Source of the DNA: Salinibacter pepae
Lineage (GTDB): Bacteria; Bacteroidota; Rhodothermia; Rhodothermales; Salinibacteraceae
Length of the DNA: 64,000 nucleotides
Direction: 5' to 3'
Assembly: GCF_947077775.1 (NCBI RefSeq)
Contig: NZ_CAMTTE010000001.1
Span: forward strand, 2,322,501-2,386,500
Each line of letters starts with the position of its first letter. Position 1 is the stretch's first letter. Shown one piece after another: positions 1-64,000 of this stretch. Made by a program: the position numbers and the translations under genes. The notes beneath the pieces were generated by a model. It was not told where the DNA came from, made no database searches, and saw nothing but the letters and a program-made list of their open reading frames with translations.

Positions 1-746
1 TTGTCGAAACCAGCGTCTGGGTCGTTCTCTTCGGCGCCACCATTACGGCCGTCGCCACCGGCCTGGGCGCGGTGCCCTTCCTGTTCGTGCGGGACGTGGG
101 CGACTGGTGGCTCGGCGTGTTCAACGCCGCCGCGGGCGGGCTCATGCTGGCGGCCAGTCACAGCCTCATCGCTGAGGGATCTGTGCTGAGCACGGGCCGC
201 ACCCTGGTCGGCATTCTGGTCGGTCTGGTCCTCATCCTGGGGGCCAACACCTTTATCAGCCGGGGCGACGACCGCGACGTGGCCGAGCTTGCGGGGGCCG
301 ACGCCCGGAAGGCGCTGCTCATCCTGGGGATCATGACGGCGCACTCGTTTGCCGAAGGGGTGGGGGTGGGCGTCTCCTACGGGGGCGGCGACGAGCTGGG
401 GGCGTTCATTACCGCGGCCATCGCCGTTCACAACATTCCGGAGGGCCTGGCCATCAGCCTGGTGCTCGTGCCGCGCGGCACGCCCCTCTGGAAGGCGGCC
501 GGGTGGAGCATCTTTACGAGCCTGCCGCAGCCCCTCATGGCGGTCCCCGCCTTTCTGTTCGTGCTCGTCTTCGAGCCGTTTTTGCCGGTTGGCTTCGGGC
601 TGGCGGCCGGCGCGATGATCTGGATGGTCTTCGCGGAGCTCATCCCGGATGCGCTGGAGGATGTGCCCGGGCCTACCGCGGGGGCGGCCGCCACGCTGGC
701 GTTCGCCGCCCTCTTCGCATTCCAGCATTTCGCGCTGCACGTGTAG
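1..746 (+). CDS. ZIP-family metal transporter (5' end outside window)
   Basis: The frame is open from base 3 and stops at 746, so the N-terminus lies before the window; the visible part is about 247 residues. It is a hydrophobic multi-helix protein with the ZIP-family metal-site signatures HSFAEG (about residue 116) and HNIPEG (about residue 144) in successive membrane helices. ZIP proteins move zinc, iron or related divalent cations into the cytoplasm; the histidine-glutamate motifs line the binuclear metal site. The arrangement resembles the GufA-like bacterial subfamily. The ATG at 72 falls inside what looks like the first visible transmembrane helix and is unlikely to be the start. Which metal is carried cannot be read from the sequence. 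Confidence 0.85.
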   Translation, partial: VETSVWVVLFGATITAVATGLGAVPFLFVRDVGDWWLGVFNAAAGGLMLAASHSLIAEGSVLSTGRTLVGILVGLVLILGANTFISRGDDRDVAELAGADARKALLILGIMTAHSFAEGVGVGVSYGGGDELGAFITAAIAVHNIPEGLAISLVLVPRGTPLWKAAGWSIFTSLPQPLMAVPAFLFVLVFEPFLPVGFGLAAGAMIWMVFAELIPDALEDVPGPTAGAAATLAFAALFAFQHFALHV

Positions 747-944
747 GGCGGATCGCAGCCGTCCGCCGCCCCGCCACGATCGGGCAGACGCGCCAACGTA
801 GGCTTCACACGGCCCGGCCGCCCATAAGAAACACATGTAAATACAAGTAGTTGCAGAAAGTGCACGACACCGAAGGGGCCCACAGGCCTCCGACGACGGC
901 TGGTTCGCGGTATTCTCGCCACAAAACCCGACCCCCTGACCCTT

Positions 945-1454
945 ATGTCCGCTCCCGACCCCAACACGACGACCGCTTCCGCCCCTAGCACGGACGTCGC
1001 CCCGGAGAGGGCGGAGGCCGACGTAACGACGGGGCTGAACGACCTTCTGGCCGACGCCACGGTGTTCTACCAGAAGGTGCGGCACTACCACTGGAATGTG
1101 ACCGGTCCCCACTTCTTTACGCTCCACGAGGAGTTCGAGACGCTTTACACCTTCTGGAACGATGCCATCGACGCGATCGCCGAGCAGGTGCGCAGCCGGG
1201 GCGACCGGCCCGTCCACACCCTCGCCGACATTCTGGATCTGGCCTCTCTGGAGGAGGACCCGAGCACCCCGGCGGCCGAAGAGATGGTCGAGGTCGTAAT
1301 CGCGGACCTCGCGGCCCTCGACGAGCAGGTGCAGCATCTCGCCGAGCGGGCCGAGGAGGCCGACGACGCCGGTGCGGTCTCCGTGCTCGAGGACCTCAGT
1401 GAGCAGATTGAAGAGGACCGCTGGATGCTGCGCGCCTGGCTCAACGACCTGTAG
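945..1454 (+). CDS. dps: Dps-family ferritin-like DNA-protection protein
   Basis: A 169-residue protein. After an acidic, Thr/Ser/Ala-rich tail of about 30 residues it has the Dps core, including HYHWNVTGPHFFTLHEEFE and then DAIDAIAEQV, which carry the His, Asp and Glu residues of the inter-subunit ferroxidase site. Dps dodecamers oxidise and store iron with peroxide and protect DNA in stress. The length matches the family (150-200 residues). The ATG at 945 follows a 198-bp spacer, so the gene probably has its own promoter. A clear intrinsic terminator follows the stop codon, which suggests a single-gene transcript. Confidence 0.92.
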   Translation: MSAPDPNTTTASAPSTDVAPERAEADVTTGLNDLLADATVFYQKVRHYHWNVTGPHFFTLHEEFETLYTFWNDAIDAIAEQVRSRGDRPVHTLADILDLASLEEDPSTPAAEEMVEVVIADLAALDEQVQHLAERAEEADDAGAVSVLEDLSEQIEEDRWMLRAWLNDL

Positions 1455-1477
1455 TCCCGCCGGGACGTGCAGACTTG

Positions 1478-1512
1478 GCCCCCGTTTCCGGACCGGGAGC
1501 GGGGGCTTTTTC
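1478..1512 (+). terminator. intrinsic terminator of dps
   Basis: GCCCCCG at 1478-1484 pairs with CGGGGGC at 1500-1506 and is followed by TTTTTCTG. The stem starts 23 bp after the dps stop codon. Confidence 0.85.
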
Positions 1513-1608
1513 TGTTTGTAGCCGCTTCTCGTCGCAGCGCCTCTCCCTCACGTCGATGAATCGCCAGGAGGGGGCATTGCCCCACTCCGCTTTCCCCTCT
1601 AGTGTCTC

Positions 1609-4600
1609 ATGAACCGCGCCATTGACTGGTTTGCGCGTCACGGCGTGGCGGCCAACCTGCTTATGATGCTCCTCCTGGTCGGCGGGGGCGTGGCCGGGGG
1701 GCTCGTGGTGCAGGAGAACTTTCCCGAGTTCAGCCTCGACGCCGTGGAGGTGCGCGTGCGCTACCCCGGCGCTGCCCCCGAGGACGTGGAGGACGACATC
1801 ATTCGGCGCGTGGAGGACCGCATCGAGGGCGTCGAGGGCATCGACCGGCTGCTGGGCACCGCGGCGGACAACATTGGGGTGGTGACCGCGGAGCTGAAGC
1901 GCGGCACCAACCTGGACCGCGCCCGCACCGACATCAAGTCGGAGGTCGATCGCGTCACGTCGTTTCCCGAAAACGCGGAGGAGCCGGTCGTGACGGAGGT
2001 GACCAACCGCGAGCAGGTGCTCCAGGTGGCCCTCCACGGAGAGGCGTCCCTGCGCGCCCTCAAAAACGCCGCCCAACGCGCCGAGGGGGATCTCACGCGC
2101 ACCCCGCAGGTCTCGTACGCGGAGGTCAGTGGCGTGCCCGACGAGGAGATTTCTATCGAAGTGTCCCGCGATGCCCTGCGGGCGCACGGGCTCACGCTGG
2201 CGCAGGTGTCGCGGCTCGTCCGCGAGGGGAGCCTCGACCTCCCCGGGGGCAGCATCGAGACGGAGGACTCGGACATCACCATTCGGACCGAGGGACAGAA
2301 CTACACGACGTCGGATTTCGAAGACATCGTCCTGCTAAGCCGGAGTGACGGCACCAACGTGCGGCTTGGGGAGGTGGCGACCGTCGTGGACGGGTTTGAG
2401 CAGAATTCGGACCTCCGCACGCGATTTGACGGCGATCCCGCCGTCCTGCTCAACGTCTTCCGGACGGGCGACGAGCAGGCGCTGGCCGTGGAGGAGGCGG
2501 TCACGACCTACCTCAGCGAGACGCTTCGGCCGTCCCTGCCGCGGGGCATCGAGGCCACCGTCTGGCGCAACAGTGCCGAGAGCCTGCGGACGCGCCTCAC
2601 CATCATGGTCGAGAACGGCGTCCTGGGGCTGGTTCTCGTCCTGGTGGTGCTCACGCTCTTTCTGGCCCCCCGGAAGGCGTTCTGGACCGCCTCGGGCATC
2701 CTTCTCTCGTTCGTCGGCGCGCTGGTCTTTATGCAGCAGTTCGGCGTGTCGATCAACATGCTGTCGGTGTTCGGCTTCATCATCGCGATGGGCATTGCGG
2801 TGGACGACGCCATCGTGGTGGTGGAGAACGTCTACGCCGAGCAGGAGCGCGCGGGCGCCCCGCTGACGGCGGCCGTGGAGGGCACCCAGCGCGTGGCCAC
2901 GCCCGTGGTGTTTGCCGTGCTCACGACGATCGCCGCGTTCGCGCCGCTCCTCTTCGTGGGCGGCACGATCGGGAAGTTTCTCGGCGACATCCCCACGGTC
3001 GTCATCTTCGTGCTGATCGTGTCGGTGGTGGAGGTGCTCTTCGTGCTGCCGGCCCACCTGTCCCACGGCACCGGCGACGACGGCCCGTCCACCGCCGTGG
3101 GCCAATGGCTTGACGGGGTCCGTGCCGGGGTCCACGACCGCCTCGTGGCGTTCGTCCACGGGCCGCTGACGGGGCTCCTCCGGTTCGCCACCCGCCGCTA
3201 CGGGGTGACGCTGGCCGGCGGGCTCTCGCTCCTCGTCGTCACGTTTAGTCTCGTGGCGAACGGGTACGTCAAGAACGAATTCTTCCCCAGCATCCCCGGC
3301 AACGTGGTGACGGCCCAGCTGGAGATGCCGCCGGGCACCAATGCCGAGGAGACCGCCCGCCGGGCCGAGCGGCTCCGGGCGCAGGGCCTGGGCGTCCTCC
3401 GTGGCCTGGAAGAGCAGTCAGGCGAGCGCCTGCTGGAGAACACGTACACGACCGTGAGCCGCCAGCCGGTAGCGTCGGGCGGCCGCACGCAGGCCGGCTT
3501 TACGGCCCCGCGCCCGAACGTGGCGGAGGTGAGCATTGAGATGGTGGACGCGGAGGCGCGAAGCGTCCCCTCCCCGGTTCTCGAAGAGCAGTGGCGCGAC
3601 ACCGTCGGAACCCCTGCCGGGGTGCAGTCCCTTGCGTTTACCAGCACCGCGGGCGGCCCGGGCGGCGACCCGGTCTCTGTGCAGCTGTTTGCCCCCACGA
3701 CCGACGCCATGACGCGTGCCGCGGACGTCGTGCAGGACACGCTCCGGCGGTACGCCGGCGTCCAGGACGTAACAGTTGACTGGGAGGAAAAGCGCGAGCT
3801 GTCCCTCCGCATGACGCCGGCGGCCCGTTCCCTCGGGCTCACGCTGAGCGACGTGGCCCGGCAGGTGCGGGCGGCCTTCTTCGGCACGGAATCGTTCCGC
3901 CTGCAGCGGGGCGAGGACGAGGTGCGGGTGTACGTGCGCCTGCCCGCCGACCAGCGGAGCGCCGTGGCGGACCTGCACGACTACCGCATCCGCGCGCCCG
4001 GCGGCGCCGAGGTGCCGCTGGAGGAGGTGGCGACGGTCTCACTCGGCTACAGCCCCACCCAGATCGACCGGCAGGACGGGCGCCGCGTCGTCACGGTGAG
4101 CGCCGACGTCAATCCCGCCGTCACCACGGGCGGGGCGGCCACGGCCCGCCTCGAACGGGCCACGCTCCCGGCCCTGCAGGCGCAGGTGCCGACCCTGTCC
4201 TATCAGTTCGGCGGCCAGCAGCGCGAGCAGCGGAAGGCACAGGGCGCGCTCCAGGCTGGCTTCTTGCTGGCCCTGTTCGCGATCTACGGCCTCCTGGCCA
4301 TCCCCTTCCGCTCCTACGTGCAGCCGCTCATCATCATGAGCACGATCCCCTTCGCCTGGATCGGCGCGCTGCTCGGCCACTTTCTGCTCGGGTACAACCT
4401 GATCCTGCCCAGCATCTTCGGCATCATCGGACTCAGTGGCGTCATCGTGAACGACGCGCTCGTGATGCTCGACTTTGCGAACGAGGAGCGCGGCGAGGGC
4501 ACCTCGTGGCGAGACGCCCTCGTCCGGGCCGGACAGGTGCGCTTCCGCCCCATTCTGCTGACCTCGCTCACCACCTTTTTCGGCCTCGCGCCCTTCATCC

Positions 4601-4752
4601 TGGAGCGGAGCGTGGAGGCGCAGTTCCTGGTGCCCATGGCCATTAGCCTGGGCGGTGGCATCCTGGTGGGCACGGCGGTGCTCATGCTGATCGTGCCGGC
4701 CCTGGCGATGCTGCAGCGCGACGTGGTGGCGGGCCTCCGGTCTCTGTTCTGA
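1609..4752 (+). CDS. RND superfamily inner-membrane exporter (AcrB/MdtB type)
   Basis: A 1047-residue protein with the two-fold RND plan: an N-terminal helix (MNRAIDWFARHGVAANLLMM), a large periplasmic domain, helices around residues 335-500, a second periplasmic loop and helices near 880-1040. The helix MGIAVDDAIVVVENV holds the paired Asp residues of the proton relay. Such pumps use the proton gradient to export drugs, metals or lipophilic compounds through a periplasmic adaptor and an outer-membrane channel. No adaptor or TolC-like gene lies nearby, so partners must be encoded elsewhere or upstream of other genes. Substrate is unknown; the absence of a heavy-metal signature favours the hydrophobe/amphiphile class. 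The next gene follows in the same direction after about 150 bp. Confidence 0.9.
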   Translation: MNRAIDWFARHGVAANLLMMLLLVGGGVAGGLVVQENFPEFSLDAVEVRVRYPGAAPEDVEDDIIRRVEDRIEGVEGIDRLLGTAADNIGVVTAELKRGTNLDRARTDIKSEVDRVTSFPENAEEPVVTEVTNREQVLQVALHGEASLRALKNAAQRAEGDLTRTPQVSYAEVSGVPDEEISIEVSRDALRAHGLTLAQVSRLVREGSLDLPGGSIETEDSDITIRTEGQNYTTSDFEDIVLLSRSDGTNVRLGEVATVVDGFEQNSDLRTRFDGDPAVLLNVFRTGDEQALAVEEAVTTYLSETLRPSLPRGIEATVWRNSAESLRTRLTIMVENGVLGLVLVLVVLTLFLAPRKAFWTASGILLSFVGALVFMQQFGVSINMLSVFGFIIAMGIAVDDAIVVVENVYAEQERAGAPLTAAVEGTQRVATPVVFAVLTTIAAFAPLLFVGGTIGKFLGDIPTVVIFVLIVSVVEVLFVLPAHLSHGTGDDGPSTAVGQWLDGVRAGVHDRLVAFVHGPLTGLLRFATRRYGVTLAGGLSLLVVTFSLVANGYVKNEFFPSIPGNVVTAQLEMPPGTNAEETARRAERLRAQGLGVLRGLEEQSGERLLENTYTTVSRQPVASGGRTQAGFTAPRPNVAEVSIEMVDAEARSVPSPVLEEQWRDTVGTPAGVQSLAFTSTAGGPGGDPVSVQLFAPTTDAMTRAADVVQDTLRRYAGVQDVTVDWEEKRELSLRMTPAARSLGLTLSDVARQVRAAFFGTESFRLQRGEDEVRVYVRLPADQRSAVADLHDYRIRAPGGAEVPLEEVATVSLGYSPTQIDRQDGRRVVTVSADVNPAVTTGGAATARLERATLPALQAQVPTLSYQFGGQQREQRKAQGALQAGFLLALFAIYGLLAIPFRSYVQPLIIMSTIPFAWIGALLGHFLLGYNLILPSIFGIIGLSGVIVNDALVMLDFANEERGEGTSWRDALVRAGQVRFRPILLTSLTTFFGLAPFILERSVEAQFLVPMAISLGGGILVGTAVLMLIVPALAMLQRDVVAGLRSLF

Positions 4753-4769
4753 GGTGATGCACGCCCTTG

Positions 4770-4798
4770 CGTCTGAACACCATACGTCTGAACACCAC
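4770..4798. repeat. short direct repeat, two copies
   Basis: CGTCTGAACACCA occurs at 4770-4782 and again at 4785-4797, in the spacer between the RND gene and the DsrE-like gene. No function is evident. Confidence 0.6.
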
Positions 4799-4903
4799 GG
4801 GGGCGCATTGCGGCGTCCCCGCGGCCGCCTGAACGGCCTCACGTTCTACTCCTTCCCCACGACCCTTCACAACATGACTTTTTACACCGCGACTTTTTGC
4901 AAC

Positions 4904-5374
4904 ATGAACGCTCTCGTGTGCCACCGCGCGCAGTCCCTTTTGCTCGTTGCAGCGGCCCTCGTGCTGCCGCTGGGCGCCCAGGCACAGCCCACCACGTCCC
5001 CGCCCGATGCGCCCTCGCGGGCCGCGGCGGAGGCGCCCCGCACGGCCTACCTCGTCCGCAGTGCCGACATGCTCCCGGTGGTGCTCATGAGCGCTCGCAC
5101 CTCGCTCACCGGCGAGGCGGACGGCTTTGCGGCCGCGGCCGCTGACGTGGTGGTCGTGGGGCCCGCCGTGAAGGGCCTCGTGGCGGGCGGCCCGCACGCC
5201 AACGCCCTGAGCAAGAGCCTCGACGCCGGGGTTCGCGTGGTGGCGTGCGGCCTCGCGATGCAAAAGACAGGCGTGACCGAGGGCGATCTTCTCGATGGCA
5301 TCGACACCGCCCCAAACGGCTTCCACGAGCTGTTTCGGCTGGAGGCGAAGGGCTACGTGACGCTGCAGTTGTAG
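4904..5374 (+). CDS. secreted DsrE/DsrF-like protein
   Basis: From the ATG at 4904 the product is 156 residues with a clean signal peptide (MNALVCHRAQSLLLVAAALV, cleavage probably after AQA). An in-frame ATG 30 bp upstream (4874) or at 4754 would bury the signal, so 4904 is preferred. The mature part has a DsrE-like fold: alternating beta strands such as ADVVVVGPAVKGLV, a VVACGLAMQKTG segment that places a single Cys where DsrE-family proteins carry their sulfur-relay Cys, and the C-terminal GFHELFRLEAKGYVTLQL. Cytoplasmic DsrE proteins take part in sulfur transfer; periplasmic ones are poorly understood. It may be co-transcribed with the upstream RND gene, but the spacer is about 150 bp. Confidence 0.7.
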   Translation: MNALVCHRAQSLLLVAAALVLPLGAQAQPTTSPPDAPSRAAAEAPRTAYLVRSADMLPVVLMSARTSLTGEADGFAAAAADVVVVGPAVKGLVAGGPHANALSKSLDAGVRVVACGLAMQKTGVTEGDLLDGIDTAPNGFHELFRLEAKGYVTLQL

Positions 5375-5411
5375 GCCGCTTCGGCGCCGGACCCGCAACG
5401 CGGAGGCGCTC

Positions 5412-6125
5412 CTACACCGGCCACTCCTGCTGCGTCCAGGCCTGGTCCCAGAACATCCACTCGTAGCGGACGCTCGTGGTAAATGCCGTCTTGGCGCGTT
5501 CGCGTGCAGCGTCGTCGGCCGCGTCGGCAAACCGTTGCAGGCGTTCCAGCAGGTTGTCCATGTAGTCGTTGAACTCCGGGTCGCGGTACATGGCGAGCCA
5601 CTCGGCGTAGGGGTGGTCGTCGGGGATGTCGCCCATCTCGCGCTCCAGGCGCTGGCCGAGCTCCACGTAGAGCCAGGGGCAGGGCGTGAGGGCGGCCGTG
5701 CCCGCCACGAGCGTCCCCCGCTGGGCCCGCTCGATCATGTGGTTCTGGTAGGCCCGGTTGTTTGGGGTCAGCTGGAGCTGGCGGATGTCGTCGGGGCCGT
5801 ACCCGAGCGCCTCGCCGTAGCCCTCGTGGAGCTCCCCCTCGACGACGATCGCGAGGCGGGCCGCGTCGATGAACCAGAGCGTGTCGTCCGGGTCTGTGCA
5901 CTGGGTGGAGAGGAGAGAGGCGGCGTCGGCGAACGCCTCCAGGTAGCGCGCGTCCTGCATCTGGTAGAACGTGAAGGTGTCCGCCTCCAGCGTGCCCTCG
6001 GCGAGGGCGTGGACGAACGGGTGGTCGAAGGCCGCCGTCCACGTCTCGTCGGCGTGGGCCAGGCAGGCCTCCGCAAAGGGGGGCACGGAGAAGGCGCGGG
6101 TGTCGAGGGGGGCAGTCAGGTCCAT
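5412..6125 (-). CDS. tenA: aminopyrimidine aminohydrolase / thiaminase II (TenA)
   Basis: A 237-residue protein from the ATG at 6125; a GTG 33 bp upstream is possible but adds a non-family extension. TenA hallmarks are visible: the catalytic Cys in LTPCPWLYVELG and the C-terminal Glu motif YEWMFWDQAW. TenA hydrolyses aminopyrimidine breakdown products of thiamin so that the pyrimidine (HMP) can be salvaged. A TPP riboswitch lies directly upstream on the same strand, which independently supports a thiamin role. The gene is transcribed alone: the upstream neighbour on this strand, the histidine kinase, ends before the riboswitch and the downstream neighbour is convergent. Confidence 0.93.
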   Translation of the reverse strand: MDLTAPLDTRAFSVPPFAEACLAHADETWTAAFDHPFVHALAEGTLEADTFTFYQMQDARYLEAFADAASLLSTQCTDPDDTLWFIDAARLAIVVEGELHEGYGEALGYGPDDIRQLQLTPNNRAYQNHMIERAQRGTLVAGTAALTPCPWLYVELGQRLEREMGDIPDDHPYAEWLAMYRDPEFNDYMDNLLERLQRFADAADDAARERAKTAFTTSVRYEWMFWDQAWTQQEWPV

Positions 6126-6205
6126 GGGGCTTCGCGTAGTCGATAAGGGAAACGGCACGCGCGAAGCCAGAGGTGGACGCGCCCAGGCGGGCGACGGGGG
6201 AGAAC

Positions 6206-6291
6206 TGTGCTTTCCTGCGCCGGCATGACCCGGATCAGGTTCGGAGGGACTCTCTCAGCCCGGCCGCCGTGCGGCGCCGAACACCCCTAGC
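6206..6291 (-). promoter_or_regulatory. TPP riboswitch (THI element) upstream of tenA
   Basis: Read on the minus strand the segment contains CTAGGGGTGTTCGG, then GGGCTGAGAGAGTCCCTCC, then GAACCTGATCCGGGTCATG and CCGGCGCAGG. These match the conserved core of the THI element: the GGGGTG start of P2, CUGAGA in J3-2, and the ACCUGAU...GGGUAAUGCC-like pyrophosphate-sensing helix. The element ends about 80 nt before the tenA start, so control may be at translation or transcription elongation. No strong T-run terminator is visible between it and the gene. Confidence 0.9.
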
Positions 6292-6404
6292 TTCATCCCA
6301 AACGATAGGTAGGAGCGGGGAAAGCGTCCACCGTCTGGGTGCCGATTGGTGCAGGCCGCGGGCAAATTTCCAAAACCTTTCTCCGTGTCTCCACGCCTGC
6401 GCCC

Positions 6405-9400
6405 CTAGGCCGGGTTCGGGGCGTCCGCCGCGGGCACCCGCACGGTGAAGCAGCTGCCGTCGCCCATTGCCGTCTCGACCGCGATGGTGCCGCCCATCTG
6501 CTCGATCGCCTGCTTCGTGACGGCCAGGCCGAGGCCCGTGCCCTCGTACGTCCGGCCCGTCCCCTCCGACGCCTGGCGAAAGGGCTCGAAGAGCTCCGGC
6601 ACGTGGTCGGGGTCCATGCCCACACCGGTGTCCTCGACCTCCAGGACCACGTCGTCCCCCCTCCGGCCGGCCCGGACGCGGACCGTCCCGCCCTCCTCGG
6701 TGTATTTGAGGGCGTTGGAGATGAGGTTCTGGAGGGCAATGCGCAGGCCGCCCTCGTCGACACGAGCCCAGAGGGGCCCCTCCGCCGTCTCTCCCTGCAG
6801 GTCGATGCCTTCGGTGAGGGCCTGGGGCTCGAACAGGTCGGTGGCCTCCGCCACCTCGTCCGCCAGGTCCAACGGGCTGCAGTCAAGCTCCATCTCGCCG
6901 GCCTCCAGCCGCGAGAGGTTGAGCACCGTGTCGAGCGTCTCCAGCAGGCGGTGCCCGCTCTCTTCGATGAGGGCGGCAAACTGGTCGAGGGTGGTGGCGG
7001 CGTCGGGGGGAGAGTCCGAGTCCTCCAGCAGATTCGTGGCCTCGTCCCCGATAACCTCGGCGAACCCAATGATCGAGGTCAGTGGGGTGCGGATCTCGTG
7101 GCTCATGTTGGCGAGGAAAGCGCTCTTCATCCGGTTCAGGCGCTCGGCCTCCTCTTTGGCCGAGACGAGTTCGCCTTCGTACTCGATCCGGTCGAGCACG
7201 AGGGCGGCGTAGGTTGAGAGAATCTCGATCAGGCGGCGGTCGAAGTTCGCGATGGCCCCGGCCTCCAGGGCCGCGACCGAGATGGTGCCGTGCGTCCCGA
7301 TCGGCACGACGGCCGTGGCCCGCACCGCCCCGTAGTCGGCGGAATCGTCGACGGCACTCAGGTCGTCGAACAGGGCGGTCTCCCCGTCCCGGAAGGCCGT
7401 GGCCACGACGCTCTCGCCCGTCACGTCGAAGGACGACGGGTTGGAAATGTGGTCGGCGACGTCGGGCGAGGCCTGGACCGGGACGAGGCACTCGTCCTCG
7501 CGGACGCGGACGATGACGACAGGGTACCCAAACACCTCGTTCACGAGGTCCACGATGGAGCGGCCCACCGCGGCTGTGCTTTCGGCACGGAGCACCTGGC
7601 TCGTCGTGGTATAGAGGGCCTCTACCTTGTCCTGACGCTCCTGGAGGACCTGCTCACGGCGCTTCCGTTCCGTAATGTCGGTGGCCACCCCGATAATGCG
7701 TTCGAGCCGCCCGTCCTCGCCGTACACGCCCGCGGCCCGGTCGCGTACCCACCGCACGGCGCCGTCGGGCTGGACGACCCGGTACGTTTCCTCGTAGGCG
7801 TCCGGGTCCTCGCGCTGGGTGTCCAGGGCCGCCTGGACCCGCTTGCGGTCGGCCGGGTGAATCGCCTCCACCACGGCGTTTGGGTGGTCTTGGAGCTGAT
7901 CGATCGGGCGGCCCCAAATCTCCTCGTAGGCGTCACTAATGAACTCGATCTCCGACTTGTCCGCCGGGCTCATCCACACCACGTCGGTAATGTTCTCGCG
8001 AAGCTGCTTCAGCAGGCGTCCGCGCGTGCGGAGCTCGCGTTCCGTCGTCTTCCGTTCGGTGATGTCGGTGTAGATGGCATACCCTTCCGTCGGGCCCGGG
8101 CCGTCGTCCCGAAGGGTCACCTGGACCCGAAAGTCCCGGGTGCCGTCGCTCGTCTCCCGTTGCACCTCCCGGTCCACCGGTTCACCGGCCAGCAACCAGC
8201 GCCGAATTGAGTCCGCCTCGTCCTGGGCGTCGGGCGGTACGATCTCGGCCTGGAGGTCCTTGGTTCGGATCTGCTCCTCGCCAACCCCGAAGACCGACTC
8301 GAAGGTGTCGTTGACGGTTTGGACCCGGAGGTGGCCCTCCTCGTCGGACCAGCCGTGCACGACCGGCGTGGGCAGGTTGTGGAAGAGCGTTTCGAACCGG
8401 TCGCGCTCGGCCTGCACGGCCTGCTCCGCCTCCCGCCGGTCGGTAATGTCGAGGAGCACCCCGTTGAAGAGGGTCTCATTCTCTCTGCGCTCGGGCATCG
8501 AAGAACAGAGGAGCCAGATGCGGGTGCCGTCGGGCCGCTCGAACGGCAGTTCCATGCGGGCGGGGCGGTGCTCCGCGGCCGCGGCCTTCGTGCGCGCCCT
8601 GTATCGCTCGCGGTGCTCGGGCGGGATGCACTGCGCAAACCGGTCGTAAAACCCGTCCGGGTCCGGGGCGAGCCCCAGGACGGACGCGGCCTTCTCCCCG
8701 ACGAAGTGGTAGCCCCACTCCCCGCCGGGACGGACGTAAAATTGGTAGGTCACGCCCGGCAGGCTGTTGGCAAGCCCGCGCAGCCGGGCCTCCTTCTCGC
8801 GGAGGGCGTTTTCCGTCCGTCTATGCTCGGTGGTGTCCCACCCAGTCGCCACGAACTGGCGCGCCCCATCGACGGCAATGCACCGGAGATCGACCTCCAC
8901 CGGGAACGTCGAGCCCTCCTTTCGGCGGTACCGGCCCTCCCGGCGGTGCTGATCCCCAGGGGCCATGGTGGCCCACCGGGCCCGGGCGTCGTTCGGGGTC
9001 AGGGAGACATCGACGTCCCACATGTGCCGGCGGGTGAGCGTGTCGGCGTCGTAGCCGGTCATTTCGCAGAGGCGCGGATTGGCCAGAAGAAGCTGCCCGT
9101 CGGCGTCATGGAAGGCGATCATGTCGGGCGCCTCTTCGAACAGGGCCTCCAGGCGGGCCGCGGTCTGCCGGGGACGGGCCTCGTGCCGGCGGCGCTCCAG
9201 CGTCTGCTCCACGGCCTGGACGAGGCGGGCGAGGGCCGCGGCGTCCGACGCGTCGAACGAGGCCTGCCGTGGGGCCCGGTCGACGAAGCAGAGGGTCCCG
9301 TACAGCGCCCCATCCGCAACGACCTTGGCCCCGAGATACGTGGACAGCCGAAACGTCTCGTACGCGGGGTCGCCGTCCCAGCCCTGTCCGGGCGCGTCCT

Positions 9401-9740
9401 CGAGGGCCAGGGCGTCGTCGCGCACGATAACGCGCCGACAGTAGGCCTGAGCCAGGGGGGCGGTGCTGCCCGTCGTGACGGTGGGGTGGGGCCCGCTGAC
9501 CGCCGCGACTTCGTACGTGGATGCGGCCGGGTCGATGCGGGCAAGATACCCAAGCTCCACGTCGAGCCATTCGGCACCGAGTCGAAGAAGGGCCCGCAGC
9601 GTCTCGTCGGGGGGGCGGCTCTCGTCAGCCTGGAGCTCGCGGAGGCGATCTCGGTAGGCCGGGTGCTTAATCGGGGCCTCTGCGCTGCGGTCTCCATCCA
9701 CGGAGAGAAATGTCCCTGAGGGCGAGGCGGGGTTGTTCAT
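6405..9740 (-). CDS. multi-PAS/GAF sensor histidine kinase
   Basis: A 1111-residue cytoplasmic-looking protein with no obvious membrane helix. Rough domain order: GAF (45-185), PAS (195-310), PAS (315-440), PAS (445-570), PAS (575-695), GAF (705-850), HisKA (870-945) with the phospho-acceptor in FLANMSHEIRTPLTSIIGF, and HATPase_c (985-1105) with NLISNALKYTEEGG, DTGVGMD and GTGLGLAV boxes. Several PAS blocks end in DITERK or DTTEHR, typical PAC ends. No receiver domain is attached and no response regulator lies next to it, so the partner is elsewhere. Its GAF-HisKA-HATPase portion is closely similar to that of the kinase at 43343-46771. The input signal is unknown; stacked PAS/GAF modules are often redox, light or ligand sensors. 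Confidence 0.9.
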   Translation of the reverse strand: MNNPASPSGTFLSVDGDRSAEAPIKHPAYRDRLRELQADESRPPDETLRALLRLGAEWLDVELGYLARIDPAASTYEVAAVSGPHPTVTTGSTAPLAQAYCRRVIVRDDALALEDAPGQGWDGDPAYETFRLSTYLGAKVVADGALYGTLCFVDRAPRQASFDASDAAALARLVQAVEQTLERRRHEARPRQTAARLEALFEEAPDMIAFHDADGQLLLANPRLCEMTGYDADTLTRRHMWDVDVSLTPNDARARWATMAPGDQHRREGRYRRKEGSTFPVEVDLRCIAVDGARQFVATGWDTTEHRRTENALREKEARLRGLANSLPGVTYQFYVRPGGEWGYHFVGEKAASVLGLAPDPDGFYDRFAQCIPPEHRERYRARTKAAAAEHRPARMELPFERPDGTRIWLLCSSMPERRENETLFNGVLLDITDRREAEQAVQAERDRFETLFHNLPTPVVHGWSDEEGHLRVQTVNDTFESVFGVGEEQIRTKDLQAEIVPPDAQDEADSIRRWLLAGEPVDREVQRETSDGTRDFRVQVTLRDDGPGPTEGYAIYTDITERKTTERELRTRGRLLKQLRENITDVVWMSPADKSEIEFISDAYEEIWGRPIDQLQDHPNAVVEAIHPADRKRVQAALDTQREDPDAYEETYRVVQPDGAVRWVRDRAAGVYGEDGRLERIIGVATDITERKRREQVLQERQDKVEALYTTTSQVLRAESTAAVGRSIVDLVNEVFGYPVVIVRVREDECLVPVQASPDVADHISNPSSFDVTGESVVATAFRDGETALFDDLSAVDDSADYGAVRATAVVPIGTHGTISVAALEAGAIANFDRRLIEILSTYAALVLDRIEYEGELVSAKEEAERLNRMKSAFLANMSHEIRTPLTSIIGFAEVIGDEATNLLEDSDSPPDAATTLDQFAALIEESGHRLLETLDTVLNLSRLEAGEMELDCSPLDLADEVAEATDLFEPQALTEGIDLQGETAEGPLWARVDEGGLRIALQNLISNALKYTEEGGTVRVRAGRRGDDVVLEVEDTGVGMDPDHVPELFEPFRQASEGTGRTYEGTGLGLAVTKQAIEQMGGTIAVETAMGDGSCFTVRVPAADAPNPA

Positions 9741-9919
9741 CCGGTCGGGATCAGAGCGCTATGTCGGAGCACGAATGCGTCCCCCAGTCCCGCTGCGCGG
9801 CGACGGGGCCCTCGGGGGGTCGGACAGGTCCGCTGAGGGGGATGCTGCCTGCTTCAGGCAACCACTTCTTGTGGAAATTAAATTTCAACGGCGATAAACG
9901 TTCCGGCGCCGCGATGAAG

Positions 9920-10543
9920 CTACGCCCCGTCCGCCCCAGAAAGGGTCCAAACGCGCCCGTGGGGCCCGGCGTTGTGGACCGGTGTAGGACCGACATAGGC
10001 GGTCTCTTCCCAGCTGCCGTGGATGTGGCCGCAGACCGTCAAGCGGGGCGCTGTGGCCTCGACGGCCTCGCGCACGGCGACGCTGCCGAGGGACTGGCCT
10101 TTCGAGTCACGATCGACGGCGTCCTTCGGGGGGGAGTGGGAGACGAGCACGGCGCCGTCCGGACAGTCGGCCAGGAGGCGGCGGGCCTCCTCTTCGCTGA
10201 AGTCGTAGCTCCAGGGCCCGAACGGCGTCACCGGAATGCCCCCGCCAATCCCGTAGAACGGCTGGCCGCCGAGGGTCACGCCCTCCCCGTGGAGCACGTG
10301 GGCCTCGGGCCAGTCGAGGGCCGAGAGCTGCTCGGCGATTTCGCCTTCCGTCTCGGCGTTGCCCGGCACGAGGACCGTCGGCGTGTCGATGGCGGACAGG
10401 GCGTCGAGCGGGGCCCGGAGATTCCGGCGCATCCGGCAGAAATCCCCGGCGCCCACGACGACGTCCACCTCGGACGCGCGGTCCACGAGGCGGCGGCACG
10501 CGTCGCGGTCGCCGTGCACGTCGCTGAAGAGGAGGAGGTCCAT
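9920..10543 (-). CDS. metallophosphoesterase family protein
   Basis: A 207-residue protein. The N-terminal MDLLLFSDVHGDRDACRRLV holds the DxH metal ligands, VVVGAGDFC is the GD box, VLVPGNAE corresponds to GNH(D/E) with Ala replacing the usual His-containing form, LVSHSPPKD is the GH box and VCGHIHGSWEE is the C-terminal GHxH motif. This is the calcineurin-like phosphoesterase fold with two metals; substrates range from nucleotides to phosphoproteins and are not predictable here. The start codon at 10543 lies one base from a heptameric repeat array, so the gene has no visible Shine-Dalgarno sequence. It lies downstream of the P-type ATPase on the same strand. Confidence 0.82.
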   Translation of the reverse strand: MDLLLFSDVHGDRDACRRLVDRASEVDVVVGAGDFCRMRRNLRAPLDALSAIDTPTVLVPGNAETEGEIAEQLSALDWPEAHVLHGEGVTLGGQPFYGIGGGIPVTPFGPWSYDFSEEEARRLLADCPDGAVLVSHSPPKDAVDRDSKGQSLGSVAVREAVEATAPRLTVCGHIHGSWEETAYVGPTPVHNAGPHGRVWTLSGADGA

Positions 10544-10544
10544 T

Positions 10545-10621
10545 GGGTTGAGGGTTGAGGGTTTTGGGTTTTGGGTTGAGGGTTTTGGGTTGAGAGTTTT
10601 GGGTTGAGAGTTGGGTGTTGG
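10545..10621. repeat. heptameric tandem array (GGGTTGA/GGGTTTT), 11 units
   Basis: Eleven consecutive 7-mers: GGGTTGA, GGGTTGA, GGGTTTT, GGGTTTT, GGGTTGA, GGGTTTT, GGGTTGA, GAGTTTT, GGGTTGA, GAGTTGG, GTGTTGG. Every unit has the form G-N-G-T-T-N-N. The array fills the space right up to the start codon of the metallophosphoesterase (10541-10543), so it is its immediate 5' leader. Confidence 0.9.
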
Positions 10622-10681
10622 CGTCGGGGTCCTCGTTCAAAAACAGCGACGCGCCCCCGGCGTCGAGCCGTGGAGGAATTG

Positions 10682-13054
10682 TCATTTCTCGTTTCCGTCG
10701 GTGGGTCGAGAATCCGCAACGGGCAGGGGACGGGCGGAGTTGCCGACGACGCCGAGGCTGCTGGCGGCCATGGCGAGGGCGGCGAAGAGGGGGTTGATGA
10801 GGCCGGCCAGGGCGAGCGGGATGGCCACGGCGTTGTAGAGGAAGGCCCACGCCAGGTTTTGCCGGATGCGCCGGCGGGCGGCCCGGGCGAGGGAGAACAC
10901 CGTGGGGATGTGGGTCAGGTCGCCGCGCAGGATCACCACGTCGGCGGAGTCGGCGGCCAGGGCGGTGGGGCCGAAGGCGATGCCCACGTCGGCCTCGGCG
11001 AGGGCGGGGGCGTCGTTGCTGCCGTCCCCGATCATGGCGACGGCCCCGGCGTCGCGCAGGCCGCGGACGAGGTCGGACTTCTCGGCGGGTTGCACCTCGG
11101 CGATCACGCGGTCGATGGCGTCGTGCTCGCGGAGCGGGCGGGCCGCCGCGCTGCTGTCGCCGGTGATCACCACGACCTCACGCGCGTCGCCCCGGAGCGC
11201 GTCCATCACGGCCAGCCCCTCGTCCCGCAGCGTGTCGCCCACCACGATGAGGCCCTGCACCGCGCCGTTCCACCCCACGGCGACGGGCACCTGCGCGTTC
11301 TGCTGGGCGGCCTCGGCCCGCTCGGCCAGGGTGTCGTTGAGGCGCAGGCCCTCCGTGCGGAGCCACTCGGGGTGCCCCACCCGGACGCGGTCGCCGTCGA
11401 CGCGGCCCTCCACGCCCCGGGGGTGGCTGCGCACGTTGGTGGCCGTGATGGGGGCGCCGTCGCCGGCCGGAACCGCGTCCCTGTTCTCCACGATGGCGTG
11501 GGCGACCGGGTGGGCGGCGTGCTGCTCCACCGCGCGGGCCCGCCGCCACGTTGTTGCGTCGGCCATGGCGTCGACCACCTGCATCGCGCCGGTGGTGAGG
11601 GTCCCGGTCTTGTCCACCGCCAGCGTGTCGACGTCCGGCGCCGTCTCGAAGAGCGACACGTCGCGGATGACGATGCCGCGCTCCAGGGCCGTGCGCAGCC
11701 CCGAGGCCACGGCGAGGGGTGTGGCGAGGCCGAGCGCGCAGGGGCACGAGACGATGAGGACGGACAGCCCCGTGAGCAGGGCCGCCGTGGCGGAGGCCCC
11801 ACTGATCCACTGCCAGCCGAACGCGACGGCCGCCAGCACCAGCACGAGCGGCACGAACACCGCCGCGATGCGGTCCGCCACGCGCTGGGCCCCGGGCTGG
11901 CGCGACTGAATATTCCACATGAGGTGGACGAGGCGGTCGAGCGTGCTCTCGGCGGCCGCGCCCACCTCGACGGTGAGGGCGTTGTTGGTCACCACGGCGC
12001 CGCCGATCACGTCGTCGCCCGCCGTGCGGGTGACGGGAAGGGACTCGCCGGTCACCAGCGACTCGTCCACCGCGGCGCGGCCCTCCACCACGGTGCCGTC
12101 CACCGGAATGCGCTCCCCGGCGCGCACCAGCACACGGTCGCCGGGGGCCAGGTTGTCGACGGCAACCGTCTCCGTTCCGTCCTCCGTCTTCCGGCGCGCC
12201 TCGTCCACCTGCTCGCGGGTGAGGGTGCTCAGCAGGTCGGTGGCGCGGCGCTTCACCTGGTCCTCGTAGTAGTGGCCGAGCGACACCGCCAGGATAATGA
12301 CGACCGTGACGTCGAAATAGACGTCCGTCTGCCCCATGAGCGCGGCGCCGGCGCTGTAGAGGTAGGCGCTCACGGCGGCCAGGCCCACGAGCAGGTCCAT
12401 GTTGGGCTGGAGCACGCGCAGGCTCACCGCCGCCCCCCGCAGCGTCGGCCAGCCGGTGACAAGCAGGACGAAGGTGGTAAAGGCCCACACGTTTGCCAGC
12501 ACGTAGGTGCCGCCCTCCGCCCCGAGGTCGACGAGCCCCTCCCCGCCCAGGTGGACGGGATAGAGAAGAACGATGTACACGGCCATCACCATCATCCCGA
12601 AGAAGCCGCCGAAGACGAGGCGGGCGACGGTGTTCTGGTCGGCGGTCTCGTCCGCCGGCGCCGTCAGGTGCGCCTCGTAGCCGGCCTGGCTGAGGAGGGC
12701 GGGCAGGTCCGACTCGCGGTGCCGGGACGGGTCGTAGGCCACCTTTGCCATGTCGGAGGCGTAGCTCGCCTCCGCCTCGTGGATGCCGTCCGTCGACGCG
12801 GCGACCGTTTCGATGAAGTCCTCGCAGCTGGTGCAGTGCATGCCCCGGACGTGGAGGAAGGTGGTCTCCGTCTCGGCCCCGTGTGCCTCGTGCCCGTGGT
12901 CGTGCCCGTGGTCGTGGTGGCAGCAGGACTCGTGCTCTGCCCCGTCGGCGACGCGGTGCGCCTCCAGGCAGCCCGAGCAGCAGAACACGCCGTCCACGTC
13001 CTCGGCCGTGACGGGGGCGTCGGTGGGGGCGTCGCAGTACGTGCAGGCGGGCAT
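10682..13054 (-). CDS. heavy-metal (copper-type) translocating P1B-ATPase
   Basis: A 790-residue protein from the ATG at 13054; the longer frame to 13153 lacks family resemblance. Order: a Cys-rich N-terminus (CTYCDAP, FCCSGC), a His-rich stretch (HHDHGHDHGHEAH), an HMA domain with GMHCTSC, membrane helices, the actuator (VDESLVTGES), the ion-path motif SCPCALGLATP, the phosphorylation motif VDKTGTLTTG and the nucleotide-binding and hinge motif MIGDGSNDAPALAEADVG. CPC plus CxxC indicates Cu(I)/Ag(I) transport. The N-terminal FCCSGC domain is like that of CcoI/FixI-type pumps that feed cytochrome oxidase assembly, so this could serve either detoxification or oxidase maturation. No cco genes lie in the window. 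Confidence 0.93.
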   Translation of the reverse strand: MPACTYCDAPTDAPVTAEDVDGVFCCSGCLEAHRVADGAEHESCCHHDHGHDHGHEAHGAETETTFLHVRGMHCTSCEDFIETVAASTDGIHEAEASYASDMAKVAYDPSRHRESDLPALLSQAGYEAHLTAPADETADQNTVARLVFGGFFGMMVMAVYIVLLYPVHLGGEGLVDLGAEGGTYVLANVWAFTTFVLLVTGWPTLRGAAVSLRVLQPNMDLLVGLAAVSAYLYSAGAALMGQTDVYFDVTVVIILAVSLGHYYEDQVKRRATDLLSTLTREQVDEARRKTEDGTETVAVDNLAPGDRVLVRAGERIPVDGTVVEGRAAVDESLVTGESLPVTRTAGDDVIGGAVVTNNALTVEVGAAAESTLDRLVHLMWNIQSRQPGAQRVADRIAAVFVPLVLVLAAVAFGWQWISGASATAALLTGLSVLIVSCPCALGLATPLAVASGLRTALERGIVIRDVSLFETAPDVDTLAVDKTGTLTTGAMQVVDAMADATTWRRARAVEQHAAHPVAHAIVENRDAVPAGDGAPITATNVRSHPRGVEGRVDGDRVRVGHPEWLRTEGLRLNDTLAERAEAAQQNAQVPVAVGWNGAVQGLIVVGDTLRDEGLAVMDALRGDAREVVVITGDSSAAARPLREHDAIDRVIAEVQPAEKSDLVRGLRDAGAVAMIGDGSNDAPALAEADVGIAFGPTALAADSADVVILRGDLTHIPTVFSLARAARRRIRQNLAWAFLYNAVAIPLALAGLINPLFAALAMAASSLGVVGNSARPLPVADSRPTDGNEK

Positions 13055-13258
13055 GGTACGTTGGGGGGCTTTTCCAAAACCAAGTCTGAAACCGCTCCGT
13101 TTCTCCTTCGATCCCCGGAGGTGCGCGTGATCGCGTGCGGGAGTGGCCCCCACAACCTCATCCTGGCTTCAAGCCGTGGGCTTGGGCGGGGCCGGTGTGC
13201 TTTGTAGGTTGGCGAAGCGTTTGCCCGGTTCTTCTCCGCTCAGCCCCCGTTCTCCACG

Positions 13259-14071
13259 ATGACCTGGTGGGAAGCCTTGCTCCTCGGCCTCATTCAGGGC
13301 CTCACCGAGTTTATTCCGGTGTCTTCCTCCGGCCACCTCGTTCTGGGCCAGTACCTGCTGGGGCTCGACAAGGAGACCGCCGACGTCACGTTCGAGGTGT
13401 TCGTCCACTTCGGCACCGTGCTCAGCATCCTCACCGTCTACTGGGACGAGGTCGCCGAGCTGCTGGGGGAGGCCTGGGCGGGCCTGCGGGCGCCGGGCGA
13501 GGTGCCGGCCCGCTACGCCGACAACGAGACGTTTCGCCTCGGGGTCTTCATCCTCGTCACGCTCGTCCCCACCGGCGTGGCGTACGTGCTCTTTCGAGAA
13601 TCGCTGGAGCAGGCGTTTCGTAGTCCGCGGCTCACGAGCGCCATGCTCCTGGTGACGGGCCTTCTTCTGCTCCTGACGATGATTCGGCCGCAGCCGGAGG
13701 GGGAGCTGAACGGCATCAAGGCCGTCGTCGTGGGGGTAGCGCAGTCGTTTGCGATGATTCCGGGCATCTCGCGGTCGGGCGCCACGATCTGCACGGCCCT
13801 CTACCAGAATGTGAAGCCGGAGCGGGCGGCCAACTTCTCGTTTCTGATGCTGCTCCCCGTGGTGATCGGGGCCACGATTCTCAAGGGCCTGGAGCTCGTG
13901 GAGCAGGGCCTCGGGACGGCGGGCATGCCGCTCCTGCTGGGCACGGTGGCGGCGTACGGGTCCGGCATCGGGGCCATCTACGTGGTGCTCGACGTGGTGC
14001 GGCGGGGGAATCTGCAGTATTTTGCGTACTACTGCTTCCTGATCGGGGGGCTGGGGCTGTGGCTCCTTTAG
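13259..14071 (+). CDS. uppP: undecaprenyl-diphosphate phosphatase (UppP/BacA)
   Basis: A 270-residue integral membrane protein, the usual length. The N-terminus MTWWEALLLGLIQGLTEFIPVSSSGHLVLGQ contains the family's (E/Q)x4E motif (QGLTE) and the PVSSSGH box, and the second signature PGISRSGATI follows at about residue 171. It removes phosphate from undecaprenyl pyrophosphate so that the lipid carrier of cell-wall synthesis is recycled, and gives bacitracin resistance when abundant. The upstream gene is divergent, so it has its own promoter in the 200-bp spacer. Confidence 0.95.
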   Translation: MTWWEALLLGLIQGLTEFIPVSSSGHLVLGQYLLGLDKETADVTFEVFVHFGTVLSILTVYWDEVAELLGEAWAGLRAPGEVPARYADNETFRLGVFILVTLVPTGVAYVLFRESLEQAFRSPRLTSAMLLVTGLLLLLTMIRPQPEGELNGIKAVVVGVAQSFAMIPGISRSGATICTALYQNVKPERAANFSFLMLLPVVIGATILKGLELVEQGLGTAGMPLLLGTVAAYGSGIGAIYVVLDVVRRGNLQYFAYYCFLIGGLGLWLL

Positions 14072-14075
14072 AGTA

Positions 14076-14117
14076 CGGGGAAGAGGGAAGGGGTGAGAGG
14101 GAAGGGGGTGGGCGAGG
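14076..14117. repeat. purine-rich heptameric array
   Basis: Six 7-mers can be read: CGGGGAA, GAGGGAA, GGGGTGA, GAGGGAA, GGGGGTG, GGCGAGG. The array begins 5 bp after the uppP stop codon and ends 33 bp before the MFS start. Confidence 0.65.
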
Positions 14118-14150
14118 GCGTTTCGCTGTTGTGTCGGTAGGGTTTGAGGT

Positions 14151-15478
14151 ATGGCGTCTTCGAACGTGTCGTCCGTGCTCGTGGAGCGGAGCCCGGTGTA
14201 CTACGGGTGGGTGGTGCTCACCGTTGCGACGCTGGGGATGGCGGCGACCCTGCCCGGGCAGACGGCAGGCATCTCACTGTTTATCGACGCGTTCATCGAG
14301 GACCTCGGGCTGTCCCGGTCGGTCGTTTCGTGGCTCTACACCGTGGCGACGGTGCTCGGCTCGCTCGGCCTGCCGCTTGCGGGGCGGCTGGTGGACCGCT
14401 ACGGGCCGCGGCGGGTGGCCGTCGTCCTGATCGCCCTGTTGGCGGCAAGCTGTGCCGGGATGCGTTGGGTCAGCGGCTGGGTTGGCGTCTTCGTGGGCTT
14501 CGTGTGCCTGCGCGGCTTCGGGCAGGGGGCGCTCGGTCTCGTCAACAACCACGCGGTGAACCTGTGGTTTGAGCGGCGGCGTGGGCTGGCGGTGGGCGTG
14601 CTGGGGCTGGGCATGGCCGGGGCGACGGCGCTCTTCCCGCCCCTCATGGAGAGGGGGCTCCAGGCGTATGGGTGGCAGGCGACCTACCTGATCATGGGCG
14701 GCCTCCTGGCGGTAATCATGCTGCCGCTCGGGGCGCTGCTGTACCGCGACGCCCCGGAGCGCTACGGCCTTTCGCCCGATCCGGGGACGGCCCCCAACGG
14801 GAACGAGGCGCCATCGACGGGCGAGGGGGCAGAGACGGCGACGATGTCGGGGGTGCGGCCCGAGGCGGCGTACCGGACGTGGACCTTCTGGCTCTTTACG
14901 GTGGCCGGGGTGTGTACGGCAGGGTTCGGAACCGGCCTCCTCTTCCACCACTTCTCAATTCTGGAGGAGGTGGGGGTGGCGCGGGGGGTGGCCGCCCAGT
15001 TCTTTGTCCCGCTCGGCGTGGGGACGGCGATGTTCAACGTGGGGACAGGCTGGCTCGTGGACCGCTACCCGCCGCGCCTCCTGCTCGCGCTGCAGCTGGG
15101 CCTGTTTGGGGCCATGATGGGCGTGCTTCCCGCCGCAAACACGACCGCGGAGGTCTGGGTGTACGGCGGGGTCTTCGGGGGGCACAGGGGATGCAGCAGG
15201 CGCTCCTCGGCAGCGCGTACGCCTACTACTTCGGCCGGGCGCACCACGGCACCATCCGCGGCCTGGCGAACACCGTCTTTATCGGCGGGACGGCCCTCGG
15301 GCCGGCGGTGCTGGCGCTGGGGCCCGATTTCCTGAGCGGCTTCGCCCCGATCCTGTGGATCTGCACGCCGATTCCGCTCGTGCTGGCGCTCGCGGCGCTC
15401 GCGGGGTGGGCGATGGACTGGGACGCAGCCGTGGTGACTGGGAGTGCGGGAGATCGGTGGAATGGGGGAGAGAACTGA
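14151..15478 (+). CDS. MFS transporter (oxalate/formate-antiporter-like), frameshifted
   Basis: The first frame (14151-15335) encodes a normal 12-helix MFS N-terminal part starting MASSNVSSVLVERSPVYYGW, with LVDRYGPRR between helices 2 and 3. It degenerates after VYGGVFGG. The next frame restores family-like sequence from GAQGMQQALLGSAYAYYFGR to the stop at 15478. The switch lies at the run of six G at about 15177-15182; a seventh G would join both parts into one protein of about 443 residues. So the gene carries a one-base deletion in a homopolymer, or the base call is wrong, or the tract is slippery. If read as is, the product lacks about three C-terminal helices. Substrate unknown; the family moves small carboxylates. 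Confidence 0.8.
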
Positions 15479-15542
15479 ACCTGTCTCTCGGGCGTCGAGT
15501 TATTCCAAATAAAGCCGGGTCTCTTCCTCTACGCAGAGTGCC

Positions 15543-15839
15543 ATGCCCACGCTTGACGACATTCGGGCGCAGCTCCGTGCGGAGCTTCCCACGCTCCGCG
15601 AGTGCTACAATGTGGACCGCCTCGGCATCTGCGGGTCGTACGTGCGGGGCGAGCAGACGGAGGACAGCGATCTCGATCTGCTTGTGACCTTCACTGAGAC
15701 GCCGGGGCTTATCGAGTTTGTTGAACTCGAACACTACTTGGAAGACACGTTGGGACTGTCTGTCGATCTGGGAATGCCGGACGGGTTGAAGGATGGGCCA
15801 GCAGCGGAGAATATTCGCCGAGAGGTAGAGTATTTATGA
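15543..15839 (+). CDS. mntA: MNT-type nucleotidyltransferase, antitoxin of HEPN/MNT pair
   Basis: A 98-residue minimal nucleotidyltransferase. The signature [18 protein letters not shown] gives the GSxxxG and DxD metal-binding residues of the pol-beta fold. In HEPN/MNT systems such proteins neutralise the partner toxin; MntA of Shewanella does so by adding AMP units to a Tyr of HepT. The stop codon overlaps the start codon of the next gene (ATGA at 15836-15839), indicating translational coupling. Codon use is less GC-skewed than in flanking genes, consistent with recent acquisition. Confidence 0.88.
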
Positions 15840-16180
15840 GTCGAAATCAGCAGCAGCACCTCCAGGACATTTTGGACGCGATGGACGCTGCCGAGTCGTT
15901 CGTCGAGGAGATGTCTTTCGAAGAGTTGGAGGGGGACAGACGGACCCAGTTTGCCCTCCAGCGGGCCTTTGAGATCATCGGGGAAGCGACGAAACAGCTT
16001 GATGATGGTCTTCGAGATCGATACCCAGGTGTGCCATGGCGAGACATTGCGGGCATGCGCAACAAGCTCATCCACGAGTATTTTTCGGTGAACCTGGAGA
16101 TTGTCTGGAAGACAGTGCACAAGGACTTTCCGAGGGTCAAACCAAAGATCCAGCAGATCCTGGTAGAGTTGTCCGAATAG
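15836..16180 (+). CDS. hepT: HEPN-domain (DUF86/HepT-like) toxin RNase
   Basis: A 114-residue all-helical protein. The HEPN catalytic motif Rx4-6H is visible as RNKLIHEYF at about residues 80-88, where R and H form the RNase site across the dimer and the following Tyr is the residue AMPylated in the Shewanella system. Upstream helices carry [11 protein letters not shown], typical of DUF86. It overlaps the MNT gene by 4 bp in the order antitoxin-toxin. Such modules cleave RNA or tRNA when unneutralised and act in plasmid maintenance or phage defence. Confidence 0.88.
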
Positions 16181-16327
16181 GGGAGTGAGGAATCCGAGCG
16201 GCAGTAACAATCCTCTCATTGTCTCCGTCTCCCGCAGAGCGACGGGCCGAGCAGCCGCCTGCATCTTTCCCCCGCGCCCCGCGTTGGACCCGCAGATACG
16301 TCCGTGTCCCGTGCTTCCCCCAACACC

Positions 16328-17143
16328 ATGCGACTGACCGACGACGAAAAAGCCGTTCGCCGCGAGATTGAGGAGTGGCAGCACGCCGACGCCTCCGTGG
16401 CGTCGCAGGCCATGGACTGGGCCATGCGGCCCGTCGACTGGGCCGTGGAGCAGGTCGTGTCGCCCGACCAGATGGACCAGGTGACCGACCGCATCGAACA
16501 GTTCCTCTCCACCCTCAGCGACGCCTCGGAGTGGACGCACGCGTCCGACGACATCCTGGCCGCCGCCGAGGACCGTGGCCTCCCCGCCGAATCGGTCCAA
16601 GACCTCCGCAACCGCCCGATCGTCGATCTCGACGAGCTGGCCCGCAGCCGCTTTCGGCAGAACACGATCCTCGCGGCGCTGGGCGGGGGCGGGACCGGGC
16701 TCGCCGGCACGGCCTTCGTCGCCGCCGACATCCCGCTCCTCTTCACCATCAACCTGCGCCTGATCCAGCAGATCGCCGCTAGCTACGGCTTTTCGCTGGA
16801 GGGGCCGATGTTTCGGCCGCTCGTGCTGTCGGTCTTCAACGTCGCCGCGTCGGGCGGGCGCGAGGCGCGCAACGAGGCGCTGCGTGAGGTGAGCGTGGCC
16901 GCCGCGGCCTTCGCCGACGACCTCGACTACGCGGGGCGGGTGTCCGGCACCTTCCGCGACCAGAACCGCCACCTGCCGCGCGAGATCGCGAAGACGCTCC
17001 TGGAGCGCAAGCTGGGGCAGACCGTGCCGCTGGCCGGGGCCGCCGTGGGGGCGGGCGTCAACTACTGGTTTACGACCCAGACCGCCGAGTCGGCGTTCAT
17101 GTGCGCCCGGGCGCTGTACCTGGACTGGAAGGAACGACGATAG
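16328..17143 (+). CDS. EcsC family protein
   Basis: A 271-residue protein from the ATG at 16328; a GTG at 16304 would add eight residues. It resembles the EcsC family: charged N-terminal helices, a central Gly/Ala-rich hydrophobic helix (LAALGGGGTGLAGTAFVAADIPLLFTINLRLIQQIA in outline, about residues 115-150) and a second hydrophobic segment near the C-terminus (PLAGAAVGAGVNYWFT). EcsC of Bacillus sits with an ABC transporter, but here no ABC genes adjoin. Molecular function is unknown. The stop codon is directly followed by a purine-rich repeat arm. Confidence 0.8.
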   Translation: MRLTDDEKAVRREIEEWQHADASVASQAMDWAMRPVDWAVEQVVSPDQMDQVTDRIEQFLSTLSDASEWTHASDDILAAAEDRGLPAESVQDLRNRPIVDLDELARSRFRQNTILAALGGGGTGLAGTAFVAADIPLLFTINLRLIQQIAASYGFSLEGPMFRPLVLSVFNVAASGGREARNEALREVSVAAAAFADDLDYAGRVSGTFRDQNRHLPREIAKTLLERKLGQTVPLAGAAVGAGVNYWFTTQTAESAFMCARALYLDWKERR

Positions 17144-17148
17144 TTTTT

Positions 17149-17180
17149 GGGAAGAGGTTGGGGAAGGGGGAAGAGGGGAC
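17149..17180. repeat. purine-rich repeat arm upstream of the four-helix-bundle gene
   Basis: The segment is made of GGGAAGA and GGGGAAG-like units, with only one pyrimidine pair within it. It begins 6 bp after the EcsC stop codon. Its complement-like partner is at 17585-17629, so the two arms bracket the four-helix-bundle gene in inverted orientation. Confidence 0.6.
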
Positions 17181-17211
17181 TGGCTGCACGTCCCAATGGA
17201 GAGAGCCAATC

Positions 17212-17583
17212 ATGTCTGACCAGAGCTCCGTTGAAAGCTATCGGGATCTGGAGGTGTGGCAGCGGGGGATTGTGCTCGTGGAGCGGGTGTACGAAGCGAC
17301 GGATGGATTTCCAGATCGGGAGCAGTACGAGTTGACCTCACAGCTGCGTCGGGCGGTGGTGGCAATTCCATCGAATATTGCCGAGGGCTGGGGATACAGT
17401 TCGCGCGACCAGTACGTGTACTACCTGGAGCAGGGCCGGAGTTCGCTGCTGGAGGTGGAAACGCAACTCATCATTGCGGAGCGCTTGTCGTATATCACGG
17501 AGGACACGCGGGATGATCTGCTCCGTGGGACAACAGTAGAAAGCAAAATGCTCCTCTCCCTCATGCGCTCCCTTCAGTCGTGA
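17212..17583 (+). CDS. four-helix-bundle protein (23S rRNA IVS family)
   Basis: A 123-residue protein starting MSDQSSVESYRDLEVWQRG; the longer frame from 17101 overlaps the EcsC gene and is not credible. It matches the four-helix-bundle family once named after 23S rRNA intervening sequences: SYRDLEVWQ at the N-terminus, LTSQLRRAVVAIPSNIAEG in helix 2, then EVETQLIIAERL. Relatives include Avd, the accessory protein of diversity-generating retroelements, and stand-alone genes of unknown role often near repeats. No reverse transcriptase or variable repeat is found here. Inverted purine and pyrimidine repeat arms flank the gene on both sides, hinting that it moved as a cassette. Confidence 0.85.
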   Translation: MSDQSSVESYRDLEVWQRGIVLVERVYEATDGFPDREQYELTSQLRRAVVAIPSNIAEGWGYSSRDQYVYYLEQGRSSLLEVETQLIIAERLSYITEDTRDDLLRGTTVESKMLLSLMRSLQS

Positions 17584-17584
17584 G

Positions 17585-17629
17585 CCTGCCCCCATCCCCC
17601 TTCCCTCTTTCCCATCCCCCTTCCCCGCC
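17585..17629. repeat. pyrimidine-rich repeat arm upstream of der
   Basis: CCCATCCCCCTTCCC occurs at 17591-17605 and again at 17611-17625 (20-bp period). The arm runs into the GTG start codon of der and is the inverted counterpart of the purine-rich arm at 17149-17180. Confidence 0.65.
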
Positions 17630-18928
17630 GTGCTCGTAGCCATCGTCGGCCGGCCGAATGTCGGCAAGTCCACCCTTTTTAACCGCCTCACCGGCGCGCG
17701 CCAGGCCATCGTCGAGGACACGCCCGGTGTCACGCGCGACCGCGTCTACGGTGAGGCCGCGTGGAAGGGGCACACCGTCCCCCTCGTCGACACCGGCGGC
17801 TACGTCCCGCGCTCGGACGACCCCTACGAGCGGGCGATCCGCGCGCAAGCCGAGATTGCCCTAGAGGACGCCGACGTCATCCTCTTCGTGGTGGACGTGA
17901 CGACCGGCATCACGGAGATGGACAAGGAGATTGCGACCGTGCTCCGGCCCACCGAGACGCCCGTGATGGTCGTCGCCAACAAGGCCGACAACGAGGAGCG
18001 CGAGTGGGCGGCGAGCGAGTTTTATCAGCTGGGCCTGGGGGAGGTCTATCCCGTGAGCAGCACCAACAAGCGGGGCGTGGACGACATGATGGCGGCGCTC
18101 GTGGAGGAGCTTCCCGGCACGGAAGACGAGGCGGACCAAGACCGCGTGCAGGTCTCGCTGGTGGGGAAGCCGAACGCGGGCAAGTCGTCGCTCGTCAACG
18201 CCACCCTGGGGTTCGACCGCGCCATCGTGACCGAGAGGCCCGGCACCACCCGCGACACGGTCCAGTCCGTCGTGCAGTACGAGGGGCGAGAGCTCATGCT
18301 CGTGGACACGGCCGGCATGCAGAAGCGCTCCAAGGCCGACGGGGTCGAGTTTTACGCCACCGTCCGCAGCGAGCGGGCGATCCGGGCGGGGGACGTGTGC
18401 GTGCTCGTCCTCGACGCCACCGAGGAGCTGCACAAGCAGGACCTGAGTGTGCTCTCGGAGGTCAACGAGCACAAGAAGGGCATGGTGGTGGCCGTCAACA
18501 AGTGGGACCTCGTGCCCAAGGACGACGGCACGATGGACCAGTACACGAAGTATCTGCGGCAGTACCTCGGCACGCTCGACCACGTGCCCCTCGTGTACGT
18601 CTCGGCCGTCACCAAACGGCGGGTGTACGAGCTGCTCGACACGGCCCTAGAGGTGGCGGAGGCGCGGGCGACGCGCGTGCAGACGAGCGCCCTGAACGAT
18701 GTGGTCCAGGCGGCCCTCGACGAAAAACATCCCCCCACCACCAGCAGCGGGGCGTTCGTCAACATCACCTACGCCACGCAGGTGCGCACGGCCCCGCCCG
18801 TATTCGTGTTCTTCGCCAACCACCCGGAGGGCATCCGCACCGACTACAAGCGGTACCTGGAGGGGAAGCTGCGGGACGCGCTCGGGTTTGAAGGCGTCCC
18901 GCTGACGCTGGTGTTCAAGGAAAAGTAG
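17630..18928 (+). CDS. der: ribosome-biogenesis GTPase Der (EngA)
   Basis: A 432-residue tandem GTPase beginning at GTG 17630. The first G domain opens with VAIVGRPNVGKSTLFNRLTG and continues with DTGG, VANKAD; the second opens with VSLVGKPNAGKSSLVN, followed by DTAGM and VNKWD. A C-terminal KH-like domain follows. Der acts in late assembly of the 50S ribosomal subunit and is essential in most bacteria. The upstream leader is a pyrimidine-rich repeat rather than a normal ribosome-binding site, so how translation starts is unclear. The next gene lies 163 bp downstream. Confidence 0.97.
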   Translation: MLVAIVGRPNVGKSTLFNRLTGARQAIVEDTPGVTRDRVYGEAAWKGHTVPLVDTGGYVPRSDDPYERAIRAQAEIALEDADVILFVVDVTTGITEMDKEIATVLRPTETPVMVVANKADNEEREWAASEFYQLGLGEVYPVSSTNKRGVDDMMAALVEELPGTEDEADQDRVQVSLVGKPNAGKSSLVNATLGFDRAIVTERPGTTRDTVQSVVQYEGRELMLVDTAGMQKRSKADGVEFYATVRSERAIRAGDVCVLVLDATEELHKQDLSVLSEVNEHKKGMVVAVNKWDLVPKDDGTMDQYTKYLRQYLGTLDHVPLVYVSAVTKRRVYELLDTALEVAEARATRVQTSALNDVVQAALDEKHPPTTSSGAFVNITYATQVRTAPPVFVFFANHPEGIRTDYKRYLEGKLRDALGFEGVPLTLVFKEK

Positions 18929-19091
18929 GGGGACGCCTGGGGCCCCGCCCCGTGGCACGGACAGAGAACCCGTTTATGTTGCTGTTTCGTCATGGACACC
19001 TACGGGGCTTGATCTGTAGGTAATAGGCATCCGCCGCCACTTCCGCCCACGTGCGGCCGCCGACACCGGTGCCGCAGAGGCCACGATCCGC

Positions 19092-19862
19092 ATGGGATCC
19101 ACCGACTTAAGCGATCTGAAGGACCGGTCCGAACGGATCCGGTTGGGCCGCAAGGTGCGCGCCTACTTCGTCCACCTGTTCACGGCGTCGGGGGTGGCGT
19201 TCGCGTTTCTGGCCATGCGGGAGGTTGTGCGGGTCGACCTGGATCCGCGATGGGTGTTCGGGTGGCTGACCCTGGCCGTCCTCATCGACGCGGCGGACGG
19301 GCCCCTGGCCCGCCTCTGGGACGTGAAGCTCTACGCCTCCCGCATCCTGGGGAAGACCATCGACCTGATCGTCGACTACCTGACGTTTACGTTCATTCCC
19401 CTCACCCTCGTGTGGCGGATGGACTGGCTGCCGGGGTGGGACGGCCTATGGGTCACGCTCGCGATGGTGGCCAGCCTCCTGGGGTTCGCTAACACCGCGG
19501 CGAAGCAGAGCCAGGAGGGCTTCTTCCTCGGCTTTCCCTCGTACTGGAACGTGGTGGCGTACTACGTGGGCCTGCTCGCCGTCGAGTACGGGGCGGTCGG
19601 CGCCTACATGTCGCTGGGATCGGTCCTGACGCTCACGGTCCTGACGCTGGTGCCGGTCCGGTTTGTCTACCCGAATGCCGCCCCGCCGCCGTGGCGCGCC
19701 ATCGTGACGGTGGGGGGCGTCGCGTGGCTCGGGCTGTTGCTGGCGCTGCTGCCCACCTTCCCCGAGCTGCCGGCGTGGGGCGGCGACTGGGTCCTCGGGG
19801 TGTCGTTCGTGTACCCCGCGTTTTACTTCGGCCTGTCCGGCTGGCTGGACTGGAACAGTTGA
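19092..19862 (+). CDS. CDP-alcohol phosphatidyltransferase, phosphatidylcholine-synthase-like
   Basis: A 256-residue membrane protein with about seven to eight helices. The CDP-alcohol transferase signature is present as DAADGPLARLW, then G-x3-D-x3-D in GKTIDLIVDYLT, which binds metal and the CDP headgroup. The surrounding sequence (VHLFTASGVAFAFLAM at the start, DGPLAR, LIVDYLTFTFIPL) is the pattern of bacterial phosphatidylcholine synthase (Pcs), which condenses choline with CDP-diacylglycerol at the inner membrane. It could instead use another alcohol; choline specificity is inferred from resemblance only. It is transcribed alone and converges with the CoA-binding gene. Confidence 0.8.
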   Translation: MGSTDLSDLKDRSERIRLGRKVRAYFVHLFTASGVAFAFLAMREVVRVDLDPRWVFGWLTLAVLIDAADGPLARLWDVKLYASRILGKTIDLIVDYLTFTFIPLTLVWRMDWLPGWDGLWVTLAMVASLLGFANTAAKQSQEGFFLGFPSYWNVVAYYVGLLAVEYGAVGAYMSLGSVLTLTVLTLVPVRFVYPNAAPPPWRAIVTVGGVAWLGLLLALLPTFPELPAWGGDWVLGVSFVYPAFYFGLSGWLDWNS

Positions 19863-19922
19863 CCGTCGTGGGGCCGCCCTGATCGGCGCCGAAGAGAAGC
19901 CCGGTCCGCCGGGGCCCGCGGT

Positions 19923-20462
19923 CTATACCTGCCGTCGTCCCCGTTGGGCAGTGATGACGCCGGTGTTCATGCCCATCCAGTGCATGCCCCCCTGGTAGCG
20001 GCCGTGCTCCATCTTCATGCAGCGGTCCATTACCACGTCGAGCCCGTGCTCGTCGGCAATCGCGGCCGCCTCGGGGCTCACGATGCCGAGCTGCAGCCAC
20101 AGGGCATCGGCCCCAATCGCGGCGGCCTGCTCCGCGTACGTGGGGCACTCGTGCGGGGGTCGGAAGACGTTGACCACGTCGACCGGCCCGGGGACACTCT
20201 CCACGTCCGGGTAGGCGGTCTCGCCGAGAATCGAGTCCGCCTTTGGGTGGACGGGGACGATGTGGTACCCCTGGTGCTGCAGGTACGTCGCCACGAACTG
20301 GCTCGCCTTCTGCGGGCTGGAGGAGAGGCCCACCATGGCGATGGTGTCCGTCGCCCGAAGGAGGCGCCGAATCGTGTCGGGGTGCTGATACTGCTCCTGC
20401 TGCTCCGGCGAGAGCGAGGAGTTCACTGCGAGATCGCATGCAGGGCCTGATCCAGATCCCAT
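19923..20462 (-). CDS. CoA-binding domain protein
   Basis: A 179-residue protein with a Rossmann-type CoA-binding domain: TIAMVGLSSSPQKASQFVATYL, then HIVPVHPKADSILGE, VDVVNVFRPPHECP and ADALWLQLGIVSPEAAAIA. This YccU-like family binds CoA but has no known reaction. A late VVMDRCMKMEHGRY segment is typical of the family. The ATG at 20462 lies inside the end of metY (40-bp overlap, other frame), so the two are probably translated in a coupled way and the protein may work with acyl-homoserine or thioester metabolism; that is inference. Confidence 0.85.
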   Translation of the reverse strand: MGSGSGPACDLAVNSSLSPEQQEQYQHPDTIRRLLRATDTIAMVGLSSSPQKASQFVATYLQHQGYHIVPVHPKADSILGETAYPDVESVPGPVDVVNVFRPPHECPTYAEQAAAIGADALWLQLGIVSPEAAAIADEHGLDVVMDRCMKMEHGRYQGGMHWMGMNTGVITAQRGRRQV

Positions 20463-21784
20463 AGCAGGTCGTTGGTGTCTTCGAGTCCAATGGAAAGGCG
20501 AATCATCCCCGGCGAGAGGCCGCTCGCCCGCATCTCCTCATCGGAGAGCTGCTGATGCGTCGTGGAGGCCGGGTGGAGCACCAGGCTCCGCGCGTCGCCC
20601 ACGTTCGCGAGGTGCGAGAAGAGCTGCAGGTTCTCGATGAAGGTCTTGCCCGCGGCGCGCGGGGCCTGGCCGTCGGGGCTCAGCTCGAAGGTGAAGATGG
20701 CGCCGGGGCCCTTGGGGAGGTACTTCTGGGCGAGGGCGTGGTACGGGTTGCCGGGAAGGCCCGGATAGGCCACGCGCTCGACCCTCGGGTGTTCGTGGAG
20801 GTGCTCCGCCACGGCCTGCGCGTTGTCCACGTGGCGCTCCACGCGGACGGAGAGCGTTTCCAGGCCTTGAATGAGCTGGAACGCATTGAACGGGGACAGG
20901 CTGGCCCCGGTGTCGCGGAGCGTCTCGGCCCGGGTTTTCATGAGGTAGCCCTGGTGGCCGAACGTGTCCGGGAATTTGAGGCCGTGGTAGGAGTCCGAGG
21001 GCTCGGCCACGGCGTCGATGGTGGTGAAGTCGAACGAGCCCCCGTCCAGGACGACGCCCCCGATGGAGGTCCCGTGGCCGCCGATGAACTTGGTCGCGGA
21101 CTGGACGACGAGGGGCACGTCCCAGTCGAGGGGGCGGCAGAGGTAGGGCGTCGCGAAGGTGTTGTCGATGATGAGCGGGAGGCCGTGGGCGTCGGCCAGC
21201 TCCACGAGCGGCTCAATGTCCAGGACACTTCCCTGCGGATTGCCGATCGTCTCGCCGTAGAGCACCTTCGTGTCGTCGGTGATGGCCGCGTCCCACGCGT
21301 CCAGGTCGTTTGGCTCCACAAACGAGGCCTCGACGCTCAGCTTCTGAAACGTGTTCGTGAAGAGGGTTCGCGTGCCGCCGTAGAGGTGCGCGGAGGCCAC
21401 GATCTCGTCGCCGGGCTCCAGCAGTGTCATCAGGGCCACGAGCTCGGCCGCCATCCCGCTGGCGGTGGCCACCGCGCCCACCGCGTTCGCGAGGGACGCG
21501 ATCCGTTCCTCGAAGGCCGCCGTGGTCGGGTTGTTGATCCGGGTGTAGATGTTGCCGTACGCCTTCAACTCGAAGAGCTGGGCGGCGTAGTTGGTGTCGT
21601 CGAAGACGTACGAGGTCGTCTGGTGGATGGGCACGGCCCGCGAGCCCGTCTCGGCGTCGGGGATGTGGCCGGCGTGCAGCATTCGGGTCTCGAAGCCGAA
21701 GTCGCGCCCGGCCCCGACAGCAGACGGGGTCCCGTTGGAAGGAGGGGACGAGGAAGCGGGGGATGTGTCGGAATCGGGGGACAT
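20423..21784 (-). CDS. metY: O-acetylhomoserine sulfhydrylase (MetY-type PLP enzyme)
   Basis: A 453-residue protein from the ATG at 21784 (MSPDSDTSPAS); the longer frame to 21919 overlaps the spacer. It is a Cys/Met-metabolism PLP enzyme: TTSYVFDDTNYAAQLFELKAYGNIYTR near the start, TASGMAAELVAL, DNTFATPYLCRPLDWDVPLV and the PLP lysine in QSATKFIGGHGTSIGG. The size and the FELKAYGNIYTRINNPT segment fit the MetY class that makes homocysteine from O-acetylhomoserine and sulfide. It is the assimilation step at the end of a minus-strand group with SfnG-like, FMN reductase and flavin reductase genes. Confidence 0.93.
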   Translation of the reverse strand: MSPDSDTSPASSSPPSNGTPSAVGAGRDFGFETRMLHAGHIPDAETGSRAVPIHQTTSYVFDDTNYAAQLFELKAYGNIYTRINNPTTAAFEERIASLANAVGAVATASGMAAELVALMTLLEPGDEIVASAHLYGGTRTLFTNTFQKLSVEASFVEPNDLDAWDAAITDDTKVLYGETIGNPQGSVLDIEPLVELADAHGLPLIIDNTFATPYLCRPLDWDVPLVVQSATKFIGGHGTSIGGVVLDGGSFDFTTIDAVAEPSDSYHGLKFPDTFGHQGYLMKTRAETLRDTGASLSPFNAFQLIQGLETLSVRVERHVDNAQAVAEHLHEHPRVERVAYPGLPGNPYHALAQKYLPKGPGAIFTFELSPDGQAPRAAGKTFIENLQLFSHLANVGDARSLVLHPASTTHQQLSDEEMRASGLSPGMIRLSIGLEDTNDLLWDLDQALHAISQ

Positions 21785-21887
21785 TCGAGGGGGGAGGGTG
21801 GTTACAGAGAGTTCGACGGTGGGTGTCGGGAGGCGCCCCAGCGTTTTGCAAACGGATGTCAACATGCGGCCCATTCCCCGTCGGGCT

Positions 21888-22481
21888 TCAACCGGTGGAG
21901 CCGGAGTCGGCAGGGGCACTCACGCTCCGATAGTCCTGGTCGTAGTACAGGAGCGGGCGGGCCTCGTCGCGCTCCTTCAGCTGAGTTACGCGGCCCACGA
22001 CGATGTCGTGGTCCCCGGCCGCGAAGGCTTCGTGCCAGTGACACTGGAGGACAGCCGGAGCTGATTTGAGGATGGGGGTTCCGTGGGGGTCGGTGTGATA
22101 CCTCACCGCTGCGAGCTGGTCGGGGCCGGACCGGTCCGGAGCGGCGAAGTGCTGGCAGAGCTCGGACTGCCGGTCGGCCAGCAGGTGGACGGCAAAGTGG
22201 GAGGCCGCCACCAGCACTGGGTGCATCTGGCTGTCCTTCTCGACGTTGAACGAAACGAGCGGGGGATCCAATGAGACGCTGGTGAGGGAGCCAATCGTGG
22301 CGCCGCGGGCCTCCGAGCGCCCCGCAGCGGTAACGACCGTTACGGGGGACGGGACGCGCTGCATCACGCTGCGGAAGTCCTCACCGGCAATGGAAGGTTC
22401 TGTGGGCACGTGGGAGTAGGGGGGTTGGAGGAGGGAAAACGAATCTGTGGGGGGCCGGGCTTGTCGTGTGGAGACGGGCAT
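21888..22481 (-). CDS. flavin reductase family protein
   Basis: A 197-residue protein of the flavin-reductase-like, FMN-binding split-barrel family: FRSVMQRVPSPVTVVTAAG, then GATIGSLTSVSLDPPLVSFNV and the conserved HFAVHLLADRQ. Such proteins reduce FMN with NAD(P)H and hand it to a partner monooxygenase. Two flavin reductases of different folds sit around one FMNH2-dependent monooxygenase here, which suggests one supplies SfnG. The promoter may lie in the 243-bp spacer to the next gene, which holds an inverted repeat element. Start chosen at ATG 22481; a shorter start at an internal Met would lose the first 40 residues. Confidence 0.87.
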   Translation of the reverse strand: MPVSTRQARPPTDSFSLLQPPYSHVPTEPSIAGEDFRSVMQRVPSPVTVVTAAGRSEARGATIGSLTSVSLDPPLVSFNVEKDSQMHPVLVAASHFAVHLLADRQSELCQHFAAPDRSGPDQLAAVRYHTDPHGTPILKSAPAVLQCHWHEAFAAGDHDIVVGRVTQLKERDEARPLLYYDQDYRSVSAPADSGSTG

Positions 22482-22516
22482 TATGTAAACACGCAGAAAT
22501 ACGTTTATTCGAGAGC

Positions 22517-22695
22517 CATTCTGAGCGACCGACGACCGGAGGGAAAAGCGAGTCGACGAATCTTACTGGGTCCAGCGCGAACGCTGATTTGGGTATATAC
22601 CGGCCCGAAGGTCGCTTCTGCTGATCTTCGAAGAGATTGATTTCATCAGTCGCTTCGCTCGTGTCTCGACTTCGCTTCGCTGCGCTCGGAATGAC
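22517..22695. repeat. inverted intergenic repeat element (CATTCYGAGCG type)
   Basis: CATTCTGAGCG at 22517-22527 leads an outward arm that runs to about 22565. The facing arm ends in CGCTCGGAATGAC at 22683-22695, whose complement is GTCATTCCGAGCG. Both arms contain GAAGCGA/GCGAGTCGA-type runs. The element fills most of the spacer between the flavin reductase and FMN reductase genes. The motif resembles non-coding repeats with GTCATTCCGAGCG ends that I have seen in many Bacteroidota and other genomes. Confidence 0.6.
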
Positions 22696-22724
22696 TTGTT
22701 GTTAAGGGTCTTTTGCGTGTCTAC

Positions 22725-23330
22725 TTAAAACTGTGGGCCCAGCTTCGATAGGGCATCGCTATCCTCGATGGCCCGGTGCAGGTCGACCGTCGCCACGCCG
22801 AGGGTGCGCAGGCGCTCGCGTACCGTGTCGTCCGTCAGGGTGCGGTCGTCGCCGTAGTCGTCGCCGTAGTGGTCGCCGTGGACGTACGTGCCGCTGCCGG
22901 CCAGGTGAGCGCCGAAGAAGGAAAGCACGGGGGCAAGCTCTTTCTCGACCACGAGGTAGTGGTGGAGCGACGCGCCGGTCGCCACGAGGCCCACGGCGCT
23001 GTTGGCGAAGGGGGCCACGTCGGCCTGCCACATGCCACGGGGGATCATGTCGAACAGGTTTTTCAGAGTGCCCGCGTAGGAGGCCCGGTACACCGGGGTT
23101 CCCACGACGTACGCCGAGCTCTCGATAATTCGATCTAGGGCCTCGGCCGTATCACCGGTGTAGTGTTCCAGCGACCGTCCGTCGGCAGGATCGAGGTCAT
23201 ACTCGGCTAGGTGAAGAACCTCCGTGTCTACCCCACGCTCCGCCGCGGCGGCGTCCAGGGCCACCTCGACGGCAGCACGGGTGTTGGAGGGGGCGGAGAG
23301 GCTTCCGACAATACCTAGGATGTCACTCAT
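22725..23330 (-). CDS. NADPH-dependent FMN reductase (SsuE-like)
   Basis: A 201-residue flavodoxin-fold protein from the ATG at 23330. It opens MSDILGIVGSLSAPSNTRAAVEVAL, the FMN phosphate loop (GSxSxxSxT), and has YVVGTPVYRASYAGTLKNLFDMIP, the signature of the SsuE/MsuE/ArsH family. These enzymes supply FMNH2 to alkanesulfonate- or dimethylsulfone-type monooxygenases. It lies directly downstream of the SfnG-like gene, so it is the likely partner. A heptamer-based inverted repeat occupies the spacer between them. The longer frame to 23441 reads through that repeat and is rejected. Confidence 0.92.
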   Translation of the reverse strand: MSDILGIVGSLSAPSNTRAAVEVALDAAAAERGVDTEVLHLAEYDLDPADGRSLEHYTGDTAEALDRIIESSAYVVGTPVYRASYAGTLKNLFDMIPRGMWQADVAPFANSAVGLVATGASLHHYLVVEKELAPVLSFFGAHLAGSGTYVHGDHYGDDYGDDRTLTDDTVRERLRTLGVATVDLHRAIEDSDALSKLGPQF

Positions 23331-23387
23331 GAGATCGGGATGGGTCCGGAGAGGTAGAACGTTGTACGGAGCCGGCGCCGCGGTCCG

Positions 23388-23455
23388 TGACGCGTGACGG
23401 GGAAGGGGGACCCGCAGACTCAGGTCCCCCTCACGCATCACCCCTCACGCGCTGG
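23388..23455. repeat. heptamer-type inverted repeat between sfnG-like and FMN reductase genes
   Basis: The left arm GTGACGCGTGACGGGG plus GGGGGACC (23387-23412) faces the right arm GGTCCCCCTCACGC and CCCCTCACGCG (23423-23451). CTCACGC recurs with 7-bp phasing (CTCACGC, ATCACCC, CTCACGC). The arms could form a long hairpin in the operon mRNA. Confidence 0.65.
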
Positions 23456-23456
23456 C

Positions 23457-24593
23457 CTATGCCGGCACCGCCTCCTCCGGGCGATCCAGCGGCTCGGCCT
23501 CCCGCACGGCCGGGATGATCTCCTCGCCGAAGTGGGGAAGCTCGTCCTCGTAGTGCAGAAAGCCGGTCAGCACGAGGTCCACCCCGATCGCGTCGAGCCG
23601 GCGAATGCGCTCCACGACTTGCTCCTTCGTCCCGATGAGGCCGGTGCGAAAGCCGTCGTTGTACTGGACGAGGTCTTCGAAGTCGGAGTCGTCCCACATG
23701 CCCTCGCCTTCGGGGGAGGCCTGCCCGGCCTGTTTGACCTGCTCCTTGAAGCCTTCCACCGCCTCCTCGGTGGCGTGCTCAATGATGTTTTCGAGCACCT
23801 GCTTGGCCTCGGCTTCCGTGTCGCGCACGATGACGAACGAGTTGACGCCGATTTTGGGCGGCTCGACGCCGAACTCGCGGGCGTACCCGTTCACGTCGTC
23901 GATAATGCCCTTCAGGTCTTCGAGGCTTCCGCCGTTGATGAAGAACCAGTCAGAGGCGCGGGCGGCCATGCGCCGGGCACGCTTCGAGTTGCCGCCCTGA
24001 AAGATGTCAGGGGGCGTCTCGGGCGTGGGCTCGCAGGGGGCCTCGTCGATCTGGTAGAAGCGCCCGTCGTAACTGAAGAGGTCTTCGGTCCAGAGGCCCT
24101 TCAGGACCTCAATAAACTCCTCGCTGCGCTCGTAGCGTTCGTCGTGGGCGAGCCAGGGCTCGCCGAAGCGCGTATATTCGCCCTTGAACCAGCCGCTGAC
24201 TACGTTGAGGTGGAAGCGGCCGTTACTGATGTGGTCCGCCGTCGAGACAAAGTTGGCGATGGGCCCAGGCTTCCACTGGCCCGGGTGCACGGCCCCGATG
24301 AGGCGCAGTTTCTCGGTGTGCGAGGCCAGTGCATTGGCGACCGAAAGGGCCTCAAGCTGCTTCTCGGCGTTGTAGCTGCCAAAAAAGCGGGCCTGGGCGA
24401 GGGCGTATTCGAAGCCAATCTCTTCGGCCGTCTGCGCGATCTCTTTGTTGAAGGGCCATTTCCAGTCGGTCTTCATCGGCCAGTCGGTAATGACGAGTCC
24501 GCCGCTAACGTTGGGGACCCAGTACGCAAATGTGGTATCTATGGTGTGAATGCTCCTTCGGGTGAGGGAATGCGGATGGAAAGCGCCGCGCAC
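23457..24593 (-). CDS. FMNH2-dependent monooxygenase, dimethylsulfone monooxygenase SfnG-like
   Basis: A luciferase-like (LLM) flavin oxidoreductase. FAYWVPNVSGGLVITDWPMKTDW at the start, GFEYALAQARFFGSY, LIGAVHPGQWKPGPIANF, HISNGRFHLNVVSGWFKGEY and PPDIFQGGNSKRARRMA are the signatures of the SfnG branch, which oxidises dimethylsulfone to methanesulfinate. FMNH2 would come from the reductase downstream. The 378-residue length assumes the GTG at 24593. The family's N-terminus begins only at about residue 17-22, and a good GAAGGAG box lies at 24553-24559 before a non-standard in-frame ATA (24542), so the true start may be there. A Cys-rich leader and terminator precede the gene. Confidence 0.88.
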   Translation of the reverse strand: MRGAFHPHSLTRRSIHTIDTTFAYWVPNVSGGLVITDWPMKTDWKWPFNKEIAQTAEEIGFEYALAQARFFGSYNAEKQLEALSVANALASHTEKLRLIGAVHPGQWKPGPIANFVSTADHISNGRFHLNVVSGWFKGEYTRFGEPWLAHDERYERSEEFIEVLKGLWTEDLFSYDGRFYQIDEAPCEPTPETPPDIFQGGNSKRARRMAARASDWFFINGGSLEDLKGIIDDVNGYAREFGVEPPKIGVNSFVIVRDTEAEAKQVLENIIEHATEEAVEGFKEQVKQAGQASPEGEGMWDDSDFEDLVQYNDGFRTGLIGTKEQVVERIRRLDAIGVDLVLTGFLHYEDELPHFGEEIIPAVREAEPLDRPEEAVPA

Positions 24594-24605
24594 CTGCCGA
24601 AGGAG
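24553..24605 (-). promoter_or_regulatory. hairpin that can mask the ribosome-binding site of the SfnG-like gene
   Basis: On the minus strand CTCCTTCGG (24605-24597) is complementary over 9 bp to CCGAAGGAG (24561-24553). The second arm contains GAAGGAG, the best Shine-Dalgarno match before the gene. The first arm follows directly after the terminator T-run. Confidence 0.5.
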
Positions 24606-24609
24606 TCAC

Positions 24610-24645
24610 AAAAAAAGCCTGTACTCCGGTGGCAGGAGCACAGGC
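24610..24645 (-). terminator. leader terminator (attenuator) before the sulfur cluster
   Basis: On the minus strand GCCTGTGCTCC (24645-24635) pairs with GGAGTACAGGC (24627-24617), 11 bp including one G-U pair and a 7-nt loop, followed directly by seven T. It lies inside the leader, 33 nt after the stop of the Cys-rich reading frame and before the monooxygenase gene. Confidence 0.85.
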
Positions 24646-24678
24646 ACAGGCGTAGTAGAATGGGACGACGGTTACCTC

Positions 24679-24747
24679 TCACTCCACAGCGCGCACGGGC
24701 TCCTCCGGGGGACACATACATGTGTCACCACAACACAGACACAGCAT
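24679..24747 (-). CDS. Cys-rich leader peptide (22 codons), putative cysteine attenuator
   Basis: On the minus strand an ATG at 24747 opens a 22-codon frame ending in TGA (24681-24679). The first twelve residues are MLCLCCGDTCMC; the rest (PPEEPVRAVE) has no Cys. All five Cys codons are TGT, the less expected choice in a GC-rich genome. The frame is followed after 33 nt by an 11-bp intrinsic terminator and then by a sulfur-acquisition cluster. This is what a ribosome-mediated attenuator needs: lack of charged tRNA-Cys would stall the ribosome in the first half of the frame. CCGGAGGAGC at 24708-24699, just past the Cys codons, can pair with GCTCCT (24639-24634) plus CCGG in the terminator, a possible antiterminator. 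No Shine-Dalgarno box precedes the ATG. Expression is unproven. Confidence 0.6.
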   Translation of the reverse strand: MLCLCCGDTCMCPPEEPVRAVE

Positions 24748-25020
24748 GCCGTGGCGGCGGCTGCGCTGGATGGACGGAGAGGGCGTCTGCACGAACAAGA
24801 GGATTGAGGCGAGAGGACTTCGATAACTGCTCTTCTAAATATCACGAGGCCGGAAGATGTTGCGGCGTCGTGCCAGGGGTTGCCATACTTATTTCCTTCT
24901 TAACACATGGGGCCGGACGCACGCGCGCCGGATGGTACTGGGGGTCGACGGCATGCTCGACGCGGCATCCATGGCATTGCGAGGCGAGGACAGGGTTGCG
25001 AGGGCGCCCCTGCACCGGAG
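24748..25020. other. spacer holding the promoter side of the sulfur leader
   Basis: About 270 bp between the leader frame and the PqiC-like gene. No coding frame is convincing. It is locally AT-richer near 24830-24905 (TCTTCTAAATATCACG and TTCTTAACACATGG on the plus strand), where a minus-strand promoter for the leader is likely, but no clear Bacteroidota -33/-7 pair could be assigned. Confidence 0.4.
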
Positions 25021-25725
25021 TTAGGGGCGGCGGAGCGTCTGAAGGTGCGTGCCCACATCGTTTGCGAGCACGTGGAGGCCGCGGCTAAGGCGGGCAACGA
25101 GCCCCTCGTAGTCGGTTACACGCCAGTCTTCCGTTCGGTGATGGGTGGTTTCCTGCACCAACACGGTGTCCGCCCCTGGCCGGCGAAGGGTCCACTGCAC
25201 AGTCATCTGAGCGTGGCCGTCCGGTGGGGGGGCATCGTCGTCGGCGTCTGGCCCTGGGGGGCGCGGCCCGACGCCCTCGAAGCTGAGGACGTGCAGCCGC
25301 AGGAGGTAGTCGAAGGTCGCCCCGCGCGGCCACGGCACCCCCTCTACAGACCGGATCCCCGAACGGGCCTCCAGCGTGCGGGCCACGGTGCGACCGATGC
25401 CCCGGTCCAGGGTTTCGCCCCACCGGTGAAATTCGGAAAACGCGACCGCGTTGGGGCCGTGGCGCGTCACGAGGCGCGTCTCGTCGAGGTAGGGGGCCAG
25501 GCGCGGGCTTTGCAGGCCGATCCGCAGGCCGGGCGGGTCCGTGGACGGGGGCGGCGTCGCCGCGGTATCGGGGGGCGACGCGCCGTCGAGCAGGTAATAG
25601 GTGGCGTCGCTCGTGCGCGGCTCCAACAGGCGCACACACCCGGCCGTTGAGAGCGCGACCAGGCCGGCGGCCACGGCGCACCATCCGAGCCGACGGAGAA
25701 GAACGGAGGGGACGGGCACAGTCAT
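25021..25725 (-). CDS. ABC-transport auxiliary lipoprotein (PqiC-like)
   Basis: A 234-residue lipoprotein: signal sequence with lipobox LSTAGC at about residues 24-29, then the family's opening TYYLLDG and RIGLQSPRLAPYLDETRLVTR, which match the PqiC/YmbA-type auxiliary component (DUF330). These outer-membrane-linked lipoproteins work with MlaD/MCE proteins in lipid traffic between membranes. The gene starts 4 bp after the MlaD-like stop, the last of four minus-strand genes. A Pro/Asp-rich insertion (PPGPDADDDAPPPDG) is unlike the usual family and fits a halophile's acidic proteins. Confidence 0.82.
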   Translation of the reverse strand: MTVPVPSVLLRRLGWCAVAAGLVALSTAGCVRLLEPRTSDATYYLLDGASPPDTAATPPPSTDPPGLRIGLQSPRLAPYLDETRLVTRHGPNAVAFSEFHRWGETLDRGIGRTVARTLEARSGIRSVEGVPWPRGATFDYLLRLHVLSFEGVGPRPPGPDADDDAPPPDGHAQMTVQWTLRRPGADTVLVQETTHHRTEDWRVTDYEGLVARLSRGLHVLANDVGTHLQTLRRP

Positions 25726-25729
25726 GGAA

Positions 25730-26764
25730 CTACTGCTGGTTCGAGGGAGGGGGCTCTTCGCGGCCGCGGAGGAACATGCTGGGGTTGCGCTCCAGGGACT
25801 GCACGAGCACCCGCAGGGCCTCCGTGGCCTCCGAGAGGTTCGAGAGGGCCTCGTTCATCTGGTAGCCGATGCCGGAATTGGGGGAGAGGGTCTGATCCAC
25901 CTCGTCCATCGTGCGGCGCATCCGTTTTAGGGTTGCGCGGAGCTGCCGGCTCGTCGTTTCGAGCTCGTCGGCCGTCGGCTCCACGCCCCGATCGAGCCGC
26001 TGGATCAGGGCCTGTGCGTCCTTGATGGTGGCCCGCAGCCGCTCGGTGGCCTTTGGCATGTCCTGCAACGCGGTGCGCACCTCCTCCGACTCCACCACCT
26101 CCCGCACCGACTCGATGGTCGACAGGGCCGAGCGGTTGATCGCCTCGGCGTCGAGCGCCTCCAGCTTGTCGTTGGCGTTGACGAGGAACGTGACGAGGTT
26201 CTCGTTGATCTGCGTCACGTCGAACTGGCGCAGGTTCGTCACGAGGCCGGACGCGCCCTCGCCGAGCTTGGCCAGGGGGGAGAGCTCGGTCGGAATGGAC
26301 AGGCGGGACGGCGGCCCCTGGGCGTAGACGGCCGAGTCCGGGTCGGAGACGTACGTGAGCTCGACGTACAGCTTGCCGGTGACGATGCTTTCGAGCTGCA
26401 ACTGCGCCCGCAGCCCATCCTCGATCTGGGCGCGGAGCAGGGCCGGATCGTCGAGGTTGAGGCGCGCCCCGGTGGTGTCCGTCACCGGATCGAGGTTGAT
26501 GGCGTACTGCACCGGCACCTGAAACGTCTCGTTTTCGAGGTCGACGCGCAGGTTGATGTCCGTCACCTCGCCGATGGGCACGCCCTTGAACTTGACCGGG
26601 GCGCCCACGTCGAGCCCATTGACCGACTCGTCGAAGTAGCTGATGAACGTCGTTCGCTGCTCGAAAAACTGCCCGGAGCCGAAGGCCCCCACCCCCACGA
26701 CGCCCAGCGCCAGGGCGCCGACGACGAAGAGGCCGATAAGGGTCGGGCTGACACGTTGGCTCAT
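25730..26764 (-). CDS. MlaD/MCE-family substrate-binding protein
   Basis: A 344-residue protein: one N-terminal membrane helix (LIGLFVVGALALGVVGVGAFG), then an MCE domain (YFDESVNGLDVGAPVKFKGVPIGEVTDI at about residues 42-70), then a long helical tail with heptad-like spacing (residues 180-330). It would anchor in the inner membrane and form the periplasmic lipid channel of an MlaFED-type transporter. The C-terminal helices are of the tube-forming type. It lies between the ATPase (32-bp spacer) and the lipoprotein. Confidence 0.9.
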   Translation of the reverse strand: MSQRVSPTLIGLFVVGALALGVVGVGAFGSGQFFEQRTTFISYFDESVNGLDVGAPVKFKGVPIGEVTDINLRVDLENETFQVPVQYAINLDPVTDTTGARLNLDDPALLRAQIEDGLRAQLQLESIVTGKLYVELTYVSDPDSAVYAQGPPSRLSIPTELSPLAKLGEGASGLVTNLRQFDVTQINENLVTFLVNANDKLEALDAEAINRSALSTIESVREVVESEEVRTALQDMPKATERLRATIKDAQALIQRLDRGVEPTADELETTSRQLRATLKRMRRTMDEVDQTLSPNSGIGYQMNEALSNLSEATEALRVLVQSLERNPSMFLRGREEPPPSNQQ

Positions 26765-26796
26765 AGATCGGGGGGGCGAGCGGGTGGGGCCCGGCG

Positions 26797-27564
26797 CTAT
26801 TCGTTGTCGAGAGACCGAGTCAGGAACTGGTACACGCGCTCGTTGGGTGGGTTGCTTCGCAGGGCCTCAGGGGGGCCGAGGGCCGTCATCGTCTTGGTGT
26901 CGATGTCGAGGTAGAGCGCGCGGTCGGCGATGGTAAAGATGCTTTCCAGGTCGTGACTCACCACCACGACGGTCGTGTCGAGGCTGTCGCGCAGTTGTAG
27001 GATGAGGTCGTCGAGGCGCCGGGCGCTGATCGGGTCGAGGCCGGAGGTCGGCTCGTCGAAGAACAGCAGGTCGGGATCGAGGGCGACGGCCCGGGCGAGG
27101 GCGGCCCGCTTCCGCATGCCCCCACTGATTTCGTGGGGACGGAAGTCCTCGAAGCCCCGCAGGCCGACGAGGGCGAGCTTGAGCGATACAATCCGGGCAA
27201 TGTCCGAGGCCGCAAGGGCCGTGTGTTCTTCGAGGGGCAGGGCCACGTTCTCGGCGAGCGTCATGGTGCTCCAGAGCGCGTCCGCCTGGTAGAGGATGCC
27301 CACCTCGCGGAGCATCGCGGCGCGTTCGTCCGCGCTCATCGCCCACAGGTCGCGCCCGCCAATCCGAATTGTGCCCGCGGACGGGTGCATCTGGCCGAAC
27401 AGGTGCTTGAGCAGGGTGCTCTTGCCCGACCCGCTCCCGCCCATGATCGCAAAAATCTCGCCCGACTCCACGTCAAACGTAAGGTCCTCCATCACCACGA
27501 AGGACCCAAAGGCGAGCACGAGATCCTCGGCCGAAATGGCGGGGGCGGCGTCGGGGGAGGACAT
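26797..27564 (-). CDS. MlaF-like ABC transporter ATP-binding protein
   Basis: A 255-residue ATPase. Walker A is GGSGSGKST (about residues 39-47), the Q-loop region ILYQAD, the signature SGGMRKR, Walker B LLFFDEPTSGLDP and the switch His in VVSHDL. The GMRKR form of the signature and the ALRSNPPNERVYQFL tail are typical of MlaF/Ttg2A. It powers the lipid transporter with MlaE and MlaD. A 272-bp spacer with a heptameric repeat lies between it and the permease gene, unusually large for an Mla operon. Confidence 0.93.
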   Translation of the reverse strand: MSSPDAAPAISAEDLVLAFGSFVVMEDLTFDVESGEIFAIMGGSGSGKSTLLKHLFGQMHPSAGTIRIGGRDLWAMSADERAAMLREVGILYQADALWSTMTLAENVALPLEEHTALAASDIARIVSLKLALVGLRGFEDFRPHEISGGMRKRAALARAVALDPDLLFFDEPTSGLDPISARRLDDLILQLRDSLDTTVVVVSHDLESIFTIADRALYLDIDTKTMTALGPPEALRSNPPNERVYQFLTRSLDNE

Positions 27565-27635
27565 GGGCGATATACTGGGATGCCGAGCGGTACGGGAGGA
27601 CGATCCGGAATGATGCGTGGCTCACGGTGCGGGGC

Positions 27636-27795
27636 GCATGAGACGTGATGCGTGAGACGTGATGCGTGAGACGTGATGCGTGAGACGTGATGCGTGAGAC
27701 GGGACACGTGATAGGGAACGCGTGATGGGTGGCAATTCAGGATCGGGGGGCTCACGCATCACGATTCACGGATCCCCCTCACGATCCACGCCGAA
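27636..27795. repeat. 14-bp (2 x 7) tandem array with inverted outer arm, inside the mla-like operon
   Basis: GAGACGTGATGCGT is repeated four times without change at 27640-27695 and then decays (GAGACGG, GACACGT, GATAGGG) to about 27727. After a 25-bp gap CTCACGCATCAC begins at 27751, the exact complement of GTGATGCGTGAG, and further units TTCACGG and TCACGAT follow to about 27790. The spacer can therefore form a long hairpin between the MlaE- and MlaF-like genes. Confidence 0.9.
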
Positions 27796-27836
27796 CGACC
27801 GAGAGCATGGCGTTCGATGGATTCTGCAAGCCGCCG

Positions 27837-28952
27837 TCACACCTGAAGCACGGCCGCGGCCCAGTCGATGACGGCGTTGGCGAAGACAATGAGGAGGATG
27901 CCGGTGACGACGGCGGACGTCGTGGCCTGGCCCACCGCGGAGGCGTCGTCCCCGGTCTGGAGGCCGCGCATGCACCCGGCGAGGCCGATGATGCCGCCGT
28001 ACACGACGGCCTTGAAGATTCCCACGAGGGCGTCGGACAGCACGACCGGCTCCAGGAGGCCCGTGAGGAACTGCGTGGTCGTGAGGTCCAGCATGGTCAC
28101 GGCCACCCCCATGCCGCCGAGGATGCCCAGCGCATTCGCGTAGAGCGTGAGCATCGGCAGGGCCAGCACGACCGCCAGGATGCGGGGCGTCACCAGAAAG
28201 TCGATCGGCGAGATGCCGAACGTCTCCAGCGCGTCGATCTCCTCGTTCACCTGCATGCTCCCGAGCTCGGCGGCGAACGCGGCCCCGGTGCGGCCCGTCA
28301 TGATGATGGCGGTCATGAGGGCCCCCAGCTCCCGCAGCATGCCGTAGCTGACGAGGTAGGAGACGAAGTAGTCCGCCCCGAACCGCTGGAGCACCACGGC
28401 CCCCAGGAACGCGACGATAAGGCCCACGAGGAGGCTGATGACCGTGACGATGGGCAGGGCCGAGGCGGTGCTTTCCTGCAGGGCCACCCCGAACGTGCGC
28501 CAGCGCATTCGGCCGCGCCCCATGAGGATGGCGCCCACGCTGCGGACGGCCTGCCCGAGGAAAGTGACCAGTGCGTGCGCCTCGTCGTACGCCGCCAGGC
28601 CCCAGCGGCCGAGGCGGGCGAGCAGAGCCGTGTCCTCCGCCTCCGGCGTCGTGTTCGCCTCCGGCACGGCCTGCGAGAGCGCAACGAGCCGCTCGAGGGC
28701 CGTGGGGAGCGTGTCGGTGCGCACGTCCAGGTCGTGGGCCCGGCCGTACTCGGCGGCCTCAAAGAGAAAGGTGACGAGGCTGCTGTCCCAGTCGCCCAGC
28801 CCGGAGGTGTCGAAGGCGACCGCCGCCACGGGGCTCGACGGGGCGGCGTTTACCATCACGGCCCGTGCGTCGGGCAGCGGCCGGTCAAGGGTCCAGTCGC
28901 CCACGGGCGCAAGGACCAGCGTGTCGTCGGTATGATGGGTCTCGACCTGCAT
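27837..28952 (-). CDS. MlaE-like ABC permease with N-terminal STAS-like domain
   Basis: A 371-residue protein. Residues 1-110 form a STAS-like domain (VAFDTSGLGDWDSSLVTFLFEA); residues 130-371 are the MlaE permease with LGALMTAIIMTGRTGAAFAAELG and EIDALETFGISPIDFLVTPRILA, the family's conserved cytoplasmic helix. Fusions of STAS and MlaE in one chain occur in several phyla, whereas E. coli has the STAS subunit MlaB separate. It is the first gene of a four-gene minus-strand set (permease, ATPase, MCE protein, lipoprotein). Confidence 0.92.
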   Translation of the reverse strand: MQVETHHTDDTLVLAPVGDWTLDRPLPDARAVMVNAAPSSPVAAVAFDTSGLGDWDSSLVTFLFEAAEYGRAHDLDVRTDTLPTALERLVALSQAVPEANTTPEAEDTALLARLGRWGLAAYDEAHALVTFLGQAVRSVGAILMGRGRMRWRTFGVALQESTASALPIVTVISLLVGLIVAFLGAVVLQRFGADYFVSYLVSYGMLRELGALMTAIIMTGRTGAAFAAELGSMQVNEEIDALETFGISPIDFLVTPRILAVVLALPMLTLYANALGILGGMGVAVTMLDLTTTQFLTGLLEPVVLSDALVGIFKAVVYGGIIGLAGCMRGLQTGDDASAVGQATTSAVVTGILLIVFANAVIDWAAAVLQV

Positions 28953-29431
28953 CGCGGCAGATCTGGGTCACGAGGGGGGAACGAACACTGGGCATTTCCA
29001 AAATGTCGGTCGCGGGGCATGAAGGCAACCCGCCTGCATTCGGGGGGGCGCTCCGAGACGCTACCAGCACAAGGCACGTCGCGCCCCCTAGACCACGGAG
29101 ACCGCACGCGACGCGGTCTGCGCCCCGCCGTGTCGCGTTCGGCTTCCTGGGGCCCCAGTGCCTCCGCCAGCCCCCTGGGCGTCCCCCCACAAAGGAGAAG
29201 CGGGGCCATTTCCACGGATCATTGGCGTGGCCCTCGCTTTATATCGAGTGCACACTTGTGACGAGAATGTATTCCGCAGGGCCTTCTGGGCGTGCGCCCC
29301 TCGTTTCACTGGAAGCAGTCGTTTGACTGGAAGCAGGCCCCGTAGGTTGCACGTGATGCATCGGAGGGCCAGGGCCTAAACGGGTGCCTGGCCCCCCGAC
29401 TCCGCCTTTGTGCCACGAGACCCGCCGCGCC
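28953..29431. other. 479-bp spacer between divergent genes
   Basis: No convincing gene. It should hold the promoters of the mla-like set (minus) and of the small orphan gene (plus). ACTGGAAGCAG occurs twice, at about 29310 and 29326. TTTATATCGAGTGCACACTTGTG around 29230 is an AT-rich patch that could be a promoter. Confidence 0.4.
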
Positions 29432-29845
29432 ATGCCCGATGCCCACTCGCGTTCTGCGGACAAAGGCGCACCCGCGACTCAGGTTGCCGATGTCACCTGC
29501 CGCAGCCTTGCGTCGGCCTTGTCCCAGCAGTGCACCGACCTGCACGGCATGGACGTGGAGGTCGCCCGGACCGATTCGGGCCCGCCGGTGAAGATCCAGG
29601 TGCGGTGTGGGGGCCGGTTCGAGGTGGGGCTTCGGGTCGCGGTGGAGCACGTCGGCGGGAACGTGTACGACGTGTTCTGCATGATCGAAGAGGGAGCATC
29701 GTGCCGGCTGACCTACAGCCGCCCGGAGGGCACAGACGCCCCCCTTCCGCTGTGCCCGCGTCTGGGACGGCGGTTCTCGGCGTTCGTCTTGGAGGAATTG
29801 GAGCGGCGACTCGGGCGCTGGTACCTCCGTGGAGAAGGGGACTAG
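29432..29845 (+). CDS. hypothetical protein, 137 residues
   Basis: Coding is supported by strong third-position GC from about 29545 to 29790 and by a compact sequence with alternating hydrophobic residues (VKIQVRCGGRFEVGLRVAVEHVGGNVYDVFCMI), suggesting a small beta-sheet domain, followed by an amphipathic C-terminal helix (FVLEELERRLGRWYL). Start chosen at ATG 29432 (MPDAHSRSADKG); an upstream ATG at 29384 is possible. Four Cys are present but not in a metal-binding spacing. I do not recognise a family. The gene stands alone and converges with the OmpA-like gene. Confidence 0.55.
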   Translation: MPDAHSRSADKGAPATQVADVTCRSLASALSQQCTDLHGMDVEVARTDSGPPVKIQVRCGGRFEVGLRVAVEHVGGNVYDVFCMIEEGASCRLTYSRPEGTDAPLPLCPRLGRRFSAFVLEELERRLGRWYLRGEGD

Positions 29846-30030
29846 TGGGCGACGGTGGGCTCTCGTGGAGGGGACGTGGAGACCGGTGCAGGGGGCGGAG
29901 GGGGACGTGATCGCGTTCGACGCCCGGTTGCGCAGCACGACCTGGATGCCGCCCTGTCGGTCTGCCCCGGGTGCTCGCGTCTGTGTCGGGACGGATGGTC
30001 CCCTCTTTGGCCTAGGGAGGATGAGAAGCC

Positions 30031-30064
30031 ACGCCCGCAACCCGGTCGGCCCGGTTGCGGGCGT
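30031..30064. terminator. hairpin between convergent genes
   Basis: ACGCCCGCAACC (30031-30042) and GGTTGCGGGCGT (30053-30064) form a perfect 12-bp stem with a 10-nt loop. No T-run follows on either strand. Its position between converging genes suggests a bidirectional transcription stop. Confidence 0.5.
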
Positions 30065-30135
30065 CCGGCCGAAGGGGCCCCACGCCGGTCTCCACCGTTG
30101 ATCGGCTCAGGACCGCCTCGAAGGCGGAATTGCCG

Positions 30136-30828
30136 CTACCGGCCGCCGCTGCCCTCCGTCTGCGCCTGCACGCGCTCCCGGTACTCCTCGTTGGCGTAGA
30201 TGGCGACCTCCACGCGCCGATTCTGCTGACGGCCCTCCTCCGTCTCGTTGGAGGCGACGGGCTCGGTCTCGCCCCGCCCCACAGACGTCAGGCGGCTCGG
30301 ATCGACGCCGCGGTCCACGAGGTGCCGTGTGGCCGACTCCGCACGTCGGTCCGAGAGCGTCTGGTTGTATTCCTCGGAGCCCTGGGCGTCCGTGTGGCCC
30401 ACGACGAGAATCTTGGTGTCCTCGAACCCCTCCATGCTTTCTGCGAACTCGGTCAGGTTCTGGCGGGCCTCGGCGCGGAGGGTGGCGGAGTCGAAGTCAA
30501 ACAGAATGCCGCTGTCGAAGGTCACCTTGATGCCCTCCCCGACCCGCTCCACATCGGCGTTCTCGAGTTCCTCGTCGAGCTCTTCGGCCTTGGTGTCCAT
30601 GCGGCTGCCGATAAGGGCCCCGGCCGCGCCGCCCACGGCCGCGCCGATGATGGCGCCCTCCGCGGTGCCGCCGGCCGCCTTCCCGACGGCCGCCCCGGCC
30701 GCGCCCCCGGCGCCGGTGCCGATGATGGCGCCCTTCTCGGTGTTGCTCAGTGACGAGCACCCGCCCAGCAGGAGGGCCGTGACGAGGAGAACCAGGGGCC
30801 TGGAATGACGAACAGACGACATGGACAT
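30136..30828 (-). CDS. OmpA-family lipoprotein
   Basis: A 230-residue protein from the ATG at 30828 (a second ATG at 30822 also fits). A signal peptide with lipobox LLLGGC is followed by a Gly/Ala-rich repeat segment (EKGAIIGTGAGGAAGAAVGKAAGG, glycine-zipper style, about residues 30-75) and an OmpA C-terminal domain with FDFDSATL, VVGHTDAQGSEEYNQTLSDRRAESA and NRRVEVAI. It would sit in the outer membrane, with the OmpA domain binding peptidoglycan. The layout matches the YiaD-like group. Confidence 0.9.
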   Translation of the reverse strand: MSMSSVRHSRPLVLLVTALLLGGCSSLSNTEKGAIIGTGAGGAAGAAVGKAAGGTAEGAIIGAAVGGAAGALIGSRMDTKAEELDEELENADVERVGEGIKVTFDSGILFDFDSATLRAEARQNLTEFAESMEGFEDTKILVVGHTDAQGSEEYNQTLSDRRAESATRHLVDRGVDPSRLTSVGRGETEPVASNETEEGRQQNRRVEVAIYANEEYRERVQAQTEGSGGR

Positions 30829-30956
30829 GTGGAACGAGAAGGGAAAGCGAGAGAGAAGATGTAGAGGGGAATTTGGTCGGTGCTCCTTTCCCAACGGCGG
30901 TTCGGACGCGAAGTTGCCGCCGGGCTCCGCCGGCGGTTGTGGGACCGCGGCCGGGC

Positions 30957-31080
30957 CTGTGCCCGAGAGCCCATGACGGTTGGCCCGGCGTTGGGAAGGC
31001 GTCGTAGGTCCTCGGCGACGAGGCGGGCGATGTGGCCGGTGCCCAGGATGCCCCAGCGTACGGCTGCGTTGTTGGCTGAA
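30957..31080 (-). pseudogene. remnant of a Gfo/Idh/MocA-family oxidoreductase N-terminus
   Basis: On the minus strand, in one frame, the segment reads VRWGILGTGHIARLVAEDLR then RLPNAGPTVMGSRAQ. This is the NAD(P)-binding Rossmann start (GxGxIA) of Gfo/Idh/MocA sugar dehydrogenases. After SRAQ the frame turns into low-complexity Arg-rich sequence, and no other frame continues the family, so roughly the first 40 residues of a protein of about 330 remain. No start codon directly precedes it. It lies in the 547-bp spacer between pncB and the OmpA-like gene. Confidence 0.7.
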
Positions 31081-31375
31081 GGTGGTGAAGATTGGACGGT
31101 GGGGAATTGGAGGTCGCGTGGGCGTCTCCGAGCCGGGAGGTGCGCCGCAGGCGCCAGTGCCCGCGCCGCCCTCTTCCAGTCTCTCGTTCTCCTACGCTCC
31201 CCCACGTTCGTCGTGGACGCCGGACCGTGAACGTCGTGTTGACCGTTTTCGCCGTTCACCGCGAGGGGCCCGTCCGCAATCTCGGGGAGGCGCCCCGCGG
31301 TGGGACATCCGAGTCCGCTGCTCGTCCGTCGACTTCCGCTCCGGGAGAAGGGAGACAGAAACCACGACCCCGCCG

Positions 31376-32764
31376 CTACGCGGCTTCGGCGGCCATCGTG
31401 TTTGCCAGGGCGTCGCGGGTGTCCGCGACCCGGTTCTCCAGGGCGTCGCTGAGAACGACGTCGTAGTCCTCCGGGTTGGCAGTGGGAGTGCGGAGACGAG
31501 ACGGCAACTCGTCCAGCCGCGCCGCTGCGTGCTCCCGGATTGCCGACAAGGGGCGCGGGGCCCCAGCCTCGGTCCGCTTCCCGTCGGCCATGACGCGTTC
31601 CAGCAGCGGCGCCCCGTGTGTCTGCTCGTCCTCGGTCGCAATGACGTCCCGGACGGCCGTGCCGTCCTCGTACTGGCGGACGACCTGCTTTCGGCCCGGC
31701 AGGTTCGACTTCTCGGGGGCGAGCTTCATGCGGGGCGTCCCGGCGTACCCGGACAGCTTGTAGGCGCTGTCGAGGGCGGGCTGGTCGGCGGACGTGCCCA
31801 TCCGGGTGCCGACCCCGACGCCGTCGATGGGGGCGCCGCGGTCGAGGAGGTCCGCGATCGCGTGCTCGTCGAGCCCCCCGCTGGCGAAGATCATGACGTC
31901 GGCAAGGCCGGCCTCGTCGAGCAGGGTGCGGGAGGAGCGGGCCAGCTCCGCAAGGTCGCCCGAGTCGAGCCGGATGCCGCGCACCTGCACCTCCTCGTCT
32001 GTCTCATCCATCAGGTCGATCACCTTGCGCACGCCGTCGAGCGTGTCGTAGGTGTCGACCAGCAGAATCGTCTCCGGGTAGAGCGCCGAGAAGGCGCGGA
32101 AGGCCTCCACTTCCGAGTCGTGCGCCTCGACGTAGCTGTGGGCCATGGTGCCGGTGACCGGCAGGTCGTAGGCCTGGCCGGCGGCCACGTTGGAGGTGGC
32201 GTCGACCCCCGCGATGTAGGCCGCGCGGGCGCCCTTCATCGCCGCGTCGGTGCCGTGCGTGCGGCGCATGCCAAAGTCGGCCACGAGCCGGTCCTCGCCA
32301 TCGATCTGGGCGGCCTCGACGATCCGGCTCGCCTTCGAGGCAATCGTCGTCTGAAACGTCATCTGATTCAGGAGAAACGTCTCCGCGAGCTGGGCCTCCC
32401 CGATGGGGGCCACAACCTCCACCAGCGGCTCGTCGGGGAAGACCGGCGTGCCCTCGGGCACGGCGTACACGTCGCCGGTAAACTCGAAGTCGGCCAGCCA
32501 GTCGAGGAACGCGGGCTCGAACGGGTCCTGCGTGGCGAGGTAGTCGAGGGCCGCCTCCGAAAACGAAAGCGTCTCCAAGAATTCCAGTGCCTGCTCGAGC
32601 CCACAGGCCACCAGGTAGTGTCGGTCTTTCAGGCGGCGCACGAAGAGGTCGAACACCGCCGGCTCGTCCATGTCTTCCCGCCAGTAGGCCTGCAGCATGG
32701 TGAGCTGATAGAGGTCCGTGTACAGCGCGGACGTGTCCGGGCGGAGCTGGTCGTCGAACGGCAT
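31376..32764 (-). CDS. pncB: nicotinate phosphoribosyltransferase
   Basis: A 462-residue protein. It begins DTSALYTDLYQLTMLQAYW, the NAPRTase opening, and carries the conserved active-site stretches VADFGMRRTHG (with the His that is phosphorylated by ATP), GTMAHSYVEAH, VDTYDTLDG, RGIRLDSGDLAELAR, FASGGLDEH, GVGTRMGTS and YKLSGYAGTPRMKLAPEKSNLPG. It makes nicotinate mononucleotide from nicotinate and PRPP, the first step of the Preiss-Handler route to NAD. It is transcribed from the spacer with a heptameric inverted repeat; no NAD-related neighbour is present. Confidence 0.95.
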   Translation of the reverse strand: MPFDDQLRPDTSALYTDLYQLTMLQAYWREDMDEPAVFDLFVRRLKDRHYLVACGLEQALEFLETLSFSEAALDYLATQDPFEPAFLDWLADFEFTGDVYAVPEGTPVFPDEPLVEVVAPIGEAQLAETFLLNQMTFQTTIASKASRIVEAAQIDGEDRLVADFGMRRTHGTDAAMKGARAAYIAGVDATSNVAAGQAYDLPVTGTMAHSYVEAHDSEVEAFRAFSALYPETILLVDTYDTLDGVRKVIDLMDETDEEVQVRGIRLDSGDLAELARSSRTLLDEAGLADVMIFASGGLDEHAIADLLDRGAPIDGVGVGTRMGTSADQPALDSAYKLSGYAGTPRMKLAPEKSNLPGRKQVVRQYEDGTAVRDVIATEDEQTHGAPLLERVMADGKRTEAGAPRPLSAIREHAAARLDELPSRLRTPTANPEDYDVVLSDALENRVADTRDALANTMAAEAA

Positions 32765-32799
32765 GGGGGGAACGAAGGGGGATTGGGCGAGAGAGGGAA

Positions 32800-32946
32800 G
32801 GCGTTGGGGGTTGAGCGTTGGGGGTTGAGCGTTTAGGGTTAAGCGTTGGGGGTTGAGGGTTTGGGGTTAAGGGGTGGGGCATCTGGCTCCACGGAATCCT
32901 CGATTGTCCCCACAGAACCCTCAACGCAAAACCCCACCCCTCAACA
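32800..32946. repeat. heptameric array with inverted distal arm
   Basis: The left arm (about 32800-32880) reads in 7-bp units such as GCGTTGG, GGGTTGA, GCGTTGG, GGGTTGA, GCGTTTA, GGGTTAA, GGGTTTG. The right arm (32913-32946) reads CCCTCAACGC and CCCCACCCCTCAAC, complementary to GGGTTGA-type units. It fills the spacer between the metzincin lipoprotein and pncB and ends 3 bp from the stop codon of the former. The sequence is related to the array at 10545-10621. Confidence 0.85.
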
Positions 32947-32948
32947 TC

Positions 32949-35759
32949 CTACGGGCTCAGGTCCAGCGATGCGTTCAGGGCCCGGTCGATGCGGGCCTGC
33001 GTCTCGGACAGGTGGGCCCGTGTCTCCCGCTTCAGACCGGGAGTGTTCAGGGCGGTCTCGATCTGGTCGGACAGCTCGGTCAGCTCCAGCCGTGCCACCG
33101 AGCGGACATCCTCGGGGGCGTCGATCTGGTCGATGCCGGCCGTGGTGATGGTGATCCAGCTGGTGGTGCCCATCATGAGTTCGATCAGCATGTCGGCGTA
33201 GGTGCGCTGCAGCGGCCGCCGGAACGAATTGATGGGGGCGGGTTGAGGGCCGGCCGTGTCGAGCTCGCTCCAGACGGCGTCGGTCATCGTCCGGAAGAGG
33301 GCGCCCGGTGCGTACCCGGCGCCGTCCGGGGTGCGGGCCTGGGCGTCGATCATGCGCTGCAGGCGGGCCGGGTGGAGCAGCTCGCGGAGCAGGTTGCGCT
33401 GTATGGTGTGGACGCGGCGGTGCACGGGGTAGTCGAGGGGAAGGCTCGGGGACGTGCCCCAGTGCGAGCGTCGGTTTGGGGCCAGCTTGTTGAGCCGTTC
33501 CGGGTCAAACTCGAAGGCGTCGGGGGCAAAGGCCTCGTCTACGAGCAGGCGGACGGCCTCGCGCTGCTCCTCCGCCGGTACGGGCCGAAGCGGGGGACGG
33601 GCGTCGGGCGTGCCCTTGTGGTCGCGGGCCACGTAGCTGCCGCCCACGGTCTTCGTAACGGGACGAAGCGACCGGTACCGCTCCATGAGGAGGGCCGTTG
33701 TGGCCCGGCGGAGGGGGTAGTAGCGCTCGCCTTCCGAGACGAGCCGGTCTTCGAGCTTCGGCATCACCGCCTGCACGAGTTCCGCGCGGGTCTCGGCGAA
33801 GGCCATCGGGTCGCTGCCCAGCTCCCAGGCGTTTGTCAGCGGGTCGACGGCGTAGCCGCCCAGCCAGGTGTCCTCGTCGGTGCCGTAGCGGTGCGTCGGG
33901 TCGCCCGACGTGGCGGCAATCTTGTGGAGGCCCGCCGTCGCGGCGGTTGCCGTGTCGGCGAGGGGCCCGTTTCGGGTGAGGGCGCCGTCGTCGGATTGCT
34001 CGGCGATGGGCATGTACCCGTACTTGATGGCCCACTCGTCGTAGGGTCCCACGGTTGGGTTCCAGTAGTGGCCCTGCTCCTCCTCGTTGAGGGCGACGTT
34101 GACGGGGGCGTAGTCCATCACCGACAGGCTCACCCCGTGCTCTTCGGTGTAGCTCTCGTCGTGGAGCTCGTCGTTGGGGATGCCGGAGGAGGCCTTGAAG
34201 TTGTGCCGCAGGCCGAGCGTATGACCGACCTCGTGCATGACCAGGTCCTTGATGGCCGCGCCGAGGTACCTCTCGGGCATGGACTCGCCGGGGGCGATGG
34301 CGCCCCGGGCGAGGAGGAGGGTCCGCTGCAGGCCGATCTGCTGTGCCATGCCGCGCTCCGCCCAGCAGGCCCGCCGGGCCAGCTCCGGCGAGAGCATCTT
34401 GCGGAGGGCCTTGGGGGTGCGGGGCGACACCGGCCCCTGGGCGGGGGCGCCCGTGTCCGCGTCCGGGCCGGGGGTGATCTGGCTATAGGTGTCCTGCCAG
34501 CCGCGGACGAACGAGGAGGAGATGAGGACGTCGGCGTTCAGAATCTCGCCGGTCCGCGGGTCCGTCTGCGAGGGGCCGATGGCGTAGCCCATCTGGTGGG
34601 CCGCCGTCCACCGCACCGTGGAGTAGCGAATGTCCTCGGCGCTCCACGTGGAATCGTCCGGCGCCACCTTGGCCACCACCGCGTTCTTGTAGCCGGCGGC
34701 GCGGTAGGCCTCGTTCCAGGCCTCAATGCCCTGCTTCACGTACTCGCGGTACCGGGTAGGCACCGTGCGGCCCACGTAGTACACGATCGGCTCGGCCGGC
34801 TCCACGAGCTCGCCGCGTTTGTAGGCCGCGGTGTCGCTGGGCGCCAGGCGCCAGCGCTGCACGTAGCGCACGTAGGGGGTGGACGCCCGGCCCCGAGAAA
34901 AGTCCTTCACCGCGTCGACGAAGTAGCCCACCCGGTCGTCGGCGCGGCGTCGCTGCATTTTGGACTCCGGAAGCGCAAACAGGGAGTACCGCACGCCCAC
35001 GGGCACGGCCCGGTAGTCGGGGACGGCCTCGCCCCCAATGAGCGGGGCGGACGAGCCCTGATAGGTCAGCGATACGTCGATCTCCGTGTTGTCCGGGAAG
35101 CCCCGGGCCCGCTTCACGTAGCTCTTTCCACCCTGAAGGGAGGCCGGGGCCCCGCCAAAGTACAGGCTGAGCCGGTCGCCGATCTCGGGGTAGTCCGACG
35201 TCAGGAAGTCGGACACCTCGATCAGCAGGTGTCCGGTCGAGTCGTTGCGGCTGACGATGTCGAAGGCCTCGACCACGGAGTCCCCGGTGTTGTCGTCCAG
35301 GGACGTGCGCATCGGGCCCGCATCCGCCCGGAAGCGAACGTTGCGGTGGACGAGGTGCACGGAGCGGTTCACACGGCGGAACTCCATCAGGCGCGTGTCG
35401 CTGAGGGGCAGCCCGTCGTGTAGGTTGAAGACCCCTACGCCCTGGCTGACGTGGAGGGTGAGCCCGAACGGGTCGCCCATCCGTTCCGACGGAATCTCGG
35501 CGTAGAGCGTCCCGTCGTCTTTCTCGTGGAGGGGCAGAAACCCGTCGACTCTTCGGGTGCCCTCGAGCGTCTTGCCCCAGGGCTCGAATGGGTCGTCCTC
35601 GCCATCGTCCGCCTTCGCCGTCTCATCATCGGCGGTGGACGAGGGGGCTTCGGTCGAGGGCCCGCCCGGCTCGTCGGCCGCGTCGTCCGGGCGGACGTTC
35701 ACCGTCGTGCACGCGGCGAGAAGGAGGGAGGCGAGAACGAGGAAGAGGGGTCTGTGCAT
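32949..35759 (-). CDS. zinc-dependent metalloprotease lipoprotein (metzincin-like, DUF5117/DUF4953 type)
   Basis: A 936-residue protein from the ATG at 35759. A signal with lipobox LLLAAC is followed by an acidic linker (residues 20-60). The catalytic motif HEVGHTLGLRH (HExxHxxGxxH, about residue 510) and a downstream SVMDY segment match the metzincin zinc site and Met-turn. The layout fits the large secreted DUF5117-DUF5118-DUF4953 metalloproteases common in Bacteroidota. It is probably anchored at the outer membrane and exposed to the periplasm or outside; substrates are unknown. The frame extended to 35933 lacks a signal peptide at its start and is rejected. It seems to be a single-gene unit. 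Confidence 0.88.
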   Translation of the reverse strand: MHRPLFLVLASLLLAACTTVNVRPDDAADEPGGPSTEAPSSTADDETAKADDGEDDPFEPWGKTLEGTRRVDGFLPLHEKDDGTLYAEIPSERMGDPFGLTLHVSQGVGVFNLHDGLPLSDTRLMEFRRVNRSVHLVHRNVRFRADAGPMRTSLDDNTGDSVVEAFDIVSRNDSTGHLLIEVSDFLTSDYPEIGDRLSLYFGGAPASLQGGKSYVKRARGFPDNTEIDVSLTYQGSSAPLIGGEAVPDYRAVPVGVRYSLFALPESKMQRRRADDRVGYFVDAVKDFSRGRASTPYVRYVQRWRLAPSDTAAYKRGELVEPAEPIVYYVGRTVPTRYREYVKQGIEAWNEAYRAAGYKNAVVAKVAPDDSTWSAEDIRYSTVRWTAAHQMGYAIGPSQTDPRTGEILNADVLISSSFVRGWQDTYSQITPGPDADTGAPAQGPVSPRTPKALRKMLSPELARRACWAERGMAQQIGLQRTLLLARGAIAPGESMPERYLGAAIKDLVMHEVGHTLGLRHNFKASSGIPNDELHDESYTEEHGVSLSVMDYAPVNVALNEEEQGHYWNPTVGPYDEWAIKYGYMPIAEQSDDGALTRNGPLADTATAATAGLHKIAATSGDPTHRYGTDEDTWLGGYAVDPLTNAWELGSDPMAFAETRAELVQAVMPKLEDRLVSEGERYYPLRRATTALLMERYRSLRPVTKTVGGSYVARDHKGTPDARPPLRPVPAEEQREAVRLLVDEAFAPDAFEFDPERLNKLAPNRRSHWGTSPSLPLDYPVHRRVHTIQRNLLRELLHPARLQRMIDAQARTPDGAGYAPGALFRTMTDAVWSELDTAGPQPAPINSFRRPLQRTYADMLIELMMGTTSWITITTAGIDQIDAPEDVRSVARLELTELSDQIETALNTPGLKRETRAHLSETQARIDRALNASLDLSP

Positions 35760-36044
35760 GAACGTCAAAGCCTGAGAGCGGGAGAGACCGCATCCACTAG
35801 ACGACGGCGTCCTCTCGTCCAGGCCGGTGGGGGAGGCCGGCGCGCCGCCTGTAGGGGGCGGCCCGCACGCACTCGTAGACCGGTCCCTTGGTGGCGGGCG
35901 GTCGAGAACTGAAGGGGATCGTCCTCGGGCCACGTGGCCGATCGCCCGGTCGTCACGGGCCGAGGTGAAGCGTCCGTCTTTCCTCTCGCGACGCCCCCGG
36001 AGCCCCGAATGGCGGAGACGAGAGCGTGCGGGAGCGGGGCGGCA

Positions 36045-36569
36045 CTACCGGGGCGTTACGACCTCCTGGTTGGATTCCTCCGCCAGCTGCTCCTGTTTGA
36101 CTTCCCACCAGCGCTCGGCGAAGTCTTCGAAGAACGACTCCATGAGGTCATAAAAGGCCTCCATGTGCTCGAGGCTTCTTTTGGTCTTTTCGGTCTCGTC
36201 GCCCTCGGTGTCGATCCGGGTTAGGAAACGCTCGGCGATCGAGCGGTTTTCCCGAACCGTCTGCATGTTGAACTTGAAGTTGTTGAAGAAAATGTTGGGG
36301 TGGGATTCGTAGTAGTTCCGCCGGTTGTTTGGGCCCTCCACCTTGCGGACGTAGTCCATGTCGTCGAGCCGCCGCACGGAAATGGAGATGGGCCCCTTCG
36401 AGCGGTCAAGAATCTCGACCATGTCGTCGAGGGACACCGGCTCACTCTTCGTAAGCAGGAGCCCGACGATCAGCCCTTGCAGGCGCCGAAGGCCGTAGGA
36501 CTCGTAGATGTTGCCGAACTTTTCGATCAGTTCTTTTTCGACTGGAGAAGGGGCTTTCGATTCGCTCAT
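36045..36569 (-). CDS. GbsR/MarR-family transcriptional regulator
   Basis: A 174-residue winged-helix protein. It opens with KELIEKFGNIYESYGLRRLQGLIVGLLLTKSEPVSLDDMVEIL and continues RSKGPISISVRRLDDMDYVRKV, the GbsR-type recognition helix and wing, with a C-terminal helical dimer region (FLTRIDTEGDETEKTKRSLEHMEAFYDLMESFF). GbsR of Bacillus represses choline-to-glycine-betaine genes; in halophiles such regulators often respond to osmolytes, but no betaine genes adjoin here. The phosphatidylcholine-synthase-like gene is far away. A palindromic hairpin lies in its 5' leader. Confidence 0.88.
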   Translation of the reverse strand: MSESKAPSPVEKELIEKFGNIYESYGLRRLQGLIVGLLLTKSEPVSLDDMVEILDRSKGPISISVRRLDDMDYVRKVEGPNNRRNYYESHPNIFFNNFKFNMQTVRENRSIAERFLTRIDTEGDETEKTKRSLEHMEAFYDLMESFFEDFAERWWEVKQEQLAEESNQEVVTPR

Positions 36570-37026
36570 GTCTCAAATGGGAACGGTGATGAAGAAGGCC
36601 AGCCCTCGGGCTGGCGGTCGGTGGGGCCTTATTTAGATGTTAAAGTCGTCGAATGGTTTGCAAGTTGACAATTTTTTCGGAGCCCAACGTTTTTTCGGAG
36701 CCACGAGCCGACGTTGAGAGAGGCGTGTGGCGTGGATGGAGGACGGGAAACGCGGCGCGTCCGACCCGCCCGCCAGTGCCGAGCGTCGTCCCAGTCTGTT
36801 CGGGCAGGGCGTAGTGCGAAGCTCGTCATTTTTTTGCGGGCAAAAACTGTGCCTCCCCGGAGGCCGGGGGGCGCGGGATTTTGTCCGGCGGGACCGGGAC
36901 GGGTTGTCCCGAAATGTGCCGCCCCGAGAGCTGCTCATTCGGGCCGTGCCGCCGGGCTGCCTCGGGCGGGGATGCGGGCGGGGGATGCTGGACGGCGGCC
37001 CTGCGCCCTGCGAGGAAGGTGAGGGG
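36570..37026. other. 457-bp spacer with GbsR leader hairpin and direct repeat
   Basis: GCCAGCCC and GGGCTGGC (36598-36615) form a hairpin in the leader of the GbsR gene, followed on the minus strand by CTTCTT. TTTTTTCGGAGCC occurs twice, around 36672 and 36691, in the probable promoter area. The rest, toward the helicase stop codon, is GC-rich and shows no gene. Confidence 0.5.
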
Positions 37027-39363
37027 TTAGAGCGGGACCGCACGGCCGGTCGTCTCGGCGTAGCGAACGAACGCGCCGAGCACGTCTGCCGCCGCCACGG
37101 TGCTGGCGTCGCCCACCACCACGGCCTTGCGCCGGGCGCGGGTGACGGCCACGTTGAAGCGGCGCGGCTCGTCGAGAAAGCCAATCGCCCCGCGGTCGTT
37201 GCTGCGGACGAGCGAGAGCAGGACGATCTCCTTTTCCCGCCCCTGGAAGCCGTCGACCGTGTCCGTCTCGGGCCCGTCCGGGGCGAGGGCACGGTCAATG
37301 CGGTCGACCTGGTCGCCGTACGGGGAGATCACCGCGATGGCGGACGGGGCCACGCCCGCCTCCAACAGGGCGGTCGTCAGTTGGACGATGAGGTTGGCCT
37401 CGCGGGGGTTCTCGCGGGAGTGGGAGCCGGAGCGCTGGTGCTCGGGGGCGTCGATCCCACTCGTGTCCACGAACACGAGGGGCGCCTCCGGGTCGAGAAT
37501 GGCGTGGCGCTCGTCGGCGGGGAGGGCATGGTCGGACACGCCGAGGTCGGCGAGCGTCCGGTGGCGTGCCGTGTCGTCCGCCTTCAGCCGCCCGTCGTAG
37601 AAGGTGCGGTTGGGGAAGCCCATGATCGTCTCGTGCATGCGGTATTGCCGGCGCAGCAGGCTCCGGATCGAGCCGGGCGCCTCAGGGGCCGTTTCGTGGT
37701 GGTGGGCGAGGCGCTCGAAGAGGGTGCGTCGGAGCCCACGTCGGGCGGCCTCCTGGTTCTGGATGGTGGGCGGGAGCTGCTTGTGGTCGCCCACCAGGAC
37801 GACGCGGCGGGCGTGCGTCATTGGGATCCAGCAGGAGGGCGCCGTGGCCTGGGTCGCCTCGTCGATGACCAGGGTGTCGAACGTGTGGCCGTCCAGCAGG
37901 TCGCTCCCGGCGGTCGAATTGGTGCTGCACACCACGTCGGCCGCCTCCAGGACCTCGTCGATGGCGTCCTGCTCCAGCGCCTCGGCCTCGTCAAAGAGGG
38001 CATCGGCACGCTCCTGCAGCGCCAGCCAGCCCGCCATTTCCTCGATCCGGTCCGGCGGTACGCCGCGGGAGCCGCGCCCCTGTTCGGCCCGTTCCTTGAT
38101 CTTGCGGTCGGACATGCCCCGGCGCCAGCGGCCGGCGGGCGCGGTGAGGTCCTCCTGCCGGTCGAGCACGGCAAAGGCCTTCTCCCGTTTCTGCTGAGAC
38201 CGCCGATGGGCGTCGTTGTCCTCAATTTGGGCGTCGAGCGTGTGCGTCCGGAGGCGGTCGTTCACGCGGGCGGGGTGCCCCAGCCGCACGACATCCGTCC
38301 CCTGCTCGGCCAGAAACGCGACCACGGTGTCGACGGCGGTGTTGGAGGCGGCGGTGGCGAGCACCGACGCGCCGCGGTCCACGCACTGCTGCAGGACCTC
38401 GGCGGCGGTGGTCGTCTTGCCGGTGCCGGGCGGGCCGTGGATCAGATGCACGTCGTTGGTGGCCAGGGCCTCGCGGACGGCCTGTCGCTGGGCGTCGTTG
38501 AGGTTCGAATTGTGCCAGTCGTCGATCGGGGCGGGGTCGGTGGAGGCCGGTGTAGCGACGCCCGTGCTCACGTCGCGGAGCCGCTTGAGGGCCCCACCGG
38601 CGGCGGGGAGCTGCGCCAGCGCGTCCTGCATGCGCCGGTACGGGATGTCGTTCACGTAGAGGTCCACGCGCAGTCCGGAGACTACTTCCTCCCTGCGGTT
38701 GGGGCGCAGTCCGGAGACTACTTCCTCCCTACGGTCGGGGCGCAGTCCGTCGCCGAAGACCCATCCGTCGGGTTTTGGGTCGAAGGACGCGGTGATGGAG
38801 TAGTTGGTGACCTGCGTGACCGTGCCGGTCGGGTTGTCGTTGCGGAGCGGGTCCTGCTTCGAAATCATGACGAGGTCCCCCACGCGGAGTTCGTGGTCGG
38901 GGAGGGGCTGTCCCTTCTGTTCGCGCATGAGCTTGACGTGGTGCCCGCCGAGGCCCTCGCCCTCGTCGCGGCCCCGCATGTGAAGCAGCGCGCGTCCTCG
39001 ATCCTCGCGCTCCCGGCCCGAGAGGGTCTCAATTTCCCGCTCGTGGCGGCGCATCTCTTCCTCCCGCTCCAGTTCTACGAGGTCGGTCAGCCGGGTGGCG
39101 TACGCCCGGGCCGACTCGGTCTTCGCGTCGAGCCGAGCGATGGAGACCGCCGAGGTGCCGATGCGGCCGCCGTCGAGCGCCTGCACGATGCGGTCGGCCA
39201 CGTCGGGGCGTACGTTCACCGTCGCTGTGCCGTCGTCGATGCCGATGGCCCCGATGGCGTCGGGCGCCACGTCCGCCTCGTTCGTGAAGGCACCGACGAT
39301 GTCGCCGGGGCCTTCGTCCGACGGTGATTGGAAGTGCACGAGCAGTGTCGTCTCGTCGCTCAT
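37027..39363 (-). CDS. SF1 DNA/RNA helicase (IGHMBP2/UPF1-like)
   Basis: A 778-residue protein from the ATG at 39363 (MSDETTLLVHFQSPSDEG). The helicase core starts after about residue 290: LNDAQRQAVREAL (Q-type motif), HLIHGPPGTGKTTTAAEVLQ (Walker A), TLVIDEATQATAPS (Walker B, DEAT), VLVGDHKQLPPT (motif III), LLRRQYRMHETIMGFPNRTFY (motif IV), AVISPYGDQVDRI, DTVDGFQGREKEIVLLSLVRSN (motif V) and NVAVTRARRKAVVVGD (motif VI). This matches the IGHMBP2/SMUBP2 branch of UPF1-like 5'-3' helicases. Before the core it carries two tandem copies of a 12-residue unit (GLRPDRREEVVS/GLRPNRREEVVS). Role in the cell is unknown; it is a single-gene unit. Confidence 0.9.
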   Translation of the reverse strand: MSDETTLLVHFQSPSDEGPGDIVGAFTNEADVAPDAIGAIGIDDGTATVNVRPDVADRIVQALDGGRIGTSAVSIARLDAKTESARAYATRLTDLVELEREEEMRRHEREIETLSGREREDRGRALLHMRGRDEGEGLGGHHVKLMREQKGQPLPDHELRVGDLVMISKQDPLRNDNPTGTVTQVTNYSITASFDPKPDGWVFGDGLRPDRREEVVSGLRPNRREEVVSGLRVDLYVNDIPYRRMQDALAQLPAAGGALKRLRDVSTGVATPASTDPAPIDDWHNSNLNDAQRQAVREALATNDVHLIHGPPGTGKTTTAAEVLQQCVDRGASVLATAASNTAVDTVVAFLAEQGTDVVRLGHPARVNDRLRTHTLDAQIEDNDAHRRSQQKREKAFAVLDRQEDLTAPAGRWRRGMSDRKIKERAEQGRGSRGVPPDRIEEMAGWLALQERADALFDEAEALEQDAIDEVLEAADVVCSTNSTAGSDLLDGHTFDTLVIDEATQATAPSCWIPMTHARRVVLVGDHKQLPPTIQNQEAARRGLRRTLFERLAHHHETAPEAPGSIRSLLRRQYRMHETIMGFPNRTFYDGRLKADDTARHRTLADLGVSDHALPADERHAILDPEAPLVFVDTSGIDAPEHQRSGSHSRENPREANLIVQLTTALLEAGVAPSAIAVISPYGDQVDRIDRALAPDGPETDTVDGFQGREKEIVLLSLVRSNDRGAIGFLDEPRRFNVAVTRARRKAVVVGDASTVAAADVLGAFVRYAETTGRAVPL
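38669..38749. repeat. 36-bp in-frame tandem duplication inside the helicase gene
   Basis: Two 36-bp units, 38669-38704 and 38705-38740, both begin CGCAGTCCGGAGACTACTTC and differ at three positions near the end; a third partial copy CGCAGTCCG follows at 38741-38749. The unit is a multiple of three and adds 12 residues per copy to the protein. Confidence 0.9.
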
Positions 39364-39681
39364 GGGGAAGGCTGTATTTGGGGCAAAGCCCGCGCGGGGA
39401 CGCCGTACGCGCTTCCCAAAACGAGAGTTGCGGCGCGGGACGACCGGGACGGCCCGGGAAAGGGACGAACCGGGACAACTGCCCGCCCTTTCCTCCGCTT
39501 CACTGGGGATCACACTTTGGAAATGGAACCGTCAAGGTATCGAAATACGACCGTTCCACGGGCTTAATCTGGCGTTGGTATTTATGTGGTGCGGATGCGG
39601 GCGGTGCCGCGTCCGGTGTGGCGGTGCGTTCGCCGCGACACGCTCGTCCTACATTCATCTTCACTAGCGCAAACACTACGC
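39364..39681. other. 318-bp divergent promoter region
   Basis: Spacer between the helicase (minus) and the TonB receptor (plus). No gene is seen. GGAAC at 39525-39530 and GTTCC at about 39562-39566 form distant inverted arms. TTGGTATTTATG around 39577-39588 lies in a suitable place for a -7-like element of the receptor promoter, but the match to the Bacteroidota consensus TAnnTTTG is imperfect. Confidence 0.35.
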
Positions 39682-42663
39682 ATGTTTCACAGGCATCGAT
39701 ACGTCCTCGTCGTACTCGTTCTCATTGGGATGGCCACGCTCGCGTTTTCGGATGCCGCGGCCCAGTCGACCGGGATTATTGAGGGCCAGGTCGTCGACGC
39801 GGGCGACGGCTCCCCGCTGCCCGGCGCCAACGTGGTCGTGGAGGGCACGTCGATCGGGACGTCCACCGACCCCGACGGGCGGTTCCGGCTCACGAGCGTT
39901 CCGACCGGCCCACAGACCCTGACGGCATCCTTTGTCAGCTACACGTCCAGCAGCACGGCCGTCGACGTGGAGGCGGGCCGGGCCCAGACGGTCAATGTTG
40001 AGCTCGCCAGCGAGGTGCTGGAGGGAGAGGAGGTCGTCGTTCGTGGCATTCGGCGGAGCCAGTTTCGGTCGATCAACCAGAAGCGACAGTCGCTGAATAT
40101 CGTCGACGCCCTGGCGGCCGACCGCATCGGAAACCTGCCCGAGAAGAACATTGCTGAGGCCGTGCAGCGGCTGCCGGGCATCGTGCTCCGCAACGACCGC
40201 ACGGAGGGCCGCTTCGTGTCCATTCGTGGCGGCGCGGCGAATCTCAACAACGTGACGCTCAACGGCAACACGCTCGCCTCCACCGCCGGCTCGCGGGCAA
40301 CGGCCCTCGACCTGCTGCCGGCCGAGATGGTGTCGAACGTGGAGGTCACGAAGGCCGTCACGCCGGACATGCCCGGCAACGCCATCGGCGGCTCGATTGA
40401 CATCAGCACGCTTTCGGCCTTCGACCGGGAGGGGGCCTTCGCCTTCGGCTCCGTCCGGGCGCTCTCACACGACCAGCAGGTGCCCGATCTTGGGGAGACG
40501 GCGTTTCCGTTCCGCGCGAACGTGACCGCCGGAACAAAGGTCGGCCCGGACGACGCCTTTGGCCTGCTGGTCTCGGCCAGCGGCTCGCGCCGCGACTTTA
40601 CGACCTCGGGGCTGAAGGGGGAGGGCTGGGGGGAGTTCTCCGGCGAGGGCAGCATCGACCTCCGCCCCGACTTTGAGGGCGCCGTCGTTCCGGAGGCGCA
40701 GGAGCAGATCGTAGAGCGCAACCGCCGTCGCCGCTTTGCGGTGAACGCCAGCCTTGATTGGCGCCCAAACAAGACTGTCGAGGTCTATGTCCGGCCCTAC
40801 TACACGTTCACCGACGAGAAAAAGCTGGACAACGAGCTGGAGTACAACATGGTGTACGACCCGGAGGACCATCCGGGGGACCCGCGGCCGTTCATGACCG
40901 AGTCCGGGGCCCGGTTCGCCCGCGGGTTCGGCTCGGTCGATCTCAGCGACACCGACGAGGAGGAGTCGCTCTGGGGCGGGAATCTCGGGGTCGAGCATCA
41001 GTTCGACGGGGCCGTCACCCTCTCGGCAAGCGGCTCCTACTCCCGCGGCGTGCTCGACCGTCGTCAGGAGGACGCCGAGTTCGAGACGCCGGAAACCACG
41101 CGGGCGTCGGGGGTTGCCGACATGGGGAACTTCCTGTTCGACTATTACCCGGAGAACCCCGACTACGTCGGCAATGGCGCCAACTACACCGCCAACGAGG
41201 TGGACCTCGAGTACAACGAAAACGTCGAGAACACCTACGCGGCGCAGGCCGACCTCCGCGTTCCGTTCTCGACCGCTGGCGTGTCCGGCTACGTCGAGAC
41301 CGGGGGCCAGTTTCAGGCCCGCGACAAATCGATCGACGCGGCCGACACCGGGTACGACTACGTCGGGGGCGGCAGCCTCACGCTGGCCGACTTCGAGGCG
41401 CCCCGTGTGCAGACGGTGCAGGTGGGAAATGGCCTGATGCCGTTTGCCAACACCCAGGCGATGGTGGCCGACTTTCTCGGGGATCTCTGCAACCCGTCGA
41501 CCGAGCAGCGCTTCTCCGGCGAGCGGCGCTGCCGGGCCTCCAACGCCGTCTACGAGCGCGTGGGGGCCGAGGACCTGGCCATCGCCGACATCGAGGACGA
41601 CTCCGAGAACGCGGAGTCGATCTACGCCGGCTACGCGATGGCCTCGGTCGAGGTGGGGGCCCTGACCGCCCTCGGCGGCCTTCGCGTCGAGCATACCTCC
41701 ACCGAGACCGACCGCTTTCAGCTCCGGGAGGACGAGGCGTTCGACCCCGAGGAGGACGTGGTTCGGCAGACCTTCGACAACGCCTACACGAACGTTCTCC
41801 CGTCCCTGCACCTGACGCTGCAGGCAGCGGAGGCCCTGCAGCTGCGGGCCGCCTGGTCCAACACGATTGGACGGCCGGAATACGACGACCTTGGCGCCTT
41901 CAGCGAGGTCGACATCGTAGAGGAGGGCGGCAATCTCTTGGCGAGCGTGAACGAAGGAAATCCGAACCTCGACCCGTTCACGGCTATGAATTTTGACCTC
42001 GCCGCCGAGTACTACTTTTCGAACGGCGGGCTGGCGTCGGTCGGCGGCTTTCACAAACGGATTGACAACGCCATCTACACGTTCTCCTCCGAGCAGCGGA
42101 ACGTACAGGATCCCTTCGGCCGGGGCCGGACGTTCGACCGCATCTCTCGATCGCAACTGCGGAACGCGGACCTGGGGACGGTGACCGGTGTGGAGATCGC
42201 CTACCAGCAGCCGTTTACCTTCCTGCCGGAGCCGTTCAACGCGCTCGGCCTCAACGCCAACACGACCATAACAACCTCGGACGTGGACGTCCCGGAGTAC
42301 GAGGACAATCCCGCCCGCCCCGACTATTCCTTCTTCCAGCAGTCGGACCTGGTCTACAACATCATCCCCTACGTCCAGACCGGAGGCTTCGAGGCGCGTG
42401 TGGCGATCAACTACCAGGGCGGGTACCTGGAGGGCATCGACGGCAGCTCGCCGCTTGAGGACGAATACGTCGGCGACCGCACGACCGTGGACATCAACGC
42501 CGCGTACCAGTTCCAGTCGGTGCTGGGCGAGCCGGAGCTGTTGCTGCAGGTGCAGAACATTACCAACGAGCCGGAGGTCTTCCAGACGGGGCGGGCCAAG
42601 ACCCTCGGGTTCCACTACCGGAGCGGCCGCACCGTGACGGTGGGCCTCTCGACGGAATTTTAG
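39682..42663 (+). CDS. TonB-dependent receptor with carboxypeptidase-regulatory-like domain
   Basis: A 993-residue protein from the ATG at 39682 (MFHRHRYVLVVLVLIGMATL, signal cleaved after AAAQ). Residues 28-115 form a CarboxypepD_reg-like domain (GIIEGQVVDAGDGSPLPGANV), followed by the plug (KNIAEAVQRLPGIVLRNDRTEGRFVSIRGG) and a 22-strand barrel ending in GLSTEF, a terminal Phe as needed for BAM insertion. It imports a bulky ligand across the outer membrane using TonB energy. No SusD partner follows, so it belongs to the stand-alone class. Ligand unknown. A strong hairpin follows the gene. Confidence 0.92.
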   Translation: MFHRHRYVLVVLVLIGMATLAFSDAAAQSTGIIEGQVVDAGDGSPLPGANVVVEGTSIGTSTDPDGRFRLTSVPTGPQTLTASFVSYTSSSTAVDVEAGRAQTVNVELASEVLEGEEVVVRGIRRSQFRSINQKRQSLNIVDALAADRIGNLPEKNIAEAVQRLPGIVLRNDRTEGRFVSIRGGAANLNNVTLNGNTLASTAGSRATALDLLPAEMVSNVEVTKAVTPDMPGNAIGGSIDISTLSAFDREGAFAFGSVRALSHDQQVPDLGETAFPFRANVTAGTKVGPDDAFGLLVSASGSRRDFTTSGLKGEGWGEFSGEGSIDLRPDFEGAVVPEAQEQIVERNRRRRFAVNASLDWRPNKTVEVYVRPYYTFTDEKKLDNELEYNMVYDPEDHPGDPRPFMTESGARFARGFGSVDLSDTDEEESLWGGNLGVEHQFDGAVTLSASGSYSRGVLDRRQEDAEFETPETTRASGVADMGNFLFDYYPENPDYVGNGANYTANEVDLEYNENVENTYAAQADLRVPFSTAGVSGYVETGGQFQARDKSIDAADTGYDYVGGGSLTLADFEAPRVQTVQVGNGLMPFANTQAMVADFLGDLCNPSTEQRFSGERRCRASNAVYERVGAEDLAIADIEDDSENAESIYAGYAMASVEVGALTALGGLRVEHTSTETDRFQLREDEAFDPEEDVVRQTFDNAYTNVLPSLHLTLQAAEALQLRAAWSNTIGRPEYDDLGAFSEVDIVEEGGNLLASVNEGNPNLDPFTAMNFDLAAEYYFSNGGLASVGGFHKRIDNAIYTFSSEQRNVQDPFGRGRTFDRISRSQLRNADLGTVTGVEIAYQQPFTFLPEPFNALGLNANTTITTSDVDVPEYEDNPARPDYSFFQQSDLVYNIIPYVQTGGFEARVAINYQGGYLEGIDGSSPLEDEYVGDRTTVDINAAYQFQSVLGEPELLLQVQNITNEPEVFQTGRAKTLGFHYRSGRTVTVGLSTEF

Positions 42664-42701
42664 GTCGACACGGCGCCCCACACGTGTCGTTCCTCACACG
42701 T

Positions 42702-42727
42702 CCCCTCCCCCGCCGCCGGGGGAGGGG
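42702..42727 (+). terminator. strong hairpin after the TonB receptor gene
   Basis: CCCCTCCCCCG (42702-42712) and CGGGGGAGGGG (42717-42727) form a perfect 11-bp stem with a 4-nt loop, 38 bp after the stop codon. The following ATTCGTGTTT is only weakly T-rich. Confidence 0.65.
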
Positions 42728-43342
42728 ATTCGTGTTTCGGCCCTCCCTCCAGGGCGCAACGCCAATCCGCCGTGCCCGCCTCCCATCCCGCTCCCAACGG
42801 GCCGTCGACGAGCCCCTGAGTCGTGCTGAGCGGCCACGCTTCTCCGCCGTGAGGCCGCGTCGGGTCACCGGCGTGGCCGGCGCACTCTTCCTGGACGGGT
42901 CCTCGCCCGAGGCATTTTAGCGCGTCGGAAAAATGTCCTTCTGGCCCAAGCCCGAAGGGGGAGCTGCGGACAGGCCATATGCACCGCTGTGCATGGCGTG
43001 GGGTAGAGCTTCACGCGAACTGAATCGTGGAACAGGACTTGCTCTACGGTACGCAATCCCGGTCAAGCCGGCCCCCATTCTGGCTTTCATAACGCTGGCA
43101 GTCATGTGCGTGCAAAATCACGAATGGAGACGCTGAACTTTGGAGGAGGAGCTGGCTCCGTGTGATGGTTCCGCATGCTTTCTTTGACACCCGTCCGTCT
43201 GATCGAGAGCGGTACACGGTTTTTGGGCCTGCACAGAAGGGACTTCGATCTCGGTTTTTGAATGCCGGGTGAGTTGAACCTTCTATGAAGGAAGGTGTTG
43301 AGAGAAAAACAAAGCTGGTTCCCCGGTCCGAGTAGGTACGCC
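42728..43342. other. 615-bp gene-free spacer before the second histidine kinase
   Basis: No reading frame here has coding character in either strand. It includes CCTTCTATGAAGG (43281-43293), a short hairpin, and AT-richer patches (GGTTTTTGGGCC near 43220, GGTTTTTGAATG near 43253) that may carry the kinase promoter. Nothing else is recognisable. Confidence 0.4.
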
Positions 43343-46300
43343 ATGAGCAACGCCTCGTCCTCAGGGTCAGAGCAAGGCGCGGAGGCCCCCATCTTCAGGA
43401 TGAATGAGATGGAGCAGCAGCTGGATGTTCTCCGCCGTCACGACGTGTTCGAGGGCCGGTTGGAGGGGGCCTTCGACCGGATGACCCGGATCGCCGCCGA
43501 TCTCTTCGACGCGGAGGCAGCGTTTGTGGTCTTCCTGAACAGCAGCCAGCAGTGGCTTAGGGACCGTGTGGGCCTTGGGCGGTCGGCGTGCCGCGCCGTG
43601 GCGTCCTGGTGCACCCGGGTGGTCGAGGAGGGCAATCTCCTCGTGGTGGACCGCACCCGAACGGATACGGCCTCGGACGCGCAAACCCAGGAGGGGGAGC
43701 CGGGCTTTTACGCCGGGGTTCCGGTGCGCGTCGCGGCCGGGACGTGCATCGGGGTGTGTGCGATCGTCGATTCCACCCCGCGGTCGTTTGCCGACTCCCA
43801 GAAACGTCGGCTCGGCGACGTGGGCCAGATGATCAGCGAGAAGCTGGAGCGTCGTCGCCAGGCCTCTTCGAAGAGGCGTCTTGCCCGGGAGCGGAAGGAA
43901 ATGTCCCACCGGTTTCAGGCCATTCTCGAGGATCCCAATATGATGGTGGGGGCCCTCGACGTTGACGGAACGCTTGTGGATGCCAACGAGACGGCCCTTC
44001 GCTACATTGAGGAGGATCGGGAGTCGGTTGTCGGGAGGCCGATCTGGGAGACTCCCTGGTGGGAAGAGGAGGATCGAGACGCCGTCCGCCAGTGGGTTCA
44101 GCGCGCCGCCGAGGGGGAATATATGACGTACGAGGCCACGTCAACCGACGCGCACGGCCGATTCTACCAGGTAGAGGGAACGATTCGACCTGTGACGGGG
44201 AGAGAGGATAGAGGCGACGAGCGGGTGGAAGCGCTTGTCGTCTCGGCCCGCGACGTCACCGAGCGAGAACGAAGCCGGGAGACACTCGAGCTGTATCGGG
44301 AATATACCGATCGCCTTCTCGACGACATCGACGATGTCTTCTTTGTTCTCGATGAGAAGGCCCGGCCCCAGCGGTGGAATCAGCGTGCATCCGAGGTAAC
44401 CGGCTACTCGGACGCGGACATTGCGGCAATGAGCGCCCTCGATTTTGTGCCGACAAGCGAGCAGGACCGACTGGCGGGCAAGATTAGCAAGGCCCTTTCG
44501 GCCGACAGCCTGCAGATTGAGATTCCGCTTCTGCGTAAGGACGGAACGACAGTGCTCTACGAGTTTGTGGGCGGTTCTCTCGAGCATCCGGAGGGGGGAC
44601 GACGGATTGCGGCCATTGGTCGAGACATCAGTGAGCGAAAAAAGCGAGAGCGTCGGCTCCGACAGACCGAAACGCTGTTTCAGAACGCGCAGGAGCCTCT
44701 CTTTCTTCTCGATGTGCAAGAGAAGGGGGAAAGGCTTCGCCTCAGTCGCGTTAATCCGGCCTACGAGGAAAAATTTGGACGCATGGCGGAGAGCGTCCGT
44801 GGGCGGTCCCCCGAAGACATCTACGGGGCAAAGTTTGGGGGCTTTATGGAAGAGAAGTGTGCGGAGTGCGTCCGTCGGGGCGAGGCACTGCAGTACGAAG
44901 AAAAAATTCCCCTCGACGGGGCGATCACGTACTGGAAGACGCGCATCGCGCCGGTGACGGTGGGGGGCGACGTGCAGCAGATCGTGGGGCACGCGACCAA
45001 CATAACCGATCAAAAGCGGCGTGAACGGGCCCTCCGCGAGCGACAAGAGAAGATCGAGGCCCTGTACAAGACGGCCGATCGTCTCATCCGGGCCCCCAGC
45101 AGGGAGGCGGTCGGCAGGGTGCTCGTCCGGCTCATTCGGACGGCCCTCGGCTACCAGGCCGTGGCGGTGCGCTTTGTTCAGGATGAACAACTGGTGGTGA
45201 CCGAGGTGTCCGAGACAAACTTCGAGTTCATGCCCGAGCGCCCAGACTTCCGTGTGGACGGGGACAGCCCCATTGCCGAGGTGTATCGATCCGGCCAGAC
45301 ACTTGTGATCGGGGATGTGGAGGAAGACATCGACGACGAAGAGGATTGGGGTTCTCCCCCAGACTACTACGGCACCCCCGGGTCCGGGGTCGTGGTGCCG
45401 GTGGGGAGGCACGGCACCCTCGCGGTGGCCTCTCAGAAGCCGCAGGCAATCGGGCCGTTCGACCGGCACCTGATCGAGGTGCTCGGGAGCTACGCGGCGG
45501 TGGTGCTCGATCAACTTGGACACGAGCAGAGCCTCCAGGAGCGACAGGAAAAGATCGAGGCCCTCTACGAGGCCACCCAGCGCCTGCTTACCGCCGAGGA
45601 ATTCGAATCGGTGTCCACCCGCATCCACGAGTTGCTCGAAGACATCTTCGACTACCCCCTCCAGAACACGGGGTTCGTAGACGGCGACAGCATTGTCCCG
45701 GACCAGACCGCGGCCGAACATGCAGTGGGCGTGCCCTCCCCGGAGCGCCGGTCGACGGACGGAGACAGTCTCTCCGCCCAGGCCTTGCGGGCCGGCGATA
45801 CGGTCGTGATCGACGATGCGGGCTCCCTGGACAACGATGTGGAGTACGGGGCGCTCCGCACCGCCGCGGCGGTGCCCATCGGGGACTGGGGCGTTGTCGT
45901 CATCGGCAAAACAGAAGTGGAGGCCTTCAGTCCATTCAATCTCCGCCTGATCGAGGTGCTGTCGGGCTACGCCGCCCTTGTGCTCAACCGGCTGGACCGG
46001 GAGGCAACCCTCCGCGACGCGAAGGAGGAGGCCGAAGAGGCAAGCCGGATGAAGTCGGCCCTGCTCGCAAACATGAGCCATGAGATCCGAACGCCCCTCA
46101 CCTCCATCATCGGGTTTGCCGAGGTGGCCGGCACCGAGGCCAGCACACTCGACCTGCCGACGGACAGCCCGCTGCCCGACTGTGCCGACCGGATTGAACG
46201 AGGGGGGAAGCGACTTCTCGATACCCTTGAAGGGGTGCTCAACCTCTCGAAGTTGGAGGCGGGGCAGATGGAGCTGAACGCCGAACCGGTGCCCTTGATC

Positions 46301-46771
46301 TCGGAGGTCCAGCGGGTCGCCGAAGAGCTTCAGCCAAAGGCCCGGGAGAAGAAAATCGACCTTCGGTTGGAGACGGAAAGCGCGTGGGCGAAGGCCGATG
46401 AGGGAGGCGTGCAAATTATCGCGCGAAACCTGCTTTCCAACGCGATCAAGTACACCGAGGCCGATGGAACCGTCTGGGTTCGGAGCTACAGGGCGGACGG
46501 CCGTGCGGTGCTGGAAGTGGAAGACACCGGCATCGGGATGGCGCCGGAAGCGGTCGACAATCTTTTTGAGCCGTTCCGACAGGCGTCCGAAGGGTTTGGC
46601 CGCGAGTATGAGGGGACGGGCGTGGGACTGGCGGTCACGAAGAGGGCGGCCGAAGAGATGGACGGGAGTGTCGACGTCGACACCGAGGAGGGAGAAGGCA
46701 GCCGATTCACGGTGCGGCTTCCGACGGCCGGAGAGAACGAACCGAGTGAGAATGGAGAGCAGACGCACTGA
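43343..46771 (+). CDS. multi-PAS/GAF sensor histidine kinase
   Basis: A 1142-residue protein from the ATG at 43343 (MSNASSSGSEQGAEAP); the frame extended to 43295 adds 16 residues. Domain order: GAF (about 25-175), PAS (195-310), PAS (320-440), PAS (445-570), GAF (580-735), GAF (745-890), HisKA with LLANMSHEIRTPLTSIIGF, HATPase_c with NLLSNAIKYTEADG, DTGIGMAPE and GTGVGLAV. No membrane helix or receiver domain is seen. The kinase part is a close paralogue of the one at 6405-9740. No response regulator is adjacent. Signal and output are unknown. Confidence 0.9.
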   Translation: MSNASSSGSEQGAEAPIFRMNEMEQQLDVLRRHDVFEGRLEGAFDRMTRIAADLFDAEAAFVVFLNSSQQWLRDRVGLGRSACRAVASWCTRVVEEGNLLVVDRTRTDTASDAQTQEGEPGFYAGVPVRVAAGTCIGVCAIVDSTPRSFADSQKRRLGDVGQMISEKLERRRQASSKRRLARERKEMSHRFQAILEDPNMMVGALDVDGTLVDANETALRYIEEDRESVVGRPIWETPWWEEEDRDAVRQWVQRAAEGEYMTYEATSTDAHGRFYQVEGTIRPVTGREDRGDERVEALVVSARDVTERERSRETLELYREYTDRLLDDIDDVFFVLDEKARPQRWNQRASEVTGYSDADIAAMSALDFVPTSEQDRLAGKISKALSADSLQIEIPLLRKDGTTVLYEFVGGSLEHPEGGRRIAAIGRDISERKKRERRLRQTETLFQNAQEPLFLLDVQEKGERLRLSRVNPAYEEKFGRMAESVRGRSPEDIYGAKFGGFMEEKCAECVRRGEALQYEEKIPLDGAITYWKTRIAPVTVGGDVQQIVGHATNITDQKRRERALRERQEKIEALYKTADRLIRAPSREAVGRVLVRLIRTALGYQAVAVRFVQDEQLVVTEVSETNFEFMPERPDFRVDGDSPIAEVYRSGQTLVIGDVEEDIDDEEDWGSPPDYYGTPGSGVVVPVGRHGTLAVASQKPQAIGPFDRHLIEVLGSYAAVVLDQLGHEQSLQERQEKIEALYEATQRLLTAEEFESVSTRIHELLEDIFDYPLQNTGFVDGDSIVPDQTAAEHAVGVPSPERRSTDGDSLSAQALRAGDTVVIDDAGSLDNDVEYGALRTAAAVPIGDWGVVVIGKTEVEAFSPFNLRLIEVLSGYAALVLNRLDREATLRDAKEEAEEASRMKSALLANMSHEIRTPLTSIIGFAEVAGTEASTLDLPTDSPLPDCADRIERGGKRLLDTLEGVLNLSKLEAGQMELNAEPVPLISEVQRVAEELQPKAREKKIDLRLETESAWAKADEGGVQIIARNLLSNAIKYTEADGTVWVRSYRADGRAVLEVEDTGIGMAPEAVDNLFEPFRQASEGFGREYEGTGVGLAVTKRAAEEMDGSVDVDTEEGEGSRFTVRLPTAGENEPSENGEQTH

Positions 46772-47156
46772 CCGTCAGGGCCCCGTCGTGTGTCCGCGTC
46801 GGCCGATGGGGCCGAGAAATCCGGCTTGTCCTTCCGCGACGGGTGGGACCCTCGACTGACAGGTCCCTTGACTCGCGAGGCGTCTCCTGCATGAGAGGGG
46901 CCTCGCCACTTCGCCCGGCCCGTCGCCGGAGGGCCCCTTTTGCCCCGGCCACTTTGTCCCGGCACCCAGAACCGCCCGGACGGACCGCCCCATGCTCCTT
47001 CTGAAAATTAATGTTGTGTAATCGAAAGCGCTTGCGGCAGAACGACGGCGGGCACTTGGGGGGGTTGGACCCGGCACTGACTGGCAGGGACGAGCCGCCA
47101 CGGCGGGGCGGTCGTCCCCCCGAAAGAATGCTTCTCACCATCAGAGGGCACGCCCC
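46772..47156. other. 385-bp spacer between histidine kinase and small zinc-ribbon gene
   Basis: GGCCC and GGGCC (about 46918-46938) followed by CCTTTT could stop kinase transcription. A LacI-operator-like palindrome lies at 47023-47036. CTGAAAATTAATGTTGTGTAAT (47001-47022) is an AT-rich patch just before it and may be a promoter. No gene seen. Confidence 0.4.
47023..47036. promoter_or_regulatory. possible LacI-type operator upstream of the zinc-ribbon gene
   Basis: CGAAAGCGCTTGCG shares the AAGCGCTT core with the three stronger sites near the LacI gene but has poorer outer bases. It sits next to an AT-rich patch that could be a promoter. Confidence 0.4.
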
Positions 47157-47348
47157 ATGACACTTCTCCGGCGCCTGCGCGACGCGTGGCTCCGACACGC
47201 CGTGGCCGCTCACGTCACCGAGCACGACGGAGACTGTCCGCACTGCCGCACGCGGACGATGTGGACGGTCCGCGTCCTCGACGGCTACGTCCGTTGCCAG
47301 GCGTGCGGACACAGCCCACTTCACCGAAACGGCTCCGTGCCGACGTGA
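47157..47348 (+). CDS. small zinc-ribbon protein, 63 residues
   Basis: A short protein with two Cys pairs, CPHC (about residues 27-30) and CQAC (48-51), spaced as a zinc ribbon, after a basic N-terminal helix (MTLLRRLRDAWLRHAVAAHV). The rest is beta-like (TMWTVRVLDGYVRCQACG). It could bind nucleic acid or be a small regulator; I do not recognise the family. It stands alone, between the histidine kinase and the convergent symporter gene, and ends 61 bp from the symporter stop. Confidence 0.6.
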   Translation: MTLLRRLRDAWLRHAVAAHVTEHDGDCPHCRTRTMWTVRVLDGYVRCQACGHSPLHRNGSVPT

Positions 47349-47409
47349 GGGGCGACCGTATCTTGTGGCCTGCGGCCCGCCTCAGACGCGGACAGGACGG
47401 CGGCGGGCG

Positions 47410-49029
47410 TTACCAGAAAACGACCAGCATCACCGCCGTGAGGGCGAGCACCGTGGCCGCGTGGGCCCGGTAGTTCTTGTACCAGGCCACTGCGGGGCCG
47501 GTCTCCAGCACCCGATTCGCCCAGGTCAGGTCGTCGATCTCCTCCTCGGCCGGGGGGGACCCCAGTGTCAGCGAGAAGGCGACGAGCATTCCGAGGCAGA
47601 GCGCCGTGAGGATGCCGGCGATGATCGTAAAGTGGAGGTCGATCGGCGCGTCGGCAAACAGGAGGCCGTCCTGGGCGCACAGGAAGACGCCAATCGAAAG
47701 GGCATGCCCCCCCAGCAGCGTCGCGAAGGCCCCGCTTCCGTTCGTGCGCGGCCAAAAGATCCCGAGCAGAAAGACAGCCACCACCGGTGGCACCAGGTAC
47801 GAGAGGACGGACTGAATGTAGCTCCACAGGCCCGGAAACTCGCGAATCTGCGGGGCCCACACCGCCGCGAAGAGCATCAGGATGATCGTCGTAACGCGGC
47901 CAACCGTGCCGACCTGTTGAGGCGTAAGGTCCGGCCACCGGGGCTTGACGAAATCGATGGTGATGAGCGTGGAGGCCGAGTTGAGCGTCGAGTCGATGGT
48001 GGACATGATGGCGGCGATGAGGCCGGCCATGACGAGCCCCACGATGCCCACCGGCAGCAGGTCCGTCACGAGCGTGGGAAAGACCTGATCGGGGTTGCCA
48101 AGGTTCGGGTACAGCTGCAGGGCGAAGGCCCCGGGCAGCACCATGATGAAGAGGGGGAGCAACTTCAGGAGGCCGCCGAGCATGGCCCCCCATCGGGCGT
48201 TGTCCAGGTCACGCGCCCCCAGGATGCGCTGCACGATGTACTGGTTGAGGCCCCAGTAGTAGAAGCCGAGGATGGGCACGCCCACGAGCGTGCCGAGCCA
48301 GGGCAGCCCCTCGCTCCCCATCGGCCGCATGAGCGACAGGTGCCCGTCCGGCAACTGCGCCGTCGCCTGCGCCCAGGAGAAGTCGAACTCGGCAAACGTG
48401 ATGCCGGCGATAAAGACAGACCCCACCAGCAGGATGACGGCCTGCAGGATGTCGGTATAGACGACAGCCGCGAGCCCGCCGGCGGCGGTGTACACGCCGG
48501 CAATGAGCGCGAGGAGGAAGCACGTCACGTAGAAGTCCATCTCCGGCCCCAGGCCCGGCAGGAGGTCGGGGAAGAACGTTTTGATGACCAGCGTGCCCGC
48601 GTAGATCCCGCCCGCCGTGTCGATGATGACGCTCGTGAAGACCGTGAGCCCCGAAAAGTACTTTCGGGAGCGCACATCGAAGCGCTTTTCCAGGTACTCC
48701 GGAATGGTCGTGAGGCCCGACCGGATAAAGAAGGGGACGAAGAAGACGGCGATGAACACGAGCACAATCCCGGCCATCCACTCGTAGTTCGACACCGCGA
48801 TGCCGGTGCGGTAGGCGTCGCCGGCGAGCCCGATCAGGGTGGTGCTCGAAATGTTCGACGCGAAGAGCGAAAACCCGATGGTGCCCCACGCGAGCGTGCG
48901 CCCGGCAAGAAAGAGGTCCTCCCCACTCTCGATGCGCTGGGCCACGACGTACCCGATGATCCCGACGACGACGAAGTACCCGACAATGATGGCCAGGTCG
49001 AGGGGGGCGAGGGGAAAGTCCGGAGACAT
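47410..49029 (-). CDS. sodium:solute symporter (SSS/SGLT family)
   Basis: A 539-residue membrane protein from the ATG at 49029. The SSS opening PLAPLDLAIIVGYFVVVGIIGYVVA is followed by DLFLAGRTLAWGTIGFSLFASNISS, the unwound Na+-site helix, GLTTIPEYLEKRFD, FYYWGLNQYIVQRILGARD and AGLIAAIMSTIDSTLNSASTL, the SGLT-type signature with Na2-site Ser/Thr. The FYYWGLNQYIVQR region is of the sugar-transporting subfamily. It would carry a sugar released by the adjacent SusCD system across the inner membrane. A LacI-type operator (49099-49110) lies just upstream, so it is probably controlled by the divergent regulator. Confidence 0.92.
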   Translation of the reverse strand: MSPDFPLAPLDLAIIVGYFVVVGIIGYVVAQRIESGEDLFLAGRTLAWGTIGFSLFASNISSTTLIGLAGDAYRTGIAVSNYEWMAGIVLVFIAVFFVPFFIRSGLTTIPEYLEKRFDVRSRKYFSGLTVFTSVIIDTAGGIYAGTLVIKTFFPDLLPGLGPEMDFYVTCFLLALIAGVYTAAGGLAAVVYTDILQAVILLVGSVFIAGITFAEFDFSWAQATAQLPDGHLSLMRPMGSEGLPWLGTLVGVPILGFYYWGLNQYIVQRILGARDLDNARWGAMLGGLLKLLPLFIMVLPGAFALQLYPNLGNPDQVFPTLVTDLLPVGIVGLVMAGLIAAIMSTIDSTLNSASTLITIDFVKPRWPDLTPQQVGTVGRVTTIILMLFAAVWAPQIREFPGLWSYIQSVLSYLVPPVVAVFLLGIFWPRTNGSGAFATLLGGHALSIGVFLCAQDGLLFADAPIDLHFTIIAGILTALCLGMLVAFSLTLGSPPAEEEIDDLTWANRVLETGPAVAWYKNYRAHAATVLALTAVMLVVFW

Positions 49030-49098
49030 GGGGCGGAATGGGATTGGGGAGACGCCGGAGCGCTTGCAGGAAGCCGGAATGGTTTCGCGGCCGTTAAT

Positions 49099-49110
49099 GT
49101 AAGCGGTTAC
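49099..49110. promoter_or_regulatory. LacI-type operator upstream of the symporter gene
   Basis: GTAAGCGGTTAC, a near-perfect palindrome, 70 bp before the symporter start. It differs from the site at 49417 only by GG for GC in the centre. Confidence 0.7.
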
Positions 49111-49229
49111 GAAAAAGTAGCAAGGGCGAGGAAGGGACGCAAGATGGAGCCTCGTATGGAGGATCCGGCCGTGGGCCCAATTTTGCTTCGGGGCAGCGGG
49201 CAAGACGGGGGCAAGACCCCTCCCGCCGT

Positions 49230-49272
49230 GCGCGTGTTTGACTGCGTGTGTTTGACTGCGTGTGTCTGAGAC
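49230..49272. repeat. short heptameric array in the symporter/LacI spacer
   Basis: GCGTGTT, TGACTGC, GTGTGTT, TGACTGC, GTGTGTC, TGAGACG follow one another in 7-bp phase (TGACTGCGTGTGT is repeated with a 14-bp period). Confidence 0.65.
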
Positions 49273-49416
49273 GTGCCGGCACGGGGGATCCAGGTCCGGG
49301 ACAAAATCCTCCCGGGCCCCCTTTGCAGGACGGCCTGAAAATGCACGCGACCTGTGTGACGCTTGCGGCATCGCAGAAGCCCATCACTTGACATTGTATT
49401 TCCTCAGTATTAGCGT

Positions 49417-49428
49417 GTAAGCGCTTAC
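49417..49428. promoter_or_regulatory. LacI-type operator upstream of the LacI gene
   Basis: GTAAGCGCTTAC is a perfect 12-bp palindrome, extending to CGTGTAAGCGCTTACGCG in a looser way. It lies 36 bp before the lacI-type start codon, so the regulator probably controls itself. Confidence 0.8.
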
Positions 49429-49463
49429 GCGAACAGTTTATTACATTCGCGCCCCTTCCATTC

Positions 49464-50546
49464 GTGTCGACGACCATTTACGACATAGCGGAACGGGCAG
49501 ACGTGTCGACGGCGACAGTGTCCCGGGTCTTCAACGACGAATCCGGAGTGAGTGAAGACACGCGGCAACACGTGCTCGACGCGGCGGCGGCCCTGAACTA
49601 CCGTCCCCATGCCTCGGCCCAGAACCTAGCGCGGCAGCACACGAACCAGATTGCCGTCGTGGCGCCGGTCGTGGCAAATTACTTCTACATGCACGTGATG
49701 CGGGGCATTCAACACGCCCTTGCGGACCGGGACATGGATCTCATGGTGCACGCCCCGGCGAACCCGCAGGACCGCATTCACGAGCAGCCCGATCCGGAGT
49801 CCCTCAATACCTACATGGCCCGGGCGCTCCAGCCGGGGCGAAACGACGGCATTCTTCTGCTCTCGATGCCGTTGACGGAGGAGTGGGCCAACCGACTGGC
49901 GGAGACCAGCCGGGCGGTCGTCCTGGTGGACGGCGAGCACCCCCGATTTGAGTCGTTCGCGGTGGACAGTCGGGAGGGGGGGTACAAGGCGACGCAGCAC
50001 CTGATCGATAGGGGGTACGAGCGCATTGGGCACATTACCGTCGAGTACGACCCGCCCCCGGCCCGCTACCGTCGAGAAGGCTACGAGCAGGCGCTCCGGG
50101 ACGACAACCGGGCGGTGCGGGACACACTGATCGCGGCGAGCGACGAGCGGCCGTTTGCGTTCTCCGAAAAAGGCGGGTACCGAGCCATGAAGGCCCTTCT
50201 TGGACGGGAGCCCCAACCGGACGCAGTGTTCGCGGCGTCGGACATGCAGGCGATGGGGGCCATGCAGGCGGTCCACGAGAACGGCCTCCGTGTGCCGGAG
50301 GATCTTGCGATCGTCGGGTTCGACGATCTCGAACTGAGCCGGTGTGCCGGCCTCACGACGCTTCGCCAACCGGCCCGTACCATGGGCGCCCGGGCAACCC
50401 GAACCCTGCTTCGACGCATCGAGGCGGACGGCGCCCCCCCGGTGTCGAGCACCGTATTCTCCCCGGAGCTCGTCGTCCGTCGGACGTGCGGGGGGCGGCC
50501 CGAGTCCGAAGCCGCGTCGCCCGGGTTCGTGCTGAGAGACCAGTGA
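49464..50546 (+). CDS. LacI-family transcriptional regulator
   Basis: A 360-residue protein starting at GTG 49464. Residues 1-60 are the LacI DNA-binding domain (TIYDIAERADVSTATVSRVFNDESGVSEDTRQHVLDAAAALNYRPH) with the hinge helix NLARQH. The remainder is a periplasmic-binding-protein-like sugar-sensing domain (IAVVAPVVANYFYMHVMRGIQ ... PDAVFAASDMQAMGAMQAV ... IVGFDDLELSR). Matching operators lie at its own promoter, before the symporter and before the SusC gene, so it probably controls uptake of one carbohydrate. The last codons fall in a 25-bp tandem duplication that spans the stop codon. Confidence 0.93.
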   Translation: MSTTIYDIAERADVSTATVSRVFNDESGVSEDTRQHVLDAAAALNYRPHASAQNLARQHTNQIAVVAPVVANYFYMHVMRGIQHALADRDMDLMVHAPANPQDRIHEQPDPESLNTYMARALQPGRNDGILLLSMPLTEEWANRLAETSRAVVLVDGEHPRFESFAVDSREGGYKATQHLIDRGYERIGHITVEYDPPPARYRREGYEQALRDDNRAVRDTLIAASDERPFAFSEKGGYRAMKALLGREPQPDAVFAASDMQAMGAMQAVHENGLRVPEDLAIVGFDDLELSRCAGLTTLRQPARTMGARATRTLLRRIEADGAPPVSSTVFSPELVVRRTCGGRPESEAASPGFVLRDQ

Positions 50547-50592
50547 AGGGGAGCTTCGGCATTTATAGTGAAGGGGGGGCTTCGGCATTTAT
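50542..50592. repeat. 25-bp tandem duplication at the end of the LacI gene
   Basis: AGTGAAGGGG then CTTCGGCATTTAT occurs at 50542-50566 and again at 50567-50592, with GG instead of A inserted in the G-run of the second copy. The first copy contains the stop codon of the regulator. Confidence 0.8.
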
Positions 50593-50599
50593 TTCGAAT

Positions 50600-50611
50600 G
50601 TAAGCGCTTTC
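50600..50611. promoter_or_regulatory. LacI-type operator upstream of the first SusC gene
   Basis: GTAAGCGCTTTC matches the operator at 49417 in 10 of 12 positions. It lies 123 bp before the SusC start and 54 bp after the regulator stop codon. Confidence 0.7.
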
Positions 50612-50733
50612 TCAATAGAGCATTAGGGGGCATCGTGGGATGGTGGGCGACGGCCCCGGTGATGCGTGCCGGGCGGCGTTCGGCGAAGCGGCTCCCGATC
50701 CGATTCCAAATCATCGATACAGCAACCCAACCC

Positions 50734-53700
50734 ATGCAACACCGACACTCGATCCTGACGCTCGCGCTTTTGGGGATGGCCCTCTGCGTGGGAGCGGTTC
50801 AGGCACAAGACCGGCAGACAATCAGCGGCACGGTCACCAGTGCCGACGACGCCGCGCCGCTCCCGGGGGCGAATGTGTCCGTTCCGGGGACCGCCGCCGG
50901 GACGGCCACCAACGCGCAGGGCCAGTACTCGCTGCAGGTGCCCGCCGACGCGGACTCGCTGCGCTTCTCCTTCGTCGGCTTTCGGGCGCAGACCGTGCCC
51001 GTCGCCGGGCGCACCACGATCGACGTGGCGCTCGCCCCGGCCGCCCAGCAGATCGACGAGTTGGTGGTTGTCGGGTACGGGGAGCAGGAGCAGGGCAACG
51101 TCACGGGCGTCGTGAATAAGGTCAGTAGCGAAGACTTCAACAAGGCACCCACGGTCAGTGCGGATCGGCTTCTTCAGGGAAAGGTCGCCGGGTTGAACAT
51201 CAAGTCCAATTCGGGGCGACCGGGGGGCCAAACGTTTATCCGGATCCGAGGCGGAACGTCGATCAATGCTAGTAACCGTCCTCTCTTCGTGGTCGACGGA
51301 GTGCCTTTGAATGACACTCCACACAGTCCGGGCGGCCTTTCTGAGGGACGAAACCCCCTCAACTTTCTCAACCCCAATGAAATCAAGGACATTACGGTTT
51401 TGAAGGACGCCTCCGCCGCGGCCATATACGGGGCGCGTGGGGCAAATGGGGTCGTGCTGATCACCACCAAACAGGGAAGTGGTGGGCAGACACGGATCTC
51501 CTACAGCGGATCGGTGTCGTCCACCAACGCAACGGGAACCCGAGACGTCCTGGGAGCCCCCCAATACCGCGACGTGGTGGGCGAGCAGTTTCCGGACCTG
51601 ACCGGTGATCTCGGCGATGCGAATACGGACTGGCAAGACGAGGTCTTCGAGCGGGCGCTCGGTCAACAGCACTCCCTAAGCTTCTCGGGGGGCTCCGAAC
51701 AGGGAGACCGGTACCGAATCTCGCTTGGATATCAGAACGAAGAGGGCGTGTTGAGAACGTCCGAGACCCAGCGGGTCAATGCCTCCGTGAAGTACAACCG
51801 CCCATTTTTTGATGATCGGCTTGACCTCGACATCAACCTTCGGGGGTCGAGGACGGACGATCAGTATGCGCCGAGCGTCATTGAGACAGCCGCCACGTTC
51901 GCCCCCACACAGCCCGTCTCCGACGAGAGCAACGAGCGGACGGGATACTTTGAGTGGAGGGAATTTTCGAACGAGGCGGAGAACAACCCGGTCGCGGCAA
52001 TCGATCTGTACGACGAAACGGGAGACACATACCGGAGCGTCGGAAACTTCAAGTTCACCTACGAGCCGGCTTTCGTGGACGGGATCAGCGCCGATGTGAA
52101 CCTAGGGTACGACGTATCCACGGGAGAGCGGCAACGGTTCATTCCGACCAACGAACGAGGACAGGTTGAAGCCGCAAACCCTGGCCAGGTGGACCGGGCG
52201 AACTTCACTCGATTCAGTCGACTGCTGGACGCCACGCTCAACTATCAGGACGAGTTTGAGGAGCTCAGCAGTCAGATCGACGTCACGGCGGGATATTCCT
52301 ATCAGGACGACCTGAACAAATTCCCGGAGATCTCGGCGTCCGGCCTATCGTCGGATCTGCTCGGGGCGAACAGCACGCTTCCGGCCTCCGAGGTCAACAC
52401 TTTTGTCAGCGAAACGCCTAGTCGATTGATCTCCGGCTTCGGTCGTGTCAACTACACCCTGGCCAGCAAGTACGTGTTCACGGCCACGGTTCGGCGGGAC
52501 GGGTCATCCCGGTTTAATCCGGAAAACCGATGGGGAACGTTTCCCTCTGCGGCCGTCGCCTGGCGCGTTCACAATGAGGACTTCATGGAGCCGCTCTCCG
52601 AAACGCTCACGAGACTCAAACTTCGAGGGTCGTGGGGCATCACGGGAAATCAGGAGATCGGGGACTTCCAGTACTCCCGTCTCTTCGAATTGAGCAACCA
52701 GCGGGGACGCGTCCAGTTTGGCGACGAATTTATCACGACCATCCGCCCGAGCGCCGTGGACAAGAACCTGAAGTGGGAGGAAACAACCTCCTACAACATC
52801 GGGGCGGACTACGGGCTCTTCGGGGGGCGCATCTCGGGGTCGATTGAATACTACAGGAAGGAGACCAACGACCTGCTGTTCTCAAGCATCGTTCCGGCCG
52901 GCGCGAACCTGTCGGATCAGGTGCTGACGAATGTGGGATCCGTCCGGAATACGGGGGTTGAGTTGAGTGTGGACGCCGCCGTCTACGAGACCGACGACTT
53001 CTCCTACAACGCGCGGTTCAATGCCTCGACCAATGACAACGAGCTCACGAAGCTTACAAACTTCAGCTCCGGGGTCCGAACTGGAGGAATCAGTGGGGGG
53101 GTTGGGAATCAGGTTCAAATCCTGCAGGAAGGAGAGCCCGTCAACTCCTTCTACGTGTACCGTCATAAAACGGACGAAAATGGCGATCCCCTGACCGATG
53201 ACGTGGACCACAACGGGGATGGCGAGGTCAACTTGGCGGACATGTACAAAGATACGAACGGGGACGGCGAGGTCACGTCCGAAGATCGCACGGCCTACAA
53301 AAGCCCTCGGCCCGATTGGACGTTCGGGCACACGTCTCAGGTGCGGTACGACGGCTTCGATCTGAGCTTCTCCCTGCGGGCTCAACTCGGAAACCACGTG
53401 TACAACAACGTCGCGTCCAACCTGGGGACCTACAATCGCGTGGACGAATTTGCCCCCTCAAATCTCCACGAGTCGGTACTGGAGACGAACTTCAACCAGC
53501 CGCAGTACTTCTCCGACTACTACGTGGAAGACGCTTCCTTCCTGAAAATGGACAACATCACGCTCGGGTATACCTTCGACCGGATTCCCGGGGTTGATCG
53601 GCTCCGTCTGTACGGAAGTGTGAGCAATGTTTTTGTGCTGAGCGGCTACAGCGGGCCGGAGCCCGAAATTGGGGAGACCAGCGGAGTTGGGATTGATAAC

Positions 53701-53754
53701 GATGTCTTTCCGCGAACGAGGACCTTCACGGGAGGCCTAAATGTCCAGCTCTAG
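50734..53754 (+). CDS. SusC/RagA-family TonB-linked outer-membrane receptor
   Basis: A 1006-residue protein from the ATG at 50734 (signal MQHRHSILTLALLGMALCVG, cleaved after VQAQ). It has a CarboxypepD_reg-like domain (ISGTVTSADDAAPLPGANV), the TonB-box-like region DELVVVGYGEQEQGNVTG, the plug (RIRGGTSINASNRPLFVVDGVPLND) and the SusC signature DASAAAIYGARGANGVVLITT, then the barrel. Near the C-terminus two acidic loops, DHNGDGEVNLADM and DTNGDGEVTSED, resemble calcium-binding EF-hand/dockerin loops common in SusC proteins. It pairs with the SusD-like lipoprotein that follows after 32 bp and is probably controlled by the upstream LacI-type operator. The glycan is unknown. Confidence 0.93.
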   Translation: MQHRHSILTLALLGMALCVGAVQAQDRQTISGTVTSADDAAPLPGANVSVPGTAAGTATNAQGQYSLQVPADADSLRFSFVGFRAQTVPVAGRTTIDVALAPAAQQIDELVVVGYGEQEQGNVTGVVNKVSSEDFNKAPTVSADRLLQGKVAGLNIKSNSGRPGGQTFIRIRGGTSINASNRPLFVVDGVPLNDTPHSPGGLSEGRNPLNFLNPNEIKDITVLKDASAAAIYGARGANGVVLITTKQGSGGQTRISYSGSVSSTNATGTRDVLGAPQYRDVVGEQFPDLTGDLGDANTDWQDEVFERALGQQHSLSFSGGSEQGDRYRISLGYQNEEGVLRTSETQRVNASVKYNRPFFDDRLDLDINLRGSRTDDQYAPSVIETAATFAPTQPVSDESNERTGYFEWREFSNEAENNPVAAIDLYDETGDTYRSVGNFKFTYEPAFVDGISADVNLGYDVSTGERQRFIPTNERGQVEAANPGQVDRANFTRFSRLLDATLNYQDEFEELSSQIDVTAGYSYQDDLNKFPEISASGLSSDLLGANSTLPASEVNTFVSETPSRLISGFGRVNYTLASKYVFTATVRRDGSSRFNPENRWGTFPSAAVAWRVHNEDFMEPLSETLTRLKLRGSWGITGNQEIGDFQYSRLFELSNQRGRVQFGDEFITTIRPSAVDKNLKWEETTSYNIGADYGLFGGRISGSIEYYRKETNDLLFSSIVPAGANLSDQVLTNVGSVRNTGVELSVDAAVYETDDFSYNARFNASTNDNELTKLTNFSSGVRTGGISGGVGNQVQILQEGEPVNSFYVYRHKTDENGDPLTDDVDHNGDGEVNLADMYKDTNGDGEVTSEDRTAYKSPRPDWTFGHTSQVRYDGFDLSFSLRAQLGNHVYNNVASNLGTYNRVDEFAPSNLHESVLETNFNQPQYFSDYYVEDASFLKMDNITLGYTFDRIPGVDRLRLYGSVSNVFVLSGYSGPEPEIGETSGVGIDNDVFPRTRTFTGGLNVQL

Positions 53755-53786
53755 GGCTCCCTCAACGCTGAACTCCTCCGTACGAA

Positions 53787-55397
53787 ATGCCAAAAATCTA
53801 CCACCCTATGTTTATTAAGCGATCGCTTCGAGCCGTTCTTTTCATCACCTTGGCCGTTGGGCTGTTGGGGTGCGATGCCGGAGTACAGCCGCGAAGTTCT
53901 GCCTCCCCAGAAACGGCGTTTCAGGATGCGTCCTCCTATCGGGCCTTTCTTGGCAAGCTGTACGGGGGGTTGGTCCTAACAGGACAAGACGGCCCCGCAG
54001 GGAATCCGGATCTGCAACTCATCGACGAGGGGTTTTCCCAGTACATCCGTGCGTATTGGCAGCTCCAAGAGCTTCCGACAGACGAGGCGGTTCTTGCTTG
54101 GGGGGATGAGGGCATCCAGCCCCTTAACAAACAGCAATGGACGCCGGCCAACCCCTTCGTTGAGGCGATGTACAACCGCATCTTCTTCCAGGCCTCGATG
54201 GTGAACGAGTTTCTCCGACAGACGACGGAGGCAAAGCTGGACGAACGGGGAGTGTCGGAGGACCTGCGTCAGCGCATCCAGCAATTCCGGGCCGAAGCAC
54301 GGTTCCTGCGTGCGCTCAGCTACCGGCATGGCGTGGACCTGTTCGGCGGCATGCCCATCGTGACGGAGGAGGACGAGATTGGGCTTCAGTCGCCGACCCC
54401 GAACACGAGAGAGGAGGTCTTCAATTTCGTCGAGCAGGAGCTTCTGGCCATCGAGGATCAAATGCCGGCACCGGGTGCTGCGGAATACGGCCGCGCCGAC
54501 CAGGCGGCGGTATGGATGGTCCTCTCTAAGCTGTACCTCAATGCGGAGGTGTACGTCGGCGAGCCTCACTACGAGGAGGTGATCACCTATACCGACAAGA
54601 TCATTGGTTCCGAGGCCTACGAGCTCGCGGACGCGTACATGCACAACTTCAAGGCCGACAACCACACGTCGCCGGAGGTCATCTTTGCTGTTCCCCAGGA
54701 CGGAGAGCAGACGCGCACGTACGGCGGCACGACGTTTCTTGGCCACGCCGCGATCGGTGGAGGAACGATGAACGCCAACGACTATGGCTTTGGCGGTGGA
54801 TGGTGGGGGCTTCGTACAACCTCAAACGTCGTGAATCGATACCCGTCGGACTCCACGGACGTCGATTCGCGGGCGATTTTCTTCACGCAGGGCCAATCCA
54901 AGGAGGTTGGTAGCCTCACGAGCTTCACTGAAGGCTATGCCCTTCCGAAATATCAGAACGTCACGACCGGCGGAGAGAAGGGAGAGAACAGCACGTTCCC
55001 GGACACGGACTATCCACTGTTTCGGCTCGCGGACGCGTACTTGATGTACGCGGAGGCCGTAGCACGTGAGGCCGGCGGAAGCATGAGCAAGGCGGTTGGT
55101 CTCGTGAATGATCTGCGCGAGCGGGCCTACGGTGACCCGAGTGGGAACATTACTGCCGGTGAGCTCACCCCCGAGTTTGTTCTGGACGAGCGAGGACGAG
55201 AGCTGGTATGGGAGGGGCACCGCCGCTCCGATCTGATTCGATTCAACCAGTTCTCAGAGAATGGAACGTGGTCCGGCAAGGGGGGGAGCATCGAAGGGAC
55301 CACGACGCAGGGCTTCCGCGATCTGTACCCCGTTCCGGAGTCGCAGCTTCAGGTCAACGAAAACCTGGAGCAGAATCCGGGCTACGGCGGAAGCTAA
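53787..55397 (+). CDS. SusD/RagB-family outer-membrane lipoprotein
   Basis: A 536-residue lipoprotein; an internal ATG at 53808 gives a more typical signal (MFIKRSLRAVLFITLAVGLL with lipobox GLLGC). TPR-like helices carry the SusD signatures: FFQASMVNEFLRQ, RFLRALSYRHGVDLFGGMPIV, REEVFNFVEQELLAIEDQMP, AVWMVLSKLYLNAEVYVG and, at the end, YPLFRLADAYLMYAEAV, NDLRERAYG and LDERGRELVWEGHRRSDLIRF, the SusD C-terminal motif. It binds the glycan at the cell surface over its SusC barrel. A strong terminator follows, closing the two-gene operon. Confidence 0.93.
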   Translation: MPKIYHPMFIKRSLRAVLFITLAVGLLGCDAGVQPRSSASPETAFQDASSYRAFLGKLYGGLVLTGQDGPAGNPDLQLIDEGFSQYIRAYWQLQELPTDEAVLAWGDEGIQPLNKQQWTPANPFVEAMYNRIFFQASMVNEFLRQTTEAKLDERGVSEDLRQRIQQFRAEARFLRALSYRHGVDLFGGMPIVTEEDEIGLQSPTPNTREEVFNFVEQELLAIEDQMPAPGAAEYGRADQAAVWMVLSKLYLNAEVYVGEPHYEEVITYTDKIIGSEAYELADAYMHNFKADNHTSPEVIFAVPQDGEQTRTYGGTTFLGHAAIGGGTMNANDYGFGGGWWGLRTTSNVVNRYPSDSTDVDSRAIFFTQGQSKEVGSLTSFTEGYALPKYQNVTTGGEKGENSTFPDTDYPLFRLADAYLMYAEAVAREAGGSMSKAVGLVNDLRERAYGDPSGNITAGELTPEFVLDERGRELVWEGHRRSDLIRFNQFSENGTWSGKGGSIEGTTTQGFRDLYPVPESQLQVNENLEQNPGYGGS

Positions 55398-55459
55398 TAT
55401 AGCTTATTGCCGTGAACGAACGGTTCACTGTAGACGGACTCCACAAAACACAAAACAAT

Positions 55460-55496
55460 GGGGACGGGCCGGCTTCGTGCTGGCTCGTCCCCTTTT
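55460..55496 (+). terminator. intrinsic terminator of the first SusCD operon
   Basis: GGGGACGGGCCGGC pairs with GCTGGCTCGTCCCC (14 bp with one mismatch and one G-U pair) around a TTCGT loop and is followed by TTTT. It starts 62 bp after the SusD stop codon. Confidence 0.88.
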
Positions 55497-55782
55497 CGTG
55501 TTGTCGCCGTGAGCAAGGCTGCCCTCCAACGGAAGCCATCTGCCCCACACCGCCCGGGCCCTACGGCAAAATCCATCGCGGAAGCGGGCGAGGCGGTTAC
55601 AGTTCGACTTCCCAAAGCCCCTTCGTGGATCTCGCGATATTGCGCTCGTCCCCGACGCTCCTCTAGACTGTTGTGCTGAGGGGCTCGCGGTCGAACGGGC
55701 GGCCCCGGGCTGTCGGTCGGAACCCGAGCCCGTGCCGACCCGGCTCGGGCGCACGCCACCCCGGGCCGAGCGCGTTACAGGG
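55497..55782. other. spacer between convergent SusD operon and secreted protein gene
   Basis: No gene seen. CCCGAGCC (55723-55730) and GGCTCGGG (55742-55749) form an 8-bp hairpin before the end of the minus-strand gene and may end its transcript. Confidence 0.4.
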
Positions 55783-56238
55783 CTACAGAACGGTGTCGAA
55801 GATCTGCTGCATGTCGGCGCGCATCGGGGCGGGGAAGGACAGGGATGCGTCGCCCACGTGCAGACGGGCCCCGTCCCGTTCGGCCACCGTGAGGAACGTC
55901 TTCTGCGACACGTAGACCCGGGTGGGGCCCACCTCGTCCTCGCCGGGACGACTGATGTCCTCGATGGGAAGGGCCTCGCCCCCCAAGGAGAGCCTGACGG
56001 CGTCGGCCCGGCGGATGCCGATGAGGGTGAGGGCCCAGCGGGTCCCGGTCGGGCTCTCGATGCCGACGGCCCGGGCCGACACGTCGTCGTTCAGAACGTG
56101 GGGCGTAACCGTGAGGGTCATCTTCTCCCCGGGGCTCGAGCCTTCAATCGTCTCGATGTTCGAAGACTGCGCAGCGGCCGTGGGGGCGAGAAGGGCGGCC
56201 GCCCCGGCAACCAGAAGAGCAAGCAGGCGGCGTGGCAT
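55783..56238 (-). CDS. secreted protein of unknown function, 151 residues
   Basis: From the ATG at 56238 the protein has a signal peptide (MPRRLLALLVAGAAALLAPT, cleaved after AAAQ) and a 125-residue mature domain rich in beta-type alternation (KMTLTVTPHVLNDDVSARAVGIES, RWALTLIGIRRADAVRLSLGGEAL, TRVYVSQKTFLTVAERDGARLHVG). The longer frame to 56406 overlaps the divergent promoter region. There are no Cys residues, and no family is recognised. It is transcribed alone, divergent from the MTHFS-like gene. Confidence 0.6.
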   Translation of the reverse strand: MPRRLLALLVAGAAALLAPTAAAQSSNIETIEGSSPGEKMTLTVTPHVLNDDVSARAVGIESPTGTRWALTLIGIRRADAVRLSLGGEALPIEDISRPGEDEVGPTRVYVSQKTFLTVAERDGARLHVGDASLSFPAPMRADMQQIFDTVL

Positions 56239-56423
56239 AACGGGGCACTGGGTTGGTGGCGGAAACTCGGAACAGCTGGCGCACAACTGAGCTAAACGGG
56301 ACTCTCTTATGGTGTCTTGGTTGGTTGGATCCAATTGGGTGGGGCCGTGAACGCCGCGTGGCCCGGGGCGTACGACCCGAAACAGAGCGCCCGTCTCTTC
56401 TCGCACTGAGCCTGGATGCCCCG

Positions 56424-57131
56424 ATGGACGCGCGGTTCGACACCAAATCAGCGGCCCGGGAGGCCGTGTGGGATGCGTTGGAGGACGAGGGGATCGCGCG
56501 CTTTCCGTTTCCCCCGCACGGCCGCATCCCGAATTTTAAGGGGGCGCCCGCCGCGGCCGAGCGACTGTTCGAAGAGCCGCCCTTCACAGAGGCCCGCCGC
56601 CTCAAGGTCAACCCCGACGCGCCCCAGCGCCACGTGCGGATCGAGGCGTTGCGGCGAGGGTGTGTCGTGTTCGTGCCCACGCCGCGCCTGCGGGGCGGGT
56701 TCAAGCGGCTCGACCCTGCGTCGATTCCCGACGACGAGACCAAGCCGGCCGCAAGCCTCTCGAAGATGGACCGCTGGGCGGAGCCCGTGGCCCTCAGCGA
56801 CCTCCCGCCGCTCGACGCGATCGTGACCGGCTCGGTGGCCGTGACGCCCGGCGGGCATCGCTGCGGGAAGGGCGAGGGGTACAGCGACCTCGAGTACGCG
56901 ATTTTGCGGGAGCTCGGGCACGATCCGGTCCCAGTGGCGACGACGGTGCACCCCCTCCAGCGCGTCGCGTCGGTGCCGACCGACCCGTACGACCTGCCCC
57001 TCGCCCGAATCGTGACGCCGGAGGCGACGATCGATGTTGCGGATCCGCCCGCGCCGCCGACCGGCATCGACTGGACGGCCCTCTCGGCGGCGGACCTGGA
57101 GGAGATGCCGGTGCTTCGGGAGTTGAAATAG
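56424..57131 (+). CDS. 5-formyltetrahydrofolate cyclo-ligase family protein
   Basis: A 235-residue protein from the ATG at 56424. It has KSAAREAVWDALEDEGIARFPFP and FKGAPAAAERLFE at the start, RRGCVVFVPTPRLRGGF in the middle, and GSVAVTPGGHRCGKGEGYSDLEYAIL near residue 145, the cyclo-ligase phosphate/folate-binding motif in the variant found in MTHFSD-type proteins (GxGxGYxD with Ser in place of the second Tyr). True cyclo-ligases turn 5-formyl-THF into methenyl-THF with ATP; members of this branch are of uncertain activity. The gene is followed by a heptameric inverted repeat. Confidence 0.8.
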   Translation: MDARFDTKSAAREAVWDALEDEGIARFPFPPHGRIPNFKGAPAAAERLFEEPPFTEARRLKVNPDAPQRHVRIEALRRGCVVFVPTPRLRGGFKRLDPASIPDDETKPAASLSKMDRWAEPVALSDLPPLDAIVTGSVAVTPGGHRCGKGEGYSDLEYAILRELGHDPVPVATTVHPLQRVASVPTDPYDLPLARIVTPEATIDVADPPAPPTGIDWTALSAADLEEMPVLRELK

Positions 57132-57196
57132 TGTGTGTTGCGTAGTGCGTATTACGTAAAAGACCCCTGCGATACGCAATACGAAATACGCAATAT
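57132..57196. repeat. heptameric array with two inverted arms
   Basis: Left arm TGTGTTG, CGTAGTG, CGTATTA, CGTAAAA (57134-57161). Right arm TGCGATA, CGCAATA, CGAAATA, CGCAATA (57168-57195), complementary in type to the left arm. The array begins right after the stop codon (57129-57131) of the cyclo-ligase-family gene. Confidence 0.8.
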
Positions 57197-57267
57197 GAGC
57201 CCGGAAACGAGCGCCCTCGTAGGAGGTCGACTGAGCCATTCGATGACTCTACGCCCCACCGAGATCG

Positions 57268-58530
57268 ATGAATCCCAACGACCGTTCCATTATCGCGCTC
57301 GTGACGACGGGCCACGGGCTGGTCCACACCTACGAGTTGTCGGTCCCGATCTTCATGACCGTCTGGCTCGCGGAGCTGGGGGTTGCGGAGGCGACCCTCG
57401 GGGCCGTGGTAGGGGGCGGGTATTTTTTGTTCGGGGCCGGGGCACTGCCGAGCGGCATCCTCGTGGACCGGTTTGGGTCGCGGCGGCTCATTGCGTGTGG
57501 GCTTGCGGGGATGGGGGCCGCGTTCGTGCTTTTGGGGCTCCTTCCGGGGCTGTGGGGCCTGGGGACGGCGCTGCTGGCGTGGGGGGCGGCGGCCAGCGTG
57601 TACCACCCCGCCGGGCTCGCCCTCATCAGTACGGGGGTGCGGCAGCGGGGGCGGGCCCTGGCCTACCACGGCATCGCGGGCAACGTGGGCATTGCGGGCG
57701 GCCCGCTCCTCACGGCCCTCCTCCTGCTCGCGTTCGACTGGGCGACGGTGGCGGTCCTGCTCGGCCTGCCCGGCCTCATCGCGGCGGCCGGGGCCTGGCG
57801 GGCGTCCGTCGACGAGACCGCGGCCGTGGGGCGCCACGACGCAACCGACGACGGCCCGTCGGCAACGGCCTCGGCGGAGAACGGGCGTCTCACGGCGTTG
57901 TGGCGGCAAACGCGGCACCTCTTCGCGTCGGGGTTTGCGGGGGTCTTTGTGCTCGTGGCCCTGTCGGGGCTCTACTACCGCGGGGTGCTCACCTTCCTGC
58001 CGGACCTGCTCACGCCCCTCGTGACGGTCGACCTGCCGATCGACGTGTCGGCGGGCCGGTACGTCTACGCCGGCCTCCTGGCGGTGGGCATCGCGGGGCA
58101 GTACGTGGGCGGGCGCCTGTCGGACCGGGAGGGGACGGAGTGGGTCCTCGCCGGCGCACTGGGGCTTCTGTCCCTGGTGGCCGTCGTCTTTTTGCCGGTG
58201 GCGGGAGGGGGGACCGGCGCGCTGCTCGTCGCAAGTGCGGGCCTGGGCTTCGTGCTGTTTCTGGTGCAGCCGCTTTACCAGGCCACGGTCGCCGAGTACA
58301 CCCCGCCCGACACGCGTGGGCTTTCCTACGGCTACACGTATCTCGCCGTCTTTGGCATCGGGGCGGCGGGGGCCGCCCTGTCCGGGGGACTGCTGCAGCT
58401 TGCCGGCCCCCCGCTTCTCTTCGGAATCCTGGCGGGCGTCGCCCTGCTCGGGGCGGCCCTGAGCGCGTGGCTCGCCGTGCGGCGGGCCCGATGGGCCGGC
58501 CCGGAGGCGGCAACAGATCTGTCGCCGTGA
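57268..58530 (+). CDS. MFS transporter, 12 helices
   Basis: A 420-residue protein with twelve predicted helices. The MFS loop motif is ILVDRFGSRRLI between helices 2 and 3, and GGRLSDREGTEWVL is its second-half copy. The start MNPNDRSIIALVTTGHGLVHTYELSVPIFMTVW is like the fosmidomycin-resistance (Fsr) type group. Substrate unknown. It is probably a separate unit: the preceding spacer contains the repeat arms and the following 295 bp hold the operators of the next operon. Confidence 0.85.
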   Translation: MNPNDRSIIALVTTGHGLVHTYELSVPIFMTVWLAELGVAEATLGAVVGGGYFLFGAGALPSGILVDRFGSRRLIACGLAGMGAAFVLLGLLPGLWGLGTALLAWGAAASVYHPAGLALISTGVRQRGRALAYHGIAGNVGIAGGPLLTALLLLAFDWATVAVLLGLPGLIAAAGAWRASVDETAAVGRHDATDDGPSATASAENGRLTALWRQTRHLFASGFAGVFVLVALSGLYYRGVLTFLPDLLTPLVTVDLPIDVSAGRYVYAGLLAVGIAGQYVGGRLSDREGTEWVLAGALGLLSLVAVVFLPVAGGGTGALLVASAGLGFVLFLVQPLYQATVAEYTPPDTRGLSYGYTYLAVFGIGAAGAALSGGLLQLAGPPLLFGILAGVALLGAALSAWLAVRRARWAGPEAATDLSP

Positions 58531-58619
58531 TGAGACCGTCCGGTGCTAAGGGGACGCCATACAACACCCCCCGCGGCGTCAGCGCCACGAAGGGCAGATC
58601 GCGGGTCGATTGCCCGGCT

Positions 58620-58655
58620 TGGGACCGCTTCCAAAAGAAGGTGGAAGCGGTCCCA
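58620..58655. promoter_or_regulatory. two LacI-type operators forming an inverted pair
   Basis: TGGGACCGCTTCCA at 58620-58633 and TGGAAGCGGTCCCA at 58642-58655 are exact complements. Each also fits the LacI/CcpA-type consensus TGnAAnCGnTnnCA on one strand. Their centres are 22 bp apart, two turns of the helix. Alternatively the pair may be read as one 14-bp-stem hairpin, but no T-run follows. Confidence 0.6.
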
Positions 58656-58699
58656 AAAGGTAACAGTTCCTTGATCTGACAGACCCCGTCGGGGTATCA

Positions 58700-58713
58700 T
58701 GGAAGCGCATCCA
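58700..58713. promoter_or_regulatory. third LacI-type operator before the second SusC gene
   Basis: TGGAAGCGCATCCA shares TGGAAGCG and CCA with the two sites at 58620-58655 and is a near-palindrome. It lies 113 bp before the SusC start codon. Confidence 0.5.
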
Positions 58714-58825
58714 TCGGACAGGCCGTCGATGCGAAGCAGTAGGTCAACCAAAATCGGACGGTCTGGAACGTCCACGACGCCGTCTCTAGTGCGCTCCCCC
58801 CTCACGGACTGCAGGTCACGCCGCC

Positions 58826-61800
58826 ATGCCTCCCTTCGTTTCTTCGTGTTCGTCTTTTAAGATCGTGTTGACGGCCGTCTTCGGGGCACTGCTTGCCTGC
58901 GGGCTGCCGGGGGGAGTGCAGGCCGTGCACGCACAGGACTTTGAGGTGACCGGCACCGTCGTGTCCGCCGACAATCAGTCTCCGCTTCCGGGGGTGAACA
59001 TTCGGGAGGCGGGCACCAGCCGAGGGACCGTTACGGGCCCGGACGGAGGGTTCCGCCTTGCGGTGGACAGTCCCCAGGACACCCTCACGTTTTCGTTCAT
59101 CGGGTACCAGACGAAAACGGTTCCGGTCGACGGGCGCTCGGAGATTCGCGTCGTGCTCGAGACGGAATCGCAGGAGCTTGAGGGGGTTGTCGTGACGGCG
59201 CTTGGCATCGAGCGGCAGCAGCGCTCCGTAGGCTACGCGACGAGCAGTATTGAGGCCCAGGACCTCGTGGACGTTACGGAATCCAATCCGGCAAACTTGC
59301 TACAGGGAAACGTACCGGGACTGGTTCTCAGCTCCAATGCGTCGGGTCCGAACTCATCCTCGAGCATCAACATTCGGGGCGTCTCGTCGATTGCGGGAAA
59401 TAACGACCCGCTCTTCATCGTGGACGGGGTTCCCATCGACAACACGGTCATTGGAGGGGCCGGCAAGTTTGGCGGCCGGGATGGAGGAAGTGCGCTGTCG
59501 GTAGTGAGCCCGGAGAACATCTCGGACATCTCCGTGCTGAAGGGGGCCGGGGCCGCCGCGCTGTACGGCACCCGGGCCCGAGACGGGGTGGTACTGATCA
59601 CGACGAAGACGGGCCGCACGTCGGCCCCGGGGGAGGTGAACGTGCAGTACAGCTCCACGGTCACGGCCAAGGATGTGATCAGTGGCTTCTCCGACTTCCA
59701 AAGCCAGTACGGACAAGGCACGCAGGGCCGGGCGCCGTCGAATCAGGACGCGGCGCTCAGCGCCGGTCTTTCGAGTTGGGGGGCCCCGCTTGGTGAGGTG
59801 GACGAGGCCCCTCAATTTGACGGGACGGCGCGGCCGTACGACGATGTGGCCGACCGGCAGGGGTTTTACCGAACCGGACTCTCGCAGCGGCACTCGCTGT
59901 CGATCAATGCAGGCTTCGAGAACACTTCGCTCCGCTTGTCGGCGTCGCACCAGAACACCGAAGGCGTCGTCCCGAATTCGGGGTACGAGCAGACCAACAT
60001 CAACCTTCGGGGGCAGACCCGACTCGGGGGCCTCACGGCCGACGCGAGCGTTACGTACCAGAATGAGCTCACGGACAACCGGACGTTTCTGAACGATGCG
60101 GCCCGGAATCCGAACTACCTGATCTCGTTCCTGCCGAACAACATTCCCAAAAGCGCCCTGCAGCCGGGTGCGACCGAGGAGGGCGTTGAGAAGCAGTTTA
60201 CGTCCGACGGGCTTCCGACCAACCCCTACTGGGCCGTCAATGAACTGGAGGCCGACGACGACAAGGACCGTATTCTCGGAAACGTCAACCTGAACTACTC
60301 GATCAACGACTGGCTTTCCCTACAGGGACAAACGGGGCTCGACTGGTACTCGCTCCGACGCACGAACGTCGATGCGTTCGGGTCTGCGTTCGAGCCGGGC
60401 GGAGCCATGACCGAGGACACCTACCGGGTGTGGGAGAGCAACTCGAAGCTTTTGGCGACCGCGACGCCCTCCCTCACCGATGAGCTTTCGCTCCGGCTCG
60501 ACGTGGGGGGCAGTCTGCGACACCGCCAGTTTGAACTGGTGGGCGTCTTTGGGCGAAACTTCAGCATTCCCGACCTGGAGACGATCTCCAACACGGCCAA
60601 CCCCACTCGCAACTACGACTTCTCGGAGCAGCAAATCCGCTCCTTCTTCGGGTCGGCGTCCTTCACCTACCGGGACTACCTGTTCCTCACGCTGACGACA
60701 CGAGGGGACTGGTCTTCGACGATTCCGGAGGACAACAATCCATTCGTATACCCGTCGGTGAGCGGAAGCTTCGTCTTCACCGACGCCTTCGACCTGCCGG
60801 ACGCACTGAGCTACGGAAAGGTCCGGGCGTCCTGGGCGGAGATCGGGGGCGATACGGACCCGTACCGGACCAGTCTGACCTATGGCATCATCGGGCAGCA
60901 CCAAGGGCAGGCCCTCGAAACGATCACCCAGCTGAGCGTACCCCTGCTCGACCTGAAGCCGACGTCCACGCGGGAGATTGAGCTCGGATTCGAGACGCAG
61001 TTCTTCAACGACCGGTTCGGCGTGGACTTTACCTGGTATCGGCGTAGCACGGTCGACCAGATTCTGGACGTCACCGTCTCGTCGGCGTCGGGCTACACGG
61101 CGCGGACGGCAAACAGCGGTGAGATCCGAAACACGGGCGTGGAGTTGCTCCTCACGTCGATCCCGTTCTCGACAGAAGATTGGACCTGGGATTCGCGGGT
61201 CAATTTCGGGGCGAACCGGAGCGAGGTCGAGTCCCTCGCGCCGGGCCTCGATGTGCGGGTAGGGCCGGAAAACCGGCTGGCCACGGCCAACATTGCCCAG
61301 GTTGTTGGGCAGCCGGCCAATGCGATTTATGGGAACACGTACGTCCGCGACGATCAGGGCCGCATCGTCCACGGGGAGGACGGGCTTCCGCTGTCGGGCG
61401 AGAAAGAAGTGCTGGGCACCGGCGCCCCCGACTGGACGCTCGGCTTCTCGAACACAATTTCCTACCAGAATGTCAGCCTGGACTTTCTGGTCGATGCGAA
61501 GTGGGGCGGCAAGGTCTTCTCCGGAACCAACGCCAACGCCTACGGCAACGGCCTCCACAAGGCGACGCTCGACGCCCGGGCGGCCTGTGACGAGCAGGCT
61601 GGCTCAAACGGCCGGTACCCGGAGGACTGCTTTGTCGGAGAAGGCGTGATCGGCAGCGTGAACGGCGAGGGGGAGGTCACCGTCGACCGCGAGAACGATG
61701 TCGGCGTTCGGCCCTCCGAGTACTACGGACGGATCTCCGGGGAGATTGCCGAGGAGTTCGTCTACGACGCCAACTTCATCAAGCTCCGCCAGCTCCGGTT

Positions 61801-62011
61801 GAGCTACGACCTCCCGAGCAGCGTGATGAGCCGTGTGCCGGTGCGTAGTGCGAGCGTTTCGGTGGTGGGCCGAAACCTGTTTTACCTGTACGACTCGGTG
61901 CCGAATATCAGTCCCGAGTCGAGCTACAACAGCGAAGCCACGCCGGGCTTCGAGCAGGCGGGCGTTCCGCAGTCGCGCAGCATTGGTGCATCGGTCAATC
62001 TCCGGTTCTGA
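58826..62011 (+). CDS. SusC/RagA-family TonB-linked outer-membrane receptor
   Basis: A 1061-residue protein with an N-terminal signal (MPPFVSSCSSFKIVLTAVFG, cleaved after VHAQ). A CarboxypepD_reg-like domain (VTGTVVSADNQSPLPGVNI) and the TonB-box-like LEGVVVTALGIERQQRSVGYA precede the plug (INIRGVSSIAGNNDPLFIVDG) and the SusC motif GAGAAALYGTRARDGVVLITTKTG; the barrel ends GASVNLRF with a terminal Phe. The SusD partner follows after 55 bp. A probable GH20 hexosaminidase gene follows SusD, so the ligand may be an amino-sugar glycan. Three LacI-type sites precede the gene. Confidence 0.94.
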   Translation: MPPFVSSCSSFKIVLTAVFGALLACGLPGGVQAVHAQDFEVTGTVVSADNQSPLPGVNIREAGTSRGTVTGPDGGFRLAVDSPQDTLTFSFIGYQTKTVPVDGRSEIRVVLETESQELEGVVVTALGIERQQRSVGYATSSIEAQDLVDVTESNPANLLQGNVPGLVLSSNASGPNSSSSINIRGVSSIAGNNDPLFIVDGVPIDNTVIGGAGKFGGRDGGSALSVVSPENISDISVLKGAGAAALYGTRARDGVVLITTKTGRTSAPGEVNVQYSSTVTAKDVISGFSDFQSQYGQGTQGRAPSNQDAALSAGLSSWGAPLGEVDEAPQFDGTARPYDDVADRQGFYRTGLSQRHSLSINAGFENTSLRLSASHQNTEGVVPNSGYEQTNINLRGQTRLGGLTADASVTYQNELTDNRTFLNDAARNPNYLISFLPNNIPKSALQPGATEEGVEKQFTSDGLPTNPYWAVNELEADDDKDRILGNVNLNYSINDWLSLQGQTGLDWYSLRRTNVDAFGSAFEPGGAMTEDTYRVWESNSKLLATATPSLTDELSLRLDVGGSLRHRQFELVGVFGRNFSIPDLETISNTANPTRNYDFSEQQIRSFFGSASFTYRDYLFLTLTTRGDWSSTIPEDNNPFVYPSVSGSFVFTDAFDLPDALSYGKVRASWAEIGGDTDPYRTSLTYGIIGQHQGQALETITQLSVPLLDLKPTSTREIELGFETQFFNDRFGVDFTWYRRSTVDQILDVTVSSASGYTARTANSGEIRNTGVELLLTSIPFSTEDWTWDSRVNFGANRSEVESLAPGLDVRVGPENRLATANIAQVVGQPANAIYGNTYVRDDQGRIVHGEDGLPLSGEKEVLGTGAPDWTLGFSNTISYQNVSLDFLVDAKWGGKVFSGTNANAYGNGLHKATLDARAACDEQAGSNGRYPEDCFVGEGVIGSVNGEGEVTVDRENDVGVRPSEYYGRISGEIAEEFVYDANFIKLRQLRLSYDLPSSVMSRVPVRSASVSVVGRNLFYLYDSVPNISPESSYNSEATPGFEQAGVPQSRSIGASVNLRF

Positions 62012-62066
62012 CTGCGGGCCCACCCCGATCTCCTCTGCTTTCCCCCTTACTCCACATACTTCCGCC

Positions 62067-63692
62067 ATGTCGTTTCTGACTCGCTCGCGAATTGCTCGTG
62101 TTGCTTCCCTCCTCTCCGTCGGAGTGCTGGCACTCGTCCTCCTGTCCTGCGATGGAGTGGGGGACTTCGGGGACACGAACGAGGACCCCACGACCGCCAA
62201 TGATCCGAACCCGGACCTGGAGTTCACAACGCTCCAGCTCGGGGTCTCTGGGAGCCGGTTTGATATGTGGCGCACGAATCTGATCTACACGATGCCGATC
62301 GTGCAGCACATCGCAAACCCGGGCTTCTACGCGGGCAATTTCAACCAGTACGTGGGGGCCTGGTCGGCGTCCCTCTTCGACACGCGGTACGGAGGCGGGC
62401 CCAATGGGTCGAATTTTCTCCGCACCGTGACCAACGCGGAGAATCTCATCAACGAGCTGGAGGGAAAACCCGAGCAGGTCAACCGGCTGGCGGCCACCCG
62501 CATCATGCGCGTGCTCACGTTTCAGCGCCTCACCGATGTCTACGGGGACATTCCCTACTTCGAGGCGGGGCAGGGCGCGCTGGAGGGCGAATTCACGCCC
62601 CACTACACACGCCAGGACAGCATTTACATGGACCTGCACGATGAGCTCCGGGCGGCGGTTGACCAGTTCGAGGCGTCGCAGCCCACGTTCGGGAGCGCAG
62701 ATCTGTTCTTCGGGGGCGACATCGAGCAGTGGAAACGATTCGCCAACTCGCTGCAGTTGCGCCTGGCCCTCCGTGTCGTGAAGGTGCGGCCGGACCTGGC
62801 ACAGAGCTGGGCCGAGGAGGCGGTCAACGCCGACGGGGGGGTCATGCAGAGTGTCGACGATGATGCCTACGTGCCTCACCAATCGGGGCCGTCGGGCGGT
62901 CCGGCAGGCTTCAACACGAACGCCCACAGTGAGGTCATGCAGAGCTTCCCGGGACAGTGGCTCAGCGAGACGTTCGTGGATTGGATGAAGGAGAACGGCG
63001 ACCCCCGTCTCACCGAGTATGGAGCGCTCGCTCCGGGGGGGCTCGACAGTGCGCTGGTCGAGGATCCGGCCCAGCAGCGCGGTATGCCCAACGGGTTTGA
63101 TAACAACGAACTCGCGGCGAGCAACGAGTACACCGACGCCCTCGATCAGTACACGCGCATCCACCCGAACCTTCGGGACCGAAACGACCCGATGTTCTTC
63201 CAGACCTATGCGGAGGTCGAGCTGATGCTTGCCGAGGCGGCGGTGCGGGGCTGGAACGTGCCCGGATCGGCGGAGGCCCACTACGAAGCAGGGGTGCGGG
63301 CGGCCATGAACTATATCACCCGGTACGGAGAGAACACGAGCGTGAGCGATTCGGAGATCACCCAGTATCTCTCCGACAATTCTCTCCCGAGTGGACGAGA
63401 AGCGCGCCTGCGGGCGATCAACAACCAGTACTGGGCGGCGACCTTCTTCAACGGGATCGAATCCTGGTCGAACTGGCGTCGGTCGGGCTACCCGGAGCTG
63501 ACTCCTGCTCCGGAGGAAGGGGACACCGGCGGCCAGTTCATTCGGCGTCTGGACTATCCACAGGACGAGAGGGACCTCAACGGCGACAACTACCAGGAGG
63601 CCCGCGAGCGGCAGAACATCACGCAGTCGAACCGCCTCACGGCGCGGGTGTGGTGGGACTGTGGGGCGTACGCCGACCAGTGCGCCGAATGA
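62067..63692 (+). CDS. SusD/RagB-family outer-membrane lipoprotein
   Basis: A 541-residue lipoprotein from the ATG at 62067 (MSFLTRSRIARVASLLSVGV, lipobox VLLSC). It has an acidic linker (GDFGDTNEDPTTANDPNPD), then TPR-type helices: NLIYTMPIVQHIANPGFYAG, ATRIMRVLTFQRLTDVYGDIPYFEAGQG, KRFANSLQLRLALRVV and MFFQTYAEVELMLAEAAVRG. This is the SusD_2 type (SusD/RagB nutrient-binding). It works with the preceding SusC. The intrinsic terminator after the gene suggests the operon ends here or is read through in part to the hexosaminidase gene. Confidence 0.92.
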   Translation: MSFLTRSRIARVASLLSVGVLALVLLSCDGVGDFGDTNEDPTTANDPNPDLEFTTLQLGVSGSRFDMWRTNLIYTMPIVQHIANPGFYAGNFNQYVGAWSASLFDTRYGGGPNGSNFLRTVTNAENLINELEGKPEQVNRLAATRIMRVLTFQRLTDVYGDIPYFEAGQGALEGEFTPHYTRQDSIYMDLHDELRAAVDQFEASQPTFGSADLFFGGDIEQWKRFANSLQLRLALRVVKVRPDLAQSWAEEAVNADGGVMQSVDDDAYVPHQSGPSGGPAGFNTNAHSEVMQSFPGQWLSETFVDWMKENGDPRLTEYGALAPGGLDSALVEDPAQQRGMPNGFDNNELAASNEYTDALDQYTRIHPNLRDRNDPMFFQTYAEVELMLAEAAVRGWNVPGSAEAHYEAGVRAAMNYITRYGENTSVSDSEITQYLSDNSLPSGREARLRAINNQYWAATFFNGIESWSNWRRSGYPELTPAPEEGDTGGQFIRRLDYPQDERDLNGDNYQEARERQNITQSNRLTARVWWDCGAYADQCAE

Positions 63693-63730
63693 GCTCGGGG
63701 GCCTGCCGTTTCCGCCGAGAAAACCACAGG

Positions 63731-63757
63731 GGAGGGCCTCCACGGCCCTCCTTTTTT
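63731..63757 (+). terminator. intrinsic terminator of the second SusCD operon
   Basis: GGAGGGCC (63731-63738) pairs with GGCCCTCC (63744-63751), followed by TTTTTTC. The stem begins 39 bp after the SusD stop codon. Confidence 0.88.
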
Positions 63758-63792
63758 CTTTGCTTGTTTTCCGCCTGCGCTCCGCCCGCTCC

Positions 63793-64000
63793 ATGCGTTA
63801 CACTTTGCTTTCCGTCTTCCTTCTGCTTTTTGGCGGGCCCTTGGCCGCGCACGCCCAGCCCGACGCCGCGCATCCGTCCGCCGACGCGCTTTCCATCCGC
63901 TGGGGCGTGGAGACGAATCGGGTGGACGACGGAAACCGATTTCGGTCGTCGTTCACGATTGCGAACCACGGGGACGTGGCGCTGGGGGCGACCCAGTGGA
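63793..64000 (+). CDS. probable GH20 beta-N-acetylhexosaminidase, N-terminus only
   Basis: Only 69 residues are inside the window. A signal peptide (MRYTLLSVFLLLFGGPLAAH, cleaved after AHAQ) is followed by SADALSIRWGVETNR, SSFTIANHGDVALGATQW. That pattern (hydrophobic-Ile-x-Trp ... Phe-x-hydrophobic-Thr-hydrophobic-x-Asn ... Leu ... Gly/x-Trp) is the opening of the CHB_HEX domain that begins many bacterial hexosaminidases. If right, the protein removes terminal GlcNAc or GalNAc in the periplasm and completes a small amino-sugar utilisation locus with the SusCD pair. The catalytic domain lies beyond the window. Confidence 0.6.
   Translation, partial: MRYTLLSVFLLLFGGPLAAHAQPDAAHPSADALSIRWGVETNRVDDGNRFRSSFTIANHGDVALGATQW

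Follow-up and report, generated by a model that had tools for sequence, protein, structure and literature searches.

Results

The sfnG locus and its leader

The window, by which we mean the whole 64,000-nucleotide stretch of Salinibacter pepae contig NZ_CAMTTE010000001.1 that was analysed, carries on its minus strand a run of genes headed by sfnG, with a short cysteine-rich frame, a hairpin and a T tract ahead of it (Table 1). A first-pass annotation had read the genes as an SfnG-like monooxygenase, an FMN reductase, a flavin reductase and MetY, which the TIGR04021, PF03358, PF01613 and TIGR01326 matches bear out, and direct reading and folding likewise confirm its 22-codon frame with five Cys codons in the first twelve, all TGT, and its 11-bp stem and T7 tract 33 nt past the leader stop. 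The FMN reductase ORF as listed may start too far upstream, and the CoA-binding protein gene is a putative operon member, placed there by its orientation alone. We also observed that sfnG of the window genome (G000) has ATA (24542-24540, minus strand) at the position where close relatives (G004, G020 and Fodinibius) have their ATG start, and that an in-frame GTG stands at 24593, directly past the T tract and ahead of the gene; the ATA may serve as an unusual start codon, translation may begin at an alternative one, or the gene may be weakened in this strain.

Table 1. Features of the leader region and the genes behind it (window coordinates).
Feature	Position	Strand	Basis
Leader ORF MLCLCCGDTCMCPPEEPVRAVE, 22 codons	24747-24679	minus	direct reading
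Perfect 16-nt palindrome GACACATGTATGTGTC spanning Cys codons 10 and 12	24711-24726	minus	direct reading, folding
Proposed antiterminator strand CCGGAGGAGC, inside the leader just past the Cys run	24708-24699	minus	best helix of helix search
Spacer from leader stop to terminator, 33 nt	24678-24646	minus	most units 26-35 nt
Terminator hairpin GCCTGTGCTCC-TGCCACC-GGAGTACAGGC, 11 bp, 7-nt loop, -19.8 kcal/mol	24645-24617	minus	folding
T7 tract	24616-24610	minus	direct reading
sfnG, dimethylsulfone monooxygenase	23457-24542	minus	SfnG equivalog TIGR04021, 567 bits, cut-off 383
NADPH-dependent FMN reductase, MsuE/SsuE-like	22725-23441	minus	PF03358; TIGR03566 90 bits, below cut-off 212
Flavin reductase-like protein	21888-22481	minus	PF01613 (Flavin_Reduct)
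metY, O-acetylhomoserine/O-acetylserine sulfhydrylase	20423-21919	minus	TIGR01326, 574 bits, cut-off 495
CoA-binding domain protein, final gene of the run	19923-20462	minus	PF13380

The leader reads ATG CTG TGT CTG TGT TGT GGT GAC ACA TGT ATG TGT CCC CCG GAG GAG CCC GTG CGC GCT GTG GAG TGA, with Cys at codons 3, 5, 6, 10 and 12. Across 35 genes of the window Cys makes up 0.52% of codons at a TGC:TGT ratio of 72:18, and given this usage the chance of finding TGT at all five positions is about 3e-4; Within the window TGT is therefore the rarer Cys codon, but it is used at 5/5 positions in the leader and for 168 of the 223 Cys codons in the cysM leaders described below. In a control of 338,224 strand-bases (the window and 30 other loci, both strands), the window leader was the sole ATG ORF of at most 45 codons with at least 4 Cys in 10 and a terminator behind it. 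The palindrome is able to fold into a 6-bp hairpin ahead of the antiterminator, is absent as such from the G020 leader, and can be given only a putative role. Inspection of the region upstream of the leader recognised no promoter, no Shine-Dalgarno-like sequence was evident before its start, and Rfam models run against 24500-25000 gave zero matches even at E=5. The only Rfam match in the window was a TPP riboswitch (RF00059, 61 bits) at 6298-6195 on the minus strand.

The leader design is kept before sfnG

We searched the class (245 genomes), taking SfnG of at least 76% identity as close, and found a Cys-rich short ORF with a terminator directly upstream of close sfnG in 8/8 class members, from two orders whose names were inferred from a few named records and kinship labels. 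The leader is identical (69/69 nt) in the window genome and in the sister species G004, and the remaining leaders, namely those of G020 (MCCVCMRNCHCAEKATWSLG), Fodinibius roseus (MFCSLYMCCMMALCCMPEYKKTTCKRAMLT), F. sediminis (MQFFCSLYMCCMMDMACMPTYPNTACKRARVP), G264 (MTFFCSMYMCCCITDPMMSERHSCTCMGAKAT) and G453 (MMCECCMQMQLCMRKLHPSVKGAGL), share the design despite sequences past alignment; G425 and G427, whose leaders match those of F. roseus and F. sediminis, were counted under these two species. In G497 two complete Cys/Met leader-terminator units stand in tandem before one sfnG (L118:1016-1460). An intrinsic terminator lies between the leader and the first structural gene in 15 of the 15 units analysed, with 26-47 nt between leader stop and hairpin across the sfnG relatives. 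The expectation that the Cys run would be kept while the tail varied held in MLCLCCGDTCMC, MCCVCMRNCHC, MFCSLYMCCMMALCC, MMCECCMQMQLC and MNSTCCMQMCMCMSC, each followed by a terminator at that distance, and the relatives support the annotation's amino-acid attenuator as a whole. A DNA similarity search with the leader returned only noise outside close sister species, because it is the design and not the sequence that is conserved.

Short ORFs are common, and a lipoprotein gene running in the same direction ends upstream at 25021, so that the frame could be read as a chance ORF and the hairpin as the ordinary terminator of that gene. This reading is already contradicted, and we hold it to be very improbable: the design persists in all eight close orthologues despite loss of sequence and with different neighbours, the same device stands ahead of cysteine synthase, and the ORF with its terminator is single in 338 kb of control strands. 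Moreover, the lipoprotein gene found upstream of the leader in the window genome is replaced in G020 by an oppositely read prfA-like frame, which argues that the terminator belongs to, and travels with, sfnG and not the upstream gene.

In the six sfnG loci at 59-62% identity the Cys leader and terminator were absent, and in several of them the gene is placed behind a metY-like gene. These distant loci (L110, L111, L119-L122) have a conserved hairpin, ACCCGGCTCCGAAAATCGGAACCGGGT, some 150 nt upstream of sfnG, together with a conserved CGCCG...ACTTTTTAGCGGA...CGGCAT element ahead of the ATG; compared with Rfam, every family scored below threshold, and the upstream element is possibly an undescribed regulatory RNA. 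Antisense Cys-rich ORFs in L110 and L111 were discarded, since they are located within sfnG.

The composition of the leaders raises the question of which amino acid is sensed. In Balneolales the leaders of sfnG are 23-31 residues long and include 3-5 internal Met (nominal p of 0.0007-0.02 each), as in MCCMMALCCM and TCCMQMCMCMSC, and this enrichment suggests that they read both sulfur amino acids. For the window a joint sensor of Cys and Met, in which stalling at either codon would open the operon, is conceivable but in our estimate somewhat improbable: metY is present in the operon and both the window and G020 leaders have one internal Met beside their Cys codons, but the Salinibacteraceae leaders, that of the window included, show no Met enrichment (1 internal Met, p about 0.4), and Met codons beside Cys could reflect chance or start-codon redundancy. 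The window leader itself looks Cys-specific.

The same device precedes other sulfur genes

We ran the blind pattern TGTTGYTGY-N75-105-T6 on 27 genomes and then checked the downstream genes. It gave 22 listed matches, more than a reversed control pattern, and besides ATP-grasp units the new matches with a convincing leader and terminator lay before cysteine synthase (L123, L137, L143) and a mercaptopyruvate-sulfurtransferase-like gene (L127). Matches at L130 and L131 were rejected as leaders, being the terminator behind an hsp20-like gene, and a (TGY)6 pattern across the phylum was dropped, swamped by repeats that are probably Gln repeats on the opposite strand. As a separate observation, a JAMM-type (desampylase/Mec+-like) protease gene follows cysteine synthase in L123, L137 and L143 (3/3), a hint that cysteine may be made by way of a sulfur-carrier protein.

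At cysM, a polycysteine leader with a terminator was found at 39 of 41 Rhodothermales loci, reaching 9 Cys in 10 residues in G033. The Balneolales-type cysM loci have a polycysteine leader in 14/14 (L189-L202, some 130-240 nt upstream of cysM), in which the Cys run lies close to the C-terminus, with up to nine Cys codons beside the stop; a good intrinsic terminator was mostly not found after these 14 leaders, which probably use another output mechanism, translation or Rho. One could extend this to the window and suppose that its leader exerts its effect chiefly at the level of translation or via Rho, with only a secondary part for the hairpin and T tract, an idea put forward for polycysteine ORFs of mycobacteria and other actinobacteria; the Balneolales cysM leaders, with runs such as CCCCCC near the stop and mostly without a good terminator, resemble the Actinobacteria of PMC1262725. 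However, the window and all close sfnG relatives have a strong hairpin with T6-10 at 26-47 nt, and the leader coevolves with its terminator in the swap test reported below, and we judge such an output improbable for the window.

The device recurs elsewhere. An ATP-grasp gene before a paralogue of the LLM monooxygenase carries a leader such as MTAPSPAHCCCCPYTRA with a terminator in G000, G003, G004, G005, G007 and G016, and G022 has a leader of this type, MMCCCRALRSFL, with a T run. Beside this we note that the pair at L061:7049-4975 (minus strand), a RimK-like ATP-grasp protein and an SfnG/SsuD-like LLM monooxygenase, is kept under its Cys leader in Salinibacteraceae and possibly has a role in an organosulfur or thiol-peptide pathway, and that stop codon and antiterminator strand each occur twice in the G007 ATP-grasp leader (L064:5299-5460), owing to a short direct duplication, GTGTGAGCCGCGTG. 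Sulfurtransferase genes have the same Cys leader device in several genomes, and the window genome's copy has ...VCLCSCLCGMSASCRG and lacks the terminator. The window genome has four Cys leaders (L002, L061, L170, L252), three of them with a terminator, in what is an incomplete list of the regulon; before the cysD/cysH operons of the family no such leader was found within the flanks examined. The annotation had described the attenuator for one organosulfur cluster, which underestimates a device found before several operons.

These leaders also bear on whether the Cys-rich peptide is itself active, for instance as a small protein that senses metals or redox state. Cys-richness and Cys spacing could be features of such a peptide, but the spacing and all other residues vary freely (CCCC, CRCRCPC, MCCVC, CCMQMCMC), the Cys count ranges from 3 to 9 in 10, and the parts that coevolve are RNA elements, so we give an active peptide hardly any credence.

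Proposed antiterminator strands coevolve with their terminators

In the window, CCGGAGGAGC would pair with GCTCCT (24639-24634) and CCGG (24629-24626) of the terminator. As an antiterminator this strand, already named in the first-pass annotation, fared well in that the helix search chose it and most other units have a strand matching the terminator's left arm, located after the Cys run, but the window helix alone does not outperform shuffles (p=0.25; 0.09 in G004), with p=0.013 for the sfnG units combined. RNAduplex statistics with large loops gave only moderate support (Fisher p=0.016), and a helix score combined with an own-versus-swapped control took their place; because both RNAduplex and helix score were chosen after the sequences had been inspected, their p-values do not come from a pre-set test.

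The cysM antiterminator strands copy the 3' arm of the terminator, with GGAGAGGC for GCCTCTCC in G000 and GGGGGGGCAAC for GTTGCCCCTCC in G042, and the helix mostly ends 14-24 nt beyond the last Cys codon, a position that a stalled ribosome would just leave uncovered. When compared with dinucleotide shuffles, 26 of 38 cysM units had p<0.05 (Fisher over 21 representatives, 2e-9). A unit's own terminator fits its antiterminator better than a swapped one both in 21 cysM units (p=0.0001) and in 10 sfnG/ATP-grasp units (p=0.0016), the covariation of terminator and antiterminator that had been predicted.

In a fold simulation with assumed ribosome footprint offsets, the left arm of the window terminator was paired upstream with a probability of 0.63 with the ribosome at the first Cys codon and at 0.08 with it at the stop, part of this gap arising because less upstream RNA is exposed in the latter position; longer exposed RNA always had more upstream pairing on offer. 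Full-length folds favoured the terminator in nearly all states, so the choice would have to be kinetic, as in known attenuators. The Fodinibius leader has strands pairing 1:2, 2:3 and 3:4, and the G000 cysM leader a TCTCC-CCC-GGAGA protector.

Discussion

Taken together, these comparisons make it very probable that positions 24747-24610 (minus strand) act as a transcription attenuator of the ribosome-mediated kind, which would sense Cys-tRNA and so govern the operon of sfnG, FMN reductase, flavin reductase and metY. With cysteine ample, the leading ribosome would cross the TGT codons and the purine-rich strand CCGGAGGAGC, and with this strand covered the 11-bp stem would form and RNA polymerase would halt at the T7 tract. 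When Cys-tRNA is scarce, the ribosome would stall at codons 3-6 and leave CCGGAGGAGC available for pairing with the terminator's left arm and loop, letting transcription proceed into an operon whose products would obtain sulfur from organosulfur compounds and incorporate it into sulfur amino acids. Comparison across the family shows the Cys-rich leader, its linkage to terminator and sulfur genes, and the coevolution of antiterminator and terminator; we infer where the promoter lies, that the leader is translated, that ribosomes stall on it and how the operon responds in vivo.

On a wider scale, we lean slightly towards the view that the class to which Rhodothermales and Balneolales belong controls its sulfur acquisition through leader-peptide attenuators that together form a regulon (sfnG-metY, cysM, sulfurtransferase and ATP-grasp/monooxygenase), each reading cysteinyl-tRNA directly and wired differently between sub-lineages, with dual Cys and Met leaders, tandem attenuators within a single 5' leader and the terminator-free Balneolales cysM leaders. 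The window attenuator would be one member of a regulon apparently undescribed in this group; a literature search, with most subscription papers outside its reach, found no description for Salinibacter or its relatives. Such a regulon would take in both cysteine synthase and the utilisation of dimethylsulfone-type compounds, and would couple the scavenging of organosulfur compounds by hypersaline bacteria directly to the supply of Cys-tRNA. The natural variants (tandem units, Met-rich leaders, a duplicated antiterminator and terminator-free leaders) form a series for the study of attenuator evolution, and the exact sites given here allow experimental tests of the attenuator.

Classical attenuators of the trp, his and ilv operons combine regulatory codons, an antiterminator strand and a terminator, and are of a three- or four-strand type. 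The units described here are similar in their leader codon run, intrinsic terminator and downstream genes that supply the sensed amino acid (sfnG and metY in the window; cysteine synthase and sulfurtransferase in other units), and at the family level in their antiterminator strand. They differ in that cysteine is sensed, and a strong 1:2 protector hairpin over the window antiterminator is not evident. At the family level, all features of ribosome-mediated attenuators that we examined by comparison were found, which would place the units in that class.

Cysteine leader-peptide attenuation has been tested in mycobacteria and predicted in a few other groups. One prediction is uORFC-8-2, found before cysS alone in one proteobacterial order, the Rhodobacterales, with tandem, UGC-dominated Cys codons at positions 14-15, an intrinsic terminator and a proposed ribosome-mediated attenuation by Cys-tRNA (PMC8632094). 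The units described here likewise pair a Cys-codon uORF with an intrinsic terminator, but have up to 9 Cys in 10, are UGU-dominated, and precede several operons, not cysS, in another phylum. Candidate cys leaders of Mycobacterium, Propionibacterium and Bifidobacterium have Cys runs near the stop before cys/cbs genes and no conserved terminator hairpins (PMC1262725); the Balneolales cysM leaders are more similar to these than the window leader is.

The mycobacterial polycysteine leaderless sORFs are tested regulators (Canestrari et al. 2020, doi 10.1111/mmi.14498, as cited in PMC13236596 and PMC9094748), with Cys runs before sulfur and cysteine genes, a cysteine-responsive attenuation and several operons per genome, the mechanism being termed translation attenuation in PMC13236596. 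Here too Cys runs stand before sulfur operons, several to a genome. However, unlike those leaderless ORFs, the leaders described here are linked to an intrinsic terminator and an antiterminator, in another phylum and before an organosulfur operon; in F. sediminis a Bacteroidota-like -33/-7 match about 35 nt upstream of the leader argues against a leaderless start there. The comparative evidence suggests that another bacterial branch has a cysteine attenuation regulon that covers several operons and makes use of intrinsic terminators.
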